From Heliocybe sulcata (Eukaryota > Basidiomycota > Agaricomycetes > Gloeophyllales > Gloeophyllaceae): a DNA stretch of 64,000 nucleotides. Numbering within the stretch: position 1 is the first letter of the stretch; each line of letters begins with the position of its first letter. Both the position numbers and the translations under genes were made by a program. Positions 1 through 64,000 of the stretch are shown here, in pieces. The notes under the pieces were generated by a model. The model had not been told where the DNA came from and searched no databases. It saw nothing but the letters and a program-made list of their open reading frames with translations. Location of the stretch: the NCBI GenBank assembly GCA_004369045.1, contig ML213507.1:1380493-1444492 (forward strand). The letters are read 5' to 3'.

Positions 1-2459
1 TTCCTTACATCGACGACGTTCCTGTCAAAGGCCCAGCGACTCGCTACGAGCAACCAGACGGGTCGTACGAAACCATGGCAGAGAACCCTGGCATCCGTCG
101 CTTCGTATGGGAGCACTTTCAGACTCTCAACCGAATCGTGCAGCGAATGCGTTACTGCGGCGGTACGTTCTCCGGTTTGAAACTGACGGTTTGCGGCCCA
201 GAAATTGTCGTCCTCGGCCATCGCTGCACCTATGAAGGGCGAGTAGCAGACGAGTCCCGGGTAGCGGTCATACGCAACTGGGGGCCTTGCAAGATGCTCT
301 CAGACGTACGCGCTTTCCTGGGCACCGCTGGCGTCCTTAGGATCTTCATCAAGAACTTCGCTCACCATGCGGACGCTCTTACCAAGCTTACGAAGAAGGA
401 CGTGCCGTTCGAATGGGGACCAGAACAAGAACTGGCCCAGGCCGACATCAAGCAGGTGCTTCTCAAGTCACCCGCGCTCCGCGCTATCGATTACACCTCA
501 CCGCTACCGGTCATATTAGCGGTGGATACGTCTTATATTGCAGTGGGGTACTACTTATGTCAACAGGCATCGGAAGCGAGCAAGCTACGGCACTACAACC
601 GCTTCGGTTCCATCATGCTCAACGACCGAGAGCGCCACTTCTCCCAGCCCAAACTGGAGATCTATGGCCTGTTCCGTAGTCTTAGAGCGCTTCACCTCTA
701 CCTTCTGGGTGTTCGTAACCTGGAAGTGGAAGTCGACGCTCGCTACATCAAAGGTATGCTCCAGAACCCCGACATCGCACCCTCAGCAAGCATCAACCGC
801 TGGATCGTCTCCATCCTTATGTTTCACTTCACGCTCGTCCACGTTCCTGGCAACAAGCACAGCCCAGACGGCCTGTCGCGTCGCCCTCAGCAACCGGACG
901 ACCCGCCTCAGGACGACGATCCCGAGTTCGATGACTGGATCGACTGACTTCATGGCTTCCTACATTTCATCAACCCAATCACTTACCTCGAGTCGCCGAC
1001 CAACCTAGCAGTCTTCGCTCAAGACCTCGTCATCAACAGCGACACTGAAGCGACCGGCAATGAAGCGCTCACCTACGCCGACTTTCCAAGGACGCCACGT
1101 TCACAGCGCATGGACGAGCGACTACGCCTTTTACCAGCATGGTTCGACTCGCTCACCAAGCCCGACGACGTCCCACAGGAGGAATACCACGGTTTCACGA
1201 AGTACGCCACGCAATTCTTCACTAGCGGCGGCAAGCTTTGGCGAAAGAACCCTCAAGGAGCGCATCAGTTGGTATTATGGGTGGATGATCGCGTCGCAGC
1301 GCTTCAGGCCTGCCATGATCAAGTAGGTCATCGAGGAATCTTTGCGACAAGGTCACTTCTTCTAGAGCGATTCTGGTGGCTGTTCTGCGTGCAAGATGCA
1401 GCGTGGTACGTCAAAAGCTGCCACCTCTGTCAAACACGCCAGAACAGACTCGTCCTCATTCCACCCACCGTTGCTACACCCGCGCCACTCTTCTCCAAGG
1501 TCCACATCGACACCATGCACCTCCCCGTCTCCGGTGGCTACCACTATATTGTGCAGGCGCGTTGTGTGTTGACCTTTTATCCAGAAGTGAAGAAGCTACG
1601 GTCCGAGAACGCCCAGATGCTCGGCGACTGGCTCTACGAAGATATACTCTGTCGCTGGGGCGGCCTCGCAGAGATCGTCACCGACAACGGCACCCCATTC
1701 ATAGCAGCAGTCGACCATCTCGCGAAGAAGTACGGCCTGCGTCACATTCGAATTAGCGGCTACAACTCTCGCGCTAACGGCGTCGTCGAGCGCCCTCACT
1801 TCGACGTCCGACAGGCGCTCTTCAAAGCGGCCGGCGGCGACGCCAAGCACTGGTCCCAGGTATTCCACTCAGTTCTGTGGTCCGAGTGTATCACCATTCG
1901 CAGACGCTTGGGCTGCTCACCCTATTTCGCCGTCACCGGAGCGCATCCACTAATTCCGCTAGATATCATCGAAGCGACCTACCTCCAACCCCCTCCCGAC
2001 TCCCTTCTATCCACGACTGACCTCATCGCTCGACGTGCCGTAGCGCTGCAGAAGCAAGACGAACAGGTAGAGCATCTGCATTCCCGTGTACTCAAACATC
2101 GTGTCGAAGCAGCGCAGCGCTTCGAGCGCGAACACGCCAACACGATACACGACTTCAACTTCAAACGCGGTGACCTCGTACTCATGCGCAATACCGCTAT
2201 CGAGAAGTCGCTCAATCGCAAGATGCGTCCCCGCTACCTTGGGCCGCTCATCGTCATCACTCGCAATCGCGGCGGCACCTACATCCTCTCCGAACTAGAC
2301 GGCACCGTCTTCGACCGCCCTATCGCTGCCTTCCGTGTCATCCCCTACCTCGCCCACAAACGTATCCCACTCCCAGACGACTTCACGGACGTCGGCAATG
2401 ACCAAGTACAGCGCATGGCCGCTCAAGACGACCCCGATACCCTCTCCGATCTCGAATGA
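1..2459 (+). mobile_element. pol region: RT end, RNase H, integrase
   Basis: Pol remnant of the LTR element. The first third resembles the RT thumb/connection and RNase H of Ty3 elements, with a LGVRNLEVEVDARYIKGM-like segment and a VPGNKHSPDGLSR-like RNase H end. The second part has an H-H-C-C integrase zinc finger (HDQVGHRG followed by CHLCQTRQ), a DDE core with HIDTMHLP and TDNGTPF, and a C-terminal KRGDLVLMRN...GPLIV module of the GPY/F type. Together these copy element RNA into DNA and integrate it. The region is not one uninterrupted frame, with about one break visible, so it reads as an inactive or decaying copy. Confidence 0.88.
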
Positions 2460-2942
2460 TTTCCACGTCTCCCGCTACGTTTCCTTTCTCTCTCTCTCTC
2501 TTTCCTCAACTAGAAGCCTCATATTCATTCGTCTCAGTTTCTTTGTTTTTGTTTTATATCATCTTAGATGCCGGACGCAACTCCGGCATACATCGTTCGT
2601 ATGTGCAGACCCTCTCGCCGCTCAAGGAACTGAGGACAGTTCACATTTGAGTCCGGGGGAGGGACCACCGTCCAACCTGTGCGCACTCACATTTTTTCAT
2701 TTTTTCTCTCTATTTCGCATTCAAAACATCGATGACGCTTTCGTTTTTCTTTCAATTCTATCTCATTTTTTGTTGCGCTCCACCAAATACACGCCACTGG
2801 TCGAGGACAAAACGTCAAGACATGCACGCAAGATCGAGCCGCACGCAAGAACGAGCGATTTTACTATTTCAAGATACGTTTTTTGTGCTGAGTACAGGCT
2901 TTTCTATTCTACAGACGACTACGCTCTACCGCTACCAACGCT
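2460..2942. other. pol 3' untranslated / intergenic segment of the element
   Basis: Pyrimidine-rich stretch (CTCTCTCTCT near 2490) after the integrase stop. It contains the first hairpin and purine-tract box at 2627-2664. No coding region is supported here. It is the 3' end-to-3' end junction between the plus-strand pol and the minus-strand gene, so both transcripts probably terminate in or across it. Confidence 0.5.
2627..2664 (+). repeat. Hairpin plus polypurine box, copy 1
   Basis: GAACTG-AGGA-CAGTTC forms a perfect 6-bp stem with a 4-nt loop (2627-2642). A spacer follows, then the purine run GGGGGAGGGA (2655-2664). The same stem, loop and purine layout recurs at 4986-5025, where it directly precedes the LTR. 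A polypurine tract primes plus-strand DNA synthesis in LTR elements. This internal copy lies about 2.4 kb from the LTR, so it is either a central tract or a relic of an older element end. Confidence 0.7.
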
Positions 2943-4940
2943 CTAGGCGCGCTGCCATACGCGGGCCTTCCCCTTTCCTTTCGCCTTCCGCCGCTCCGCC
3001 GCTCGCCGCTCTTCCCCGCGTCGCTCCTCTGCCTCCCGCTCTGCAGCGACTCGCTTCTCCTCTTCGCGTTGCTCCGCCTCTCGTCGCCGCATCGCTTGCA
3101 GAGCTGACTCCTTTCCCTTCACCCTCACCAACCCAGCGCCCTCCGCATCCGCCCCACTCTCATCTCCCGACGCGCTCGCAGAACTAGACGCCTCGCTGCT
3201 GGAGGACTTTGCTTCAGAATCAACCAAATCCACCTTCTTGGTTGCCGCCGCATCATCCACGTCGCTCTCCGCGTCAGAGTCAGACTCTGGCAGGAAGAGC
3301 GGGTCCGCACCCTTAGCACCGACGTTCGGCACTACCAGAGCGCTCGAGGGTTCCCCAGCGTCGTCCGGCTTGCCGAGAGCAGCGTCGACTCGCTCGCGGA
3401 AGGCCACGAACTCCTGGTGGTACCTCTCGACTACTGAGCGATCTATCAGGAGCGTCAGCAGCGATTTACAAAAGCAGGGCAAATTGGACGACGTACCTTG
3501 TTCGGCGGTGCGAGCGCCAGCCTCCCTGGTCTGACGCAGCTCCTCGCGCAGCGAGTCATTCGTCTGCTGGAGCCCGTCGACCCTCTCCTTCATCTCCGTC
3601 AGCAACGTCGCGAACTGTTGAATCCACGCGTGGTGGACGTTGAAGTAGTATTCGAGCGTCCCTAGCCGCTCTTCGTCGCGACCCAGGCGCTCCACCACCG
3701 CGGCAGGGAGAGGGTCGATGGGAGTCACTGGAGTTGCCGGAATGGGGCTGATAAGGCCCACCACTCTCGACGCATCCAGCAGGTTGAAGACTCGGCTACC
3801 CACTAGAGGGTGCGCTGGCGCTACCAGGCCGTCAGCGCTCCGAGACAGCAGGGAGAGACGAAACAGAACTTACGCGGCAGCTCGAGATGAGGCATCTTTG
3901 GCGTGGGAGCGTCTCCAGGCTCCGGCGCTGCACGTTTACCAGTCGATTTCTTGGTAGGGTCGGCACTCTTGTCCGTATGATGCAACGACGCCAGACTCGT
4001 AGGCGGCAGCGCTGGCGATGGGTCGCTCGGGTTGTGCGAGGGTGTGTCGGGCAGCATCTGCAGACGGCGAGCATCCGCAGCGGCCTTGGCAGCGTCCCGC
4101 TCACTGGCCTCTTTCGTCCTCGTCGAACGACGCGGCTGCTTGGCACAAGGAGTAGTAGCTGGGGCTGTACGTTGGTGAGCAATGGCGCTGAAAGAAGGAT
4201 GGGCGACTTACACGTGGGAGCGGCGACCTGACAACGACGAGGGGCCGGCCTACTAGCTCCCGTAGAGAGCGAGCACTTCTTCCGCAGGCACCAGCACTCG
4301 TAGCATGCGGTGCCCGATGGATATCCGTTCCTGGAGCAACACAACATGCTCTTGCGCTCGCAAGCATCGCACTATCTGTCGTCAGCAAGAACGAAACGTC
4401 TGGCAATAAACAATACGTACCGGCGCATCGTTCGTGGGGCCCGCTTTTTCCATCAGTCGCCTCGATGAGGCAGAACCGCCGCCAGCGACTGGCTGCTCAC
4501 GGGCCGCCTCAGCGTCAGCGACTTCCATCTCCGCCTTGGTGGCGTCTTCCTCCTCCTCCTCCTCCTCATCTCTCTCCACCTCCTGCTCCTCCTCCTCGGC
4601 GTCCTGGATGGGCTTGGTCTTGCGAATCCGAGGTTCTGCGACACGCGCCCAAGGAAGGTCCGGCAATGCCTCGCGCATTGCCAACACCAACTCATCGGCA
4701 GCGACAGCCAACATTGGTCGGCGAAGTCGTAGCGCAATGCGGAGCGCAGGACGACGTCCTCAGCTGTCGGCTAGGAATCTATTAGTAACGGCCAAACTCA
4801 GCAACGCACGAACTTACCAAGAGCTCGAGAAGGACATGCTGGGCGGCAGACTCGCTAAACTTGCCATTCAGGACGTCCAGCGCGACGCGCTCGATGGTGG
4901 CCCGGATGGACGCGGTGGTCGGTGCTGCAGAGGCGGACAT
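2943..4940 (-). CDS. Antisense spliced zinc-cluster protein gene carried by the LTR element
   Basis: Minus-strand gene of about six exons. It starts at ATG 4940-4938 (MSASAAPTTAS...), with the first donor GTAAGT near 4819, and ends at the stop at 2943. The exon at 4371-4212 begins with CDAC and carries six cysteines spaced C-X2-C-X6-C-X11-C-X2-C-X6-C. This matches fungal GAL4-type binuclear zinc clusters. Upstream lies a long Glu/Asp-rich block (4540-4600). Downstream are a Lys/Pro-rich segment, a heptad-like coiled-coil stretch (around 3520-3620) and a very basic Glu/Arg/Lys tail (2943-3120). A nuclear DNA- or chromatin-binding role is inferred from composition and zinc spacing. The gene lies wholly between the two hairpin/polypurine boxes and runs opposite to pol. 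Function unknown. Confidence 0.6.
4212..4371 (-). other. Zn2Cys6-spaced exon of the antisense gene
   Basis: Single exon bounded by a TAG acceptor before 4371 and a GTAAGT donor after 4212. The cysteine spacing C-X2-C-X6-C-X11-C-X2-C-X6-C is visible in its first 34 codons, with an extra cysteine next to the third and another between the fifth and sixth. Lys/Arg residues follow the second and fifth cysteines, as in zinc-cluster DNA-binding domains. Metal binding is inferred from spacing only. Confidence 0.6.
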
Positions 4941-4985
4941 GGTGGTGGTCGACGGTCGAAGGCAAGGAAGGGACTTAGCGACGAG

Positions 4986-5025
4986 TCGAACTGAGGACAG
5001 TTCGATTTTAAAGTCCAGGGGAGGG
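4986..5025 (+). repeat. Hairpin plus polypurine tract at LTR border, copy 2
   Basis: TCGAACTG-AGGA-CAGTTCGA is a perfect 8-bp stem with the same AGGA loop as copy 1 (4986-5005). The purine run AGGGGAGGG (5017-5025) abuts TGATAG, the start of the LTR. This is the expected plus-strand primer site. The hairpin is shared with copy 1, including the loop, so the two boxes are related by duplication. Confidence 0.75.
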
Positions 5026-6022
5026 TGATAGCCCCCAATCTGTTCTGGCCCCAGAAAACGTGTTTCGCGACGCTTCTGTGTCTTGCATGGGAACTTGGTG
5101 CTATTCTCGGCGACGGAGAACTCTGGACTCTATACGCCAACTGGGCTATTCTTGGGCGACAATGCTTCCAGTCGACGTCAGCGAGGCCGCGTCAGCGTCG
5201 GCAACCGCCGCCTATTCAGCGCCGTCACCAGCGACTCGGCCGTTGTTGTCATCACGGCTGACCCACATTCAGTCGGAACGACGGCCCGCTCCTAGGCTTC
5301 GCCGCGCCGCTCTCGACTCTGGTCTAGGTGTCGGCACGTCGCTCTCGAACGCCACGTCCCTCACTGAAGCTCCGGCCATGGTCCCACATGCTATCGTCCC
5401 TGTTATCTGATCCTATCAACTCACATCTGCTTACGCCGAGCCGGCCGGGCTCGTCAAACAATAGACGCTCGGTGCACGCTAGCAACATCTCGGATGTGGC
5501 CGACATTGCCGATGTGCCGGAGCCGCTTGCCAAGACCCGGGTTTCGGACCGGAGCCGCTCGAGAGCGTTCACTCACAATTAGACAGCTTATCGATCTGAC
5601 TCGACAACGGGCTATCGAAATCTACTATTGTCTCGTTCAGCGGGCTAGCGGCAGCGCTCGTATGGCTCGTCAAGATAGCATGTGCAGCGTCGCTGCGCTT
5701 TGGTGGCAGGAGCGGTGTAGCGGGTTGGGATTGGACGATGGGCTTGATAGAGGGTGAGCGACGGCCGGACGCAGCGTATGGTTTGGCAATTGGTGAAGTG
5801 ACTCAGACAGACGACAAGACAATAGGGCAACGCAGTAGTAGTCTGTAGCGTACTTGTATTTAAGGACGATTTTCTGTTTGTACAATCCAAGTTACATTCT
5901 CCCATTCACATCTCAGCTTAGCGTCAGAGTCTTCAGCGACTAAGGCGCTCATCGCGTCTTCCGACTTCGTCAAGAGTTTCCATCAACCTCCTTCTAAAAA
6001 CAGTCAACAACTGCTAGTGTCA
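5026..6022 (+). repeat. 3' LTR (right end approximate)
   Basis: Begins with TGATAG immediately after the polypurine tract. The TTGTATTTAAGG...TGTTTGTACAATCC segment near 5855-5890 resembles a transcription end/R-U5 region of basidiomycete gypsy LTRs. The right edge was placed at a TG...CA-compatible CTAGTGTCA near 6022. It could lie anywhere from about 5.9 to 6.2 kb, because no second LTR is in the window. Confidence 0.55.
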
Positions 6023-7845
6023 TATGCTCCAATTCCACTATCCTCTCCGAAGCAACCCCGTGTGTCGTAAAAACCGTTCACCATCGTCGTCCTCGAGTTT
6101 AGTCGCTGTCACTAGCGCTGTCGGCACCGCCGTCGCTGTCACTGTCGCTGCCGCTTCACCGCTTTAGCGACGCTAGTTCATTAGCGCCGGCCATACAAAC
6201 GCTGCGTGCTACAATTCTCGTATCAAAGGCCCCTCCCCACAGCACATCTTACATCCCCTTGTTCCCCTCGAACTAACCAATACCCTTCGATTCCACAGAC
6301 CTCGCAGCCGCGTACCACCAAGGGTTTGGTGGTATTGTGTGGTTGTTTGTTCTTTCTAGGTCTTCGTTTCGGGTTTCGTCGAGTGTCAGTGTCTCATCAA
6401 CGGCAGAAGTGGGAGCATCAGGACCGATGACTTGAAGCCTCCAGGTGAGAATTTCGGAGTCATATCATGTCCTGATGGCCTATGGCTGCAGAGCTAGAAA
6501 TCATGTGAACGCGAAGCGGAGAGAAGTACCACAAGTATCAGTGATCCAAGTCCTCGAGATAGCAAGAGTGTCGCGGCCAAAGAGTAAGATGACCTCATCC
6601 ACAGGCCTAGGTATTGACAAACAGTAGCTGAGGAGATGTCGACTGGAGAGCCTTCTATCGGTACACAACACCAGAGTACTCGAAGTATACCGGGCTGCAA
6701 TAGCTCGGGAAAACAGCTGTCACATTATGGCATTAAGTGTCCTGCAGGAAGGGGACCGACGTGAGGTCGAGCTCGACCTCAAGCTCAAGGGTCGAACATT
6801 GTGGCGTAAGTGTGGAATTATTTGGCTTTATTAGCTGTGGCTCGTCACAAGCCCAACATTAATACTTTCAATCTTTCGAGAGCCACCTCTGTGCCGCCCA
6901 TAAATTTATACAATATTCGGGTTTCCGCTTTTATGGAACTACTTGGGCTGTCGGTGCTTTATCGAGTCTGCAATGCACATCCTGATTCATCATAATCCTC
7001 TCAGCGGGACCATCTTCTCCATCTCACCATCTGGCCGTCGTAGTCAGCGTACTTGAAGCTTGACCTGACACTGATTTACTTGCACCGGATGGTCGGGATG
7101 ATACTTGTGATCTGTCTCAACTGTCATAATGCTGATAGGAATGCTGTATTCTTACTGAGCTGGCGGAACTTCTTGTTTGGTGTCGGTCTTCCACGTTTAA
7201 TGCAAACTACGCCCTCTCGTTACTCGCATGGCTGGCCACCTTTTGCTTCTCAGAGTGGAATGTCTCGAAACAGCATCTGCACTGGGTTGCTTCAACAATC
7301 ATTGCTGGTGATTCACAGAGCGCGCAGAGTGACACTGGTCTATTTTCAGTCCCATGGATCTTCTCCTTGTACGCGATCAACTTTCGAACTTGGATCATGT
7401 CTATCATTTTCTGATTGCATCAGCCATGGGCGCCCGAGCTGACACCGTGACAGCTACGCCCACCACGATCAGTATCCCACAAGGCCCTTTGCAGTGGAAC
7501 ACAGTCTCCTGTACGCAATTGGATGCGGAGGCAGCGGCTTCTGCAGGAGAATCGACGTACCCATCTCCAGGTGAAGCTGTCATACGTCTCTTGGAAGCTT
7601 CCTATGCCCTCGACTGCTTCCTTCGTTAAGACGCCTCCTCATCTTTTGAGGAGAACCGCTGAATCAGATCCTTGTGATAGTTCCTTGTCAGACCTGGATG
7701 AATCTCCTCACGATGTCAGGAGTTGACTGCTCAGATCGTGTTCATGCCGGTAAGTAACACCTATTGGACAAGGCAGGTGTATTGTCTCGAAGCACTGCGT
7801 TATGGAAAGATCATCTCAGCAGGCTGTGCATGGCACACAAAATTG
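6023..7845. other. No gene supported
   Basis: About 1.8 kb between the LTR element and the secreted-protein gene. Open frames are short, and none shows family motifs or consistent splice signals. A frame around 7354-7629 has a faintly protein-like composition but no recognisable domain. Nothing else was seen. Confidence 0.5.
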
Positions 7846-7852
7846 TATAAAA
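7846..7852 (+). promoter_or_regulatory. TATA box of the secreted-protein gene
   Basis: TATAAAA followed by GGGG, lying about 105 nt upstream of the ATG at 7955. A C/T-rich stretch follows between 7870 and 7935, typical of fungal core promoters and transcription starts. The canonical box suggests a strongly regulated or highly expressed gene. Confidence 0.65.
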
Positions 7853-7954
7853 GGGGACCGTTCAGTCACTTTCTCCCCAGGTCTGCGACCCATCTGTCCT
7901 CGTTCATTTATTACATCTCTTTCTCCCCCTTCCATACTTGAAAACATCTTGAAG

Positions 7955-8819
7955 ATGCTCTCCGTCTCCACATTCACCACCCTTGCTCTTTTGCCGTTTG
8001 TCTTCGCTGCGCCCACCATGAAGCGTGCCGAAGTCTGCGACATCTCTTGTGAGTGGCAGGATGCCCAGTGACCAAGCGCGACCACGAAACTGACATCTTC
8101 CCAGCTCTTCAGGCCGTTTCCATCGTCACATCTGGTGACAACTCTGGTAAGAACGCCGCAGCATTCTTTGGCTCGCATTGCGACGAACATCTATTTCATA
8201 GGCCAAGTACGATGGGACTTATTCCAAGACTCCGGCTACGGTATTCAAGCCGGCGAACTGGCCTGGGTACGGCATTCTGAACACTCATATCTCCCATGCC
8301 CATTCTAACATGCCTTTAGTTCAAGGAGAGCAACCCCGACGAGCCCGCAACCTTCTCTGCCGTACCTTCCAGTAATGGCCAGGGCATATTCTCTTTCCAG
8401 CGCCAGACCGACTTCCAGCAAGTGGTGCAGAGCGGCAACGGGTTCTCTGCCGCAGGTAGCGGAGGCACAGAGGTCCGTTAACTACAGACCCACTCGGGAA
8501 ACATGCCGGCCCGCGCTGACCTACTGGGTTCTTAGTTCATCGTCTCATGCAATGCCGAGTGTAATACGGGCGCTGCCAGCACGCAGCTCGCTGCGGGCGG
8601 GTGCACTATGGAGATTGCGGATGGTACTGGTAAAGGTACCGGAAACTGCATCACGTATGGTGGGGGCGATCAGACTCCCGTAACTATTTCGCAGTGCAAC
8701 GGGAGTGCATCTCAGGTGAGACCTCATGCTTCATCAAAGTGGTACGATTCACTGACAGCGTGCGATAGAGTATTACGTTCTATGCTGCTGGATCGAGCTT
8801 TGACGAGGATGATGCTTAA
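7955..8819 (+). CDS. Small secreted protein, six exons
   Basis: Exons 7955-8048, 8105-8146, 8202-8266, 8320-8472, 8536-8715 and 8769-8819 join in consistent phase to give 194 residues. All five introns are GT-AG and 53-63 nt long. The N terminus MLSVSTFTTLALLPFVFAAP is a clear signal peptide, probably cut after the Ala residues near position 18. The mature part is Gly/Ser/Gln rich, with five cysteines in the second half (SCNAEC, GGC, GNC, QC) plus one early on, so disulfides are likely. The C terminus is acidic (SSFDEDDA). I recognise no named domain; it looks like a fungal small secreted protein of unknown role, perhaps cell-wall or host/substrate related. The first acceptor was chosen because the alternative 8 nt downstream opens onto a stop. 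Confidence 0.8.
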
Positions 8820-9069
8820 ACTGAGTGATCATAATCGGCAAGGGTGGGAGATGTATATGCCCAGCTTTGTCAGAACCATTAGTTTACGCATCCTGTAACT
8901 AGAGGACTGACAAAGGCGCACGCTCCAAGATGTCCGCCTGTCTACTTAGACATCTTCACCCCCAGGATTCGCTACCTAAGAATGACGCTGCTCATGCAAG
9001 CGTCGTGTCTGCTCGCAGTCTCAACGCAGACGTCTACGTTACGACTCGCATGCGCAAGCTTCGGGAGAC
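8820..9069. other. Spacer before inverted-duplication arm
   Basis: 3' flank of the secreted-protein gene, with no gene seen. Similarity to the flank of the opposite arm begins near 9070 and is not visible to the left. Confidence 0.5.
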
Positions 9070-9186
9070 ATTTTGAGATGTTGTACCAATCTCGAAAGAA
9101 AATCATACATAAGTAGAAGGGAATAGGTGCGGTCTACGGAGGTATAATAATTATACAATGGACATTAACTGGCCGGCAGATACACG

Positions 9187-10819
9187 TCACTCCTTCGTGT
9201 TAACCTTGGCCTCTTCGCTGGAATACGCGTTCGCCACTGACACAGATATTCGTCCTTCATGGAAGTCTTCCGACTCTGTCGTCTGTGACTCGAGGTCTCC
9301 TGGTCGCCCTCCTGGCTGCACAAAAGATATGCGGCCCAATGATGGCATGTGTACACCTCCAGGTGTCACCGTCCTCTCAGCCGTAGCACCCAAACCAACC
9401 AGCACTGTGATAGCTGTAGGGAAGATGCCCTATCTAGTATTCAGCAAGAGAGGACACTTTTGGAGGATAACGGCACATACAACGATCTGACTCATGATAG
9501 CCGCCAAAAGGTTTTGCTGGTGATAAGACGTGAGTAAGTACTTAGACACACGGAGATAAATGAAGGTTGAGCATTACAGGTAAGGCCGTATCCAATGTGA
9601 TAGTATTGAAAATGACGGATAGAAGCAGGCCCAATGAATAAACGGAGCCGGACTCAATACTGGAGAACAATCATGATTAGCGGGTAACCAGTACTTCTTA
9701 GGAATGCACGGACATGATCAGCATTGCTCTTCGCAATCCGCGCCCATGGTCTTCCCCTAGTAAGCGGCGAGAATCTCGAGTGTCCCACCATATTTTCATG
9801 CCTATGATGCCCTCCTTTGAGCGCACTATCAGAGATACGCGCCCGATAGACTTACTGATCAGTGAAGTAATCACGATGTTCGTCGCCAAAGACATTGAAA
9901 AGAAGATAACGTTGATGTCGGTAGTGAAGACGGCCAGAAACGGTATCTCTGAAATGTGCGTTCGCGTCATGACGACATATATTGATCGTCCCCAGACGCA
10001 GCAGTCAATCACACCGGCCACTGTGTTGTGCGAAACAGGTAAGCTCAACATTCAAACTGGACCTCATAGACCGACGTACATGTTCCACATACAAGGAGGA
10101 AAACAGGTATCGCAATGACACGCCGTCGACGGCCCCAAATAATGTAGCATCGCCAGATCTACGTGAACGTCTTTAGTAATTAGTACGTGAAGCTGGTCCT
10201 AAACTTACCAGGAGCGAGTCTGCTATGAAGCTAGCTGACTATTAATATGCTTTTGTCGGTGCAGTGTGGGAAAGAGTACTTACGATGCGGATGTCATGAA
10301 TACAGTGTTCATCATGAAGAGGATATTCTCAATATTCGCCTCTCGTGCCGTCATTCCTGAAACTGATGGCACAGTGACAAGGATGGGAAACAGCCAAAAT
10401 GTGATCGCCTGAGCTGTTCCCAAAACAAATAGAGATGTATTCGCCATCACCAGTCTCTTGTTCCGGAGGGATGTCGTGCGGTTGCGGAACCCTAGGATGT
10501 AGAGACTGGCAAAGTACAGCATGAGGTACACCCCTGACATCTTCATCAATAAACGAAGTTGACTCCTCAGCAGTAGATTATGACCATAGAACAGCAGCGC
10601 GGCCTATCAGCATGTGGCGCGCTCAGTAAACGCTCGATATTTGCAAGAGTCTGGAGGGCACTTACCCCGCCATAGATCGCCCGATCCTATCCGATATGCA
10701 GTCAGCAAAGTGAGCGTATCGGATACTGCCGTTTGATTCACCTGAATATGATTCAACGCCATCCCAGTAATCCAAGCGGTGGACGGAAGACGACAACGCA
10801 CGACGCAGCTACCATCTGT
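9187..10819 (-). CDS. Multipass integral membrane protein, copy A
   Basis: Minus-strand gene running from an exon at 10819-10742 through a 21-nt exon (10686-10666), 10603-10284, a 22-nt exon (10230-10209) and five or more further exons to TGA at 9189-9187. The translated segments hold about seven hydrophobic stretches. Recognisable pieces are GVYLMLYFASLYILGFRNR, WLFPILVTVPSV, KIWWDTRDSRRLL, a IIIESGSVYSLGLLL helix and QIVGIFPTAITVLVGLGA. The last two motif types are typical of an uncharacterised Agaricomycete seven-helix family. The tail is soluble and Ser/Glu rich. The start is unresolved: the exon at 10819 begins after an acceptor, so a short 5' exon must lie upstream. The best in-frame Met visible is at 10762. 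Function unknown; a receptor-like role is only a guess from topology. Paralogue of the gene at 26188-27814. Confidence 0.72.
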
Positions 10820-12499
10820 CTATATACGACGGTAGATGGGTTCGCCACGCTATCGCAAGAGCGATATTGTGTCTTGCATCCTTGTGTCCGGCATTGCCGA
10901 TGCACCGCCAATCTCCAACGTAAATTAGTTCGCTAGCGTCGCTTGATAACCGATCCATCCAGGTGAAAGCGGTGCAGCTGATTGGGCTGTAATGATTGCT
11001 GACTTCCTCGAAGCATTGACCCGCGAACCTTTGCCGCGCCATTGACGGATGCGGATTGGAAGGACACCTACCCAATACCTTTGCCAGCGACTTCGTACGA
11101 TGTGCGAGAGAAGCATAATCAATGTATAGTGACGTGAGAACGGTGAAGCATCAAACGTTTCAGTCCGTCGCAGGCGCAAGAACATGAAAACTGCTATCGT
11201 ACAACCTAGATCACTGGCCAAACGGGGCAAACTGGGTTCACGACAGTGTTTTGGATGCCATACTGTAGTAGTGCTCCACGATAGATGCGCAAGAACGGGG
11301 CGTCCCGGTAGAGGCCTTCCAAGATTTTCAAGTACAGAGGCCTCTGAAAAATCTGCGAAGGTTGGCCGGGTGCTGGCCATGTAGTTCGATACAAGGCAGG
11401 ACCATGACAGAGTTATTTCGGCTATGGTTCATCGATGTTTGGGTTCCGACGCTGCACCGCATAATGAGATAGAGTGCCTGGCAACGGAACGAATATCACG
11501 GCATCGGCATATCTCCGATCATCGCCGCCTTCTTAGTGAGCACGTTCGGTGGCAGTGCTGGTTGCTTAAGCGCGAGTCGAAAGCGAAATCCGAATTTACA
11601 GTACTTCGGTCTGACAAGTAGTAGATGAGACGCTTGAAGGCATCCACGCCAACGATTGAAAGATTTCGGAAGTCTTCGAGCTGAGTCATCTAGTCACAGG
11701 CGTGAGCGGCATTCGTACTTGGTAGGATAGTGCCAATAGCTACCAAAAACTATCAAGGCGACTCTTTACCGGTATACCCCGCAACTGAGGTCCCTTGTTC
11801 CTGCTCAGTCGCAAATTATTCGGAATTTCAGCTTTGGCTCATAGGTAGAGCGAGATTAACCAACGAACCAAACGAACCAGCGTTGATCACCCTCTTGGGG
11901 AGAGACAAATGCGGAATCACGTCTCCGAAGCCACACTAGGTTGTATAGCGCATTTGACATAAGCAGAAGCTCGATGATCAGGGTGGTAGCCTAATGAATA
12001 GGATGGTCATATTCTCTGTGTAATATCCGCGTGTCGATCTCGCCAGAAAGGGGCAGGGCAAGGTATGGGAAAGAGAGGGAGGGAGCTAGGGTGGAGATAA
12101 AGTGTGTAGGACGGCCTGAGGATACAGCGCAGAAGCGCCACAGCCCTATGTAGTGACCAATGCTTCCATCAGTTCCTAGAGCCTCATTACCGGTGAGCTG
12201 GAGAAAAGACCCTTCGGCAGTACATACCAGAAACATAGGCTTTGCAGAGGAACTCGTCGCCAGCGGTTAAGAGCGCCGTCCCGCCCGCCAAGCACCTTTT
12301 GAGTTATGATAGACTTGAGGTCTGCGGAAGGAATCATACCAGCGAGAACAAGCAGAGACGATGTTCACAGACTGTCGATCCGCCCAGGAGAGGCAACGCA
12401 TGCCCTTCACAACGTGGATGAGCGTGGGATGCCGTCGCCCACGAGACTTAAGCTTCAAATTGGAGAAGATCATCATGCACGGCCCTTCGTCTTCCGAAT
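10820..12499. other. Arm A upstream region, no firm gene
   Basis: Duplicated in arm B (24.5-26.2 kb). Reading frames differ between the two copies around 10.8-11.4 kb, which argues against protein coding there. On the minus strand at 11.99-12.45 kb both copies share a conserved segment (LAGMIPSADL then SLCFW before a GTATGT donor). It could be an exon of a gene I cannot name. Confidence 0.4.
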
Positions 12500-13195
12500 G
12501 TGTTCTCCATTTAGGGTTGCGCCACTGCTCTTGCAAGGATAGTCCTGCCAGCGACACACTTGATCTCTGTCGTTCCGCGTGCGTGGAGCGGCGCGGGCGC
12601 AAAGCCTCATGCACGCGTCGAAAACTGCGCTTGGGATAGAAAGAGCAAGTAGTCTCCACTGGAGCCGAAGTAAAACCGGAGCCGCTAAGCTTCAGATGAA
12701 AGCGGCGCAGCTGACTCATAAGAACTAGTAGCAATAGCACAAGTGACGCAGAAGACTGCGCCTGCGGATGGAGACGAAGAGCAGATGGCGTGCGCAGCCT
12801 GGTATATAATGAGAAGAGAGCAAGATGCGTCCGCAAGGAGAGGAGGTTCAATGTTCCGTCACTGGTCTCGCAAGAATGGCCCCCACCAGCGGTGCCCTTG
12901 ATCTGTGGCGTTCCGGGTGCGTACAGCGGCACGGCTGCGAAGTCTCGTGAATGTGTCGAAAACTGCGCCGGGTTGCCCTGGGATAGAAAGAGCAAGTAGT
13001 CTCCACTGGAGCCGACGTAAGACCGGAGCCGCTAAGCTTTATATGAAAGCGGCGCAGCTCACTCAGAAGAGGAAAGAGGGGCCATACGTAGGGCAAAAGA
13101 CTGCGCCTGCGGATGGAGACGAGAATGAGATGGCGTGCGCTGCCTAGTACAATGTGAGGAGCATCAAGGTGCATCTGCAAGGAGAGAAGGAAGGT
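12500..13195 (-). repeat. Tandem ~347 bp repeat, two units (arm A)
   Basis: Two units with a period of 347 nt, measured between identical AAGCTT sites at 12687 and 13034. Each unit keeps an open frame on the minus strand of about 65-75 codons containing KLSGSG, TSAPVETTCSFYP and a basic Arg/His-rich end. The two units lie in different frames because 347 is not a multiple of three. The same doubled array is present in arm B, so the tandem duplication is older than the inverted duplication. Coding status unknown. Confidence 0.75.
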
Positions 13196-14970
13196 GGTGT
13201 TGGATGGAGTTGAATCCTTGCGAGGCTCCGCATCCAGGCCAGTCTACCCCGTTCATAGAGGTGGATAGAGGAGTATGGGGTTCCTAGCCTCGGAAGCCCA
13301 AGAATCAGCGGGAGGCCAGAGCGCGCCACTGACATCCAAGGAAACGATGCCCAGCATCGAAGGCAAGATTCTTGGAAGCCACAATGAAATCTAGCCAACA
13401 GTATCGTGCGAAGGGAAGGTGTGCCAGATCTTCGCAGTCCAGCTGAAGTTCGCCGGTCGATACTGGGTCTATATCGGTTAGCGTGATCACTGCGGAAGCC
13501 CAGGAGTTTATGGAGAGGCCGAACAAGATTAGGTATAAGCGCTTTCATAGCGCTTCATCGCACCCGGCTAGAAGTCGCGACCATCCGGCTCCGCTCCTAA
13601 CATGACTCTCACTCAAGTGAAAGCTTCATGGCCACAAATTAGTCCGAGCGTAAAAACGCAACGAAAGAACGTACCCACCACAACATGCACTCGGAGCCTA
13701 AGATCCCATCAGGGCTCCCGGATGCAGAGGTATCGCCATACCGAAGCCGACGACGCCTACGCTCCTTCACCTGGTTCGGATATCTGCGTCGCAACCACCC
13801 TTCACAAGGGGACGCTTTTCTATCCTGATATTTTTCGTAGGCGATTGCACATGGACAGTCACTGGGACGCAGGGGAGAATAAGACACAGGTTCCGACAAG
13901 CGCTCTAAGGAGAAGACATCACCTAGATAACCTTTGCACAATGCCCGTTGTAGGGGCGTGTGATGCACGCGAAAGCTGCGCAAGCTCGATCAGGGTTATA
14001 ACTATTGCTCCCAGCCGAGCATCCCCGCTCCGCCGACCCCGACATATCTGACGAGGACGTGCTGCATAAGAAAAGGATGTTATCAAGCAATACTGTCAAA
14101 CGCAGGTCAGAAGTTCTGTCGGCACGGTCAACTAAGACGCGTGAGCTTACCATCGTCATGGTCATGACAGTCCCTTCCGAACAGCACGCATCATCTTGCA
14201 ATTCATGAAAAGGTAGGAAATAGGGTACCTTCAGGCCAGATCGCCGCCACTCTTTATAGTTGGACGTCATCCCGGCCATAGCGAGTCTAAGGTCATAGAC
14301 TGCGCCCGATGACGCAGAGACAGTCTCGATAAAAAGCTAATCATCACGCCCAACGCTGCCTGATGACATCCAAACCCGAGTCACAAGACAAATACGACGG
14401 CCGCTCGGCGGTCGAACTTGGCTATGGACTACAGGTGTCGGTATCACCATCGAGCGCATCCAATACTCTCAAAGTGCATGCACAAACAAGAGACGTACCA
14501 AACTATCCTCGACAGTTCAGTGCGTCGAGATCAAGTTTCAACCGCCCCCGCTTACGCGGGGTCGGAGAGCGGGCCTACGAGCGATCAGCGTCGCTGTTTC
14601 GTCGAAGGAGGCGGAGGATATAGATGGCATATGTAGTGCTCAGCATTGAGTACAGGGAGGGACGCCCCCAGCGTCGGGGAGGGTATACTCGACGTCGAGG
14701 ATCGCCGGGAATGGACAAGGGGTTGTCCAGTGCGGCATGAAAAGGCCATGTATAGTATGGAGAAACGATTGAGTGGACTGACGTCGCCGAGAAACAGAAA
14801 ACGTCCGCCCGATCGCAGTCGGCAGCAGTTGACAGCATCGAACCAGCTCAAGCGTGGACGTCAGAGCTGGCGGGCCCTTTACTTCGATCGGAAGGCGGGA
14901 GCAGTCGTTAGCGATCGGGCTCCCCAGTTGAGCTAGACTTTGTGAAGGGGTACAAGGGCAAACCTGGGAT
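13196..14970. other. Arm A distal part, degenerate
   Basis: Contains blocks shared with arm B at 13.2-13.5 kb (matches about 23.5-23.85 kb) and 14.34-14.97 kb (matches about 22.07-22.62 kb). The stretch between them has diverged strongly. Short open frames at 13923-14279 (minus) and 14363-14623 (plus) have partners in the other arm but no recognisable domain. Possibly a decayed gene pair. Confidence 0.4.
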
Positions 14971-15869
14971 TCAGATAACTCGGCGCATATAGAATTTGAA
15001 GACGGCCGTGGCTGAGATGAAGGGTTCTGATGAAGCGGAGGTAGATAACTACACGATCAGGCCTGTAGGCGTCTATCGAGGTCGAGAGCGCGGTGTTGTG
15101 CAGGGTGACAAGCGGGGCAGGTAGAGAAAGAACATTGATCGCGAGGAGCCATACATGGCAGAGTGAAGCCTGAAGACATGATCAAGTGAGAGAGCGCCGC
15201 CGGACGCTATCTCCGCACCCACGAGAAAGCGGTCGTCGAGTTCACTGAGCGAGAACAAGCGCAGGCTTCGATAACTGAGGAACACGAGAAGAGCTGAAAA
15301 CCTCGGCACGCAGGAGCAAGTAAGGGATACAGACGTGTGGTGACAGGCAACGACGTGGTACCAGGGGAAGACAAGGAGATTACCAGCCCCTAGCCTTCAC
15401 GTAGTCGTTGCATTGAAACGGAGAACATACCCGGTGCGAGTTGGGGCTACTGTTGCTACCATCTTAGGAAGCCTAGAGCAGGACGACCGCCATAGTCTGG
15501 TCCAATGACAAAGAACGGTGAAGGAAAGAACACGGCGCCAAAAAAGCTTCGTTCCATGGATGGATTGAATCCTGGTAAAGGCTGAAGCAAGGGCAGCAAT
15601 ACTGGGGAAAGGTCGAGATGCTTAGCCACGACTGCGCTCAACTTGCGCGGGACCACATAAGACGCTGCATCCACTGTCACCGAGTTTAGATTCCTAGGCA
15701 CTTCGCCATGATCATCAATGCCATCACAAACACACCTATGGCGAACGAGAGTAGCTGCGTTTTAGAGATTTCCAGAAAGTAATATTCTTGACAGCGGATT
15801 CTAACCTTGTTGCGACAACCAACCGCAAGTGCGAGATCATTGCGAGTCGAGTCCAAAGCGACCGGGAGA

Positions 15870-16535
15870 CCGACTTGCGTTTGAATGTCCGACTAGTGAC
15901 GTCAGGCCGCAATCGCAGTGTAGACAAAGCCCGAGCAACGTAGACAAAGCCCGCAGTGTGATGACATGAACCTAGACACCCCAGTCGCATGATCTTGCTT
16001 TACGACAGCCTTTGAATTGAAGCGCGGGGTGCGGGGAAATAGACACTGATCGGAACGGTTGGTCCGAGCTTCGTTCCGGAGGTGAAAGTGTCATAGAACT
16101 GTGCGACGGACACACTAACCGGTGCCTGGGTAGGCGGAGGAAAGAACGGATGAGCGAAGAGGCCTGGCCGCAGGAAACGTGCATCAAAGCGGAGAAGGCA
16201 CACAGGGCTGATTTTCGCGTCGGCCACTTGACCTTTCGGAGAGATCAAAATCCGAGTGAGATGGGTCTGGCAGGTTGGGGTAGCCCAGGAGAACTGTGAA
16301 CCGAGCGCATGGGTCCAGTTTCTACACGAGAGCGCTCGTTTTCCCGGTTTTGGTTTCTGAACAAGCGAAATCACTGACTTCAACCCCAAGGACCAGCAGC
16401 TAGCGCGCTTGGAGAACTCGAAATCCATGATGACGTCGTGACGTCGTGATCTTGTCTCCTCCGCAGCGGACGCATAGACGCACAGACGCATGTGATCCAT
16501 GCGCATTTTGAACGCCACGCCAGGCCTACTTCTGG
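15870..16535 (-). repeat. Secondary inverted block X, copy A
   Basis: Reverse complement of about 28.19-28.87 kb. On the minus strand both copies hold a short gene-like segment beginning MDFEF(S/P)KRASCWSLGL, then ILISPKGQVADAKIS, then AQFYD...FTSGTKLGPT and PISVYFP. Copy A keeps a longer uninterrupted frame (16518-16000), while copy B shows intron-like gaps. Copy A also carries a local 20-21 bp tandem duplication at 15920-15953 that is single in copy B. No family recognised. Confidence 0.7.
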
Positions 16536-19500
16536 GAGTCGCCGAGGTTGAGTCACTTGGTGGTCACTTTTGGATTGAGCTCGTGATGTGTGGCCTGCTC
16601 ATCGCATCCGGAGTACAAAGCGGCGGGTGGCGACAGACAAGCAGCTTGAGACCCGACCATCAAATGCGCGCGCCGGGCCTCTGCACCAGGTATCCCCCGT
16701 GCCCGCAGCTCGCACATACTCCAGCTCAACGAGTCAGTCAAAGAGACGTATGCGTCATCCTGCCGCAGAAACGGGACGCAGCCCGAACCCCACCGTAGTC
16801 AGTAATGACCCGCATACACCGGAGGGGCCAAAATACGGCTGACCGTCATTTCTGACGTCGCAACTGCGACTCTGGTTGCGTTCCTTTGTGAGAGTGCATG
16901 ACCTGCATCAACGGTTTAGAGGAGATTGTATGCGGTTGAGAGGATGACGCACTGCTGAAGCTTGAAGGCTTCCAGTGCAGGGACGAACCGATGCGGTTCT
17001 CGGATCAGGACATGGTGCTGATTGCACGCCGTGGTATGGGTTCGACGTGCATGAAGTTGAGGAGGAGATATGGTGTACCTGCCTTATCCCGCAAATGCGA
17101 GCGTTTGAGGAGCAGCTCAGCTATACGTTCCCGCACCGATCCATCTGTGTTGTTACCAGGCACCTCGCACGCCAGGGCCCACAAGCAAACCGTGACTGCA
17201 CAACTCACTGGCACCTCGCTCGGGATATCCTCTCTCCTTGGCACGCAAAGGCTACAATGAGACAACAGAACATCCACGATGACATGCAGAATCTCAACCA
17301 AGAGCCTGCCACTTCAGCATACATGAGCCCACCTTTCACTAACGGCGTGTTGACTCTCGGGCTCGACCAGGACCAGATATCCAAACTCGGCATTTCGGAC
17401 AAGCCATGCGCGTGAGCTCGAGAGTCGACGTCAGGTAGTTGTTCCAGTTACTGGTCCACTTAATGGTGGTCAGACACTCCGCTCGAGTCCGAGGCGGCAT
17501 GGGTAGGCAACGTACCGGCTAGGACGATTCGAATTCCTCCACGCCGATCATGCACCGGTACAGTCTACCCATACCCACCACCCACACCATATCGAGCCTA
17601 CTGTATCCGATGAGACTCGAGCCGAGCCAAGAATAACCGATGCCCAGGATTAGGGTAACTCACCCCATCCACCGCGGACCCGGCGTTCAGTTGAGCAGCA
17701 GCTTTAGTTTAGTGTCGATCGGCTCATCATATACATATCACAAGCGTTCCCCAGTAAAGTGAGGATGGTCGAGGCCAGATAATCGGCACAGAGAGATCAG
17801 AGACCCCAGGGCTTCTTCAAAGGGTTGAAATGCAGAATATGGCTCTTTGACATTCAGCCTCTTCACTACAAATCCTCCGGTGCGGGTGAATTTGTAGTAA
17901 CCAATTCACAAACCCGCCCACGCCCTATCCATATCATCTCCTCGCCCAGAGACTTGCTGTGCAGCTTGAGCCTCATGGGCGCTAACGACAGCACCCCAGT
18001 TCCTAGTTCCTAGTTCCTTCACAGCGCGAGACATATATAAGGCCTTGGGAGTCCAGGCACGGAGCGATCAGACACGAGACCGGGCAGACGACTGGGAAAG
18101 CGTTGAAGAGCTACATAGCGATTCGGACAGATAGAGTCAGGCTGCACAGATGAAGGCGAGAGAGAGAAAGTATTGTGGCGAGCGAGAGCGGAGACGAGCA
18201 TGAAATCGCACTCGGTGTAATCCCATTGTACGCCAGCAAGCCTAGCTTTTACTGTGCTCCTACTGATACTGACTCGAATGATCACAAACAGGTATGCACC
18301 GTTTCTCCTCTACATATCATGCATTATTTACCGAACTACACGCGAAAGTTTCGGTCTCCGATGATTGAGGATGGCTGGCTGGCTCACTCGGACTATCCGA
18401 CCTGCTACCCTGAGGACTCTAGACGCCTGGTATCGACATCTTCTCGTCCTCGAATCTGATAGCTCGTTTGACCTACACGCCCGGCAGCATCTCCTTGCGT
18501 TGCATCCGTCGATCGACGCGACTCGTTATAGGACCAAGTACAGCCTGAGTAGCACCAAATGTGAGACAGGCGTGCACTAGGACGATGGCGACGACATTCA
18601 GTTGGGAGGACGACAGACTGGAGAAAGTACTCGGCATTTTCAGGGAACGACACCATCCACTCACACAAAGATTCGAGCTTCCGAAGGGATAGTCAAGAAG
18701 ACCACGAGCCCAAACTTCCCGACTTCGCGTCCATTCATGCACCACTCCCCTCCTTCTCGATAATCGATCTCGGCCACCACACCCACGACTCTGGGTCGTT
18801 CCTCTTCCACGCAGCTGTTCCTTGGTTCGACGGTTCGCGATCAGGATAGTCGAGCCGACGCGGTGTTGATTATGTACAGAACGAGGAGGTGAGGCTGCGC
18901 GGAGGTGCGAACAATGAAAGGGATCGACGGCTATATGCAGTCGACGTCGTGGATCATGAACGCGCTGATAGTCGAGTGCTGGAATGGACGATCTTATCGA
19001 GGCGTCCTGATCAGACAAGGAGATCTTATCTTCCAACCCCCATATCCACGCCTCCATGACGATCTCGAGGCACCGTCTCCATCGATGTCATGCCTACCAC
19101 CTTCTCTACGCTGTCCATGGGGATGTGGCGTCACCGTAAACTGTGCATGTGGCGGCCACAACTGAAACGCAACCTGCTCACGAGGAAATAAATTAAATGA
19201 AGCAAGCGGCGTCATACGAGCCCGCCTAGCGTCACGAGCCAATCAAAAATAAGAGTACTCGCGCCACACCGACCCAAAGAAGGCCGCTCGGTGATGGCCT
19301 TGGCCAATCACGGGCGCGCGGCAATGACCATGAGCCAATGGGAGTCGTATATTTGTCGAGGCACGTCGGCTAAAACTAGGTTGCGAAGGTTTGCTGGCGG
19401 CCTTCAAGTCCGGGTCGAGGCCCCGGCTCCGCGTGTAAATGAAGAACGGCGGGGGTCGCTTGTCGTATTTTATTCTGGATAATTCACGAATAAATGTAGG

Positions 19501-19876
19501 CGTGTAGAGACGAGGGCGCGTTGTGTATATGCGGGTGTCCCGACGACAAGGTAGCAAGCAACGAGGGCGAGGAACGGGCGGGGAGAGAGTGCTGACGGAG
19601 GTGGTGACGAGGGCGGGCCTAGACCGGGTAATTTCCCCGATCGGGCGTGAACGCAGAAATTCTGGGGTGGGAGACGAGCGGTGAAACAAGTACTCCTCCT
19701 CGTCATATAGCCTGCCTGCCAGCTCTCCTTGTCCTCCTCCGTCACCAGCCCAGCGACAAGGCCATTGGGACAAACACCCAGGATTTCCTGCAAGCTCCGT
19801 ACGTACATCCGCCTGCACGCGTGCCCACGCGCCAATGGACTAATTCCCTCCGTCCCATCTTAGACGTCCCACTGCC
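16536..19876. other. Central spacer, no gene supported
   Basis: About 3.3 kb inside the palindrome. A TATATAAGG box on the plus strand at 18034-18042 is followed by several tiny upstream ATGs but no convincing gene. A long minus-strand frame at 18473-19057 and a plus-strand frame at 16975-17415 have no recognisable domains or consistent splice sites. A short CCTAGTT direct repeat lies near 18000. Nothing further can be claimed. Confidence 0.45.
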
Positions 19877-21146
19877 ATGGCCCATTCAAACCTAAACTCT
19901 ATCCGGTCCGGCTCGCGCTGCCTATCCCCGCCGCATGCGTGCAACGAGGATCACCACCAGGCCCGCCGGCTCCAACCTCCTCCGAACCAAACCAGCTCGC
20001 TGCGTCCCTCCCAATATGCCTCTTCCCCGTCCTCGCCTCGGACTACAAATAGCCGGCCCTTCCCCAGCACTTCGGACCCCTCCACGTCTGCTAACCCAAA
20101 TCGCCGCCCGCATCTGCAATCCACGCCCACCACCCCGCGCCGCCTGCCCTCGTCCCACATCCGCTATACGTCCACGTCCACGTCCACCTGCACGCCGCCG
20201 CTCCTCACCCGCGCGCGCCCCACGCTCGCCATGTCCATCCAGGTCCCACGCACACCCACCGAGCGCGGGCGCGAAAAAGCCTTGTCATCCTCCTCATCAA
20301 CATCATCACCGCGCAGGCGCAGCCAGAGCCGCTCAGAACGGCTCCTCCGCGACACCCTGCGCAAAGCCGACGCGCACTTGCTCGCGTCCCTCCCGCCCCC
20401 TCCCCTGCCCTCGCGCAAGGGCAAGGAACGCGAGGACGAGGGCGCCTTCAGGCCCGAGTTTGTTCAGCGGCATACGGCGCCGGAGAGGAATCATGCGAGG
20501 AAGGCGTCTGTGGGGTCATATAGCTCTCGATCGAGCGGGACGAGTGGGAGCGGGAGTGGGAGCCCTGGTCCGAGATTGGTGAGGAGCCCGACGTGTCCGG
20601 TGTTGGGCAGGGAGAAGGAGGGGGAGGGCGCGCCGCATGGGGCGGTGTTGAGGAGTCGGTTGGAGGGTGTGTTGAGGGGCGCGGGGGTGGAGGATGTGAG
20701 TGTTGTTTTGGTTTGGGGATTAGGTTTGCGTGCTGATGGTGTTGGTTTAGACGCCACGCGCGCATTTGCCTACACCTGCGCCGTCGCCACCCTCCGAAAC
20801 ACGCGTGCTCTCTACGAAATCGGGATCCCCGCCTCGAGAAGAAGAAGCGATGCTCACGCCACCCCCCACCCCCCCTCACTCCCACTCGCGCGCGCGGTCG
20901 TATACCTCGATGAACATCAAGTCTGCGCCGGCGTCGCAAATGTACTTTGCACTGCCGCCGTGTGTGTCGCCGGAGAATGCGGTGACGCCGAGGCCGTCGC
21001 CGAACTTTGATGCGCAGAGCGCGAGTAGGCGGTGTAGGGAGATGACGGGGTTGGTGTCGTTTCGGGATTTGGAGGGGCTGGGGTGTCCGGAGGAGGAGGA
21101 GGCTGGGGAGGAGAGGAGGGGGTGGGGGTGGAGGGTGTTTGGGTGA
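19877..21146 (+). CDS. Disordered Ser/Pro/Arg-rich protein, two exons
   Basis: Exon 19877-20695, a 55-nt GT-AG intron (20696-20750) and exon 20751-21146 join in phase 0 to give 404 residues. The first part is Ser/Pro/Thr-rich low complexity and probably disordered. A more ordered patch (RSERLLRDTLRKADAHLLAS) follows near residues 155-175. The C-terminal exon contains MLTPPPTPPHSHSRARS and an MTGLVSFRDLEGLG patch, ending in a Glu/Gly/Trp-rich tail. The pattern of a short TPPPTPPHS motif plus one small folded patch recurs in unnamed basidiomycete regulatory-looking proteins. The true start may be a later Met (around 20231, MSIQVPRTPTERGREK), since the first 115 residues are very low complexity. 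GC content is much higher than in the surrounding arms. Confidence 0.7.
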
Positions 21147-22069
21147 GGCCAACGCGTCGACGTTTCCCTCTGCTCCTCCTGTCGGCATCTCGTCTTTTCG
21201 TGCGCGGTCGACAAAATTCCGAAGTGTTATGGTTGTATGCTCATCATGCTCATGCTATCTATGCCCTTTCTGCGTCGTTTGTCTCGTCATCTTTGCTTTA
21301 TCCCGGACCCCACGTTGCTCGTATTTATCCTCTGCCTATTTTGTCTTTCTTCGTGATTGTGATTGTGTGTGTTTTTTTTTGAAGAGGTGTATTGATAGGA
21401 TAGAATAGAAGAATAAATGAAGAAGTGTTACAATAAAGAAACTTGCGAACGGATGTTCGTCTGCGGTTGCGGTTAGAATTCTCTTAAGTCCCGGCGCGTC
21501 TCTGCACCCCGTCTCTCTTACCTCTGCACCACTGTCTCCTACCTCTGCACGCGCTGTCCCGGTCCTTGGAAGTCAAAAGTCAGAATTGTTTCTGGGAAAC
21601 TATGTCCGAGTGCATAATCCGATCGCGGGGAACGTGAATGAATGGGTGGGGTCGTGGATAAATATTTGAATGGGGAATGGGTGGGTATGGCGAAGGTGAG
21701 CTGAATCGGTATCAACTTCGAGTTCTTGATTGACGCTCCCCTGGTCTTCCGAGTTCTGCTGCTCGCCGCGTTCTCGATCCCGTGTCCTTTGGCTAGGCGT
21801 CTAGTGGCCCTTTTGATGTCGGACTCGCCCGCTGCTAGTAAGGGAGTCCGAGCGTGGCTTGTCTGACTCTCTTACTTGGGTTTGGGCGACGGCTCGGACT
21901 CGGGCGTCGTCCAGTTCTCAAATTTGAAAGCAGGATATTACGCGGAGGGTGGGCGGGTCGTGGGTTCACTCTGAGTGCCCACGAGGTCGGTGGTGATCTT
22001 TCTCTGCGTTCCTGGGCTTGTCAGAAGTTATCTACATCAGCCACCGACGACCTCAATTTTAAGATCTGT
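21147..22069. other. 3' flank and spacer
   Basis: Follows the disordered-protein gene. An AATAAA-like signal (GAATAAATGAAG near 21410) is a plausible polyadenylation site. Three near-repeats of a CTCTGCACC(C/A)...GTCTC motif lie at 21500-21555. No coding region supported. Confidence 0.45.
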
Positions 22070-23839
22070 ATGGGCTCGTCAACCCCTCACAAAATCTCGC
22101 TAAACGTTAACAATTGCCCCCGACTTGAGAGCCCGCCGACTTTGACGTTCGGTTCGTTCTGCCGCAGGGTGCATGAGCTCAACTACTGCCGACTAGGCGA
22201 TCGGGCGGACGTTTTCTGTCATTTCTCTTTGTTGCTGCGCCGCACCGGACTAGCCCATGACGTTTTTAGTGATCGTTCATGTCGAGTGGACCCTCCGCGA
22301 CGATGAGCACTACTATATCCTCCGCCTCCTTCGACGAAGAAAGCGACGCTGATCGCTCGTAGGCACGTCTCTCCGTCCCCGCGTAAGCAGGAGCTGTTGA
22401 AACTTGATTTCGACGCAATGAATCTGGTTTAGGCGTCGATGATCGTTTGGTATGTCTCTTCTTTGGTGGATGCACTTCGAAAGTATTGGATGTGCTTGCT
22501 GGTGATACCGACACCTGTAGTCCATAGCAAAGTTTGACCGCTGAGCGGCCGTCGTATTTGTGCTGTGACTCGGGTTTGGATGTCATCAGGCAGCGTTTGG
22601 CGTGATGATTAGCTTTTTTATCGAGGTCGTCTCTGCGTCATCATGGCCTTAAACTCGACCGCCGGGATAACGTTCGACTGTAAATGACGGTGACGATCTG
22701 TTCGGTGCGTGTCTGCTTTGCTTTCGGTCGTGAACTGCGTTCAGCAGGTTCTGCTTCCACGGTAGGCGACGGTATCGTTGGTGATACAGAGGCCCGTAGC
22801 CTGAACTATATCGCACAGCTGTGGTTTTTGATATGGTAAGACTTGGGCCTGTGTACAGGGTGGAACATCCGCCTAGTCTGGAGGCCACTCTCAGTACCCT
22901 ATCCATACTTTTCCCTGGATTCCACGGTGGGGCGTTTCGTGATGCTTGTGATGATAGTGCGTTCTTTCATCTCACTTGATGCTGCCGAAGGAATGTCTCA
23001 CTCGTTTGTGACAAGATTGATTGAGGAATTCCTTTTTCTTTGAGTAGCACGTTGTGGCAGGGTCGGCGGAAAGATGATGCTCGTCTGGGAGCAATAGTGA
23101 TAATTGTCATCGCGCCTGCGTAGATTCGTAGAGGTGGGTGTACCTCCGTCTCTGCGTCAGCGGGCCCGCGTGCGAAGCTCATCTGGCTGGCGCTTCTCCC
23201 CGCAACGTTCTTCGGTACGTATGTCTATTATTCTGCTATGCATTTCACTAAACGGTTCGTTTGATCCGTGATAGACTCATGCTGCGTCTCCTGCATATAT
23301 CCCATGTTCGAACGTACGAGGAATATACCAGCTGCTCTCCTGGCTTGGATACGGGAGCACGCGAAGTCTTTACTCTCCTGCTGACTTGCTGCCAGCTGGA
23401 GTGGCTACAACGTATGTGGCGCTTCCTTGAATCCCAATCAGATTAGCAGCGGGGCTGGATAGTCCGTCTTTCCCGGTGCGAGTATGTATGGTGAGTACGC
23501 TTATATTTCATCTTGCCTAGCTCTCCATAAATTCCTGGCCTTCAGCAGCGATTGCTTTCATGTTACGCTGACCGGTATAAACTCAGTATGGTACGGCGAA
23601 CTTTGCTCTGGCTATGTCCTGTCCGCACTAGAACCTGCCCGTAATGATGATAGCCAGATTTTGTTGTGGCTCCCGCGAATCTAGTCCTCCATGCTGAACG
23701 TCTTATTTGGATGGAAGTGGTGCGCTTCTGGCCCACCGCCGATTCTTGGGCTTCCGAGGCTAGCAAGACCATACTCCTCTCTCCGTCTCTATGAATGGTG
23801 GACAGGCCTGGATGCGGAGCTTCACAAGAATTCAACTCA
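22070..23839. other. Arm B distal part, degenerate
   Basis: Counterpart of 13.2-14.97 kb. The minus-strand frame at 22266-22586 matches the plus-strand frame at 14363-14623 of arm A but has no known domain. 22.7-23.45 kb is much diverged from arm A. No intact gene supported. Confidence 0.4.
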
Positions 23840-24510
23840 ACCTTCCTCCTCTCGTCGCAGAAGCGTCTTGGTACTCCTCACATCGTACACTATGCAGCAC
23901 ACATTATCTCATCCTCATCTTCATGGCGCAGTCTTCCTCGTTCCTCTTCTGAGCCAGCTGCGCGGCGTTCATATGAAGCTTAGCGGCTCCGGTCTTACGT
24001 CGGCTCCAGTGGAGACCACTTGCTCTTTCTATCCCTGGGCAACCCGGCGCAGTTTTCGACACGTTCACGAGACTTCGCAGCCGTGCCGCTCTACGCACCC
24101 GGAGCGCCACAGGTCAAGGGCGCCGCTGGTGGGGGCTATTCTTGCGAGACCAGTGGTGGAACATTGAACCTCCTCTCCTTGCAGACGCATCTTGCTCTCT
24201 TCTCATTGTATACCAGGCTGCACACGCCATCTGATCTTCGTCTCCATCCGCAGGCGCAGTGTTCTCCGTCATTTGTGCTATTGGTACTAGTTCTTCTGAG
24301 TCAACTGCGCCGCTTTCATATGAAGCTTAGCGGCTCCGGTTTTACCTCGGCTCCAGTGGAGACTACTTGCTCTTTCTATCCCAAGCGCAGTTTTCGACGG
24401 GTTCATGAGGCTTCGCGCTCATGCCGCTGGAAGCGCGGGGAATGCCAGAGATCAAGGGTGTCGCTGGCAGGGGCTATCCTTGCAAGACCAGTGGTGCAAC
24501 CCTAAATGGA
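23840..24510 (+). repeat. Tandem ~347 bp repeat, two units (arm B)
   Basis: AAGCTT sites at 23976 and 24323 give the same 347-nt period as arm A. Both units keep the open KLSGSG...TSAPVETTCSFYP frame on the plus strand, i.e. the strand of the membrane-protein gene. Keeping this frame in all four units across both arms hints at selection or at recent age. Confidence 0.75.
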
Positions 24511-26187
24511 GAACACATTTGGAAGACCAAGGGCCGTGGATGATGATCTTCCTCCAATCTGAAGCTTAAGTTTCGTGGTCGACGGCATCCCACGCTCGTC
24601 CACGTCGTAAAGGACGTGTATTCCTCTCCCGGGACGATCGGCAGTCTGTCAACATGGTCGCTGCTTGTTCTCGCTGGTATGATTCCTTCCGCAGACCTCC
24701 AGTCTATCATAACTCAAAAGCTGCTTGGCGGGCGGGACGGCGCTCCTGACCGCTGGCGCCGAGTTGCTCTGCAAAGCCTATGTTTCTGGTATGTACTGTC
24801 GAAGGATCTTTCTCCAGCTCGCCGGTAATGAGGCTCTAAGCTCTAGGAACTGATGGAAGCATTGGTCACTACATAGGCTGTGGCGGTTCTGCGCCATATC
24901 CTCAGGCCGTCCTACACACTTTATCTCCACCCTAGCTCCTTCCCTCTCTTTCCCATACCTTGCCCTTTTCTGGCGAGATCGACACGCGGATATTACTCCG
25001 AGAATATGGTCATCCTATTCATCTAGCTTCCGCTCTGACCTTCGAGCTGCTGCTTATGTCAAATGCGCTATTCAACCTAGTGTGGCTCCGGAGACGTGAT
25101 TCCGCATTTGTCATCTCCTCAAGGGGGTGATCAACGCTGGTTCGTTTGGTTCGTTGGTTAATCTCGCTCTACACTTGGGCCAAAGCTGAGATTCCGAGTT
25201 GTTTTGCTGTTGGTTGGCAACTGAGCAGGAACAGGAGACCTGAGTGGCGGGGTAAAGAGCGGCCTTTGATAGTCTTTGGTAGCCATTGACACTATCCTAT
25301 CAAGTACGAATGCCGCTGACGCTTGCGATTAGACGATTCAGCTCGAGGACTCCCGAAATCTTTCATTCGTTGCCGTGGATGCCTTGAAGCATCTCGTGTA
25401 CGTACTTGACAGACCGTTGTGTCGACTGTAAGTTCTTCCTCGGCCAGCCTTGAAGCTTGACTCGCGCTCGTGGCTTAGGCAACCAGCACTGCCACCGGAC
25501 GTGCTCACTAAAGAGGCGGCGATGATCGGGGAGATGCCGTGATTTTCGTTCCGTTGCCAGGCACTGCAATAGCTGTGCAGCGTCCGAACATAGTCCTCCC
25601 TTATGTCAAACTACATGGCCAGCACTCGGCCAGCCTTCGCAGAATTTCAGCCTCTGTGCTCGAAATTCTGGAAAGCCTCTAGCGGGACGCCCCGTCCTTG
25701 CGCGTCCGAGTCTAATGTGGAGTGCTATCAAGGCACCCAAAGCGCTGTCGTGAACCCAGTTTGCCCCGTTTGGCCAGTGATCTAGGTTTCTTCATAGCAT
25801 TTTCATGTTCTTGCGCCCGCGAACTGAAACTTTTGATGCTTCACTGTTCTCACGTCACTATACGTTGCTTATGCTCATGGTCATCTCTCGCGCATTTTAC
25901 GAAGTCGCTGGCAAAGGAATTGGGCAGGAATCCGCACACGTCAATGGCAAGGCAAAGGTTTTGCGGGTCAATATTCAATGCTGCTTGGAGGAAGCCAGCG
26001 ATCAGTACAACCCAATCAGCTGCACCGCTCTAGTCTTGATGGATCGCTTATCAAGTGGCGCTAGCGAACTAACTTACTTTGGATCAGATTGTCGGTGCAT
26101 CGGAAATCCCGGATGCACGCGTGCAAGACATTGCAAGACATAATATTCCTGTGATAGCGTGGCAAACCCGTCTACCGGCGTATATAG
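24511..26187. other. Arm B upstream region of the membrane gene
   Basis: Matches 10.8-12.5 kb of arm A. The plus-strand segment around 24616-24795 (LAGMIPSADLQ then SLCFW before GTATGT) is conserved with arm A and may be an exon of an unrecognised gene. The rest shows frame-disrupting differences between copies and looks noncoding. Confidence 0.4.
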
Positions 26188-27814
26188 ACAGATTGTACCT
26201 GCTTCGTGCGTTGCCGCCTTCCACTCACCGCTTGGATCAGTCAGATGGCGTTGAATCATGTTCAGGTGAACCAAATTGTAGTATACCATACGCTCAATTT
26301 GCTTACTGCATATTGGATAGGATCGGGCGATTTATGGCGGGGTGAGTGCCCTCTAGACTCTTGCAGATATTGAGCGTCTACTGAGTGCGCCATATGCTAA
26401 TAGGCCGCCATGCTGCTCTACGGTAATAAGCTACTGCTTACGAGTCAACTCCATTTACTGATGAAGACGTCAGGGGCGTACTTCATGCTGTACTTTGCCA
26501 GTCTCTATATCCTCGGGTTCCGCAATCGTACGACATCCCTCCGGAACAAGAGACTGGTGATGGCGAATACATCTCTATTCATTTTGGGAACAGCTCAGGC
26601 GATCACATTTTGGCTATTTCCCATCCTTGTCACTGCGCCATCAGTCCCAGTAATGACGGAACGGGAGGCGAATATTGAGAATATCCTCTTCATGATGAAC
26701 ACTGTGTTCACGACAGCCGCATCGTAAGTACACTCTTCCACACCGCACTGATAAAAGGATATTGATGGTCAGCCAGCTTTATAGCAGACTCGCTCCTTGT
26801 AAGCTTAGGCACAGCTTCACATATTAGTCACTAAAGAAGTTCAAGTAGATCTGGCGATGCTACATTATCTGGGGTCGTCGACGGCGTGTCATTGCGACCC
26901 CCGTTTTCCTCCTTGTATGTGGAACATGTGCGTCGATCCACGAGACCCAGTTTGAACTTTGAGCTTACCTGTTTCACATAACACAGTAGCTGGGCTTATC
27001 AACTGCGGCGTCTGGGGACGATCAATCTATGTTGTCATGACGCAAACACACGTTTCGGAGCTAAATCTTCTGGGTGTCTTCACCACCGACATCAACGTCG
27101 TCTTCTTCTCAATGTCTCTGGCAACGAACGTCGTGATTACTTCACTGATCAGTAAGTCTATCGGGCACGTATCTCTGGTAGCACACTCAAAGGATGGCAT
27201 TGTAGGCACGAAGATATGGTGGGATACTCGAGATTCTCGCCGTTTACTTGGTGAAGACCATGGGCGAGGACTACGACGAGCAATGCTGATCATGTTCGTG
27301 TATTCCTAAGAGGTACTGGTTACCCGCTAATCATGATTGTTCTCCAGTATTGAGTCCGGCTCCGTCTATTCATTGGGATTACTTCTATCCGTCATTTTCA
27401 ATACTATCACATTGGAAACGGTCTTACCCGTAAGGCTTCATAGTTCCCCATATGTCTAACCACTTACTCATCCTTTATCACCAGCAAAACCTATTAGCAG
27501 CTGTCATGAGTCAGATCGTTGTATGTGCCATTGTCGCCTCAAAGTATCCTCTCTTGCTGAATACGAGATAGGGCATCTTCCCTACAGCTATCACAGTGCT
27601 GGTCGGATTGGGTGCTACGGCTGAGAAGACGATGACACCTGGAGGTGTGCACATGCCATCACTGGGCCGCATATCTTTTGTGCAGCAAGGAGGGCGACCA
27701 GGAGACCTCGAGACTCAGATGACGGAATCGGAACACTTCCATGAAGGACGAATATCTGTGTCGGCGGCGAACGCGTATTCCACCGACGAGGCTAAGGTGG
27801 ATACAAAAGAGTGA
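26188..27814 (+). CDS. Multipass integral membrane protein, copy B
   Basis: Plus-strand paralogue of copy A. Exons include 26188-26265 (begins after an acceptor; internal MALNHVQ at its end), 26321-26341 (21 nt, DRAIYGG), 26404-26723, 26777-26798 (22 nt) and later exons ending in TGA at 27812-27814. Phases agree at every junction checked. Hydrophobic helices and the IIIESGSVYSLGLLL and IVGIFPTAITVLVGLGA segments match copy A. The soluble tail ends VDTKE. No disabling change was seen, so both paralogues may be functional. The 5' exon with the start codon was not found. Differences from copy A are spread evenly, many of them synonymous. Confidence 0.72.
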
Positions 27815-28189
27815 TGAGCATTTCCCTGCCAGTTGGTTTCAATTGTGTAAGTATTATATCTCCGTAGAGCACACCTGTTCATCGTTATTTATACATGATT
27901 TCCTGTCCAAATTGGTAGGACGTTTATGCATACCAATGGTTTGGAGGTGGCGTGCCAAGTCTCCTAAGTACCCGCAGGACGTTGATCATTGGCGGAACAT
28001 GGGGCGGTCTCATAGAATGCGTGCCTAGTTCTCCCGCAAAACGCGGCCAGCGCGCGCGTTTGATGGTCGGTTCTCCATATCGTTGAATGCTGCTCGTTTG
28101 GTGTCCCCGCGCAGGCCTCACATCACAAGCTCGATTCCAGAAGCACGTGACCAACAACTGACTCAATCTCGCCGACTCCCAGGTGCAGC

Positions 28190-28875
28190 CTCATGCATGT
28201 GGCGCTCAAAATGCTGATGCGCACGGATCAAATGTGCCCGTGCGAAGACAAGATCACGACGGAATCATGGATTTTGAGTTCCCCAAGCGCGCTAGCTGCT
28301 GGTCCTTGGGGTTGAGGTAAGTCGTTCGCGTCTTCAGGTCTCAGAGGCCGAGACTGGAGGACGAGCGCTCCCATGCAGAAACTGGGCATGTGCATCGGTT
28401 CGTGGTTCGGTTGGGCCCCTTCGAACACTACATTCTGCCAGCCTTTCGCAAACTCTTCGCACTCGGATTTTGATCTCTCCGAAAGGTCAAGTGGCAGACG
28501 CAAAAATCAGCATGTGAGTTTTCTCCGCTTTGATGCACGTTTCCTGCGCCCAGGCCTCTTCGCTCATTCTTGTTTCCTCCGTCTACCCAGGTCATCTGCC
28601 GCACAGTTCTATGACAGTACTTTCACCTCCGGAACGAAGCTCGGACCAACCGCTCCGATCAGTGTCTATTTCCCCGTACCCCGCACTTCGCTGTGACTTC
28701 AATATAAAAGGTGTCGTAAAGCGAGATCATGCGACTGGGTTGATGCCCTCGTCTCAGGCCAGAGGTCCAGGTTCAAGTCGTCACACAGCGGGCTCTTTGT
28801 CTACACTGCGACTGCGGCCGAGCATGACCTTGAGGCGTATGCTGACGTCACCCGGACATTGGAACGCAAGTCGAT
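28190..28875 (+). repeat. Secondary inverted block X, copy B
   Basis: Inverted partner of 15.87-16.53 kb. It holds MDFEFPKRASCWSLGL before a GTAAGT donor, ILISPKGQVADAKIS before GTGAGT, and AQFYD...FTSGTKLGPT after a CCCAG acceptor. A TATAAAAG lies near 28703. If this is a gene it is short, spliced and of unknown family. In a simple palindrome this block should sit near 20.5-21 kb, so it has moved or arose separately. Confidence 0.65.
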
Positions 28876-29172
28876 GACTTACCATAAGAGTGGTTTTATC
28901 TGGAGCAGCGCCGGGACTGCGTCGGTGCGTACTGGAATAAAGATCCGTATTCATCCAATGAAGCGACTTGGGCGTCCCCCTCTTATACACCAGGTTACAG
29001 GGACGGATGCTGTGCAGTCAGACTTCGATCGATGGTAGAACAGGTTGATGCAGGACTTCGGTCTCTTCAATTGATTGAATGGTATCAGGACATCTGTCAT
29101 ACATACACGATATAGCTCAATGGTCAATACCGTAATGCTGCCTGTGCAATGCGCCTAGCAATCCCGTGGACT

Positions 29173-31373
29173 TCAGGACACTGCCTCCACATCCGATGTA
29201 ACCACTTCCATGAGCAGGGTTTCAACGTCCGGATTCCGAGGCGTGATGTCGCATTTGAATGGCATCGGATGACTGTAGGAATTCAGAGCCCATTGTTACC
29301 AGCCGCTCGGATGACAACCTACCTCACAAGACCCGTCGTGTAATCGTCCTCAACTTCGATCTCATTCCCATTCTGGTCCTTCGCTTTGGCGATATTGAAA
29401 GCAGACAGCACGCTAGCTATAGCAAGCCATAGTGCGGTGTCTGCGAGATGCCGTCCAGGGCAGATCCTTACCGTGCTCAGGATCAGTAAGAGTATCTCAA
29501 GGGGGGGACCTGAAAAGTCACCGTCTGCCCATACCGAAGGCCGTCATAGGGTAGTCGTCATTTAGACTTCCATCTTTGGTCAAGTATCGCCCAGGATTGA
29601 ATGATGTCGGATCACTATGGACCCGCGAGTCCATTTGGATGGCCCTAGACGGGGGTTAGAAATACGACATACAAGTTATCCACGTTATAGAGGCCAATAC
29701 CATGTGTTCATGACAACAGTTGCGCCTAAATTCGCGCGGCGTGGTTAATGGTCAGGTCAAGTCCTTGACAATTTCTTGAACAGCGCACCTTTCGGTATGA
29801 AGTATCCCTTGTATTCGTCAGCTTCCGTGCTCGCATGTGATAGACCTGATTGATTCGATGTGATCAACCTGGACCCTTGGTACCATGTGCGTCACTAACC
29901 AAGAGGCGTAACCGGTCGCCAGCGGAGCACCTCTCTGAATAGTGCTTCAACGTAAGGGAGGGACGTCCTGTCCTGGAGCTGCGGGAATCGGCCAGCACCA
30001 ACGACTGCGTCGATCTCCTTTTGTGCCGCTTTCTGCGAGCCTGGGTGCAGCACCATAGCCAGAAAGAACGTAGACAGCGCCGATATCGTCTGATGTCACG
30101 GTCAGGCCTCCGAATGGATCACAAGGAGGATGTACTTACAGTCTCTGCTCCAGCTAAGGGATATTTGAGATGATTTGCACTGACAATGGGAGCGTTTGTC
30201 ACGTACCGAAGTATCCGAGGCCTGCTAGACGTCTTATAGTGGCTTCTTGCGGATCACTTCCGTCAATGGTAAGCAGCCGATTGAGTAGCTCTCCAACCAC
30301 GGATGCTGTGGCCGTACCAGCGCCCTATCAAGTGTGAAAAGACCTGCGACGCTTCCGGCTCATGATAACTCACAAAATTGGCTTTAGCAAAGTCGAACGG
30401 AAAGTCTTGTATCTCTCGCAGCAGATGCTGACATTCATGAGCCTCGCTCTTGAAAGTCATTCCAGGGAGCCATGAGGGAAGGTACCGCACTGGAAAATCC
30501 GTGAGTCACGGAGCACCTAAGGACCGCAAACTGCGTACTTCCTGGGATGTAATCGACTAAAGCCATTCCTGGGAGGGGAGGTTTGGCAGTCAGGTGCGCA
30601 GCCCTGCCCGCGATTTGCACATAGTGCCCGCTGTCTTCGGCAAGTTGGTACCCAGAGACGATTCGAAGTACGTTTGCCACACTGAAGCTGCAGGATAAAT
30701 GGGTATCAACCTCCCGCTACGAAACATGGATGGCGAAGACGCGCTTACTGTCTGACGTGAGACAAGAATCCTTCGGGACGTTCTCGGAGAAGCTTGACAA
30801 AGCTGCGTACTTCCGAAGCAGTGACAGGGTGATATTTCTTGATATTTTCTTGACGAAAGACTTGCTGACCCATCCTCCTCTCGGTCCGCCACCGGTCGCC
30901 GTACTCTATGAACCCAAAATTGAAGTGCATGCCAGACCTAGTCGTGCGTCTCTGAGTGAGTGGCATGTGATGGGACGAAGCACTGCCAGGGACGTACATG
31001 TGCAGAGCGCGCCAAGGCGGTCTGCTCGAATAAATCTTGTTGCGCTTTTCCAGTAACTCAGTTGCAACTCGCTCCGAGTTGATAATGATGACATCCTCGC
31101 CAAAGATGTGGACATACACCAGATCACCTTGTTGTTGGTAAGATCGGTCAGATATGCGGTTTCAGGGACAATTCAGAACTCACCATATTGCTTGCCCCAC
31201 TGCTCGTACTGGAGCCATGGCTTCGTCTTCGACAGTTGGAAGTAATTTCCCACTATCGGCCAAGGCTTCGGTCCGGGTGGATATGGCAAGCGGCCAGCTT
31301 TAAGGGACAGGTGCTTCAAGAGGTATAAGACGGGAAATGAAGCAAGAAGGATGATAATGGCCGCGGTTGACAT
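29173..31373 (-). CDS. Cytochrome P450 monooxygenase
   Basis: Starts at ATG 31373 with MSTAAIIILLASFPVLYLLK, a membrane anchor, followed by the Pro-rich hinge PYPPGPKPWPIVGN. Exon 1 ends at 31184. Later exons give GDLVYVHIFGEDVIIIN, a SGMHFNFGFIEYGDRWR block before helix C, the I-helix LAGAET (split by an intron after AGAET), the ExxR motif in FREVLRW, and the haem loop FGMGRRICPGRHLAD. The haem loop is itself split by an intron after GRR. A short last exon ends MPFKCDITPRNPDVE... with TGA at 29175-29173. It is an ER-bound class II P450 of about 500 residues, in the large fungal group often annotated O-methylsterigmatocystin oxidoreductase-like. Substrate unknown. All hallmark residues, including the haem-ligand Cys, are present. 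Confidence 0.9.
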
Positions 31374-31492
31374 AATCCGAATTCACAACAAAAAGGAGCA
31401 GTTGTAATAGATGGTAGAGCACAATTCCGCTCCGGAGGGAGAAGAAACCTTTCCGTGGGGTTTCTGAAGGTCTTCATAGGTTCTTATATAAC

Positions 31493-31500
31493 GCCCACAC
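31493..31500 (-). promoter_or_regulatory. TATA box of the P450 gene
   Basis: TATATAAG on the minus strand, about 120 nt upstream of the P450 ATG at 31373. No competing gene starts nearby. Confidence 0.6.
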
Positions 31501-32749
31501 GTAAAGAGGTGACGATGCTATCAAGCGCCCAGGAGACCAATGCCTAAATGGCACTTCCGAACGTCGCTGGAGTTCGTGAGATCCCACAGAAAACCGCCTT
31601 GTCAGGGAGAAGTTCATAAAACGCATTGGGATGATATTCTGGACGTCATTAGGCCGAGTCGTGCTTGTATACTGCCTCCTTCACAGGTATGATGTAACCA
31701 CACGGACCGCTCGCACAGCTTGAGTCTATAGTTCCTCTTCTTTGAAACTAGGCATGGAAGGTGTTGCAGTTTATCGAGCTTGATGCGGGAAGAGGTCAAG
31801 TGAGACAGGCCCAACATTGAGTAAAGTCGTGACAGCTGGTATGCTGGATAGCGGCGTCCCATGATAGGAAGTAGGTTCTCTGTCTTGGAAAATAGCAAGG
31901 TCCAGAACGGCGAGAGACTAGCCTCCGCCGTGCTTATCTGTCCAGACTCGTCAGTATCGCAGCACAACATCCGAACGAACTTCCAATCTTCAAGGTCGAA
32001 CTCCAGGGTCCTATGAGGAGCACGCCAGCCTGGTTATTCAGATCGCAGTCTATGACGAAGGCGCTCCGCCTGCCAGTAGGTCTCCGCAATCTGAAATTGC
32101 CAGCGTCATCCCGTTCAGTAATGCCGCCAGGAGGTCTGTTGGCGGTCCCTGGACGCCCAAAAAGCTTTGAATGCAGCAGTACGTCTCTTGACATGTAGGG
32201 GAAGATATCCACACCGGAATGAACAGCTGGCACCGGTCTAGTAGACGTTATATATACTGCGGATGGTCGCATTGCATAGAACGTCCATACTAGTAGCCAG
32301 TGAGGAGGTCACACAGCGGATTGCACGAATGAAATAGCCTGTTGTACAGTCGAAGGCGGAAGATTTATACGTTGAAGTTTCGCAGCGCTCTGTCTTCTGA
32401 GACCGAATCTTGCAATTGTCTGCGTCAAGTTTCAAGATGATGTTGGTGTATCTGCCACAATGCCAGGAGGGCCGCGCATCTTCGCTGATGATTCGTCCAG
32501 AATGTAAAAGCACAGACACTCGCCCTCTGCGTGGAGTCGACATCCGGGAGGACCATTTCTACAAGTAGAAAAGATATGAGGCGCCGCAGCAGTTGCAATA
32601 TGGAAGTGGATAGACTCGAAAGCCAGAGGTACGAGCTCGAGAGGAATACTAGTCCGCGTCGGATGAACGGGCCGTGTGTCTCCGACTGAAATGACTCACC
32701 GGATATGGTAGGATCCTCACCTCTTTCTTGGACAGTTCATCTTATCAGG
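31501..32749. other. Intergenic, possible unrecognised minus-strand gene
   Basis: Two minus-strand frames (32272-31934 and 31970-31614) overlap slightly and have protein-like composition. One is Arg/Gly/Pro-rich and the next Ser/Leu-rich. A TATATATAA lies just inside the upstream end (about 32255). No domain recognised; not called as a gene. Confidence 0.35.
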
Positions 32750-34653
32750 ATGTCCGACACTCTTAACCTCAGAACATTGCGTGAATCCCCTTCCAGAGAA
32801 ACTGTAGACTGGGCTGCGACGCATCCTCTCCCGCCGTCGTCGTCAACGTTGGATGTGAACCATGAAACCGATCGAGCAGAAACCGGGACTCTCGAATCTC
32901 TCGAGGACGAGAACGAGAACGACAATGCGATGTCTCTCGCCCCAGTTGACAGGGGATTTGGGGCATGGTCATTCGTGAGGAGATGTTCTTCACGCGTCAC
33001 TAATATACTCAGTCTGATTTTGGATCCCTTCATAGCTAGTCGCGGCATTCTTTGTAGAGGCGATTGTCTGGGGCTTCCCGAACTCGTTCGGTGTCTTCTT
33101 GGCGGCCTACCTCAGTGACCCTCGCTTTGCCTCTCAGCACGACGCAGCTTCTCTGCTACCCCTAGTAGGCACCTTGTCCTCGGGAATCATGTATTGCTCC
33201 AGTAAGCTCCAGAGCGACGCCCTTCATGCACGTCAACAACGGTGACCTATATTGATACAGGTCCTGCAATTCACGCTCTGACAGGTCGCCGTCCGTACTT
33301 GCGGAAGCCGCTCTTATGGGCTGGGGCCGCTTTGTGCTGGACCAGCTTGTTCGCCGCGAGCTATGCCACCAAGGCAAGCAGCAATGCGACGGATTACTGC
33401 TCATGGGCTGTGACACCAGATATCGCTAGATCACCCAGCTGGTTATTTTACAGGGTGTTGTCTATGCCATAGGCGGATGTGAGTTCTAATGCCCGCCGAC
33501 TGGTCGACGATACAGAATTATATCACTAGCCTTTCTCTACCACCCGTGCATATCCTACATGTCGGAATGGTTCGTGGCGAGACGAGGGCTGGCTAACGGC
33601 ATCATGTTCGCAGGTAGGCTCTTTCCTGGACACATAATATGGGGCATACCACTTACATCTCATCTAGGAACCGGCACAGGAGGACTTCTTCTGCCTATTA
33701 TCTTGCCGCCCTTGCTGAATAAACTTGGAGCGCAGACTACTCTCCGCGTTTTATCTATTTCCATCATTTGCGCTCTAGTACCTCTGCTACCGTTCGTGAA
33801 AGGCCGTCTGCCGGAGGCTCGCGTGCATGGTCCCAACGCCAGATCGACGGACTGGTCCTGGACGAAAAATCGAGCGCTCTGGATGATTCTAGTCTTGAAT
33901 ACCAAACAAGGATTTGCGTATTTCATTCCTATTATCTGGTTACCCAGTAAGCCGCATCATCCATGAAAGTCTTCCTTTCGTAACTAGCGTATGACAGCCT
34001 TTGCCACGGAGCTGCACATCAGCAACACAGACTCCTCATTGGCCATAGCCTTTCTGAACGGTGAGAATCGAATTTAATAGCGGGGACGTTACTCACATCG
34101 CCTCGACGTACGCCCCAGGCGCTTCTGTTTGCGGGCGTCTCGCCATGGGAACTCTCTCGGACCACTTTGATCCCTGGCTGCTCGGATCCGCGACACTCCT
34201 CTCAACATCACTGGCGACATTCGTACTCTGGGGTGTCCTCTCCCGCAACCTCGCAGGCCTCCTAGCCTACGGTATTGCGTATGGTGCGCTCGCGGGAGGA
34301 TGGTCAAGCCTGTGGACCGGCTTCGTCAGACCGATTGCGAGTACGCACGCCCTCTACTCTATTTTCACATTACGTAGGTCTGATCATGCAATGAAGAGGA
34401 TGATCCCACACTGTCCACGTACATCTTCGGGATTCTCATGCTCTCGCGTGGCTTCGGCAACGTCCTGTCCACGCCGATATCGACGTCGCTTTCGCGAGGA
34501 GAGGGAAGCCGGAGCGGCAGGATGGGCTTTGACGTCGCTGGTGGCCGCTTCGAGAAACTGATAGTGTACGTCGGGACTTGCTTTGCTGGGGCTGCTGTGT
34601 TGGCGCTGGCGGGCTGGGGAGTAGAGAAAAGGAGACTGCTGGCGGGACGGTAG
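32750..34653 (+). CDS. MFS monocarboxylate-type transporter
   Basis: ATG at 32750 (MSDTLNLRTLRESPSRETVD) with a long acidic cytosolic N terminus. After the first intron comes FLVAAFFVEAIVWGFPNSFG, the TM1 signature of fungal monocarboxylate porter (MCH/MCT)-like MFS proteins. Later exons supply LLWAGAALCWTSLFAASYA, LVILQGVVYAIGGS, YMSEWFVARRGLANGIMFAG, GTGTGGLLLPIILPPLL, TFATELHISNTDSSLAIAF, GRLAMGTLSDHFDPW, and an end in KDDPTLSTYIFGILMLSRG. Twelve helices are expected. About eight exons, all in phase. One intron (33374-33438) uses a GC donor. Predicted plasma-membrane uptake or export of a small carboxylate or related metabolite; the substrate cannot be told from sequence. Stop at 34651-34653. 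Confidence 0.88.
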
Positions 34654-35788
34654 TGATACTGATCTTAGGGTATCCTTGTCATTGCACAGGAGTTGCAAAA
34701 ATCTGCAAATTTAAAGCAGCGAAGCTTTGCAATGTCTCACCTAGATGCATAGTACAGCGAAACGGCCAGTGGCGGACGCGTTGCATCACGACGAAATGGG
34801 ATTGGATGCGCATGCAAAAGGCAGAGCTCTGTGATACTCTCTCTTCTGACGGCCCAGGTCGAGTAAACGGATCCAAGTTACGACAAACAGCGGCGTGAGG
34901 AAGACTTGACTGAACAATAGATTCTTCCGAAGTTATCCAACTGGCTATGCCCTGCTTATGAAACGAGGATATGGACTCAGGCAAAGGGACTGTCTGATCT
35001 CTCGTGGCCAGGACGTAACAGAGCCGCAGGTACGCGTAGACCCAGAGGCAGAAGAGAAGACATCACAGCCAAGAAATCACCGGGAATATCTGACACACAT
35101 ATATGCGCATTCCAATAGCAAGTACTGACCTTTCCGACGCAGGAGCCAGCGCCCATCTGAAATCAGTTTATGGTAGGTACGCACCGACGTGTCTCCAGTA
35201 TAAGCAGTCAGAAGCGCGAGAGAGTCAAAGAGTAGCAGACGGCTGACACTAGCCGAGGGAGCGGGAGATGGCGTGCATGACGCCTAGGCTCTAAGGCCTA
35301 GCGTACGGAAGGGACGAGCGGGCGGAGAAAGGGAGCAGAGCGAAGGGAGGGGCACAAATGACGGAATAAGAAACGCACAAGAGCGCCCTTTATACGCGGG
35401 TGCGTGCGCACGGACCATCCGAGTTTTATGCAGTGACATAACTTCATGGACGCGTCATGGACGTGACCACCTCGTGAGTACGCAGGAGTACGCGTGAGTA
35501 GCCGATGATCACGTGATCGTTCTGCCTTCCTCGGCATATGCCGACGCCAACCGTCCATGAAGTGTGGGGGTGACATGAGAGCCTTTCTAGAGATATTCAC
35601 ATAGTCATTGTAGTGTGGGGCATCCCGATTTCGACATACACGTCTTACCCACAGACTTACAGGCTACAGGTCTATCGCCGGCGACCTCAGCTCGTAACAT
35701 TATTACTTGGGGATCTCTAGTATCATCAATGCATCGCTTTAAGATTATGATTCAGACAACACCAAAAGCGCACGTTTATCCATGGCGA
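34654..35788. other. Intergenic, no gene seen
   Basis: Lies between the 3' ends of the transporter (plus) and the GH32 gene (minus). Short frames only. A run of GTACGC/GTGAGTA near-repeats lies at 35470-35505 around GATCACGTGATC, a 12-bp perfect palindrome near 35507-35518. Confidence 0.45.
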
Positions 35789-37469
35789 TCATGAACTGCT
35801 CGTGACATTCCCGTAGACTAACCCATCCTGACTCGCCTCCGCCGCCCACCCGCTTTGGAGACCCCACACGCCAACACTGACCTCAGCCTGTCCAAGCCCA
35901 TCCGCAGCAACAAGCAGCCCGTCCATCTTACCGCCGACCTGCGGGTAGAACGACGTGGTAGCGGCTTGGCGTCCGCTGTCAATGGCCACCTCCAGCAGGC
36001 TCCGGTCAACGACGGCTTGCAGTCTCCACGCGCCGTTTTGTACGGCGTAGACCGTGAAGAATCTATCGGTGAAGAAGAGGTTCTTGAAGCCTTCTACGTC
36101 GCCACGGTCGATCCAGAAGTCGCCGGACGATAGTAAGTACCCGGCGGAGAGAGACTCGTTGGTGGAGGAGGAGGTGATGGTGAAGTTGAGGGTACCGGAG
36201 ACCGCAGCCATGTTGATATTGGTGACATTGATGTCGAGGTAGATGGTTCCGGAAGACACAGAAGAGTAGTCGATGGCAAGGGTGAGGTTATCAGTAGACC
36301 TGTTTTGCACCAGCTGTGACTCGTAGATCGGGCTCAAGTCAGGAAGCTCTTGGACAAGCTCGATGCCCGCTGCCCCAGCATCACGAAGGGAGCTGATCTT
36401 TGGCAGCGTCATCGCACTGCGCCAGCCCTCAAGAGGCCCGGTCGGGACGGTCTGCGCGTACTGCCAATTGCTCGCCCAGCCGATGGCGATCTGCTTCTGC
36501 GAGGCAGGCACGCCGGAGAAGAACTGCCCCGCGTAATTGTCCTTCCCAAAGTCCGTCAAGCGGGTAGCGCCGTCCGCGGGTGTGAAGTGCGTGCCGTTGA
36601 ACGTGCCGGGGAAGTACTGGGTGATGGACCCGCCGAGAGGCGCACCCGGGTTGATGGAGATGGCGAGAAGATACATGGTCTCGCTCGTACCATCCGCACG
36701 AACGACCGGAAGAGCGAGCATGTTCGGGCACTCGTACTGCGAACCGAGAAGCCCGTAATGAGAGAAGTTAGACCCATGACTCCACTCCTTCAGGTCAGGA
36801 GAGGTGTAGATCTCAATAACGAAATCCTGCGAGTGTGCGACGACCATGGCCCACTTGCCAGTCTCCTCGTGCCATATCACCTTCGGGTCCCGGAACTGCG
36901 TGGAGTTGACGTCGATGACGGGGTTCCCTGCGTACCGCTGAAAGGTGTAACCCCCGTCAGACGAGTACGCAATCTCCTGTACTTGCGCGGTGGCAGTGTT
37001 GAGCGTGTAGATTGCGACGACGCCATTCGTCTGATTTGGGAAGAAGCCAGACGTGTTGTTCACGTCGACTACAGCTGATCCGGAGAAGAGCTGCGAATCG
37101 TTCGTCGGAGGATAGATCGCAATCTGCTGGTTCGTCCAATGGAACAGATCGTTGGATGTTGCATGGCCCCAGTGCTGATTGCCAGCGACAATGTCGGTGG
37201 GATTATCTGAACCGCAATGAAATACATATTCGGGATGTGGACCATGGAGGCTTACACTGGTAATACAGATGGTAGACACCATCTGCATCTAGGAACATAC
37301 CATTGGGATCGTTCATAAACTCCGTTGGTGGCGAGAAATGTATTTGAGGGCGAAGAGGACCGCTGTAGTTGCCAGAAATGGGCTGGCCCTGCGAGACTGG
37401 TGTCGAGGCTTGCGCGTACGCATAGGCAGCGACTACTACAGCAGCGGAAGCAAGAGCAAGAAAGACCAT
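35789..37469 (-). CDS. Secreted GH32 beta-fructofuranosidase (invertase/inulinase type)
   Basis: Exon 1 is 37469-37256, a 49-nt intron follows (37255-37207), and exon 2 runs 37206-35789: 543 residues. The signal peptide is [21 protein letters not shown]. All three GH32 catalytic signatures are present. The nucleophile Asp lies in FMNDPNG (about residue 54), the transition-state Asp in FRDPKV (about 178), and the acid/base Glu in YECPNM (about 230). The five-blade propeller is followed by a C-terminal beta-sandwich that includes [16 protein letters not shown] and a region with [13 protein letters not shown], a family feature near the end. N-glycosylation sites are many, as in secreted invertases and inulinases. 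It hydrolyses sucrose, inulin or levan outside the cell. Motifs do not decide exo-inulinase versus invertase. Confidence 0.95.
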
Positions 37470-38174
37470 AATCTCAGAGTCCCGGCGCGGCTTGTGATCA
37501 CGTCGTTGTACTGATGGGATATGAGCTGACTGCGCGGATCTCCTCGACGCTCAATCTCGTGCCTTTGTATGTTCGACGCGGCCCGTAGGTCGGTCCTTCT
37601 CGAGGTACGAAGAGCGTACCTCGAGAAGAGAATGACCAAGGGTTTACGGAAGACTGTGGCACGCGGTCTGTCGTCCCATGACCATCACAAGGATGCGTCA
37701 TTTCGGATATCCCGAGGCCGGCGACAGCATCGAGGGAGTCTGTCGCGTATGGTCTCGTAGATCATGATCATATGTAAAGGTCGGGACCGTCGGCCTCGGT
37801 GCCCGCTGAATTTGATGTGGGGCGGGGAAACAACCGCAAATGCAGTGCATCCGAGGGCAAAATATTGCTGCCGGTACCGGCGACGACCGTAAGAATGTCT
37901 TGATATGAAACATTTTGACCGGCATGCAACTGGTGCAGCCGTCAATGTCGGAAGTATCTCTCAGTATCTGTAGACGACCAGAAATCACCTCGCAAAACAA
38001 GCTTTCATTGCAGCGGTAGTAAGCTACCGATGAAAGTGATGTGGTGAGAAATCAATACATGGTAGGGGGTTCCTTGTGGTATATTAATCGACGTATGGAC
38101 ATGCGTGCATGGGATAACTTCAAAGTCCAGAAAAGCCAAAAGAAAGGGAAATGTTATGATGATTTCACAGCTGC
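37470..38174. other. Promoter region of GH32 and 3' flank of the next gene
   Basis: Contains a perfect inverted repeat around 37595-37628 (TTCTCGAGGTACG followed by CGTACCTCGAGAA). The repeat lies about 130-160 bp upstream of the GH32 ATG and could be an operator or a transcript hairpin. No gene supported. Confidence 0.5.
37595..37628. promoter_or_regulatory. Inverted repeat upstream of GH32
   Basis: TTCTCGAGGTACG...CGTACCTCGAGAA forms 13-bp arms with a short gap. It lies between the GH32 start codon and its upstream flank. Its position fits a regulator binding site, though this is inference; it does not match a factor site I can name. Confidence 0.5.
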
Positions 38175-39086
38175 TCAGACTGCCCCAAGGCTCGAAGGTG
38201 GCGTCGTCTGAACGAACCGGGCGTCTCGAGCGGACAATAGAGACACATGCGATGACCGCAGGTGATACCGATTTGCGAAGGCCATGGCTCTTGCAAGGTG
38301 CAGATCCACTTCCTCGCCTTCGACGCCGGGTTTCGCTCGTGGGGGCTCTTCGACTGTTGCCGATTGGGTCTGATATCGCACGGCGTTTAGAGGTGAGTGC
38401 TGACGCCTATTGGCAAAGGCAATCGCTCTCGTGAGTTGTTCGTCCACGTCTTCCTCGTCCTGCTCAAGCGGCGTTTCTTCTGCACGAGTAGTCAAGGACT
38501 CTTCGAGCTTAGGAGCGGTGTTAGCGAGTAGCGTGGGCAGGTGTACCGGCCTCAGAGGATGGATGATGCTCGTGGGTCTAGATGGGTTGACTGGCGAAGG
38601 GGGTGGTGCGGTATACGGGGTCCATTGAGGTCCAGTACGATGCAATTTCGTAGACTGGGTAAGTGTCGGGTCGGACTTGAGTTCCGTGACGCCGCGCTGG
38701 GTGACGACCTTCACTGTCGGAGTGGACCAAGTCCGTCTCGGTCTCCTGGACGTGGCTTGTCCCTTGCCTACATCAGATTGCTTGTCGTTCTCGTGTTTCT
38801 GAGCGAAGACCCGGTGATTCTCGAGCATGGCAAGGGTGGTCTTCTTATTGACATCCGCCTTTTTGCTCCTACATCTATAGCAGACGAGGACGCTGGGTGA
38901 TAAATATTTAGGATCAGCGTGGAGGCTCATAGGTATTATGCCAGAAACCCACCTTTTGTGCGTAGGCTGGATGTCCTCAAGCTCGGTGTCCATCTCTAAC
39001 GCCATTCGTATGCGATAGGACGAGCAATGGGAGGTCACGAAGGAGTAGACATCTTCATCCAAAGTCGCTGCTCTCTGAACGCCCAT
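38175..39086 (-). CDS. Unknown protein with two repeated AxAFANR motifs
   Basis: Starts at ATG 39086 and ends at 38175. The 303-codon frame contains a 60-nt stretch (38952-38893) with a GTGGGT donor and CCCAG acceptor. It is divisible by three and probably an intron, giving 283 residues. Visible parts: N-terminal MGVQRAATLDEDVYSFVTSH; SVLVCYRCRSKK directly after the intron (one CxxC followed by basic residues); a central Pro/Thr/Arg-rich disordered part; and two related segments, LTRAIAFANRR and LARAMAFANRY, each preceded by acidic residues. A TATAAATA box lies 63 nt upstream of the ATG. No family recognised. The doubled AFANR segment suggests a short peptide-binding helix used twice. Confidence 0.6.
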   Translation of the reverse strand: MGVQRAATLDEDVYSFVTSHCSSYRIRMALEMDTELEDIQPTHKRWVSGIIPMSLHADPKYLSPSVLVCYRCRSKKADVNKKTTLAMLENHRVFAQKHENDKQSDVGKGQATSRRPRRTWSTPTVKVVTQRGVTELKSDPTLTQSTKLHRTGPQWTPYTAPPPSPVNPSRPTSIIHPLRPVHLPTLLANTAPKLEESLTTRAEETPLEQDEEDVDEQLTRAIAFANRRQHSPLNAVRYQTQSATVEEPPRAKPGVEGEEVDLHLARAMAFANRYHLRSSHVSLLSARDARFVQTTPPSSLGAV

Positions 39087-39148
39087 TGTTCTTCGATGGC
39101 AGTAGAAAGGTTCCTGGGTTTATAATGGAGATCATTGCAAGGCAGCCG

Positions 39149-39156
39149 TATTTATA
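39149..39156 (-). promoter_or_regulatory. TATA box of the AFANR-motif gene
   Basis: TATAAATA on the minus strand, 63 nt upstream of the ATG at 39086. A weaker TATAA-like site (TTATAA) lies closer to the gene. Suggests a TATA-driven, regulated promoter. Confidence 0.55.
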
Positions 39157-40139
39157 GCCAAGACGGTGGCACTCGTCATGGCCCAAGCGCATCGCGTCGC
39201 ATGCGTGGCGGCCCATGCTACGCACTTGAACCATCCTTAATCAGGGCGCTAATCATCGGATACGAAGGCCTCGGGCGAGGTGACGAGTCATAACGCCTGC
39301 AGAATGTGCGTCGCTAGGGCGTAAGAAGCGTCTTCGCGTTCGGATAATCACCACTACACAGCCTATTGTCCTTCCTGCTGTGAGTAGACCTGACTTCATA
39401 TCGATAGACCACTTTGCCGACCCGCCTCGAGGCTAGCCTTTCTCAGTTCAGAACAAAAGCTGTGTACATACCTGCACAGGCGCTGCATTAGCGGCATGTG
39501 CCGCCATGGAGATCTGATCGGGCTTGTCGGCCACGAGAAGGGTGGAATATTGAGCGTGAAGGAAATGCTAGAAAGCCATGACGATTTCACCATGGACTAT
39601 GAGATTGCCAGAAAGCCAAAAGCGAGAAAGATCTCTCCCAAAAGTTCGTGCAGCAAAGTATATATAATAGGCGGTCAGCTTGAGATCCATTACTGCAGGG
39701 GACTGGAAGCTTGGAACAAGAAGCCCGGAACCAGATATAATTCGACGAGAGGCACCAGTGCAAGTATGAACAGTCCACTGTGGCCAACGATCACGACATA
39801 ACAGGCAAAAAGCTGTTTTCACGTGTACGGCGCCAACAAGGGTATGCTGATGCAGCGGCCAAGTTTCAGATGTGCGGCCAGAGATAATACCATCTAGGAG
39901 CAGCGTAGCATGTTCGGAGTTCATGAGACACGTAGCGGACAGATCTGGAGTGCAGACGTTGTGGCGAGACATTGGCGAAGAGCAAGCCACAGCGGAGTTA
40001 CTGCGGGACTTAAATATTGAATATGCGAAGGTGGCCGGGCAAAGATCACTCGATCGTCTACTAGTAGTGTACCACACGGCATACGCCCAAGGACACTAGA
40101 AGATTATATGATCTCTATACTGCTATCATACGCTTATCC
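39157..40139. other. Intergenic, no gene confirmed
   Basis: A minus-strand frame at 40077-39568 and its neighbours contain hydrophobic patches (for example VIVGHSGLFILALVPLVELYL in another frame) that could be fragments of a multipass membrane gene. Splice phases could not be made consistent, so none is called. Confidence 0.35.
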
Positions 40140-41065
40140 ATGGCTGCCTTTCCTCCTTCCAATGTTTTTGCTCCCGGAAACGTGATTTTGATAACGGACC
40201 AGCTACCTTCTCCGGCTGATTTTCTCCTTCATCGGACACTGGCTTCACATTTCAAAGACCACAAAAACGCGAGATGCATCATCCTATCGGTGTCAGAAAG
40301 CATATCCCGGTGGAAGGCCATCGCTTCTCGAGTTGTATGTCCTCTTCCGGCTCTTCGCGAACTTAAGGGCGACATGAATTTATGACTGCAGGCCGTCAAC
40401 GTAGCTGCCTTGCTAGAATCGGGATCGTTGACATTCTTGGACTTGGTGCCAGATACGCAGCCACAGCTGGGCTCAAGTGACCCCACACGGCCTGCTTTGC
40501 GCCCTATCATGAATGAGATACGCTCGCTGCTGCAGCAGGCAGGCGATGCGCACGCGCATGAACCAGTGCTCATTCTCCTTGATGATATCTCCGTCCTGGA
40601 ATGGATTGGATATACGGTTCACGAACTAGCCAACTTCCTTCGAGCATTAGCCGCACTAGCACGAAAGGTACTTTGGCCGTCTTCTTTTTGTACTGTGTCA
40701 ACCCATGCTGGCTTCGCTGCCATTTATTGTAGCAGAACATATTGCTGGTTATCCGTCAGCATATCGTCACACCCGACGCACCAGAAGATCTCTTGCGCCT
40801 ACTACTTCAATTATGTGCCTATCACATCGATGTCCGGCCCTTGTCAAGTGGACGATCCGGTGCCGTCAGCGGGGAGGTAAGTGTCTTCGTACGACGGGCC
40901 AAAAAAAGTCGATACATGATTCCTGACCAGATTTCACTGTACCCCGGACCTTGGAATGGAACGAGTCATGCCATGACTGTACCTCGTCACCGCGCAGTTC
41001 AGTACAGGCTGACAGATGCAGCTGCTGTATACTTTGAGAAAGGAACCGGCCACGCCGTGCTTTAA
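40140..41065 (+). CDS. ELP6: Elongator complex subunit 6
   Basis: Exons 40140-40334 and 40392-40667, a third from about 40737 (NILLVIRQHIV...) to about 40876 (GAVSGE), then a last exon to 41065, all in phase. The protein is about 245 residues, matching the small RecA-like Elp6 family. Typical segments are GNVILITDQLPSPADFLLHR near the N terminus, LLESGSLTFLDLVPD, VLILLDDISVLEWIG and the TDAAAVYFEKGTGHAVL tail. Elp4-Elp5-Elp6 form a hexameric ring that acts in wobble-uridine tRNA modification. As in other Elp6 proteins, no Walker A is expected or seen. The donor GTATGT at 40335 was preferred to GTTGTA three bases earlier. Confidence 0.88.
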
Positions 41066-41285
41066 TGCATACCACTCGTTCAAAGCGGTGCACAAGAATC
41101 GAATATGCCCTCACTGCTTTCACGTGGAAGGGTGCAAAGTGTAAGTCTAATTTGTACGATGACGAATAGATATAACGAAGGGATCACAGGGAGAGATGTG
41201 GAAGAGTCGGGTGGACGTCTAAGACCCAAGTGAACGTGACAATCGATAAGAACAATGAGACCAGCTGTGCATTATTCTCCTTCCC
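41066..41285. other. Convergent 3' ends of ELP6 and DUF6593-type gene
   Basis: About 220 bp between two converging genes. No further feature seen. Confidence 0.6.
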
Positions 41286-42058
41286 TCAAGAAGCGCTTGT
41301 CTCCAGCTTGAGCTTGAGCTTTGCGAGCCGTCTTCGGCGCTCGACCAGAAGGTAGCTCACTTCCATGGTTTGGTCGTCAGCAATTATAGCAGACCAGGAC
41401 GAGGTTTCTGTACTTACCAATGATCCTGTCCATGGCCTCCAAATCACGCTCCTTGCTGCCCTCCGGCTGGATAACCTCAGGCCGAAGTTCAAGGACGGCA
41501 TGCTTGGACATGCGGAACGCCCAGAAGTGGCGTGAGTGAGGAATGAAGTTGGCCAAAGGCTTATCAGGGGAGTTCGGGTCGAGCATCTAGAAACCAATGA
41601 GTATAGGTGAAAACGCGAATACGGGGTATGCCTCTTACTTGTAATTTCCGCTTCCGAGTCCTCCACTGCAACGCCTTGCCAGGAACAGGGTTGAAGGAGC
41701 CAGCCACGCTCTCCTTCTCGTAGTCGATGAACTCCTCCTCGGGGATCCACTCGCCTTCGCCGCCTTCCGCTCTCTCCTTCTCCTCGTCAGGGCCTCGTGC
41801 CAGGCCATCACCGGGCTCCTTGCCAAAACGGACCATGACGCCCTTACCCTTGTTCTCGACGCCTTTGATGCGAGCGACAAGGTTCATAGCTCGGGACTCC
41901 TTGTCCAGACGGAAGATCTTGGTTACATCTGGATGCCAAAAGCGAGTGACAATCTCATAGTAGATGATGTCGTTCTCAAGGGACACCGTGGTGTTACGGA
42001 GGGAGTTGAACGTGAAGGTGAGACGGTGGGGAGGAGCGGGCTTGGGTGGGGGAGGCAT
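41286..42058 (-). CDS. DUF6593-type fungal protein
   Basis: Exons 42058-41639, 41586-41418 and 41359-41286 join in phase to give 220 residues. It begins MPPPPKPAPPHRLTFTFNSL, then RNTTVSLENDIIYYEIVTRF, a DVTKIFRLD strand, an acidic insertion (GPDEEKERAEGGEGEW), IPHSRHFWAFRMSKH, and a tail VSYLLVERRRRLAKLKLK. The repeated beta-strand plan (short strand, NTT turn, DENG-like loop, final VSYLLVERKRR helix) matches DUF6593, an expanded Agaricomycete family. Function unknown; soluble, probably cytosolic or nuclear given the basic C-terminal helix. A second family member lies at 60996-61716 but is much diverged. Confidence 0.65.
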
Positions 42059-42866
42059 ACTGAATCAGCGAGGGGCTGGGCGTATGGTGGAGAGCCAACA
42101 GAGGCTATCAAAGAGACAGCGATTGAGCTGGTCCGACCTATGAAGGAGGGGATGTTTCGCTGGGCGCAGTCTGGGCTCCGAAACAGCGGGTCTCTTTATA
42201 CCTGAGGGATCTCCATACTCGGCGGGTAGTTCTCGCAAGTACTGCCTCGCTCCAGGCAGACGTGAGAATAGCTGAGGATCCTGGGACGTCGGTCTCAGGT
42301 TAACGATGATAGCCGGTGCCCAGGGGCAATGAGTGTGCGAGCTCCCGACCATCATGCATCCGAGCGGAGGATAGTTTCCCAGAGAATGGATGGGAGTGAA
42401 GTCAAGAATAGCGAATAGAGGTGAGTCGTCGGCAACATGATGGTCAAAAGACGAGGGTGGCGGTGTCGTACAGCTCCCGACAGAAGTCCGGACAGTCCAG
42501 TCGTCGTCGGGATCCACTTCTGCAGTTATAACCGGAAGGCATTCTCAAGACTTTAGCCAGTCATTCTCACCGTGTCGAGCATGCATTTGTCCACTGTCCA
42601 GTCCAGGAGTGGCCCAGCTTGAAGGCAGACCAGGATCGCTCCATAGCTTCCCAGCGGGCAGAGCTTCAGGATCTATGGATAGCGTGGTCCTTGAATCTGA
42701 AGCATCTTAGAGCGCAGCAAATTAAGACGAGCATTGTCATAATTTCCCACAGCCTCGCGGCGTTGTCGCAGCACCCATCGGACAGTCATGATGCAAGTCT
42801 GACGCAGGCTTTCAAAAGTCAGAATGGCCAACCACAAGCGCATCCAAAAATACCCAGGTGACATCA
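42059..42866. other. Intergenic region
   Basis: Upstream of the DUF6593-type gene and downstream of COG3. Short open frames in several phases without motifs. No feature supported. Confidence 0.5.
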
Positions 42867-45800
42867 CTATTTAGCGCCCTTATCCTCACAAATCTCCCGC
42901 AGCATCACCTTAAGCTTGTCCATCGCCATGAGCTCCTCTCTGAGCGCACCAGCATACAATCCCCAGACGATACCCCGGAACTCCGCATACTCATCTGTGA
43001 TCCTATCCGTGGCATGTCCAACGAGCACACCGACCGTCTCTTGATCTTCAAGGTACAGCCTCATCCGTGCCACGCCGGCTCGTAGATCTCGATGGCAAGC
43101 AAGGTGGAACTCGCGCTGTGTTTCCGAGGCCACATTCTCCGCGGGCAGAGCTGGTGTCGGTCCGTTAGCATTCCGCGCATCCGAGTATGCTCTGACTTGC
43201 GAGACGAAGTGCTGTAGCGGCAAGGTTATCGGATCCGAGAGGAGGCTGATGACCTCTTCGCATGCCGCCTTGAGGTCGCCGTCGATGCCCTGCAGATACT
43301 GTCAGTCACCAGAACTGCAACTCCGAGAGAGCTCTGTGGTACCTGGCGAGCGTCTGTCATGCCTTGGTCTGCCTGCGGGAGCCCCAGGGTAGCAAAGAGC
43401 GATCCGGGCAAGAGAGAGGTCGTCCGACTCATCACAGAAGCGAACGCATCTATGTCCGAAGTTAGTCACGTACCGAAGACCGGTTACGATGAGTACGAAC
43501 CACCTAAATAATCCTGTCCTGAGCTACTGCCTACGCCGAGCTCCCTTTGTCGTAGATCAAGACTATGTGTCATCTCCTTGAGAATCAGGAGATGACGGAC
43601 GAGGAACAGCTGAGCGTCCAGCACGCTCGTGGATGTATTTTTCGCCTTGATCAGATCAGCAGCGGACACAAGGGATTGTCGACACAAGCCGATCCCTTCT
43701 TGTGCGATGTCCTCGAAGATTGCGGGCTACATAGACTGTCAGATCAGACCTGGCGGACGCCCAGTGCAAGCTATACCTTGACGAAGTTGTGCAATTGCGA
43801 GAGCACCCAAGCCGTCTTCTGCATTGTAGGATACCATGTATCCCGTTTCTGCAACGCCGACATTTGTGTAAAAAGCTGGCTAATGCTCTCCTTCTCTCTG
43901 ATCTCGTTGCCTGTCGCCGCCGGCTTTGCACCTAATATACCTCTATCAGGGCCTGCCAGCAGATTACCAAAAAGGACAGAACCCACCGACTATCTTGTCC
44001 GGATACGCCAAGTCCTCCGGCTTCGGCACATAATACCTGATCTCGCTCTGGATCACACTCTGCGCTTTGAAAAACAGCCTCGTCTGTGCATCCTGCAGTA
44101 CCATCTGCAACAAATGGCTGATATGCAGCCGTCCCAAGCCCCTCCTTCTCCGGCCGCCCTTGCCGAAGTCAATCGTCAGCTGGTCATCATCATACTCATC
44201 CTCGCTGTCGGAGCTTGACTCAGACGAGGGGACAGAAGGGACGTCAAGGACCATGAGCGCTTGTAAAACCGTGCAGACTTCACAAAGGACTGTGAGGCGC
44301 GGCTCGTGGAGGATGCGCGGGCGGAGGTCGTCGTAGAGGTAGTCGCACAGGTTCTCGAGATATGCACTGAACCATGCGTTACTTTGTCAGTCCATACGAT
44401 ATATGCAGATGATACCTACTATAGTTGATCTTCACCAGAGTTGAAGAATGACCGGTACAGGTTGAACTCATCGATACACAGCTGCTTAAGATAGCTGCAG
44501 CCCGCGCGAGTCTAAGTCTCAGAGTTAGCCCGCATCCATAGGCAAAGGACGGAGTGCCTACAAGCTCGACCAGCTCCGTTCTCGTCGGATCGAGGCCCTT
44601 AATCTCCTCCGTCAGCCTTGGTACCAGCAAGTTCTTCCGAGCCCCAAAATATGCTGCATGGCACTCCCCGAGGAGCGCACTGAGCTCTTCCGGGTGCGCG
44701 CGGGCCCGACGTTCGAGCTCGCCGAGTAGCGGCGAGAGTTGGGGCGAGACGGATTTGAAGCGGGTGTAGAGGAGGTGGGATTGGGCTGTAGTTGATACAT
44801 CCTGTGGATATGCAGGGTTAGACATAGAGGAAAAAGAAAGGGAGGTGTATACTCGCCTGGGATGTGATACGCCGCGTAATGTCGGATGTAAGAGCTTTGA
44901 GGGAGCCGACAAAGTACATCCGGATAAGGGTCATGGCGCGGGTCAGGCATTGCTGGAAACGCAGGAGATATACTTCCGCTTCCTTGAAGTGTCGCTAAAG
45001 AGACTTGATGTCGGGAGTGGCAGATTTGCATGAGCGGGAACGGGGCTTACATGGGCACGAAGGTAGTCGATACATATGTCTACACGTTCCACCATGTACA
45101 GGAAGTCTGTTTGGAGAACCAGCGACTCTCCTGGATGATTAAGCATTCGCGTCGCGTGCTCTAATTCTTGGAAATACTCTAATCGTTCTCCAATAGCGTC
45201 TGTTAGCTCTAGCAATTGGTCCTGTACGAAAATTAGCATCGCCAGCCCAGTTTAACACGTCGAACGTACCCTCTCTTCAAGCAATCGCTCGCATGCCTCC
45301 TTCAGATTCTTCCCCCCTTCCTCAACACTCCTCCACTCTCGCATCATATCATCCACCTCGGTGTCGATCACATCGACCCGCTGCACTAACTTGTCACACA
45401 TCGCCAGATGCTCACTGAGGTCCTCCAGATGCGCCCTGAAATGCCCCTCCTGGCTATGCGCGACAGAGCGATCTATCAGCGCAAACCAGTCGTAGAACTG
45501 CTGAGGAGTTTGTATCGGCTGTTTCGGCAGCAAGACATGGCTCGACGATTGACCTGGCCGCGAGGATCCGGGAAGGGGAGTCGATGGACGCGAAGTAGAG
45601 CTAGCTCGCAGCTTGTGTCGCAGAGCAGGAGTAGAGGGCCTTGAAGGCGAATCTTCGATACTGAACTTGTCTATCGTTATTCCAGGAATTTGTTCGAGTC
45701 GCTTCGAAACGCACCTTCAGTGGCAATGGCACCCTCTCGCTCGCTGCCTTGATGGCATTTACGCTCTTGATTTCGAGATCTCCGAGAGGTGCTTTAGCCT

Positions 45801-45903
45801 CCCATTCCTCGAGCGTAATGACCGGTTTGGGGTGCGGCGATGGCGCCGAGGGCGTCGCTGCTCTACGCGTTGTGTTCAAGTTCAGCGTGGAACGCGACGC
45901 CAT
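42867..45903 (-). CDS. COG3: Conserved oligomeric Golgi complex subunit 3
   Basis: ATG at 45903 (MASRSTLNLNTTRRAAT), stop TAG at 42869-42867, with many exons separated by short introns. N-terminal region: PVITLEEWEAKAPLGDLE. Then QTPQQFYDWFALIDRSV and a long coiled coil (HLAMCDKLVQRVDVIDTEVD), followed by LELTDAIGERLEYFQELEHA and MVERVDICIDYLRAH, the conserved Sec34-like core. Later helices include LLYTRFKSVSPQLSPLLGEL and AHPEELSALLGECHAAYFGA. The last exon ends LMAMDKLKVMLREICED. COG3 belongs to lobe A of the eight-subunit COG tether, which captures retrograde vesicles at the Golgi. It is transcribed away from the TRAPPII subunit gene across a 195-bp gap. Confidence 0.85.
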
Positions 45904-46098
45904 TGAAAGCTAGCTAATCCTGCTGTCGTGGATGAACAGCAGAATAATGATATGTAACAGGCAGCAGCAGGTATAGCAGACGCGGTGGTGGTGGGGGTGC
46001 GAATTAGAACTCTAGTACTACGCGCTTTCCTTCCGAGGACGACCATGTCAATGCCGCCCATCCACTGATATAGTATCCAAAGGCACCTCACAACGGCG
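45904..46098. promoter_or_regulatory. Shared divergent promoter of COG3 and Trs65
   Basis: Only 195 bp separate the two start codons (45903 minus, 46099 plus). There is no strong TATA box. A GGCAGCAGCAG/GCGGTGGTGGTGG G-rich stretch lies in the middle. The arrangement implies a bidirectional housekeeping promoter controlling two Golgi tether subunits. Confidence 0.7.
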
Positions 46099-49000
46099 AT
46101 GCTTGAAGAGCTGTTTAGTGCAAGCACGCTGGAAGTCCTGGTTCCCCAGGCGTCGTTCGTATTGCCGACGCAAGGACCTGACGATTGCCTAGAGCAGCTC
46201 AGGAAATCGGAGGAGCGGAAGACAGCGTTCTTCGGTACGTGGACTGCTCATTACATATAGGAGGGGCCTCATGTACGAGCTTACAGATGAGAAACTGCAG
46301 TTTCTCCTGCTATTGAGATTATACCACCCCGGTTCAGACGGTAGCTGGGATCCCGAGCACCCACCAGCAGAACTACTATCGTTTCTGTCTCAGTTGCAAG
46401 TATCGTATGAGGCCACATACATACCGGCAGCGCCAGCAGCTACTAGCCCTGGCACGCCGATGGGCGGGGCAATGAGATTATCTGCTCCTCCTCGAGCGAT
46501 GTCTCTAAATAAGATGAAAGGCAAACCACCGAGTACCCTCCACCCCACAATATTCCCGCCCAATACGCCCAATCCCACACCATTAACCGCAGACAAGGAC
46601 CGTAGGTATGTCCAGGCGGAAGGTACTTTCCTCTCAGCAGGCATATGGGGAGAAGACTCGTCCGAAGACTCACCTGAGACGTTTGCCCTGCTATGGTCTT
46701 CCAAGGACCAAGTCTGGACCGCAGTTTACAAGCTCGTGGTGACTGTCTGTAGGTCGATGCTGCAATGCCCTTCCGTCTAGGTTGACTTATTATCTAGGAC
46801 GCAAGCCTTCCTCCGTATGAATTTCTCGGATCCCTTGTTATGTCTCACTGCGTCTACGACGTTAAGAGAGAAGGCGCTTCCCATGACAAAAGCAAGACAG
46901 CCGCTGGCTGACTTAATAACGGCAGTGGGGGATACCTCGTCAGCTGAAGGAGCGGCATCCACAGCAACTAGTGGAGGCGCCGATGCCGAAGACGATGACA
47001 CCTTTGACTTACATGGTCTCGAAGAGGTCAACCTATTAGAAGGCCTTGCAACTGGTGCGTTTCTTATATGAAACGCACGTACCGAATCTCATCCTATGAC
47101 TCTAGGTCCTACTTTTCCGCGCGAAGGACCTGACCGATTATACCTTCCTTCGACTCGGCTAGGCACCACTATCCGCAAGCAGGCCTTTTCTCTGCACTCT
47201 ACCTTTGACTCGCCTCCATCACCCACATCAGCCCCGTCGCCCAAAACATCCCAACCTCTCCCAACGCTCCGCAAGTCCTTCCGCAAGATCCTCCAAACCG
47301 TGTCCGGCTTCCGCGTGCGGATGCGTAGCGTCTTCGTGCCATATGTTTTGCTACCAGAGATAACATCCGGAGAGCTAGACGACGAGGAGCGTGAGCGCAG
47401 AGAGGCGGGTACTGAGGAGCGCACAGTCGTTCTCTGCGTGGAAGTCCAAAACTCGGGCGAATCGGGTATGGGCTTTGCCGTCGAGGCAGTGGACGTATCT
47501 ATCAGTGGCGAGGGAGCCAAAGCGCGCTTTATCGGCTGGGGACAGAGCCAGTTTCCCCTTCTTGTAGGGTCGATGGAGCAGTTCAACGTCTTGTACGCCG
47601 TCACTTTCTGGCAGGCAGAGGACGGGGGAGAGGGCGACCTCCAGAGAGCTGTATCCATCAATATTCACGGGCGACCGTTCGAAGCATCCGGAGAGCTCTC
47701 GTCCGACTTGACTCCAGAGGGACTGGTATATCCCTCGCAACCGTTTGCCTCACGCTGGAATTGTGTCGTCGACTTGTCGCCGAACCGCGCTCGCGACTCG
47801 CTTGACCTGGCGAACATTGACATGTCAACATTCACTATACAAGATGCGCTGCCAGCGCCGGCTTCTCCATTCCCGCAAGTCTCGACGCCGCGCACAGCCT
47901 CCATGCCTCTCCTATCCGCGCAAGAAAAGACCGCCACAATGCAGCAGCAGTCTCAGCTGCAGTCGGTCGCGGGTAGCAAGCGCCATACTCTAGCAGCGAT
48001 CGGGTCAGGGCCGCGTAGTTCATTTCCCTTCGGTCCACACGGCAAGTCGAATCTGACCCCGGTGAACTACCGATCTTCGACCTCCATGCTCAACCCAGCC
48101 AACCAACGAGACTCGCTGCAGCCCCGGTCAGCGTTCCTGCCGCCCTCGCTGGCCCTCCAGCAGTCTGCGCCACGTACGCCGACGACGTTCTCTCCTCGCA
48201 TCAGCAGCCCGCCCCTCCCACCGCCTCCCATGAGTCCGGACTCCATCGAGAGCGGAGGGGGGCAGTTCGCGAGTTTGCCTGTTGTGCCGCCGACACCGGC
48301 GTACCCAGCGTATCCGAACTCACCCTTGCCTCATACTCCGTATTCTCAGGCGCCAATCGGCAGTCAGGGAGGAACCATAGGGCCGAGTGTCGACATTGGA
48401 CGTCAGCGCGGGGTGGGTCTACCAGGACAGTATCCTCCACAAACGCCTGGCCCACGGCTCATGGGCGCTGGGTTCGCAGATAGGGGTATGGGTATGGGCG
48501 CGATGCAGTTGCAGAACTTGCAGGATAAGACTGTCAAGGAGCCCATCGTGGTGTCGATTGGGTTGTTGCCCATTGAGACGGAGAGGGACGGCGACGATCT
48601 GTCGGCGCGGATATTCCCGCTCGACCGGTTTACGCTTGATATATTCGTGTTCAATCAGAGTTCGTGGATTAGAAGATTTGAGGTGAGTCATCCGGAGAGG
48701 AGGAGAGGAAGGAGGAGAGAGTTTGATAGGCGGAGTGCGGATTACTTCCCGCCCCAGGAGAAGGAGAAGACGAAGGTCGATGCTGGTCCGGGTATTATGC
48801 CGTTGGAGAATAGGATCAGGGTTGGGTGAGTGCAATTGCATTCGCCGTCGGATGTTGTTTGACTCGGCTGTAGTCCCTTGCGACCGTCAACCTGTCAGTC
48901 TGTGAGGATGGAATTCCTGGCCCTCGCGCCTGGAGTCCATACGATTGATACGTTAATCCTGACGGACATAGAGTCTGGGAAATCCATGAATCTAAGGTGC

Positions 49001-49099
49001 GATTGATTCCCCTGCCTAAACCATGGTCTCGGTTCACGATTTTGCCACTCCCGCAGATCGGTAATGGACATTGTAGTCCATGATCCTAGCGACGCGTAG
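46099..49099 (+). CDS. TRS65: TRAPPII complex subunit Trs65-like
   Basis: ATG at 46099 (MLEELFSASTLEVLVPQASF). Exon 1 ends at 46234 inside FF-D, exon 2 resumes DEKLQFLLLLRLYHPG. Further exons carry LEEVNLLEGLATG and PTFPREGPDRLYLPSTRLG, a Gryzun/Ig-like segment MRSVFVPYVLLPEI...VLCVEVQNSGESGMGFAVE, GRPFEASGELSS with SRWNCVVDLS, a long Ser/Pro-rich disordered linker (about 47.8-48.5 kb), then KTVKEPIVVSIGLLP and FTLDIFVFNQSSWIRRFE. Two short last exons give PLRPSTCQSVRMEFLALAPG and SVMDIVVHDPSDA. Trs65 helps assemble TRAPPII, a GEF for Ypt31/Rab11 at the trans-Golgi. The start and end both match fungal homologues I know. Stop at 49097-49099. Confidence 0.85.
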
Positions 49100-50057
49100 C
49101 TGTGTCATTACAATGAATACTTATGCCATGGACTAGTGGAATCACCTTGCCAGGGGCCGCGTCCGGGTCTCAGAGCAAAGCTCTGCTCGACCACACCGGG
49201 GAGAGAAGTAAATCAGACGCTGAGGTGAAGCGTGTACTCCTAGGAGATTTTCTGATCAGTGATAACAGCGACCCGTCGACTCTCTGTGACCAGGAGTAGT
49301 CAGAGAGGCTCAGCCATGAGGCTGGAGGCCTGCATCGCGGCCCAGGACGCATGACACAGAGGGTAACGTGGACAACATCCCGGGCTGTCTGACGATATTC
49401 TGATGGAAGTACCGGTGCCCCCGCGCATTGCAATGAGCAAGATCCGCTTTGACTGCTTGCCGATGGACTCTAGGTGCACCCTAGTTTGATTCTCCGACTG
49501 CTGGGCGTAGGCCATAGCAAGCCCAGACAGCATGTTGTCGCAAATTTGGCATGCCAATATCCAATCTAAGGGGATGCTAGGCAGTGAAGAAAACGTTGCG
49601 TGACGAGTGCGACTGCCAGCTTGGTCCTCCGGGTACAGGTTTCCACCGGGAGCCGTAGCGTCGAGATGTATTGGCGGTCTATGGACTAGGTATATCCGGT
49701 GACTTGCTATGCCCAAACATGCATGGTCGCAGGCTTCCGCAGAGCGTTCTATCCGGACAGGCCGTCCAGATGATCGCTTCTCTGCCATCGCCACTCAGGA
49801 ATCTGCAGAAGTCCCGGCGGGACTGATAACTCCACCATCACCATTGGACAGAGGGCGATACCAAGATACCTCCGCCCATCTCTGATCCGTACAAGATCGA
49901 TTGTCGTTCATTCCATGGACCAATAACATGCGTCTGGTTTTGCAGAAAGACGGGAGGAGTAGAAGCGCCGCCAGTGGCACATCCGATCGTATAGAGTTAT
50001 CTTTGACTACTCTGACGCAAGAAGGTCAGACGACGTCGCAAATAGCGCCTTGTATGG
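49100..50057. other. Intergenic, no gene supported
   Basis: Short frames on both strands without motifs or consistent splice signals. Confidence 0.5.
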
Positions 50058-50926
50058 CTAGTCGTTGATCTCCTCGGAGAAGGCCAATTTCGCGGGAGGG
50101 CTGTACTGCGTTTTGATAGCGACCTTTGATGGTAGAATTCCTGGGACGAGGCTCGCGATTGCGGTATACAACTCAGAGCCACGGATTCGAGGCAGATACG
50201 CTGGACAGGAGGATATCACGAGGTTGGTCATATTGAGTCCGCCTTGCGATCGTTTGTTCCATTGCAGAATATCGACAGCATGGGCTTGTCGTTTGGACAT
50301 AGAGCAAGGGTTGCGCTGCTGGAAATCAGAGAAATCATACCGCCCGTCGTACCGTAATCGAGGATCTACATTGCTTACGGCAGACGGGAACATTCTGCCC
50401 TTCCGCGCTTCCTGCATGGGGTCCGGGATGTTTGACGTGCCCCATGTTTCGAGCTCCAGGTCAAGACAGGAGCCCGAGAAATATTTGGTCATAATGGGGG
50501 GCGTGCTCCTCTGCGCAGAGGTCGTATCCAGCTATGGACCATCCTCAGTGCCTGCCGAGTGTTGTACTATCAATGCCTGTCTCGCCAGCATTAGTAGATA
50601 CACGATCGGCGCAAGGCAGAGAAATCTGTCCACTAGAACGAGGATTTAGAACGAACCTGTCAAGTCCTCTACGCGAATACTAATCTGCACGCACCCGGAA
50701 CTCGCGAAGGGGGTGGATCATCTGCGACAGGTCCCTGCGTAAACCTTCGTACGCCAATGTCCATAGAGGACAAGAGCGCATCGCAAAGTTGGCGGAAATC
50801 CAGGGGCTGCCTCGATAACGGGCATTTGGCGGCGTTATAGTAGCTCCCACCGTCTTCTTCCTGGGACGCCAGTTGCGCTTCTGCGTTCTGCCGCAATGGT
50901 CGAGACGGAGATGAAGAAAGGCACAA
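50058..50926 (-). CDS. Possible hypothetical protein gene (two or more exons)
   Basis: The minus-strand frame 50492-50058 (MTKYFSGSCLDLELETWGTS...) has a protein-like composition with balanced hydrophobic and polar residues and ends FSEEIND. A preceding frame at 50926-50669 (CPLSRQPLDFRQLCDALLSS) is also plausible as an exon. The connection between the two was not found. No family recognised. The plus-strand frame on the opposite side (50065-50649) is longer, but it mirrors this one and shows no motifs either. Low confidence. Confidence 0.3.
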
Positions 50927-53823
50927 TGTTGGAAATGCCGTGGATGCCTATGTTCCTATGAGCTTAGATATCGCGCAGCAGATATCGCTTTATTTGGACC
51001 TCGGAGGAAGTATCCCCTTCGTCGAGCCACTTGGAAATACTCCAGGCGCGTGCTAGAGGGTCAACTCGTGACATCGATGGCGCCTACTCCTCGTAGCAAA
51101 CATACTGTAGCGGAACTTAACGGACCAGAAATTTCACAAGCTATCGTAAGAGACACGTATCAATATCTTTGGATGGCAAGAAATAGCTTGGATTTGCCTC
51201 ACAAATAGAACAGTAGAACATACGATTTATCATTTTATTAGAACCAAAAGGCTGCTATCGTCGAGCTTCGCTGAACTCCCCGCGATGAAAGGTTGGGGTC
51301 TTCTGCGCATTATTGCTGCATGATGATTGAATATTATGTGCTGGATTACCTATGGATAATGGCACGGGAACTATGAATACGCTCGCAACGATCGCCAGAG
51401 TACTGCCGAAGCTGCACGTGACAAATAGTCATGTGCTGTGATTGGGATCAATTTGATTTAGCGAAATTCAAAGTGAATTCTGTAATCATGCCTGCCTTTG
51501 AAGCTTGAACGTCCCAAGCTGAAACCAGCACGACATCGACGAAGAATAGCGACTTAATTGTCGGGAAATTGTTCCAAGTTACCCAAGGTACTAGATGAAC
51601 AGACGTACCTTGCGTTAATCCGGATTGTCCTCAGCGTTCAACCGGCCCATCACCTTTTGCAGTTGCACGCTACGTGACTTAACTCAAGGACTTCAGCATC
51701 CAAGCATCTTCGACGATATATCTGCCCAGATCTCAAATGATATGTTACATGTTCCCTACATTCATGCTCACATCGCGGCATGCATCAAGCCTACGACGGG
51801 CGGGATAACGTACACAAGCAATGATGCACGTCACGACTGCCAGGCTCGGTTACAACGGAGGCCCCTTGCAAGAGGCCCACACGCCGGAGCGCCGCCATGC
51901 GCCCCAAAAATAACCAGACCTGCTCTGAAAATGACACAGACAGGATGCAGCGTATTCGCGTATTCGACGCCACTGACGAAGATACCAGAATATTACCGTC
52001 TCCCAGCAGCTCCCCGTGGATCGACGCGCAGCGGTCAGAACTTGGACTCCCAAACATCGACTTCGGTGCGGGTCTCCTTGTTCAGGTATGCCGTCTGCTG
52101 ATCAGGAGGTTAAGGAAACGCTAATCGCATATGGAAGCACCCAAACCCTAGGTTTGGCCGCCGGTGCCATTATTAAATGTTCAATGTTTAATGTTCGAGC
52201 GCGCGACTCCCCTCATTTCGTATCGTCGCCCGTTCATCTGCTTTGGTCGTGTATTTCTGGCTGTTGAGGGAGTGCGCTAACCAAATGTGATTGCAGGTAT
52301 TAATAGCTATCCAGCGTTTTTATGGACCTGCAACGTCGGGTGGGCGTCCATATTCTTGGTCGGACTCGGCAGTTGACGGGTCTTGGCGTTATTCTTGCTA
52401 GAAGTCTGAAGCCTGAAGCCCAACGTTCCAGCGCCTCTGGCGAGCAATCCTCGACGGCGAGACTGTACATTGCCTGGATGATATAGCCGTCAAATTCACG
52501 CTCTGATTTCGATTTCTAGCCAGGCCACAGCCATTCCACTGGGTGACTTTGCCATTATGCTTCGCCTTCTGATTATCTCCTGCTTGCTCAAGTCTGGACC
52601 GACCCCACAGCGGGATCCCACCACAACCTACGACATCCTGATGTTACATGTCTCTTGCCCAGAGCTAAAGCAGCATACGCATCTCTCCTCAAGTCCAGCT
52701 TCCAACATTCTCTGAGTAGGCTATTTCTGCGCAGATTACGACCCACCACCCGATCTACAGCACCGTTCGGGTTAGGAGGCAGACAGTACCCGTTCACGTT
52801 CGAAACGCAGAAGATGCTGGGCTGGCACGGTTGCGGTACGCCAGGCATTCGGTTCAAATACAATGAAGACAGTGTACCCCGCACAGAGCCAGTTCTGCCT
52901 TCTAGTCCAGTTGCAATCCCCTTTGCACCCATTGGCCCGCCGAGAGCCGGGACGACAGTGCCATGCCAAGTGCGCCCTACGCAGTACTGACCTGTAAAGT
53001 ATGTGCTTGGCTCTCGTCGGCCGCCCGTTCCTGAGCGGGCACACACCATCCATCCACGCAAACTCGAGTCCACCCGGCTGCAATCGCGCTGCCTCGGCAC
53101 CAATCACCTCAGCCTTCTCCTCGCTATAGGGTCCGCACCAGAAGATCTCCACCGCCTGCTGCCTGCTTAACTCGGCTGTTGACCAGGGTCGATAGAGTTG
53201 ACTTAGGCTACTAGTAATACTAATACTGGCATGCTCAGTGGCTCCGATGATTGGCGCTCTCGCCACGGACGTAAATCGTCTCGAGGCGATAGGAGGTATG
53301 ACGACAAACGCTCGAGGCAAGTGATCCTGAAAATTGCAAGTTTGGCGCAACGACGCCTTGCATCGCCTTGCGGTGAGAATAGTGAGAATTAAATAGATCT
53401 CCAGACCTGCCTACGTGATACAGAAGGGTGTCAGGTGAGGAAGCAGTACCGAGGACTAAGTGGGGATAGATGTCTATGATACAATCCAGACAGAGAAGGA
53501 GCGGGATTCGGGAACGATGATCGAAGTCCTCGAGCAAGTTGGAATGGGGTATGTTTCCCTGTACGCGTAGGGTCCATGGATTAATGAAGAAGAGGTGGAG
53601 GCGAATCGGAACCGAATGGAGATGGAGACGGTGAAACATCCAAGGAGCGTGCGGGTCGTTAGGGAACGTGGAACGTCGTCTTGTCTTGTCAGTAAGCACT
53701 TGACGCCGAAGTCCGAGATGGACAGGTAGGGGGCGACAACGAGTGCAGCCGCAACGTGAGTTCCTTTGCAGCCGCGGTTGGCTTTATAGCGGCGTTGGAG
53801 TGAGAGGAGAGCCAGAGAATAGG
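50927..53823. other. Long region without confirmed gene
   Basis: 51.0-52.5 kb is comparatively AT-rich with short frames. 52.59-53.70 kb holds several minus-strand frames, one including WCGPYSEEKAEVIGAEAAR and FAWMDGVC. These look protein-like, but no family or consistent exon chain could be set. An unrecognised minus-strand gene is possible there. Confidence 0.35.
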
Positions 53824-54751
53824 TTAATCGCCCCAGCTCCTAGCCAGCGCGCTGGTGCTCTGGATTTTGAACCCTCGTCGGATGGACCTGGTCGGTTTGG
53901 GCTGGGGCGGTGCAGGTATCTTGGAGTGTCATACAATAATGAGAACCAGAACAAATGTGTACACAAAAGTTGGTCTTACATCCGCATTGTCTCCCTCTTC
54001 GCCCGAGGCAGGCCCACCTGCTTCCTCACCTTGTCCCGCATTCTCATTCCCATTCCCATTCTCAACCTCCCCACCCAATTCGTTCTCCGCTCTCCGCTCT
54101 TCCCCAAACCGCCCGAGCCTGCTCCGGCTCCCGGGCCTCCCCCGCCTCACCGCCCCCGCCGTTTTCACCAACCTGACATTCAGCGCCGCGCTCCCCGAGC
54201 CGTCGTCCTCCGCCCCCACCACCGCCGCCGCGTCGTGCTGGAGCGAGGTCGTGGAGCGGCTGGTCTGCAGGGAGGGCTGGGGCGAGGGGTACCGCGTCGA
54301 CCGCGAGGTGGACGACTGCCCGTTCGGGAGCGCGGCGCGGTTCTGCACGTTGAAGGGCGCCGGCGAGTGCACGTTGACCATTTTCCTGGGCGGTGGTGGT
54401 GATTTAGCGCCACTGAATTACTGTATAAATGTGAAATCGGCCGCTTACCCCTCTTTGGAGCGCACGATCGTCCCCAGACGCTCTTTCATCTTTTGCGGGT
54501 CGACGACGACGACGTGCGGGCGTTGAGGGGGGCTAGTACAAGTTTCAGCTCATTTTTGAATGCGTCGTGGTGACCACATACATGTCTACATCTTGAGCAG
54601 CCGGGATGAGGTGAGTCGTCTCGTCCGGACGTTCCTATCTCTTTCGTCAGCCCAGCACGACTACGACCTTATGCTTTGAAATGCTACGCACAGGACTCGG
54701 TGAATGTGCGCGCAAGCAGCAAGCAAAGACGGCATTGAAGAAAGAGGACAT
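53824..54751 (-). CDS. Short acylated-type adaptor protein, possibly LAMTOR1-like
   Basis: Exons 54751-54692, 54634-54582, 54532-54449, 54385-53980 and 53919-53824 join in phase to 232 residues. The N terminus MSSFFNAVFACCLRAHS carries a Cys pair suited to palmitoylation. ERPDETTHLIPAAQDVDI follows, with an acidic dileucine-like THLI as in lysosomal adaptor proteins. Then comes DPQKMKERLGTIVRSKEGKM plus VNV, which resembles the core RL..I(V)R...KM(V/I)(N/D)V pattern of the LAMTOR1/Meh1 family. The rest is Ser/Gly/Arg-rich and disordered, ending SALARSWGD. If correct, it would anchor Ragulator and TORC1 signalling at the vacuole. The overall match is weak, so the gene model is firmer than the function. 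Confidence 0.6.
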
Positions 54752-56617
54752 CAAAATAGGTTCAAGAACGCTTCATAAAGCGGACCAGGCGGAGGGCAGG
54801 AGGCTGTAGTGCACACCGCCGGAATAGAATAGATTAGCGCGGCGCTCCGGAGCTTTTCCGGCCTTCCAGATAAGTCACCGGGAAATACCGGCGGCACCGC
54901 CGTAACGGGCCATTTTACATGTCCATTTTGCGAAAACCAAATTCTCAGACTCTACGCTTAAACCTATGCGATTTCCGTTCTGACTCCCAGGGCTAGAACA
55001 GCGTCATGAGAAAGGGAACGACGTGTGCGGGTGATTCTCGTATTTTGCGAAGAGGGAGGTGGACAATGGGAAGCACCGGATTAGAGCACATGTCCGCAGA
55101 GCGGATCACGGTGGCGTCCTGGGGACCCTGTACCGTGGACGAGCACAGCGGGGCGTGATTAGCTTTCGCGCATCTCGCCTGCCTTGGCGGACGATGGGCC
55201 TTGCCACTGGACCCGAGACGCGGTATGCTGTGCTGGAGCCAGCGGGGGCTTTCCCAGCGCGAATGGGAGCAGACGGATTGCAGAAGGGCGTTTGTTCTTC
55301 GTGCGTGGGCGTGCGGGTGACGCAAGCAGTTGCGTGAGAGGCAGCTGCGGGTCTTGACTTGTGGAAGTCGAGGACGTTGCTTGCCGTTTGAGAAGTGAGC
55401 TAGGATGGGCATTACGCCATCGTGGCAACGGTCGGCTAGGGAGTACAACGTCTGAGAGTACAATATACGCGCTGTTGTAATTAATCTCTGGTATGGATGG
55501 CGATAGGCAAGGCTTACCTACTAGCTCGAGGTAACCGCACAGGACCGGCCGCCAAGAGCGGGAAAAATCCCAGAGAGTTGGTGATGTGCATTAGAGTAGG
55601 CAGAAAAGGAAGCAACGGACTAAAGATACCACGGCGCAGAGGGTGAGAGTGATCAATCACTCACAGTTGCCTGCTAGGAAGCGGGATCAAATGCCAGCCG
55701 AATGAGGTTAAGAGCGAGCGGCAGGCGATAGTGAGGCGAACAAGCCATGGAGAGGATCTGGTCCTGTGGAGAGGCGCTCGCGACTGGAGACAATCCCCGA
55801 GACCGAGGAGGAGAGATGAGAGTTGCCTGCTGCCCAGCGCGCCACCTTCGCACGGGAAGTGTGTCGTGATGAGCCAGAACAGGCATAACATCAGGAACGG
55901 GGGTGCAGCTACGTATTGAGCGGGAGGTGCAGGTGAAAGGTCATATCGCCCATCGGGGGCTTCTTCCGGAGAAGCTTAATGAGGGGTTTCGTGGAGGAAC
56001 TGAGGGTTACGAATGTGGCAGGTTTCTAGCAGACTGTGGGATACTACCTGTACGATTGCACGCGCGACGAGGAGGAGTGGATCTGGAGTTGCAGTCGGCT
56101 ATCTAGAGCACTCGAAGGGATAACGTCGGAAAGGGTCCGGTGCTGAAAATAAGATGGATAATCCTGGAGGATATGTTTTCGAGAGAATCGATCAAACAAG
56201 GTTTATCAAGATGCGGGGAAACTATCTGTTATTATATGGAAATTAAAGGCGAGCGGGACGGCACGTGGACATCATCGACATAACTACCAGGCACTCTTCT
56301 CCGGTTCCGAACGCGGTGAGATCAAGGTGAGTGAGGCCGGGCCCAGCAAGTTGGACACCGCAGTTAGGTAAACGCTGGTCACGCTCAAGACATGTTTTGA
56401 GATTCCAATTTCTCCGGAAGGAAGTCCGTCCTCTCAGGGCCGCCGCCGGATATCCTCGCATTTATAGGTCCCCTCATCATCGCCATCCTCTCGACTGCCT
56501 GCCCCTTGCACCGGCCCGGCCTACTGCGATCCTATACTGCACTCATCTTCAAATTCACGCCGCGTGCTCACTACACCCTCCCCAGCCGCGTGCTCCCAGC
56601 CCTTGCTCTCCTCCACC
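54752..56617. other. Intergenic, no gene seen
   Basis: Divergent flank between the adaptor-like gene (minus) and the zinc-cluster factor (plus). C/T-rich just before 56618, consistent with the factor's promoter and 5' leader. No coding region supported. Confidence 0.5.
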
Positions 56618-59600
56618 ATGGTCGCAGCTACTAACACTGACCTCTATGCTCCCTTCCCCCACCCTGGTCCCCATTTCGAAGACTCGGGGCCCCAGTCCAG
56701 CGAGGAAGGCTCTGGCCTGCACTCTCCCATCTACGACACCGCCTTTCACCATGACAGTAAGTCTCATCGCGTTTTCTCACATTCCCCGCTCACGTGCACG
56801 ATCCAGTTCGATACCATGGCCATGACATTCGAACAATGGGAGAGACCCTCCCCACGATACCCCAGGCTTACGACAACCACTTCCCCTTGCCCAGCGCTCG
56901 CATCGGGGAAGGCCAATTCCTGCGCGCGCTCGACGTGCCCAGCAGTCCTCACCTCCCACATCGCCCGCAGCCCCCCTCGCCGGACCGCAACCTCCTGATG
57001 TCTTTTGCTCAAACGGGCTCCCTTCCCCGCCTGCCGCCCCACAACCCCGTAACAATGGAGTACTCGTATAGCTACCACGACAGACGCCTCCCGGAGCCCC
57101 ATAGTAGCTCATATCACAGAGCTGTTCCCGCCGCACCCTCAAGTCCCGACACCTCCCGAGCCCCCACATCTCCCATTTTCCGGGACGAAGAGCGCTCGCC
57201 CAGCACCTCCACAATCCGAGACTCACGCAAGCCGAGCTCAATGACCGTTATCGCCTGCCGTCAATGGTACGCCGCTCCATATCTATATATAGTCCCAAGC
57301 CGTCATTCAGAGCGTACCTGTAATATGTGTATCATGCGCCTCTTACAGCCGCGGACGCAAGATCCGATGCGACTCGACCCGGCCGATGTGCCATAACTGC
57401 GTGAAGCGCGGGAACGAGTGCGAGTACGACGCGGTGCCCAAGCGGCGCGGGCCCGACAAGCACCCCGGGACGCGTCAGCGGTCGTGCAAGAAGCGCACGG
57501 CGGACGAAAGCGGGCTGGGCCCGAAGAAGAAGAGGAAGAGGGAGGCCACGCCCGATAATAATATGAAGGAGAACGCGAACGAGGGCGGGAGCCGCTCGCC
57601 GTCGATGAAGATTGAGCATGCGAATCCGCTGCTGCACGTCCCTCCACCGACGGCCGTGCTCGAGCTGCCTCTGTCCGGAATGATGTCGCCTGAATCCCAT
57701 CACGCTCCCAAGGTCAGTCCCGTCAGGCAAACGCTAATTGTCGGCCATCTCTGGGGTATCTGATTGCGCTGACACGATCAATCTGATTTTCAACTCCCCA
57801 GCCACCATCTTACGGCGCGTATCGGCGGAGCTCCTATGGCGAGCTGCAGGATCAGAAGGGGTTCCAGGTCGCCAACGGGAACGTGCACCGATCCCCACAG
57901 GCCCAAGGGGAAATGAAGGTGTCGTCGGTGTCTCCGACGATCGCGGCGGGAGAGTATTCCCGTAATACCCACACAAAGACGTGGTGGGACGAGCTTGTGG
58001 AGACGTACTCGCCCTCCCAGGATCAGTCGTGAGTGTGTGATTTTCGATGGGCACCACATGACGCCTCACGCTCACGGATGGATGGTCACATGGGGCAGAG
58101 TGAAGACCATCAACGACGATCTGGAGTTTCTGTAAGCCCAAACCCACCCTCGCGCGATTGAATCACAGGCTGACTGACACTCCCCCACACGCAAGGTTCA
58201 ACACGACCAACCTCCTATTGTCGTTTATCAACGTCCCCGTGTTTTTGCGGAACCTGAATGACCCGAGCGAGCGCGACCGGATGCAGCCCGCGCTGGTGTA
58301 CGCCTCGCTGGCCGTCGCGACGTTGCTCAAGGCGAGCGAGATCGAGCTCGGCAGCAGCGGGCGCAACCGCGCGCTCTGGTTCCGCCAGGCGGCGCAGAAC
58401 GCGCTGGAGAGCTCCTGGAACTCGCAATGGATCGATCCGGGGCTCGCCGCCGCCGGTCTGGTACGTCCACCCCACTCCCTGGCTCTCGTCGCGATATTGA
58501 TATTGATGATGCTGGCACCCTGCTTCTTTTCTTTTTTGTGGGACTTGATTTGATCGATCAGCTGTGCGCCATCTTCGAATCGTCAGCGCACCCGCAGGCG
58601 TCGTCGGAGCGCCTCGCGCAGGCGCTGACCTTCCTCGACTCGCTCATTCGCCAGCTGAACCTGACCGCCATCGACCAGTCCGACCCGGACGTCTCGACGT
58701 TCCAGCGCGGCGCGGTGCCGGTCGTGTACCGCTCCTCGCGCTATCCGCGCATGGAGGAGTGCATGTGCCGCCCGCAGAAGAACCCGGAGATGCAGCTCAC
58801 GTACGCGTGGTCGTCCGTGCCCGAGTGGGACGAGAGCTGGAGCGATGCGGAGGTGAGGAGGGAGGAGTGTCGGAGGTTATGTTGGAGCGCGCTGAGTCTG
58901 GCGAGCGATTATGTGTCGCAGCGCGGGTTTCAGCAGGATAAGCCGCATGCTTTGTTCTTGACGGACCCAGCTAACGTGGGTGGCTCGTTCTGACGCGTCC
59001 GTGTGCACCGCTGATGCGTTTGATTGGGCATAGTACAAGTTGCTGTTCCCAGGCGAGTTTCTTAATCGGAACCCGGTGCACAATACGGGGCAGTCTCCAA
59101 AGGAGTCGATATGGGCGCTTCATTGCCGGAGCATGCTCCTGTGGAATTCGTGCCAGGTCCTACGAGATAACCTCAGAGAAGACGACAGTCGCCGAGTCGA
59201 CTTTGCTGTTCAAGCCTGGGGCGAGGCCGAAGCGATCTCCGATGCCATTGACCGCCACACATGCAATATGGACACCGCGCTCATATACACGTGCAGGGAG
59301 TTGATTTACAAGTCAGTGTTTTTCTCCACCTGCGCCTTCAAGTGTGCCGGGCAGTCGATTGAACGGGGTGTGTTACTTTGCCCACAGCACGCGGTTGACG
59401 ATCACGCTCACTTTACGCCGGTTGGTGCCATCTTCTGAGATGTACGTTCCAGCGACCTCACGTATGCGTTGTCTAGCTTACAAGGTTTGAGCAGCGACGC
59501 CAACTCGATGTTCAACAGGAAGCACGCGGAGGAGTGGTGTACGTGTTTGTGTTCTCTTCGTGTGGATGGTCGGTTGACTTGGCGTGCAGTGCATTACCAG

Positions 59601-60054
59601 GAGCAGCTGGCAAAGCGGATTAAAGCCGCCATACATCGCATTTCCGAGCCGGATGGGTATCTCCTGACGCGCAGGCCCTTTGGCGTCACTTGGTTTGCCA
59701 ACCAAGTTGCTACGTGGGTTTCGTTGCTTTAGGTTTGGCTGGAGCTTGACTCTGACGGTCGTCCCCGCCAGGTGCTTGTCTTTGTGGACGCGCGATCGAA
59801 CGCTGGTGCACGCGCTCGAGTTGGCAAAGTCGTTCCTTGTCCCTCTGGACGTATTGAACGCGTTATGGCCCTCCCCTTGTGAGTGGCGCTTCTTTGCTGG
59901 CTATAAATGGACGCGTTTGCTCATGGTCGTGGCGACAGCTCAAAAGAGCAGGTGCGATGATCTTCGTGAAGGCCTCGACGAAGCGTGTGCCTCGGCTGGT
60001 ATTCCCACCCCATTGCCAGCTCACTATTGCTTGCCGCCTATGCTCCGTCAATAG
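56618..60054 (+). CDS. Zn2Cys6 fungal-type transcription factor
   Basis: Starts MVAATNTDLYAPFPHPGPHF at 56618; exon 1 ends at 56756. Exon 2 contains HDIRYHGHDIRTMGETLPTI and a Pro/Ser-rich activation-like region, ending at 57266 in the middle of the zinc cluster. The next exon starts at 57349. The binuclear cluster CRQCRGRKIRC...CHNC...C has spacing C-X2-C-X6-C-X6-C-X2-C-X6-C, followed by a KKKRKRE nuclear-localisation signal. Later exons form the fungal transcription-factor (middle homology) domain: LLLSFINVPVFLRNLNDP, SDAEVRREECRRLCWSALSL, YKLLFPGEFLNRNP, WALHCRSMLLWNSCQVL. Final exons are CLSLWTRDRTLVHALELAKS and SQKSRCDDLREGLDEACASA, with TAG at 60052-60054. About nine exons. Target genes unknown. 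Confidence 0.88.
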
Positions 60055-60995
60055 GACAATTCATCGCAACTTTCTCGTCGTCGCATGGAATATGTTGCTG
60101 GTCCTGATATACCTGTGCTATTCTTTCTCTGAAGCTGTAGCCTACCGCTGTATCATTGCTCTCCGTTGCCGTTACAGTCTGTACGTTTATTTAATTCCGC
60201 TGGTATTCCTACGTTAACAATATACTCTGCATGACATCATGACAGCTCCACTGTTATTGACTCCTCGGGGTTCTCTTCGACTTCGTGCCTTCCATACCGT
60301 GAATGCGAAGCGCCTGGGCATCTCTTCCGGCTGCTGGCATCCCACAATAGCTCTGTGGCTCCGGTTCGAGGCATCTTATCCAATATGTACCGCCCCATCC
60401 CAATTGGACCGCTTTCCGGATGCATTACAGGATAGTCAGGTTGTTCACCCTGGCCTATCGTACTAATGGACTACCGTGTTCGCCAGCCACTTGTCGACTG
60501 AAGCTGAGGCACCTTCGCTGCCAGTTTAGACCGAGGCAGTCCTGCGGAGAAAAGAACATGAGAGCTAATCCACTATACTGCACCCGCAAAGCGTTGTGGC
60601 GCAGTTTAAAGAGAGCGATCAATGCGAGAAGCGCCGTGTAAGGGATTGACCTCCCCGGAGCCAGTAACATCATTGACCGGCTATAACATTGATGTCGCTC
60701 AAAGCAGTCAGATGACATTAGCGGAAGAGACGTTCGAGCATAAAGTACAGACTATGGTAGAGCAATACGACAATTATACAAAACAACAGAGAGATGCGCG
60801 ATCGCCCGTCGAGGCATCGGCAGTGGCGATTGATATACACGTAAATGACAATAACTAGTCCGTGGAGTGCTATAATGCTAATTTGTGGTTTGAGTAATGC
60901 GTGCATTGAGGGATTGTGGCGTAGTGGGAAAACGTCTTGATCGTCGGTATTCGTAAGGCGAAGCTGGAGGAAATAGGAATGAAACGTGAGTGGCG
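60055..60995. other. Intergenic between convergent genes
   Basis: 3' flanks of the zinc-cluster factor (plus) and the DUF6593 gene (minus). Short frames only; a plus-strand frame at 60622-60858 has no motif. Confidence 0.5.
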
Positions 60996-61716
60996 TTAGA
61001 GGTCATGTCCGGCGATATATCGCATGATCGTCAAGGATGCTAGCAGTTCTACGGTATCAAGGTTAATGACCTCCCTTCACTTAGATGTACGACGGACTCA
61101 CCGACTGCAAGATGTGAGTAGGCTTCTTCCACGGTCAGCATGCACCCGGATGAACTGCTATAATGTGGTTCCTCGGCAAGCTTCAGGTTATAGCAGGCGA
61201 CGATGTAATTCTTGACATTCTGGCACTAAGGTACTCTCTGTTAAAGTGACCGTGCTAGTAAAGAGACGCAGAGATTCGACTCACGATCCATTCACAATTG
61301 TCACCCTCTACCCAACTCCATCGATATTCCTGACCATCTGACGCGATGAATTTCCTCGTGAGAGGGCTACACATCATGGCCGCAGTGAGAACACAAAGTC
61401 GTCGGGAACGATGAACTGAACACTACCTGCCCAGAGGAGAAACCTTCATGAGATAGCGGCTCATCGGTATGTGGCTTCCGGAGCCAATTGCCACAGTCCC
61501 CAAAGCGTTATTGGGTCCAAAGTCGAGAGCTGCGCCAGGCTTGAGAAGGCCACCAACAGAGGGGCTGATGTTGTAGATCATAAAGGCACATCTTTGCGAG
61601 TCACGGACAGTGCATCGTATACTGAGGCGCATGCGGTCGTGTATGTCCACGTATTCGGAGCCGGAGAGGGAGCCGGTCTTGTCTTCCAGGAAGTAAGGCA
61701 GGCCGTAGTTCATCAT
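60996..61716 (-). CDS. DUF6593 family protein
   Basis: ATG at 61716 (the first of two adjacent ATGs). Exon 1 is 61716-61427 and exon 2 starts at 61366; two more exons follow, ending with TAA at 60998-60996. The segments are typical of DUF6593: YFLEDKTGSLSGSEYVDIHD near the N terminus, LDFGPNNALGTVAIGSGSH, MSRYLMKVSPLGS, TRKFIASDGQEYRWSW and CEW, then KNYIVACYNLKL, and a last exon with LASLTIMRYIAGHDL. Phases agree at all junctions. The family is very expanded in Agaricomycetes and predicted to form a small beta-rich fold; function unknown. A closer match to the family's usual form than the copy at 41286-42058. Confidence 0.82.
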
Positions 61717-64000
61717 GGAGGCGGGCGAGGATGACTAGACGAGTTTTTGGGATTCACGACAGAGGGCGACAGATGGCGAGGCTGGTCAGTTATTCCTTAC
61801 CATTTTGTACGGTCATCGGTAAGCCATAGATAGGCATGTGATGCGTCATAGCGCACAGGAAGATACATTTCAGTCGACTGTCAGATCCGAACCGACGTTA
61901 GAAGACGATATAGAGCATGCTATCTGATTCCGGAAGGAAGTTTGACCCAGAACAACGTGTACGGCGCGACCGGCAGCTTCGCAACTGCTCGCGGGTGCCA
62001 GTAAGAAAGAGTCCAAGCATCGATGAAGAGATTTCGCGCCGCTGATGCCTTCCTTCCTTCGTGGATAATCAGGAATAGCAGCATTTTACTGACTCAGCCG
62101 ATTCGCGCGCAGTGTGCGCCGTGCGATCATAGGTTTCAAGCGGGGGTATGCACCCGGTTCCACCGACGAGATAAGCACGCTATGGTATGGCGCTCGGAAC
62201 TCGATCCTGAAACCATAGCCGGTGCATTGATCGTTTAGAAAATCGGGACGTAAATATGAAGTGGGTATATGGTAAAGACAGTACTGCTGTCCGCCCTAAG
62301 CCCAGCTTAGAACCAATTGCAAGCAGGAATTCAGCTCGAAACTTGACAATATCGAGAGAGGATCATCATAGCAGCTTCCAGACACCAGCTTTTGTCACCA
62401 AGCCAAGAGCATCAGGTTCAGCCATCCGTTGCATGATTGATCTGGCGAAATGGGATACGGAAGCACAGACCGGAAGCACGGGTAAAACCGTCGGAACATG
62501 CCGGGCAAGGATATTAAAGAAATCAAACCTTTACAGGTCTAGTAGCGAAGATATTGGGCCTTCCAGGAACCCGCTTTGCGCGTAGGATTACTGCTCAGGT
62601 GGTCATTTGACCAGCAGGTACTTACGAATGGCGTGTGCGCGCTGTAGCCTGTCAGGAACTACCAATGCCATCTTTGCTTCACGTCGCATCTCGCGGATTC
62701 CATCATACTCCCAAGGTTATGGAGGGACGTTCAGCATCTAAAGCTAGTGTTCACCGCAATACTGCTTACTTTTCCAGCTGCCGCGAACAGGTAGCGCACC
62801 TGACAAGCCACGGGCGACGTCTTAGATCGGAACTTGACATTCAGCCCCTTTGGCAAGTCCATACGCCTTATGATACCAGGTCATTTGGATCCCATTGAAG
62901 TCCCAGCAGATCATCACTTGTCAGCGGACTATCCGAGCAACCCGATGCACCACGGATCCCGTGCCCTTTGCCTTATGGCACGACAGCATCAAGGGGGACC
63001 TACTCAGAGAAAGATATTTCGGGTGCGCGTCGACACATCGGTAGGCTAGCTCGCGTTCATGTCGCCTCCAACACCCAGAACTTCCTACTCGACGCAAGAT
63101 CTTGGACTTCCCGGGCACTGCTGTAGTCTTCTAGAGTGACGAAGCGGTACATACCTAAAGGACTGAATGAACTGTTGATCATGACGCTTCAGATGGCCCA
63201 GCGAGACTCCTGCTGCGAAGCAACGCGAGCAAGACTATCGAAAGACCATCAAGAGGCGCAGATATCCTCTGGAGTGCAACGTGTGGCGTATCGCAGCCAA
63301 GTCGATCGTCAGCCGTCGGGCCTGACGATCTTGTAATACGCAACCGTGGCCCTGTGGGGTCGTTTGGATATGTTTAGTTGCTCGCGGATCGGGACTAGCG
63401 AAGGTCCTGCAAGAATCTCGACCTGTGATGCTGTGCAACGTCATGTTATGATTTGGTATTCTCACCTAACCAATGGAAATAAACACGTTTGTGGAATCGG
63501 TGTCGATGACCCCGTCCTGCATTAGTCTGGTGAGGGAATGAGATGACGATCTCTTGCTGACGAAGATCTGCTCCATGTACCTAGATGCATCATAACGGAA
63601 TCAGATCAGCGTCCGCGCGTGGTACTCAAATCGAAGAAGACTGAAGTCTGGGCCCAATACAAGGGTGAGGATTACATACTCAGGCTGGATGCTGGTTAGA
63701 GTTACGAAAGGAGAGAGTTCAGTCCGACTGAAAACGAAATCATATAGCACGCACTGGTCAAAGTCCAGATGAAATGCCCCATAACACAATCAGTGGCAGA
63801 TACCGCTTTGCTGTTGATAGAAGCTTTGGCCAAGTGGTTGCAGTCGGACGTCTCGGTACAGCATAACCCAGCCAACGCAGAGATGACTGTACACACACCC
63901 GCATCTATCCACCCAGGTTCCAATGGAACTCGGCATTGAAGTATACTTATGTCCGAGCAGTTGGCGCGGCTGTGCGTGTGATTCACGCCATCTTGCAATG
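61717..64000. other. Window end, no gene confirmed
   Basis: Many short frames. On the minus strand at 63.6-64.0 kb there is a hydrophobic, protein-like stretch (AKASINSKAVSATDC...FIWTLTSACYMIS) that could be part of a spliced multipass protein such as a DUF6534-type member. It could not be extended with consistent phases and may continue outside the window. Confidence 0.35.

Follow-up and report, generated by a model that had tools for sequence, protein, structure and literature searches.

A spliced antisense gene with a six-cysteine exon, probably an accessory gene, in a Ty3-type retrotransposon lineage of Heliocybe sulcata

LTR retrotransposons are usually described as carrying gag and pol only. 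A Ty3-type element lineage in the genome of Heliocybe sulcata additionally contains, between the integrase region of pol and the 3' LTR and on the opposite strand, a gene of six exons, one of which begins with a six-cysteine cluster. It is part of the element lineage and occupies this interval in 4/4 copies, from two families, whose DNA between pol and the LTR was read. In one of these families, its spliced reading frame was under frame-specific purifying selection. We read the antisense gene as a probable accessory gene of its carrier, and its predicted protein would probably be nuclear.

The element and its antisense gene

The DNA analysed here (the window) is a stretch of 64,000 nucleotides (C5:1380493-1444492), and the searches covered the 31.6 Mb of the genome in its 51 contigs. 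The element that reaches into the start of the window (Table 1) is identified as a Ty3-type LTR retrotransposon by its LTRs with a target repeat, its order of RNase H followed by integrase, and its polypurine tract; upstream of the window, the reverse transcriptase stretch of this copy consists largely of N. It is flanked on both sides by ACGG, while a second copy of the same family (family A), found on contig C32 and inserted independently, lies between CTGG and CCGG. The LTR pair of the window element differs at 35/1374 sites (K2P 0.026), that of the C32 element at 18/1380 (K2P 0.013). The Gag open reading frame (L048 1437-2597) lacks a Pfam zinc knuckle and contains, as judged by eye, a single cysteine. 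Elsewhere in the window, positions 12548-13161 hold a direct repeat with a spacing of 338-347 bp, in which three matching blocks are 78-93% identical.

Table 1. Features of the Ty3-type element and its antisense gene (window positions unless a contig is named)
Feature	Position	Strand	Remarks
Ty3-type LTR element, 3' part	1-6399	+	12.7 kb in total; starts upstream of the window
5' LTR	C5:1374207-1375580		outside the window
pol, RNase H part	3-947	+	ORF and Pfam; TGA at 945-947 ends the frame in the window copy
pol, integrase part with H2C2 zinc-binding domain	948-2459	+	ORF and Pfam
Palindrome GAACTGAGGACAGTTC, then polypurine-tract-like stretch	2627-2663	+	internal, directly after pol
Antisense exon 6	2943-3442	-	stop included
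Antisense exon 5	3497-3820	-	coiled-coil-like; Pfam hits sub-threshold only
Antisense exon 4	3874-4164	-	nuclear-signal-like stretch, judged by eye
Antisense exon 3	4212-4371	-	carries the six-cysteine cluster
Antisense exon 2	4421-4770	-	one-base frame break in the window copy
Antisense exon 1	4818-4940	-	41 codons counted from the ATG
Antisense introns 1-5	4817-4771, 4420-4372, 4211-4165, 3873-3821, 3496-3443	-	
Palindrome GAACTGAGGACAGTTC	4988-5003	.	between antisense ATG and 3' LTR
Polypurine tract	5004-5025	+	minus-strand reading of its T-rich part: TTTAAAAT, TATA-like
TATA-like box	5012-5005	-	by eye
3' LTR, TG..CA	5026-6399	+	target repeat ACGG at 6400-6403

An ATG at 4940 opens the antisense gene, and a stop at 2943 closes it. 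Its five introns all have GT..AG borders (5/5), are 47-54 bp long and interrupt the frame in phases 0, 0, 1, 1 and 1. An earlier sequence-only reading of this stretch had proposed a six-exon minus-strand gene with good splice sites between integrase and the 3' LTR, and its coordinates, strand and exon count prove correct.

Exon 2 of the window copy contains a one-base frame break relative to the C32 copy; because of this break and the TGA that interrupts pol, the window element has to be regarded as a decayed copy. The copy on C32 has an intact exon 2 frame, an LTR-like insertion in intron 2, and an intron 5 that has lost its GT donor; this intron is 54 bp long and stop-free, so that it is readable through. 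With the insertion and the donor loss in the C32 copy and the exon 2 break in the window copy, both members of family A are decayed. The insertion in intron 2 is about 1.43 kb long (C32:68625-70058; TAATACG..CATCA), reads partly as N in its middle and has ACGG on either side; over 130 positions, its 3' end matches the end of the family-A LTR at 81.5% identity.

Conservation and reading-frame constraint

The genome contains 38 listed places with an integrase H2C2 domain, and a second element family (family B), with copies on C10 and C27, was found via its integrase, which is 58-83% identical by piece. Both of its copies carry the antisense gene, which is open throughout and encodes 526 amino acids, as compared with about 580-600 in family A. 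All five introns match between the two families in position and in phase (0, 0, 1, 1, 1), and exon 1 is 41 codons long in both. The antisense proteins of the two families are 27% identical; the six cysteines are invariant, and a stretch resembling a bipartite nuclear signal when judged by eye (KRAAP...PK..R.E) is common to both. The sequence-only reading would have been undermined had the protein lacked conservation in related elements, an objection that fails since the gene is found in two family-A copies and in a second family; within this one genome, protein and integrase-LTR position are conserved together in every copy read. It had also argued that minus-strand introns survive retrotransposition, and this agrees with the intron positions kept in 4/4 copies, one of which has lost its intron-5 donor. 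The LTR queries matched at least 49 places in the whole genome for family A and at least 50 for family B; many of these are probably solo LTRs or fragments, since only two gene-bearing copies were found per family.

The spliced frames of C10 and C27 differ by 87 changes, 44 or 46 of which are nonsynonymous where 59.4 or 62.8 are expected; counts as low occurred in 1/2000 and 0/2000 simulations in which mutation type and CpG status were kept. The NG86 omega is 0.33, and control comparisons of the same copies in shifted frames and on the reverse strand gave P values of 0.81, 0.94 and 0.95. The family B reading frame was under frame-specific purifying selection. In family A, antisense exons 3-6 show no significant constraint (20 nonsynonymous among 33 changes; P 0.32 and 0.23), but the integrase does (25 among 50; P 0.002). 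A search for the longest spliced open reading frame in C10 and C27 recovered 544 amino acids on the strand of the antisense gene versus 190 on the opposite strand; it should be noted that the 544-residue solution uses four introns rather than five, one stop-free intron being read through. One thousand shuffles of C10 yielded a mean of 124 and a maximum of 347 amino acids, and the broken window copy itself only 353.

A third homologue (C6:1128970-1130256, read in part; family C) is 37 and 43% identical to the family B proteins; its zinc exon also begins at the first cysteine codon, and the phase of intron 3 is the same. None of the listed integrase, reverse transcriptase, gag or family A or B LTR places lies near it in the surrounding sequence, which is partly N. 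The 30 bases beside a palindrome at this locus, however, read as a polypurine tract and then CGATAGG, which resembles the LTR start TGATAGG, and for this reason we treat the C6 homologue as an element remnant and have set it aside as a host-gene source. Weak matches led to four further loci with related zinc exons (family D): C1:2266082, which served as the query, C5:719841 (97%), C9:1114637 (72%) and C48:34394 (73%). At the C1 locus, where the exon border was read, the zinc exon starts right after the AG at the first cysteine codon. None of the listed integrase, reverse transcriptase, gag or family A or B LTR places is near these loci, yet the family D gene is dispersed, given the 97% identity between its copies on C1 and C5. 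The sequence-only reading had suggested that the element may carry its own regulator or that a host gene was captured. That the gene belongs to the element is borne out in every copy read, and its product is a candidate regulator; no clear host gene was found, since even at C6 the homologue lies next to a polypurine tract and an LTR-like start.

The six-cysteine exon and the paired palindromes

The spacing of GAL4-type Zn2Cys6 clusters ranges over CX2CX6CX5-12CX2CX6-8C. Exon 3 of the antisense gene starts exactly at its first cysteine codon and reads C-X2-C-X6-C-X11-C-X2-C-X6-C, and the zinc exons of all four families (A, B, C and D) fall within that range. When the window was scanned in six frames with C-X2-C-X6-C-X5-14-C-X2-C-X6-C, this was the only site, and 60 first-order Markov shuffles contained none. 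The Pfam profile of the cluster (PF00172, Zn_clus; curated cut-off 21 bits) nevertheless gave no match in natural order to family A exons 3-6 or the whole family B protein (E up to 10), nor to family C, and for those A exons and the B protein no other Pfam family cleared its threshold either. The GAL4-type exon announced by the sequence-only reading is therefore upheld in its spacing, on which the label rests for families A and B, and not in its profile. The family D exon alone passes the profile cut-off, with 21.5 bits in two stretches.

Exchanging the two halves of the cluster raised the scores against PF00172 to 30.4 bits for family D, 16.2 for C, 14.7 for B and 11.5 for A. Shuffles with the cysteines held fixed matched in 4/10 cases at 12.4-17.0 bits, a range that spans or exceeds the scores of A, B and C and leaves family D as the one exception. 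In linker controls, D scored 18.3 and 21.6 bits and C 14.7 and 10.1 bits, and A and B had no match; when the half peptides were run in isolation, the first half of D matched (16.5 bits, to the second half of the profile) and the other seven did not. GAL4 itself scored 48.4 bits in natural order and 35.4 bits when rotated. A swapped-halves module common to all families was downgraded on the strength of the shuffles, and a Zn2Cys6 cluster with exchanged halves is at present a hint from sequence profiles, not a result. The words 'circularly permuted' together with zinc cluster did not occur in the literature among the matches listed. An AlphaFold model of exon 3 failed (mean pLDDT 45.5), a sequence-profile search of the PDB found no meaningful relative (one meaningless match), and the 49 pattern stretches in viral contigs included no relative.

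The palindrome GAACTGNNNNCAGTTC occurs at nine sites in the 31.6 Mb searched, and all nine belong to antisense genes; the reversed control pattern has five sites. Eight of the nine form pairs in the four elements, with one palindrome just after pol and the other in the gap that separates the antisense ATG from the 3' LTR, and the ninth (C6:1128728-1128743) lies beside the third homologue. Wherever the DNA was read onward (both palindromes of the window and C10 elements, the 3' side of those on C32 and C27), a polypurine-tract-like stretch follows. Palindrome and tract are duplicated in the window (2627-2663 and 4988-5025), an arrangement that could be a scar left when the gene was acquired or a site of central priming. 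Read on the minus strand, the LTR-adjacent tract contains TTTAAAAT in family A, TTAAAAT in family B and TTAAATT at the C6 locus, and the internal tract copies read CAAATG in A and TGAAAATG in B. Because of the TATA-like boxes at the LTR side, we place a putative antisense promoter at the edge of the polypurine tract and the 3' LTR; the LTR-side palindrome is located between the TATA-like box, which is the T-rich box of the tract in reverse, and the antisense start codon. Folded as RNA, the palindrome forms a predicted hairpin (z -2.2; 5/200 shuffles as stable), and it could act in this form rather than as a protein site.

A probable accessory gene and its known counterparts

The reading that we favour, and hold to be fairly probable, is that of an accessory gene of the Ty3-type lineage, transcribed antisense from the tract/3' LTR edge, spliced, and encoding a zinc-cluster-like protein that regulates the element. 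RNA polymerase II would start at a promoter for which the T-rich box of the tract serves as a minus-strand TATA-like element, and the antisense transcript would then be spliced; the introns would persist through rounds of mobility because the genomic RNA is the sense strand, in which they are not introns. The predicted protein combines an acidic stretch, the six-cysteine cluster, the nuclear-signal-like stretch and a coiled-coil-like part; it may enter the nucleus, dimerise, bind, and regulate either transcription of the element or reverse transcription. A more specific version, in which a coiled-coil dimer with swapped-halves Zn2Cys6 modules binds the flanking GAACTGNNNNCAGTTC palindromes as a self-made feedback regulator, controlling the antisense promoter and perhaps plus-strand priming, is a tentative extension that we rate as rather unlikely in this full form.

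The gene might instead be a passenger, a spliced gene taken over once from its host or from a different mobile element and perhaps expressed, but useless to its carrier. The divergence of the A and B proteins far beyond that of the integrase, the broken state of both family-A copies, and the four family D loci, at which related zinc exons have no pol found near them, would all suit such a history; the purifying selection in family B, the conservation of introns and position across two families, and the retention of palindrome pairs in all four elements do not, and we consider the proposal unlikely. A function of the antisense RNA rather than of the protein, through double-stranded RNA or interference with the gag-pol sense transcript and with the reading frame as a secondary matter, has been discussed for plant elements in the available text of PMC7264820, and the putative promoter would indeed face pol; a function at the RNA level, however, would not require that all six exons stay open or that constraint act on codons, which makes this an improbable account.

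The zinc protein might also be a nucleic-acid chaperone or packaging factor that replaces the Gag zinc knuckle, with the palindrome as an RNA hairpin near the polypurine tract. The composition of the Gag frame and the hairpin fold are in keeping with this idea, but a separately transcribed antisense gene would be an odd route to a structural protein and the nuclear-signal-like stretch, as judged by eye, points to the nucleus; we regard it as very improbable. That the gene model was assembled by chance from unrelated open stretches might be surmised from the lack of a known Pfam domain above cut-off in A exons 3-6 or B and from the failure of the model in the window copy itself. Conserved introns, invariant cysteines, frame-specific constraint and the spliced-ORF shuffles speak against it, family B contradicts it, and we reject it as barely credible.

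Likeness to the fungal Zn2Cys6 (GAL4-type) regulators of PF00172 consists in six cysteines at compatible spacing, with a coiled-coil-like part downstream. The H. sulcata proteins differ from these in that families A, B and C miss the profile in natural order, in that basic residues lie in the second half of the cluster, and in that swapping the halves improves the score of the family D exon (from 21.5 to 30.4 bits).

A search of the literature, judged by titles and abstract openings and with subscription papers mostly outside it, found no spliced antisense zinc-cluster gene in a fungal LTR element. Zhao reportedly described in 2011 brtn as an antisense gene of Boty-like LTR elements of Botrytis cinerea. 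It is located between pol and the 3' LTR, according to the available part of PMC7264820, and as an antisense gene of a fungal LTR element in the same interval it resembles the H. sulcata gene, a comparison made by description only. Antisense open reading frames between pol and the 3' LTR are also documented in plant Ty3 elements, namely gene23 of Grande, RIRE2, and TRP28 of Retand, in the accessible sections of PMC7264820 and PMC11963269; the Grande frame has its own promoter and a nuclear protein product (PMC7264820). These plant frames agree with the H. sulcata gene in position and strand and are present in most plant copies, but in these sections they are described as open reading frames and not as five-intron genes like that of the Heliocybe element, and PMC11963269 makes no mention of introns; their domains are TRP28 or SMC rather than a six-cysteine cluster, and their hosts are plants, not a fungus (PMC7264820, PMC11963269). 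As far as these sources go, the plant frames and brtn are the closest structural relatives. What is already known is an antisense gene in the interval from pol to the 3' LTR; what is new here is its zinc exon, its set of five introns kept in place, and the palindromes that occur in pairs. The review in PMC7264820 calls, in its available text, for attention to 'antisense and spliced transcripts'. That an antisense gene with several introns has been retained across deep divergence shows that an element can hold a spliceosomal gene on the strand left unread by its RNA stage.

Functionally, the closest analogue is HBZ of HTLV-1, a bZIP protein. According to the accessible portion of PMC1459196, antisense transcription of HBZ is initiated in the 3' LTR, and the transcripts are spliced and encode a regulator. 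We claim resemblance here, not membership: HBZ carries a bZIP domain rather than a zinc cluster and belongs to a vertebrate retrovirus rather than a fungal element, and on the fungal side the comparison draws on gene structure. The paired palindromes, which within the searched genome are confined to the genes described here, are a candidate target of the protein, so that the role of antisense accessory genes becomes testable by one binding assay, and the H. sulcata elements offer a concrete system for asking whether such genes regulate their carriers as HBZ does in HTLV-1.
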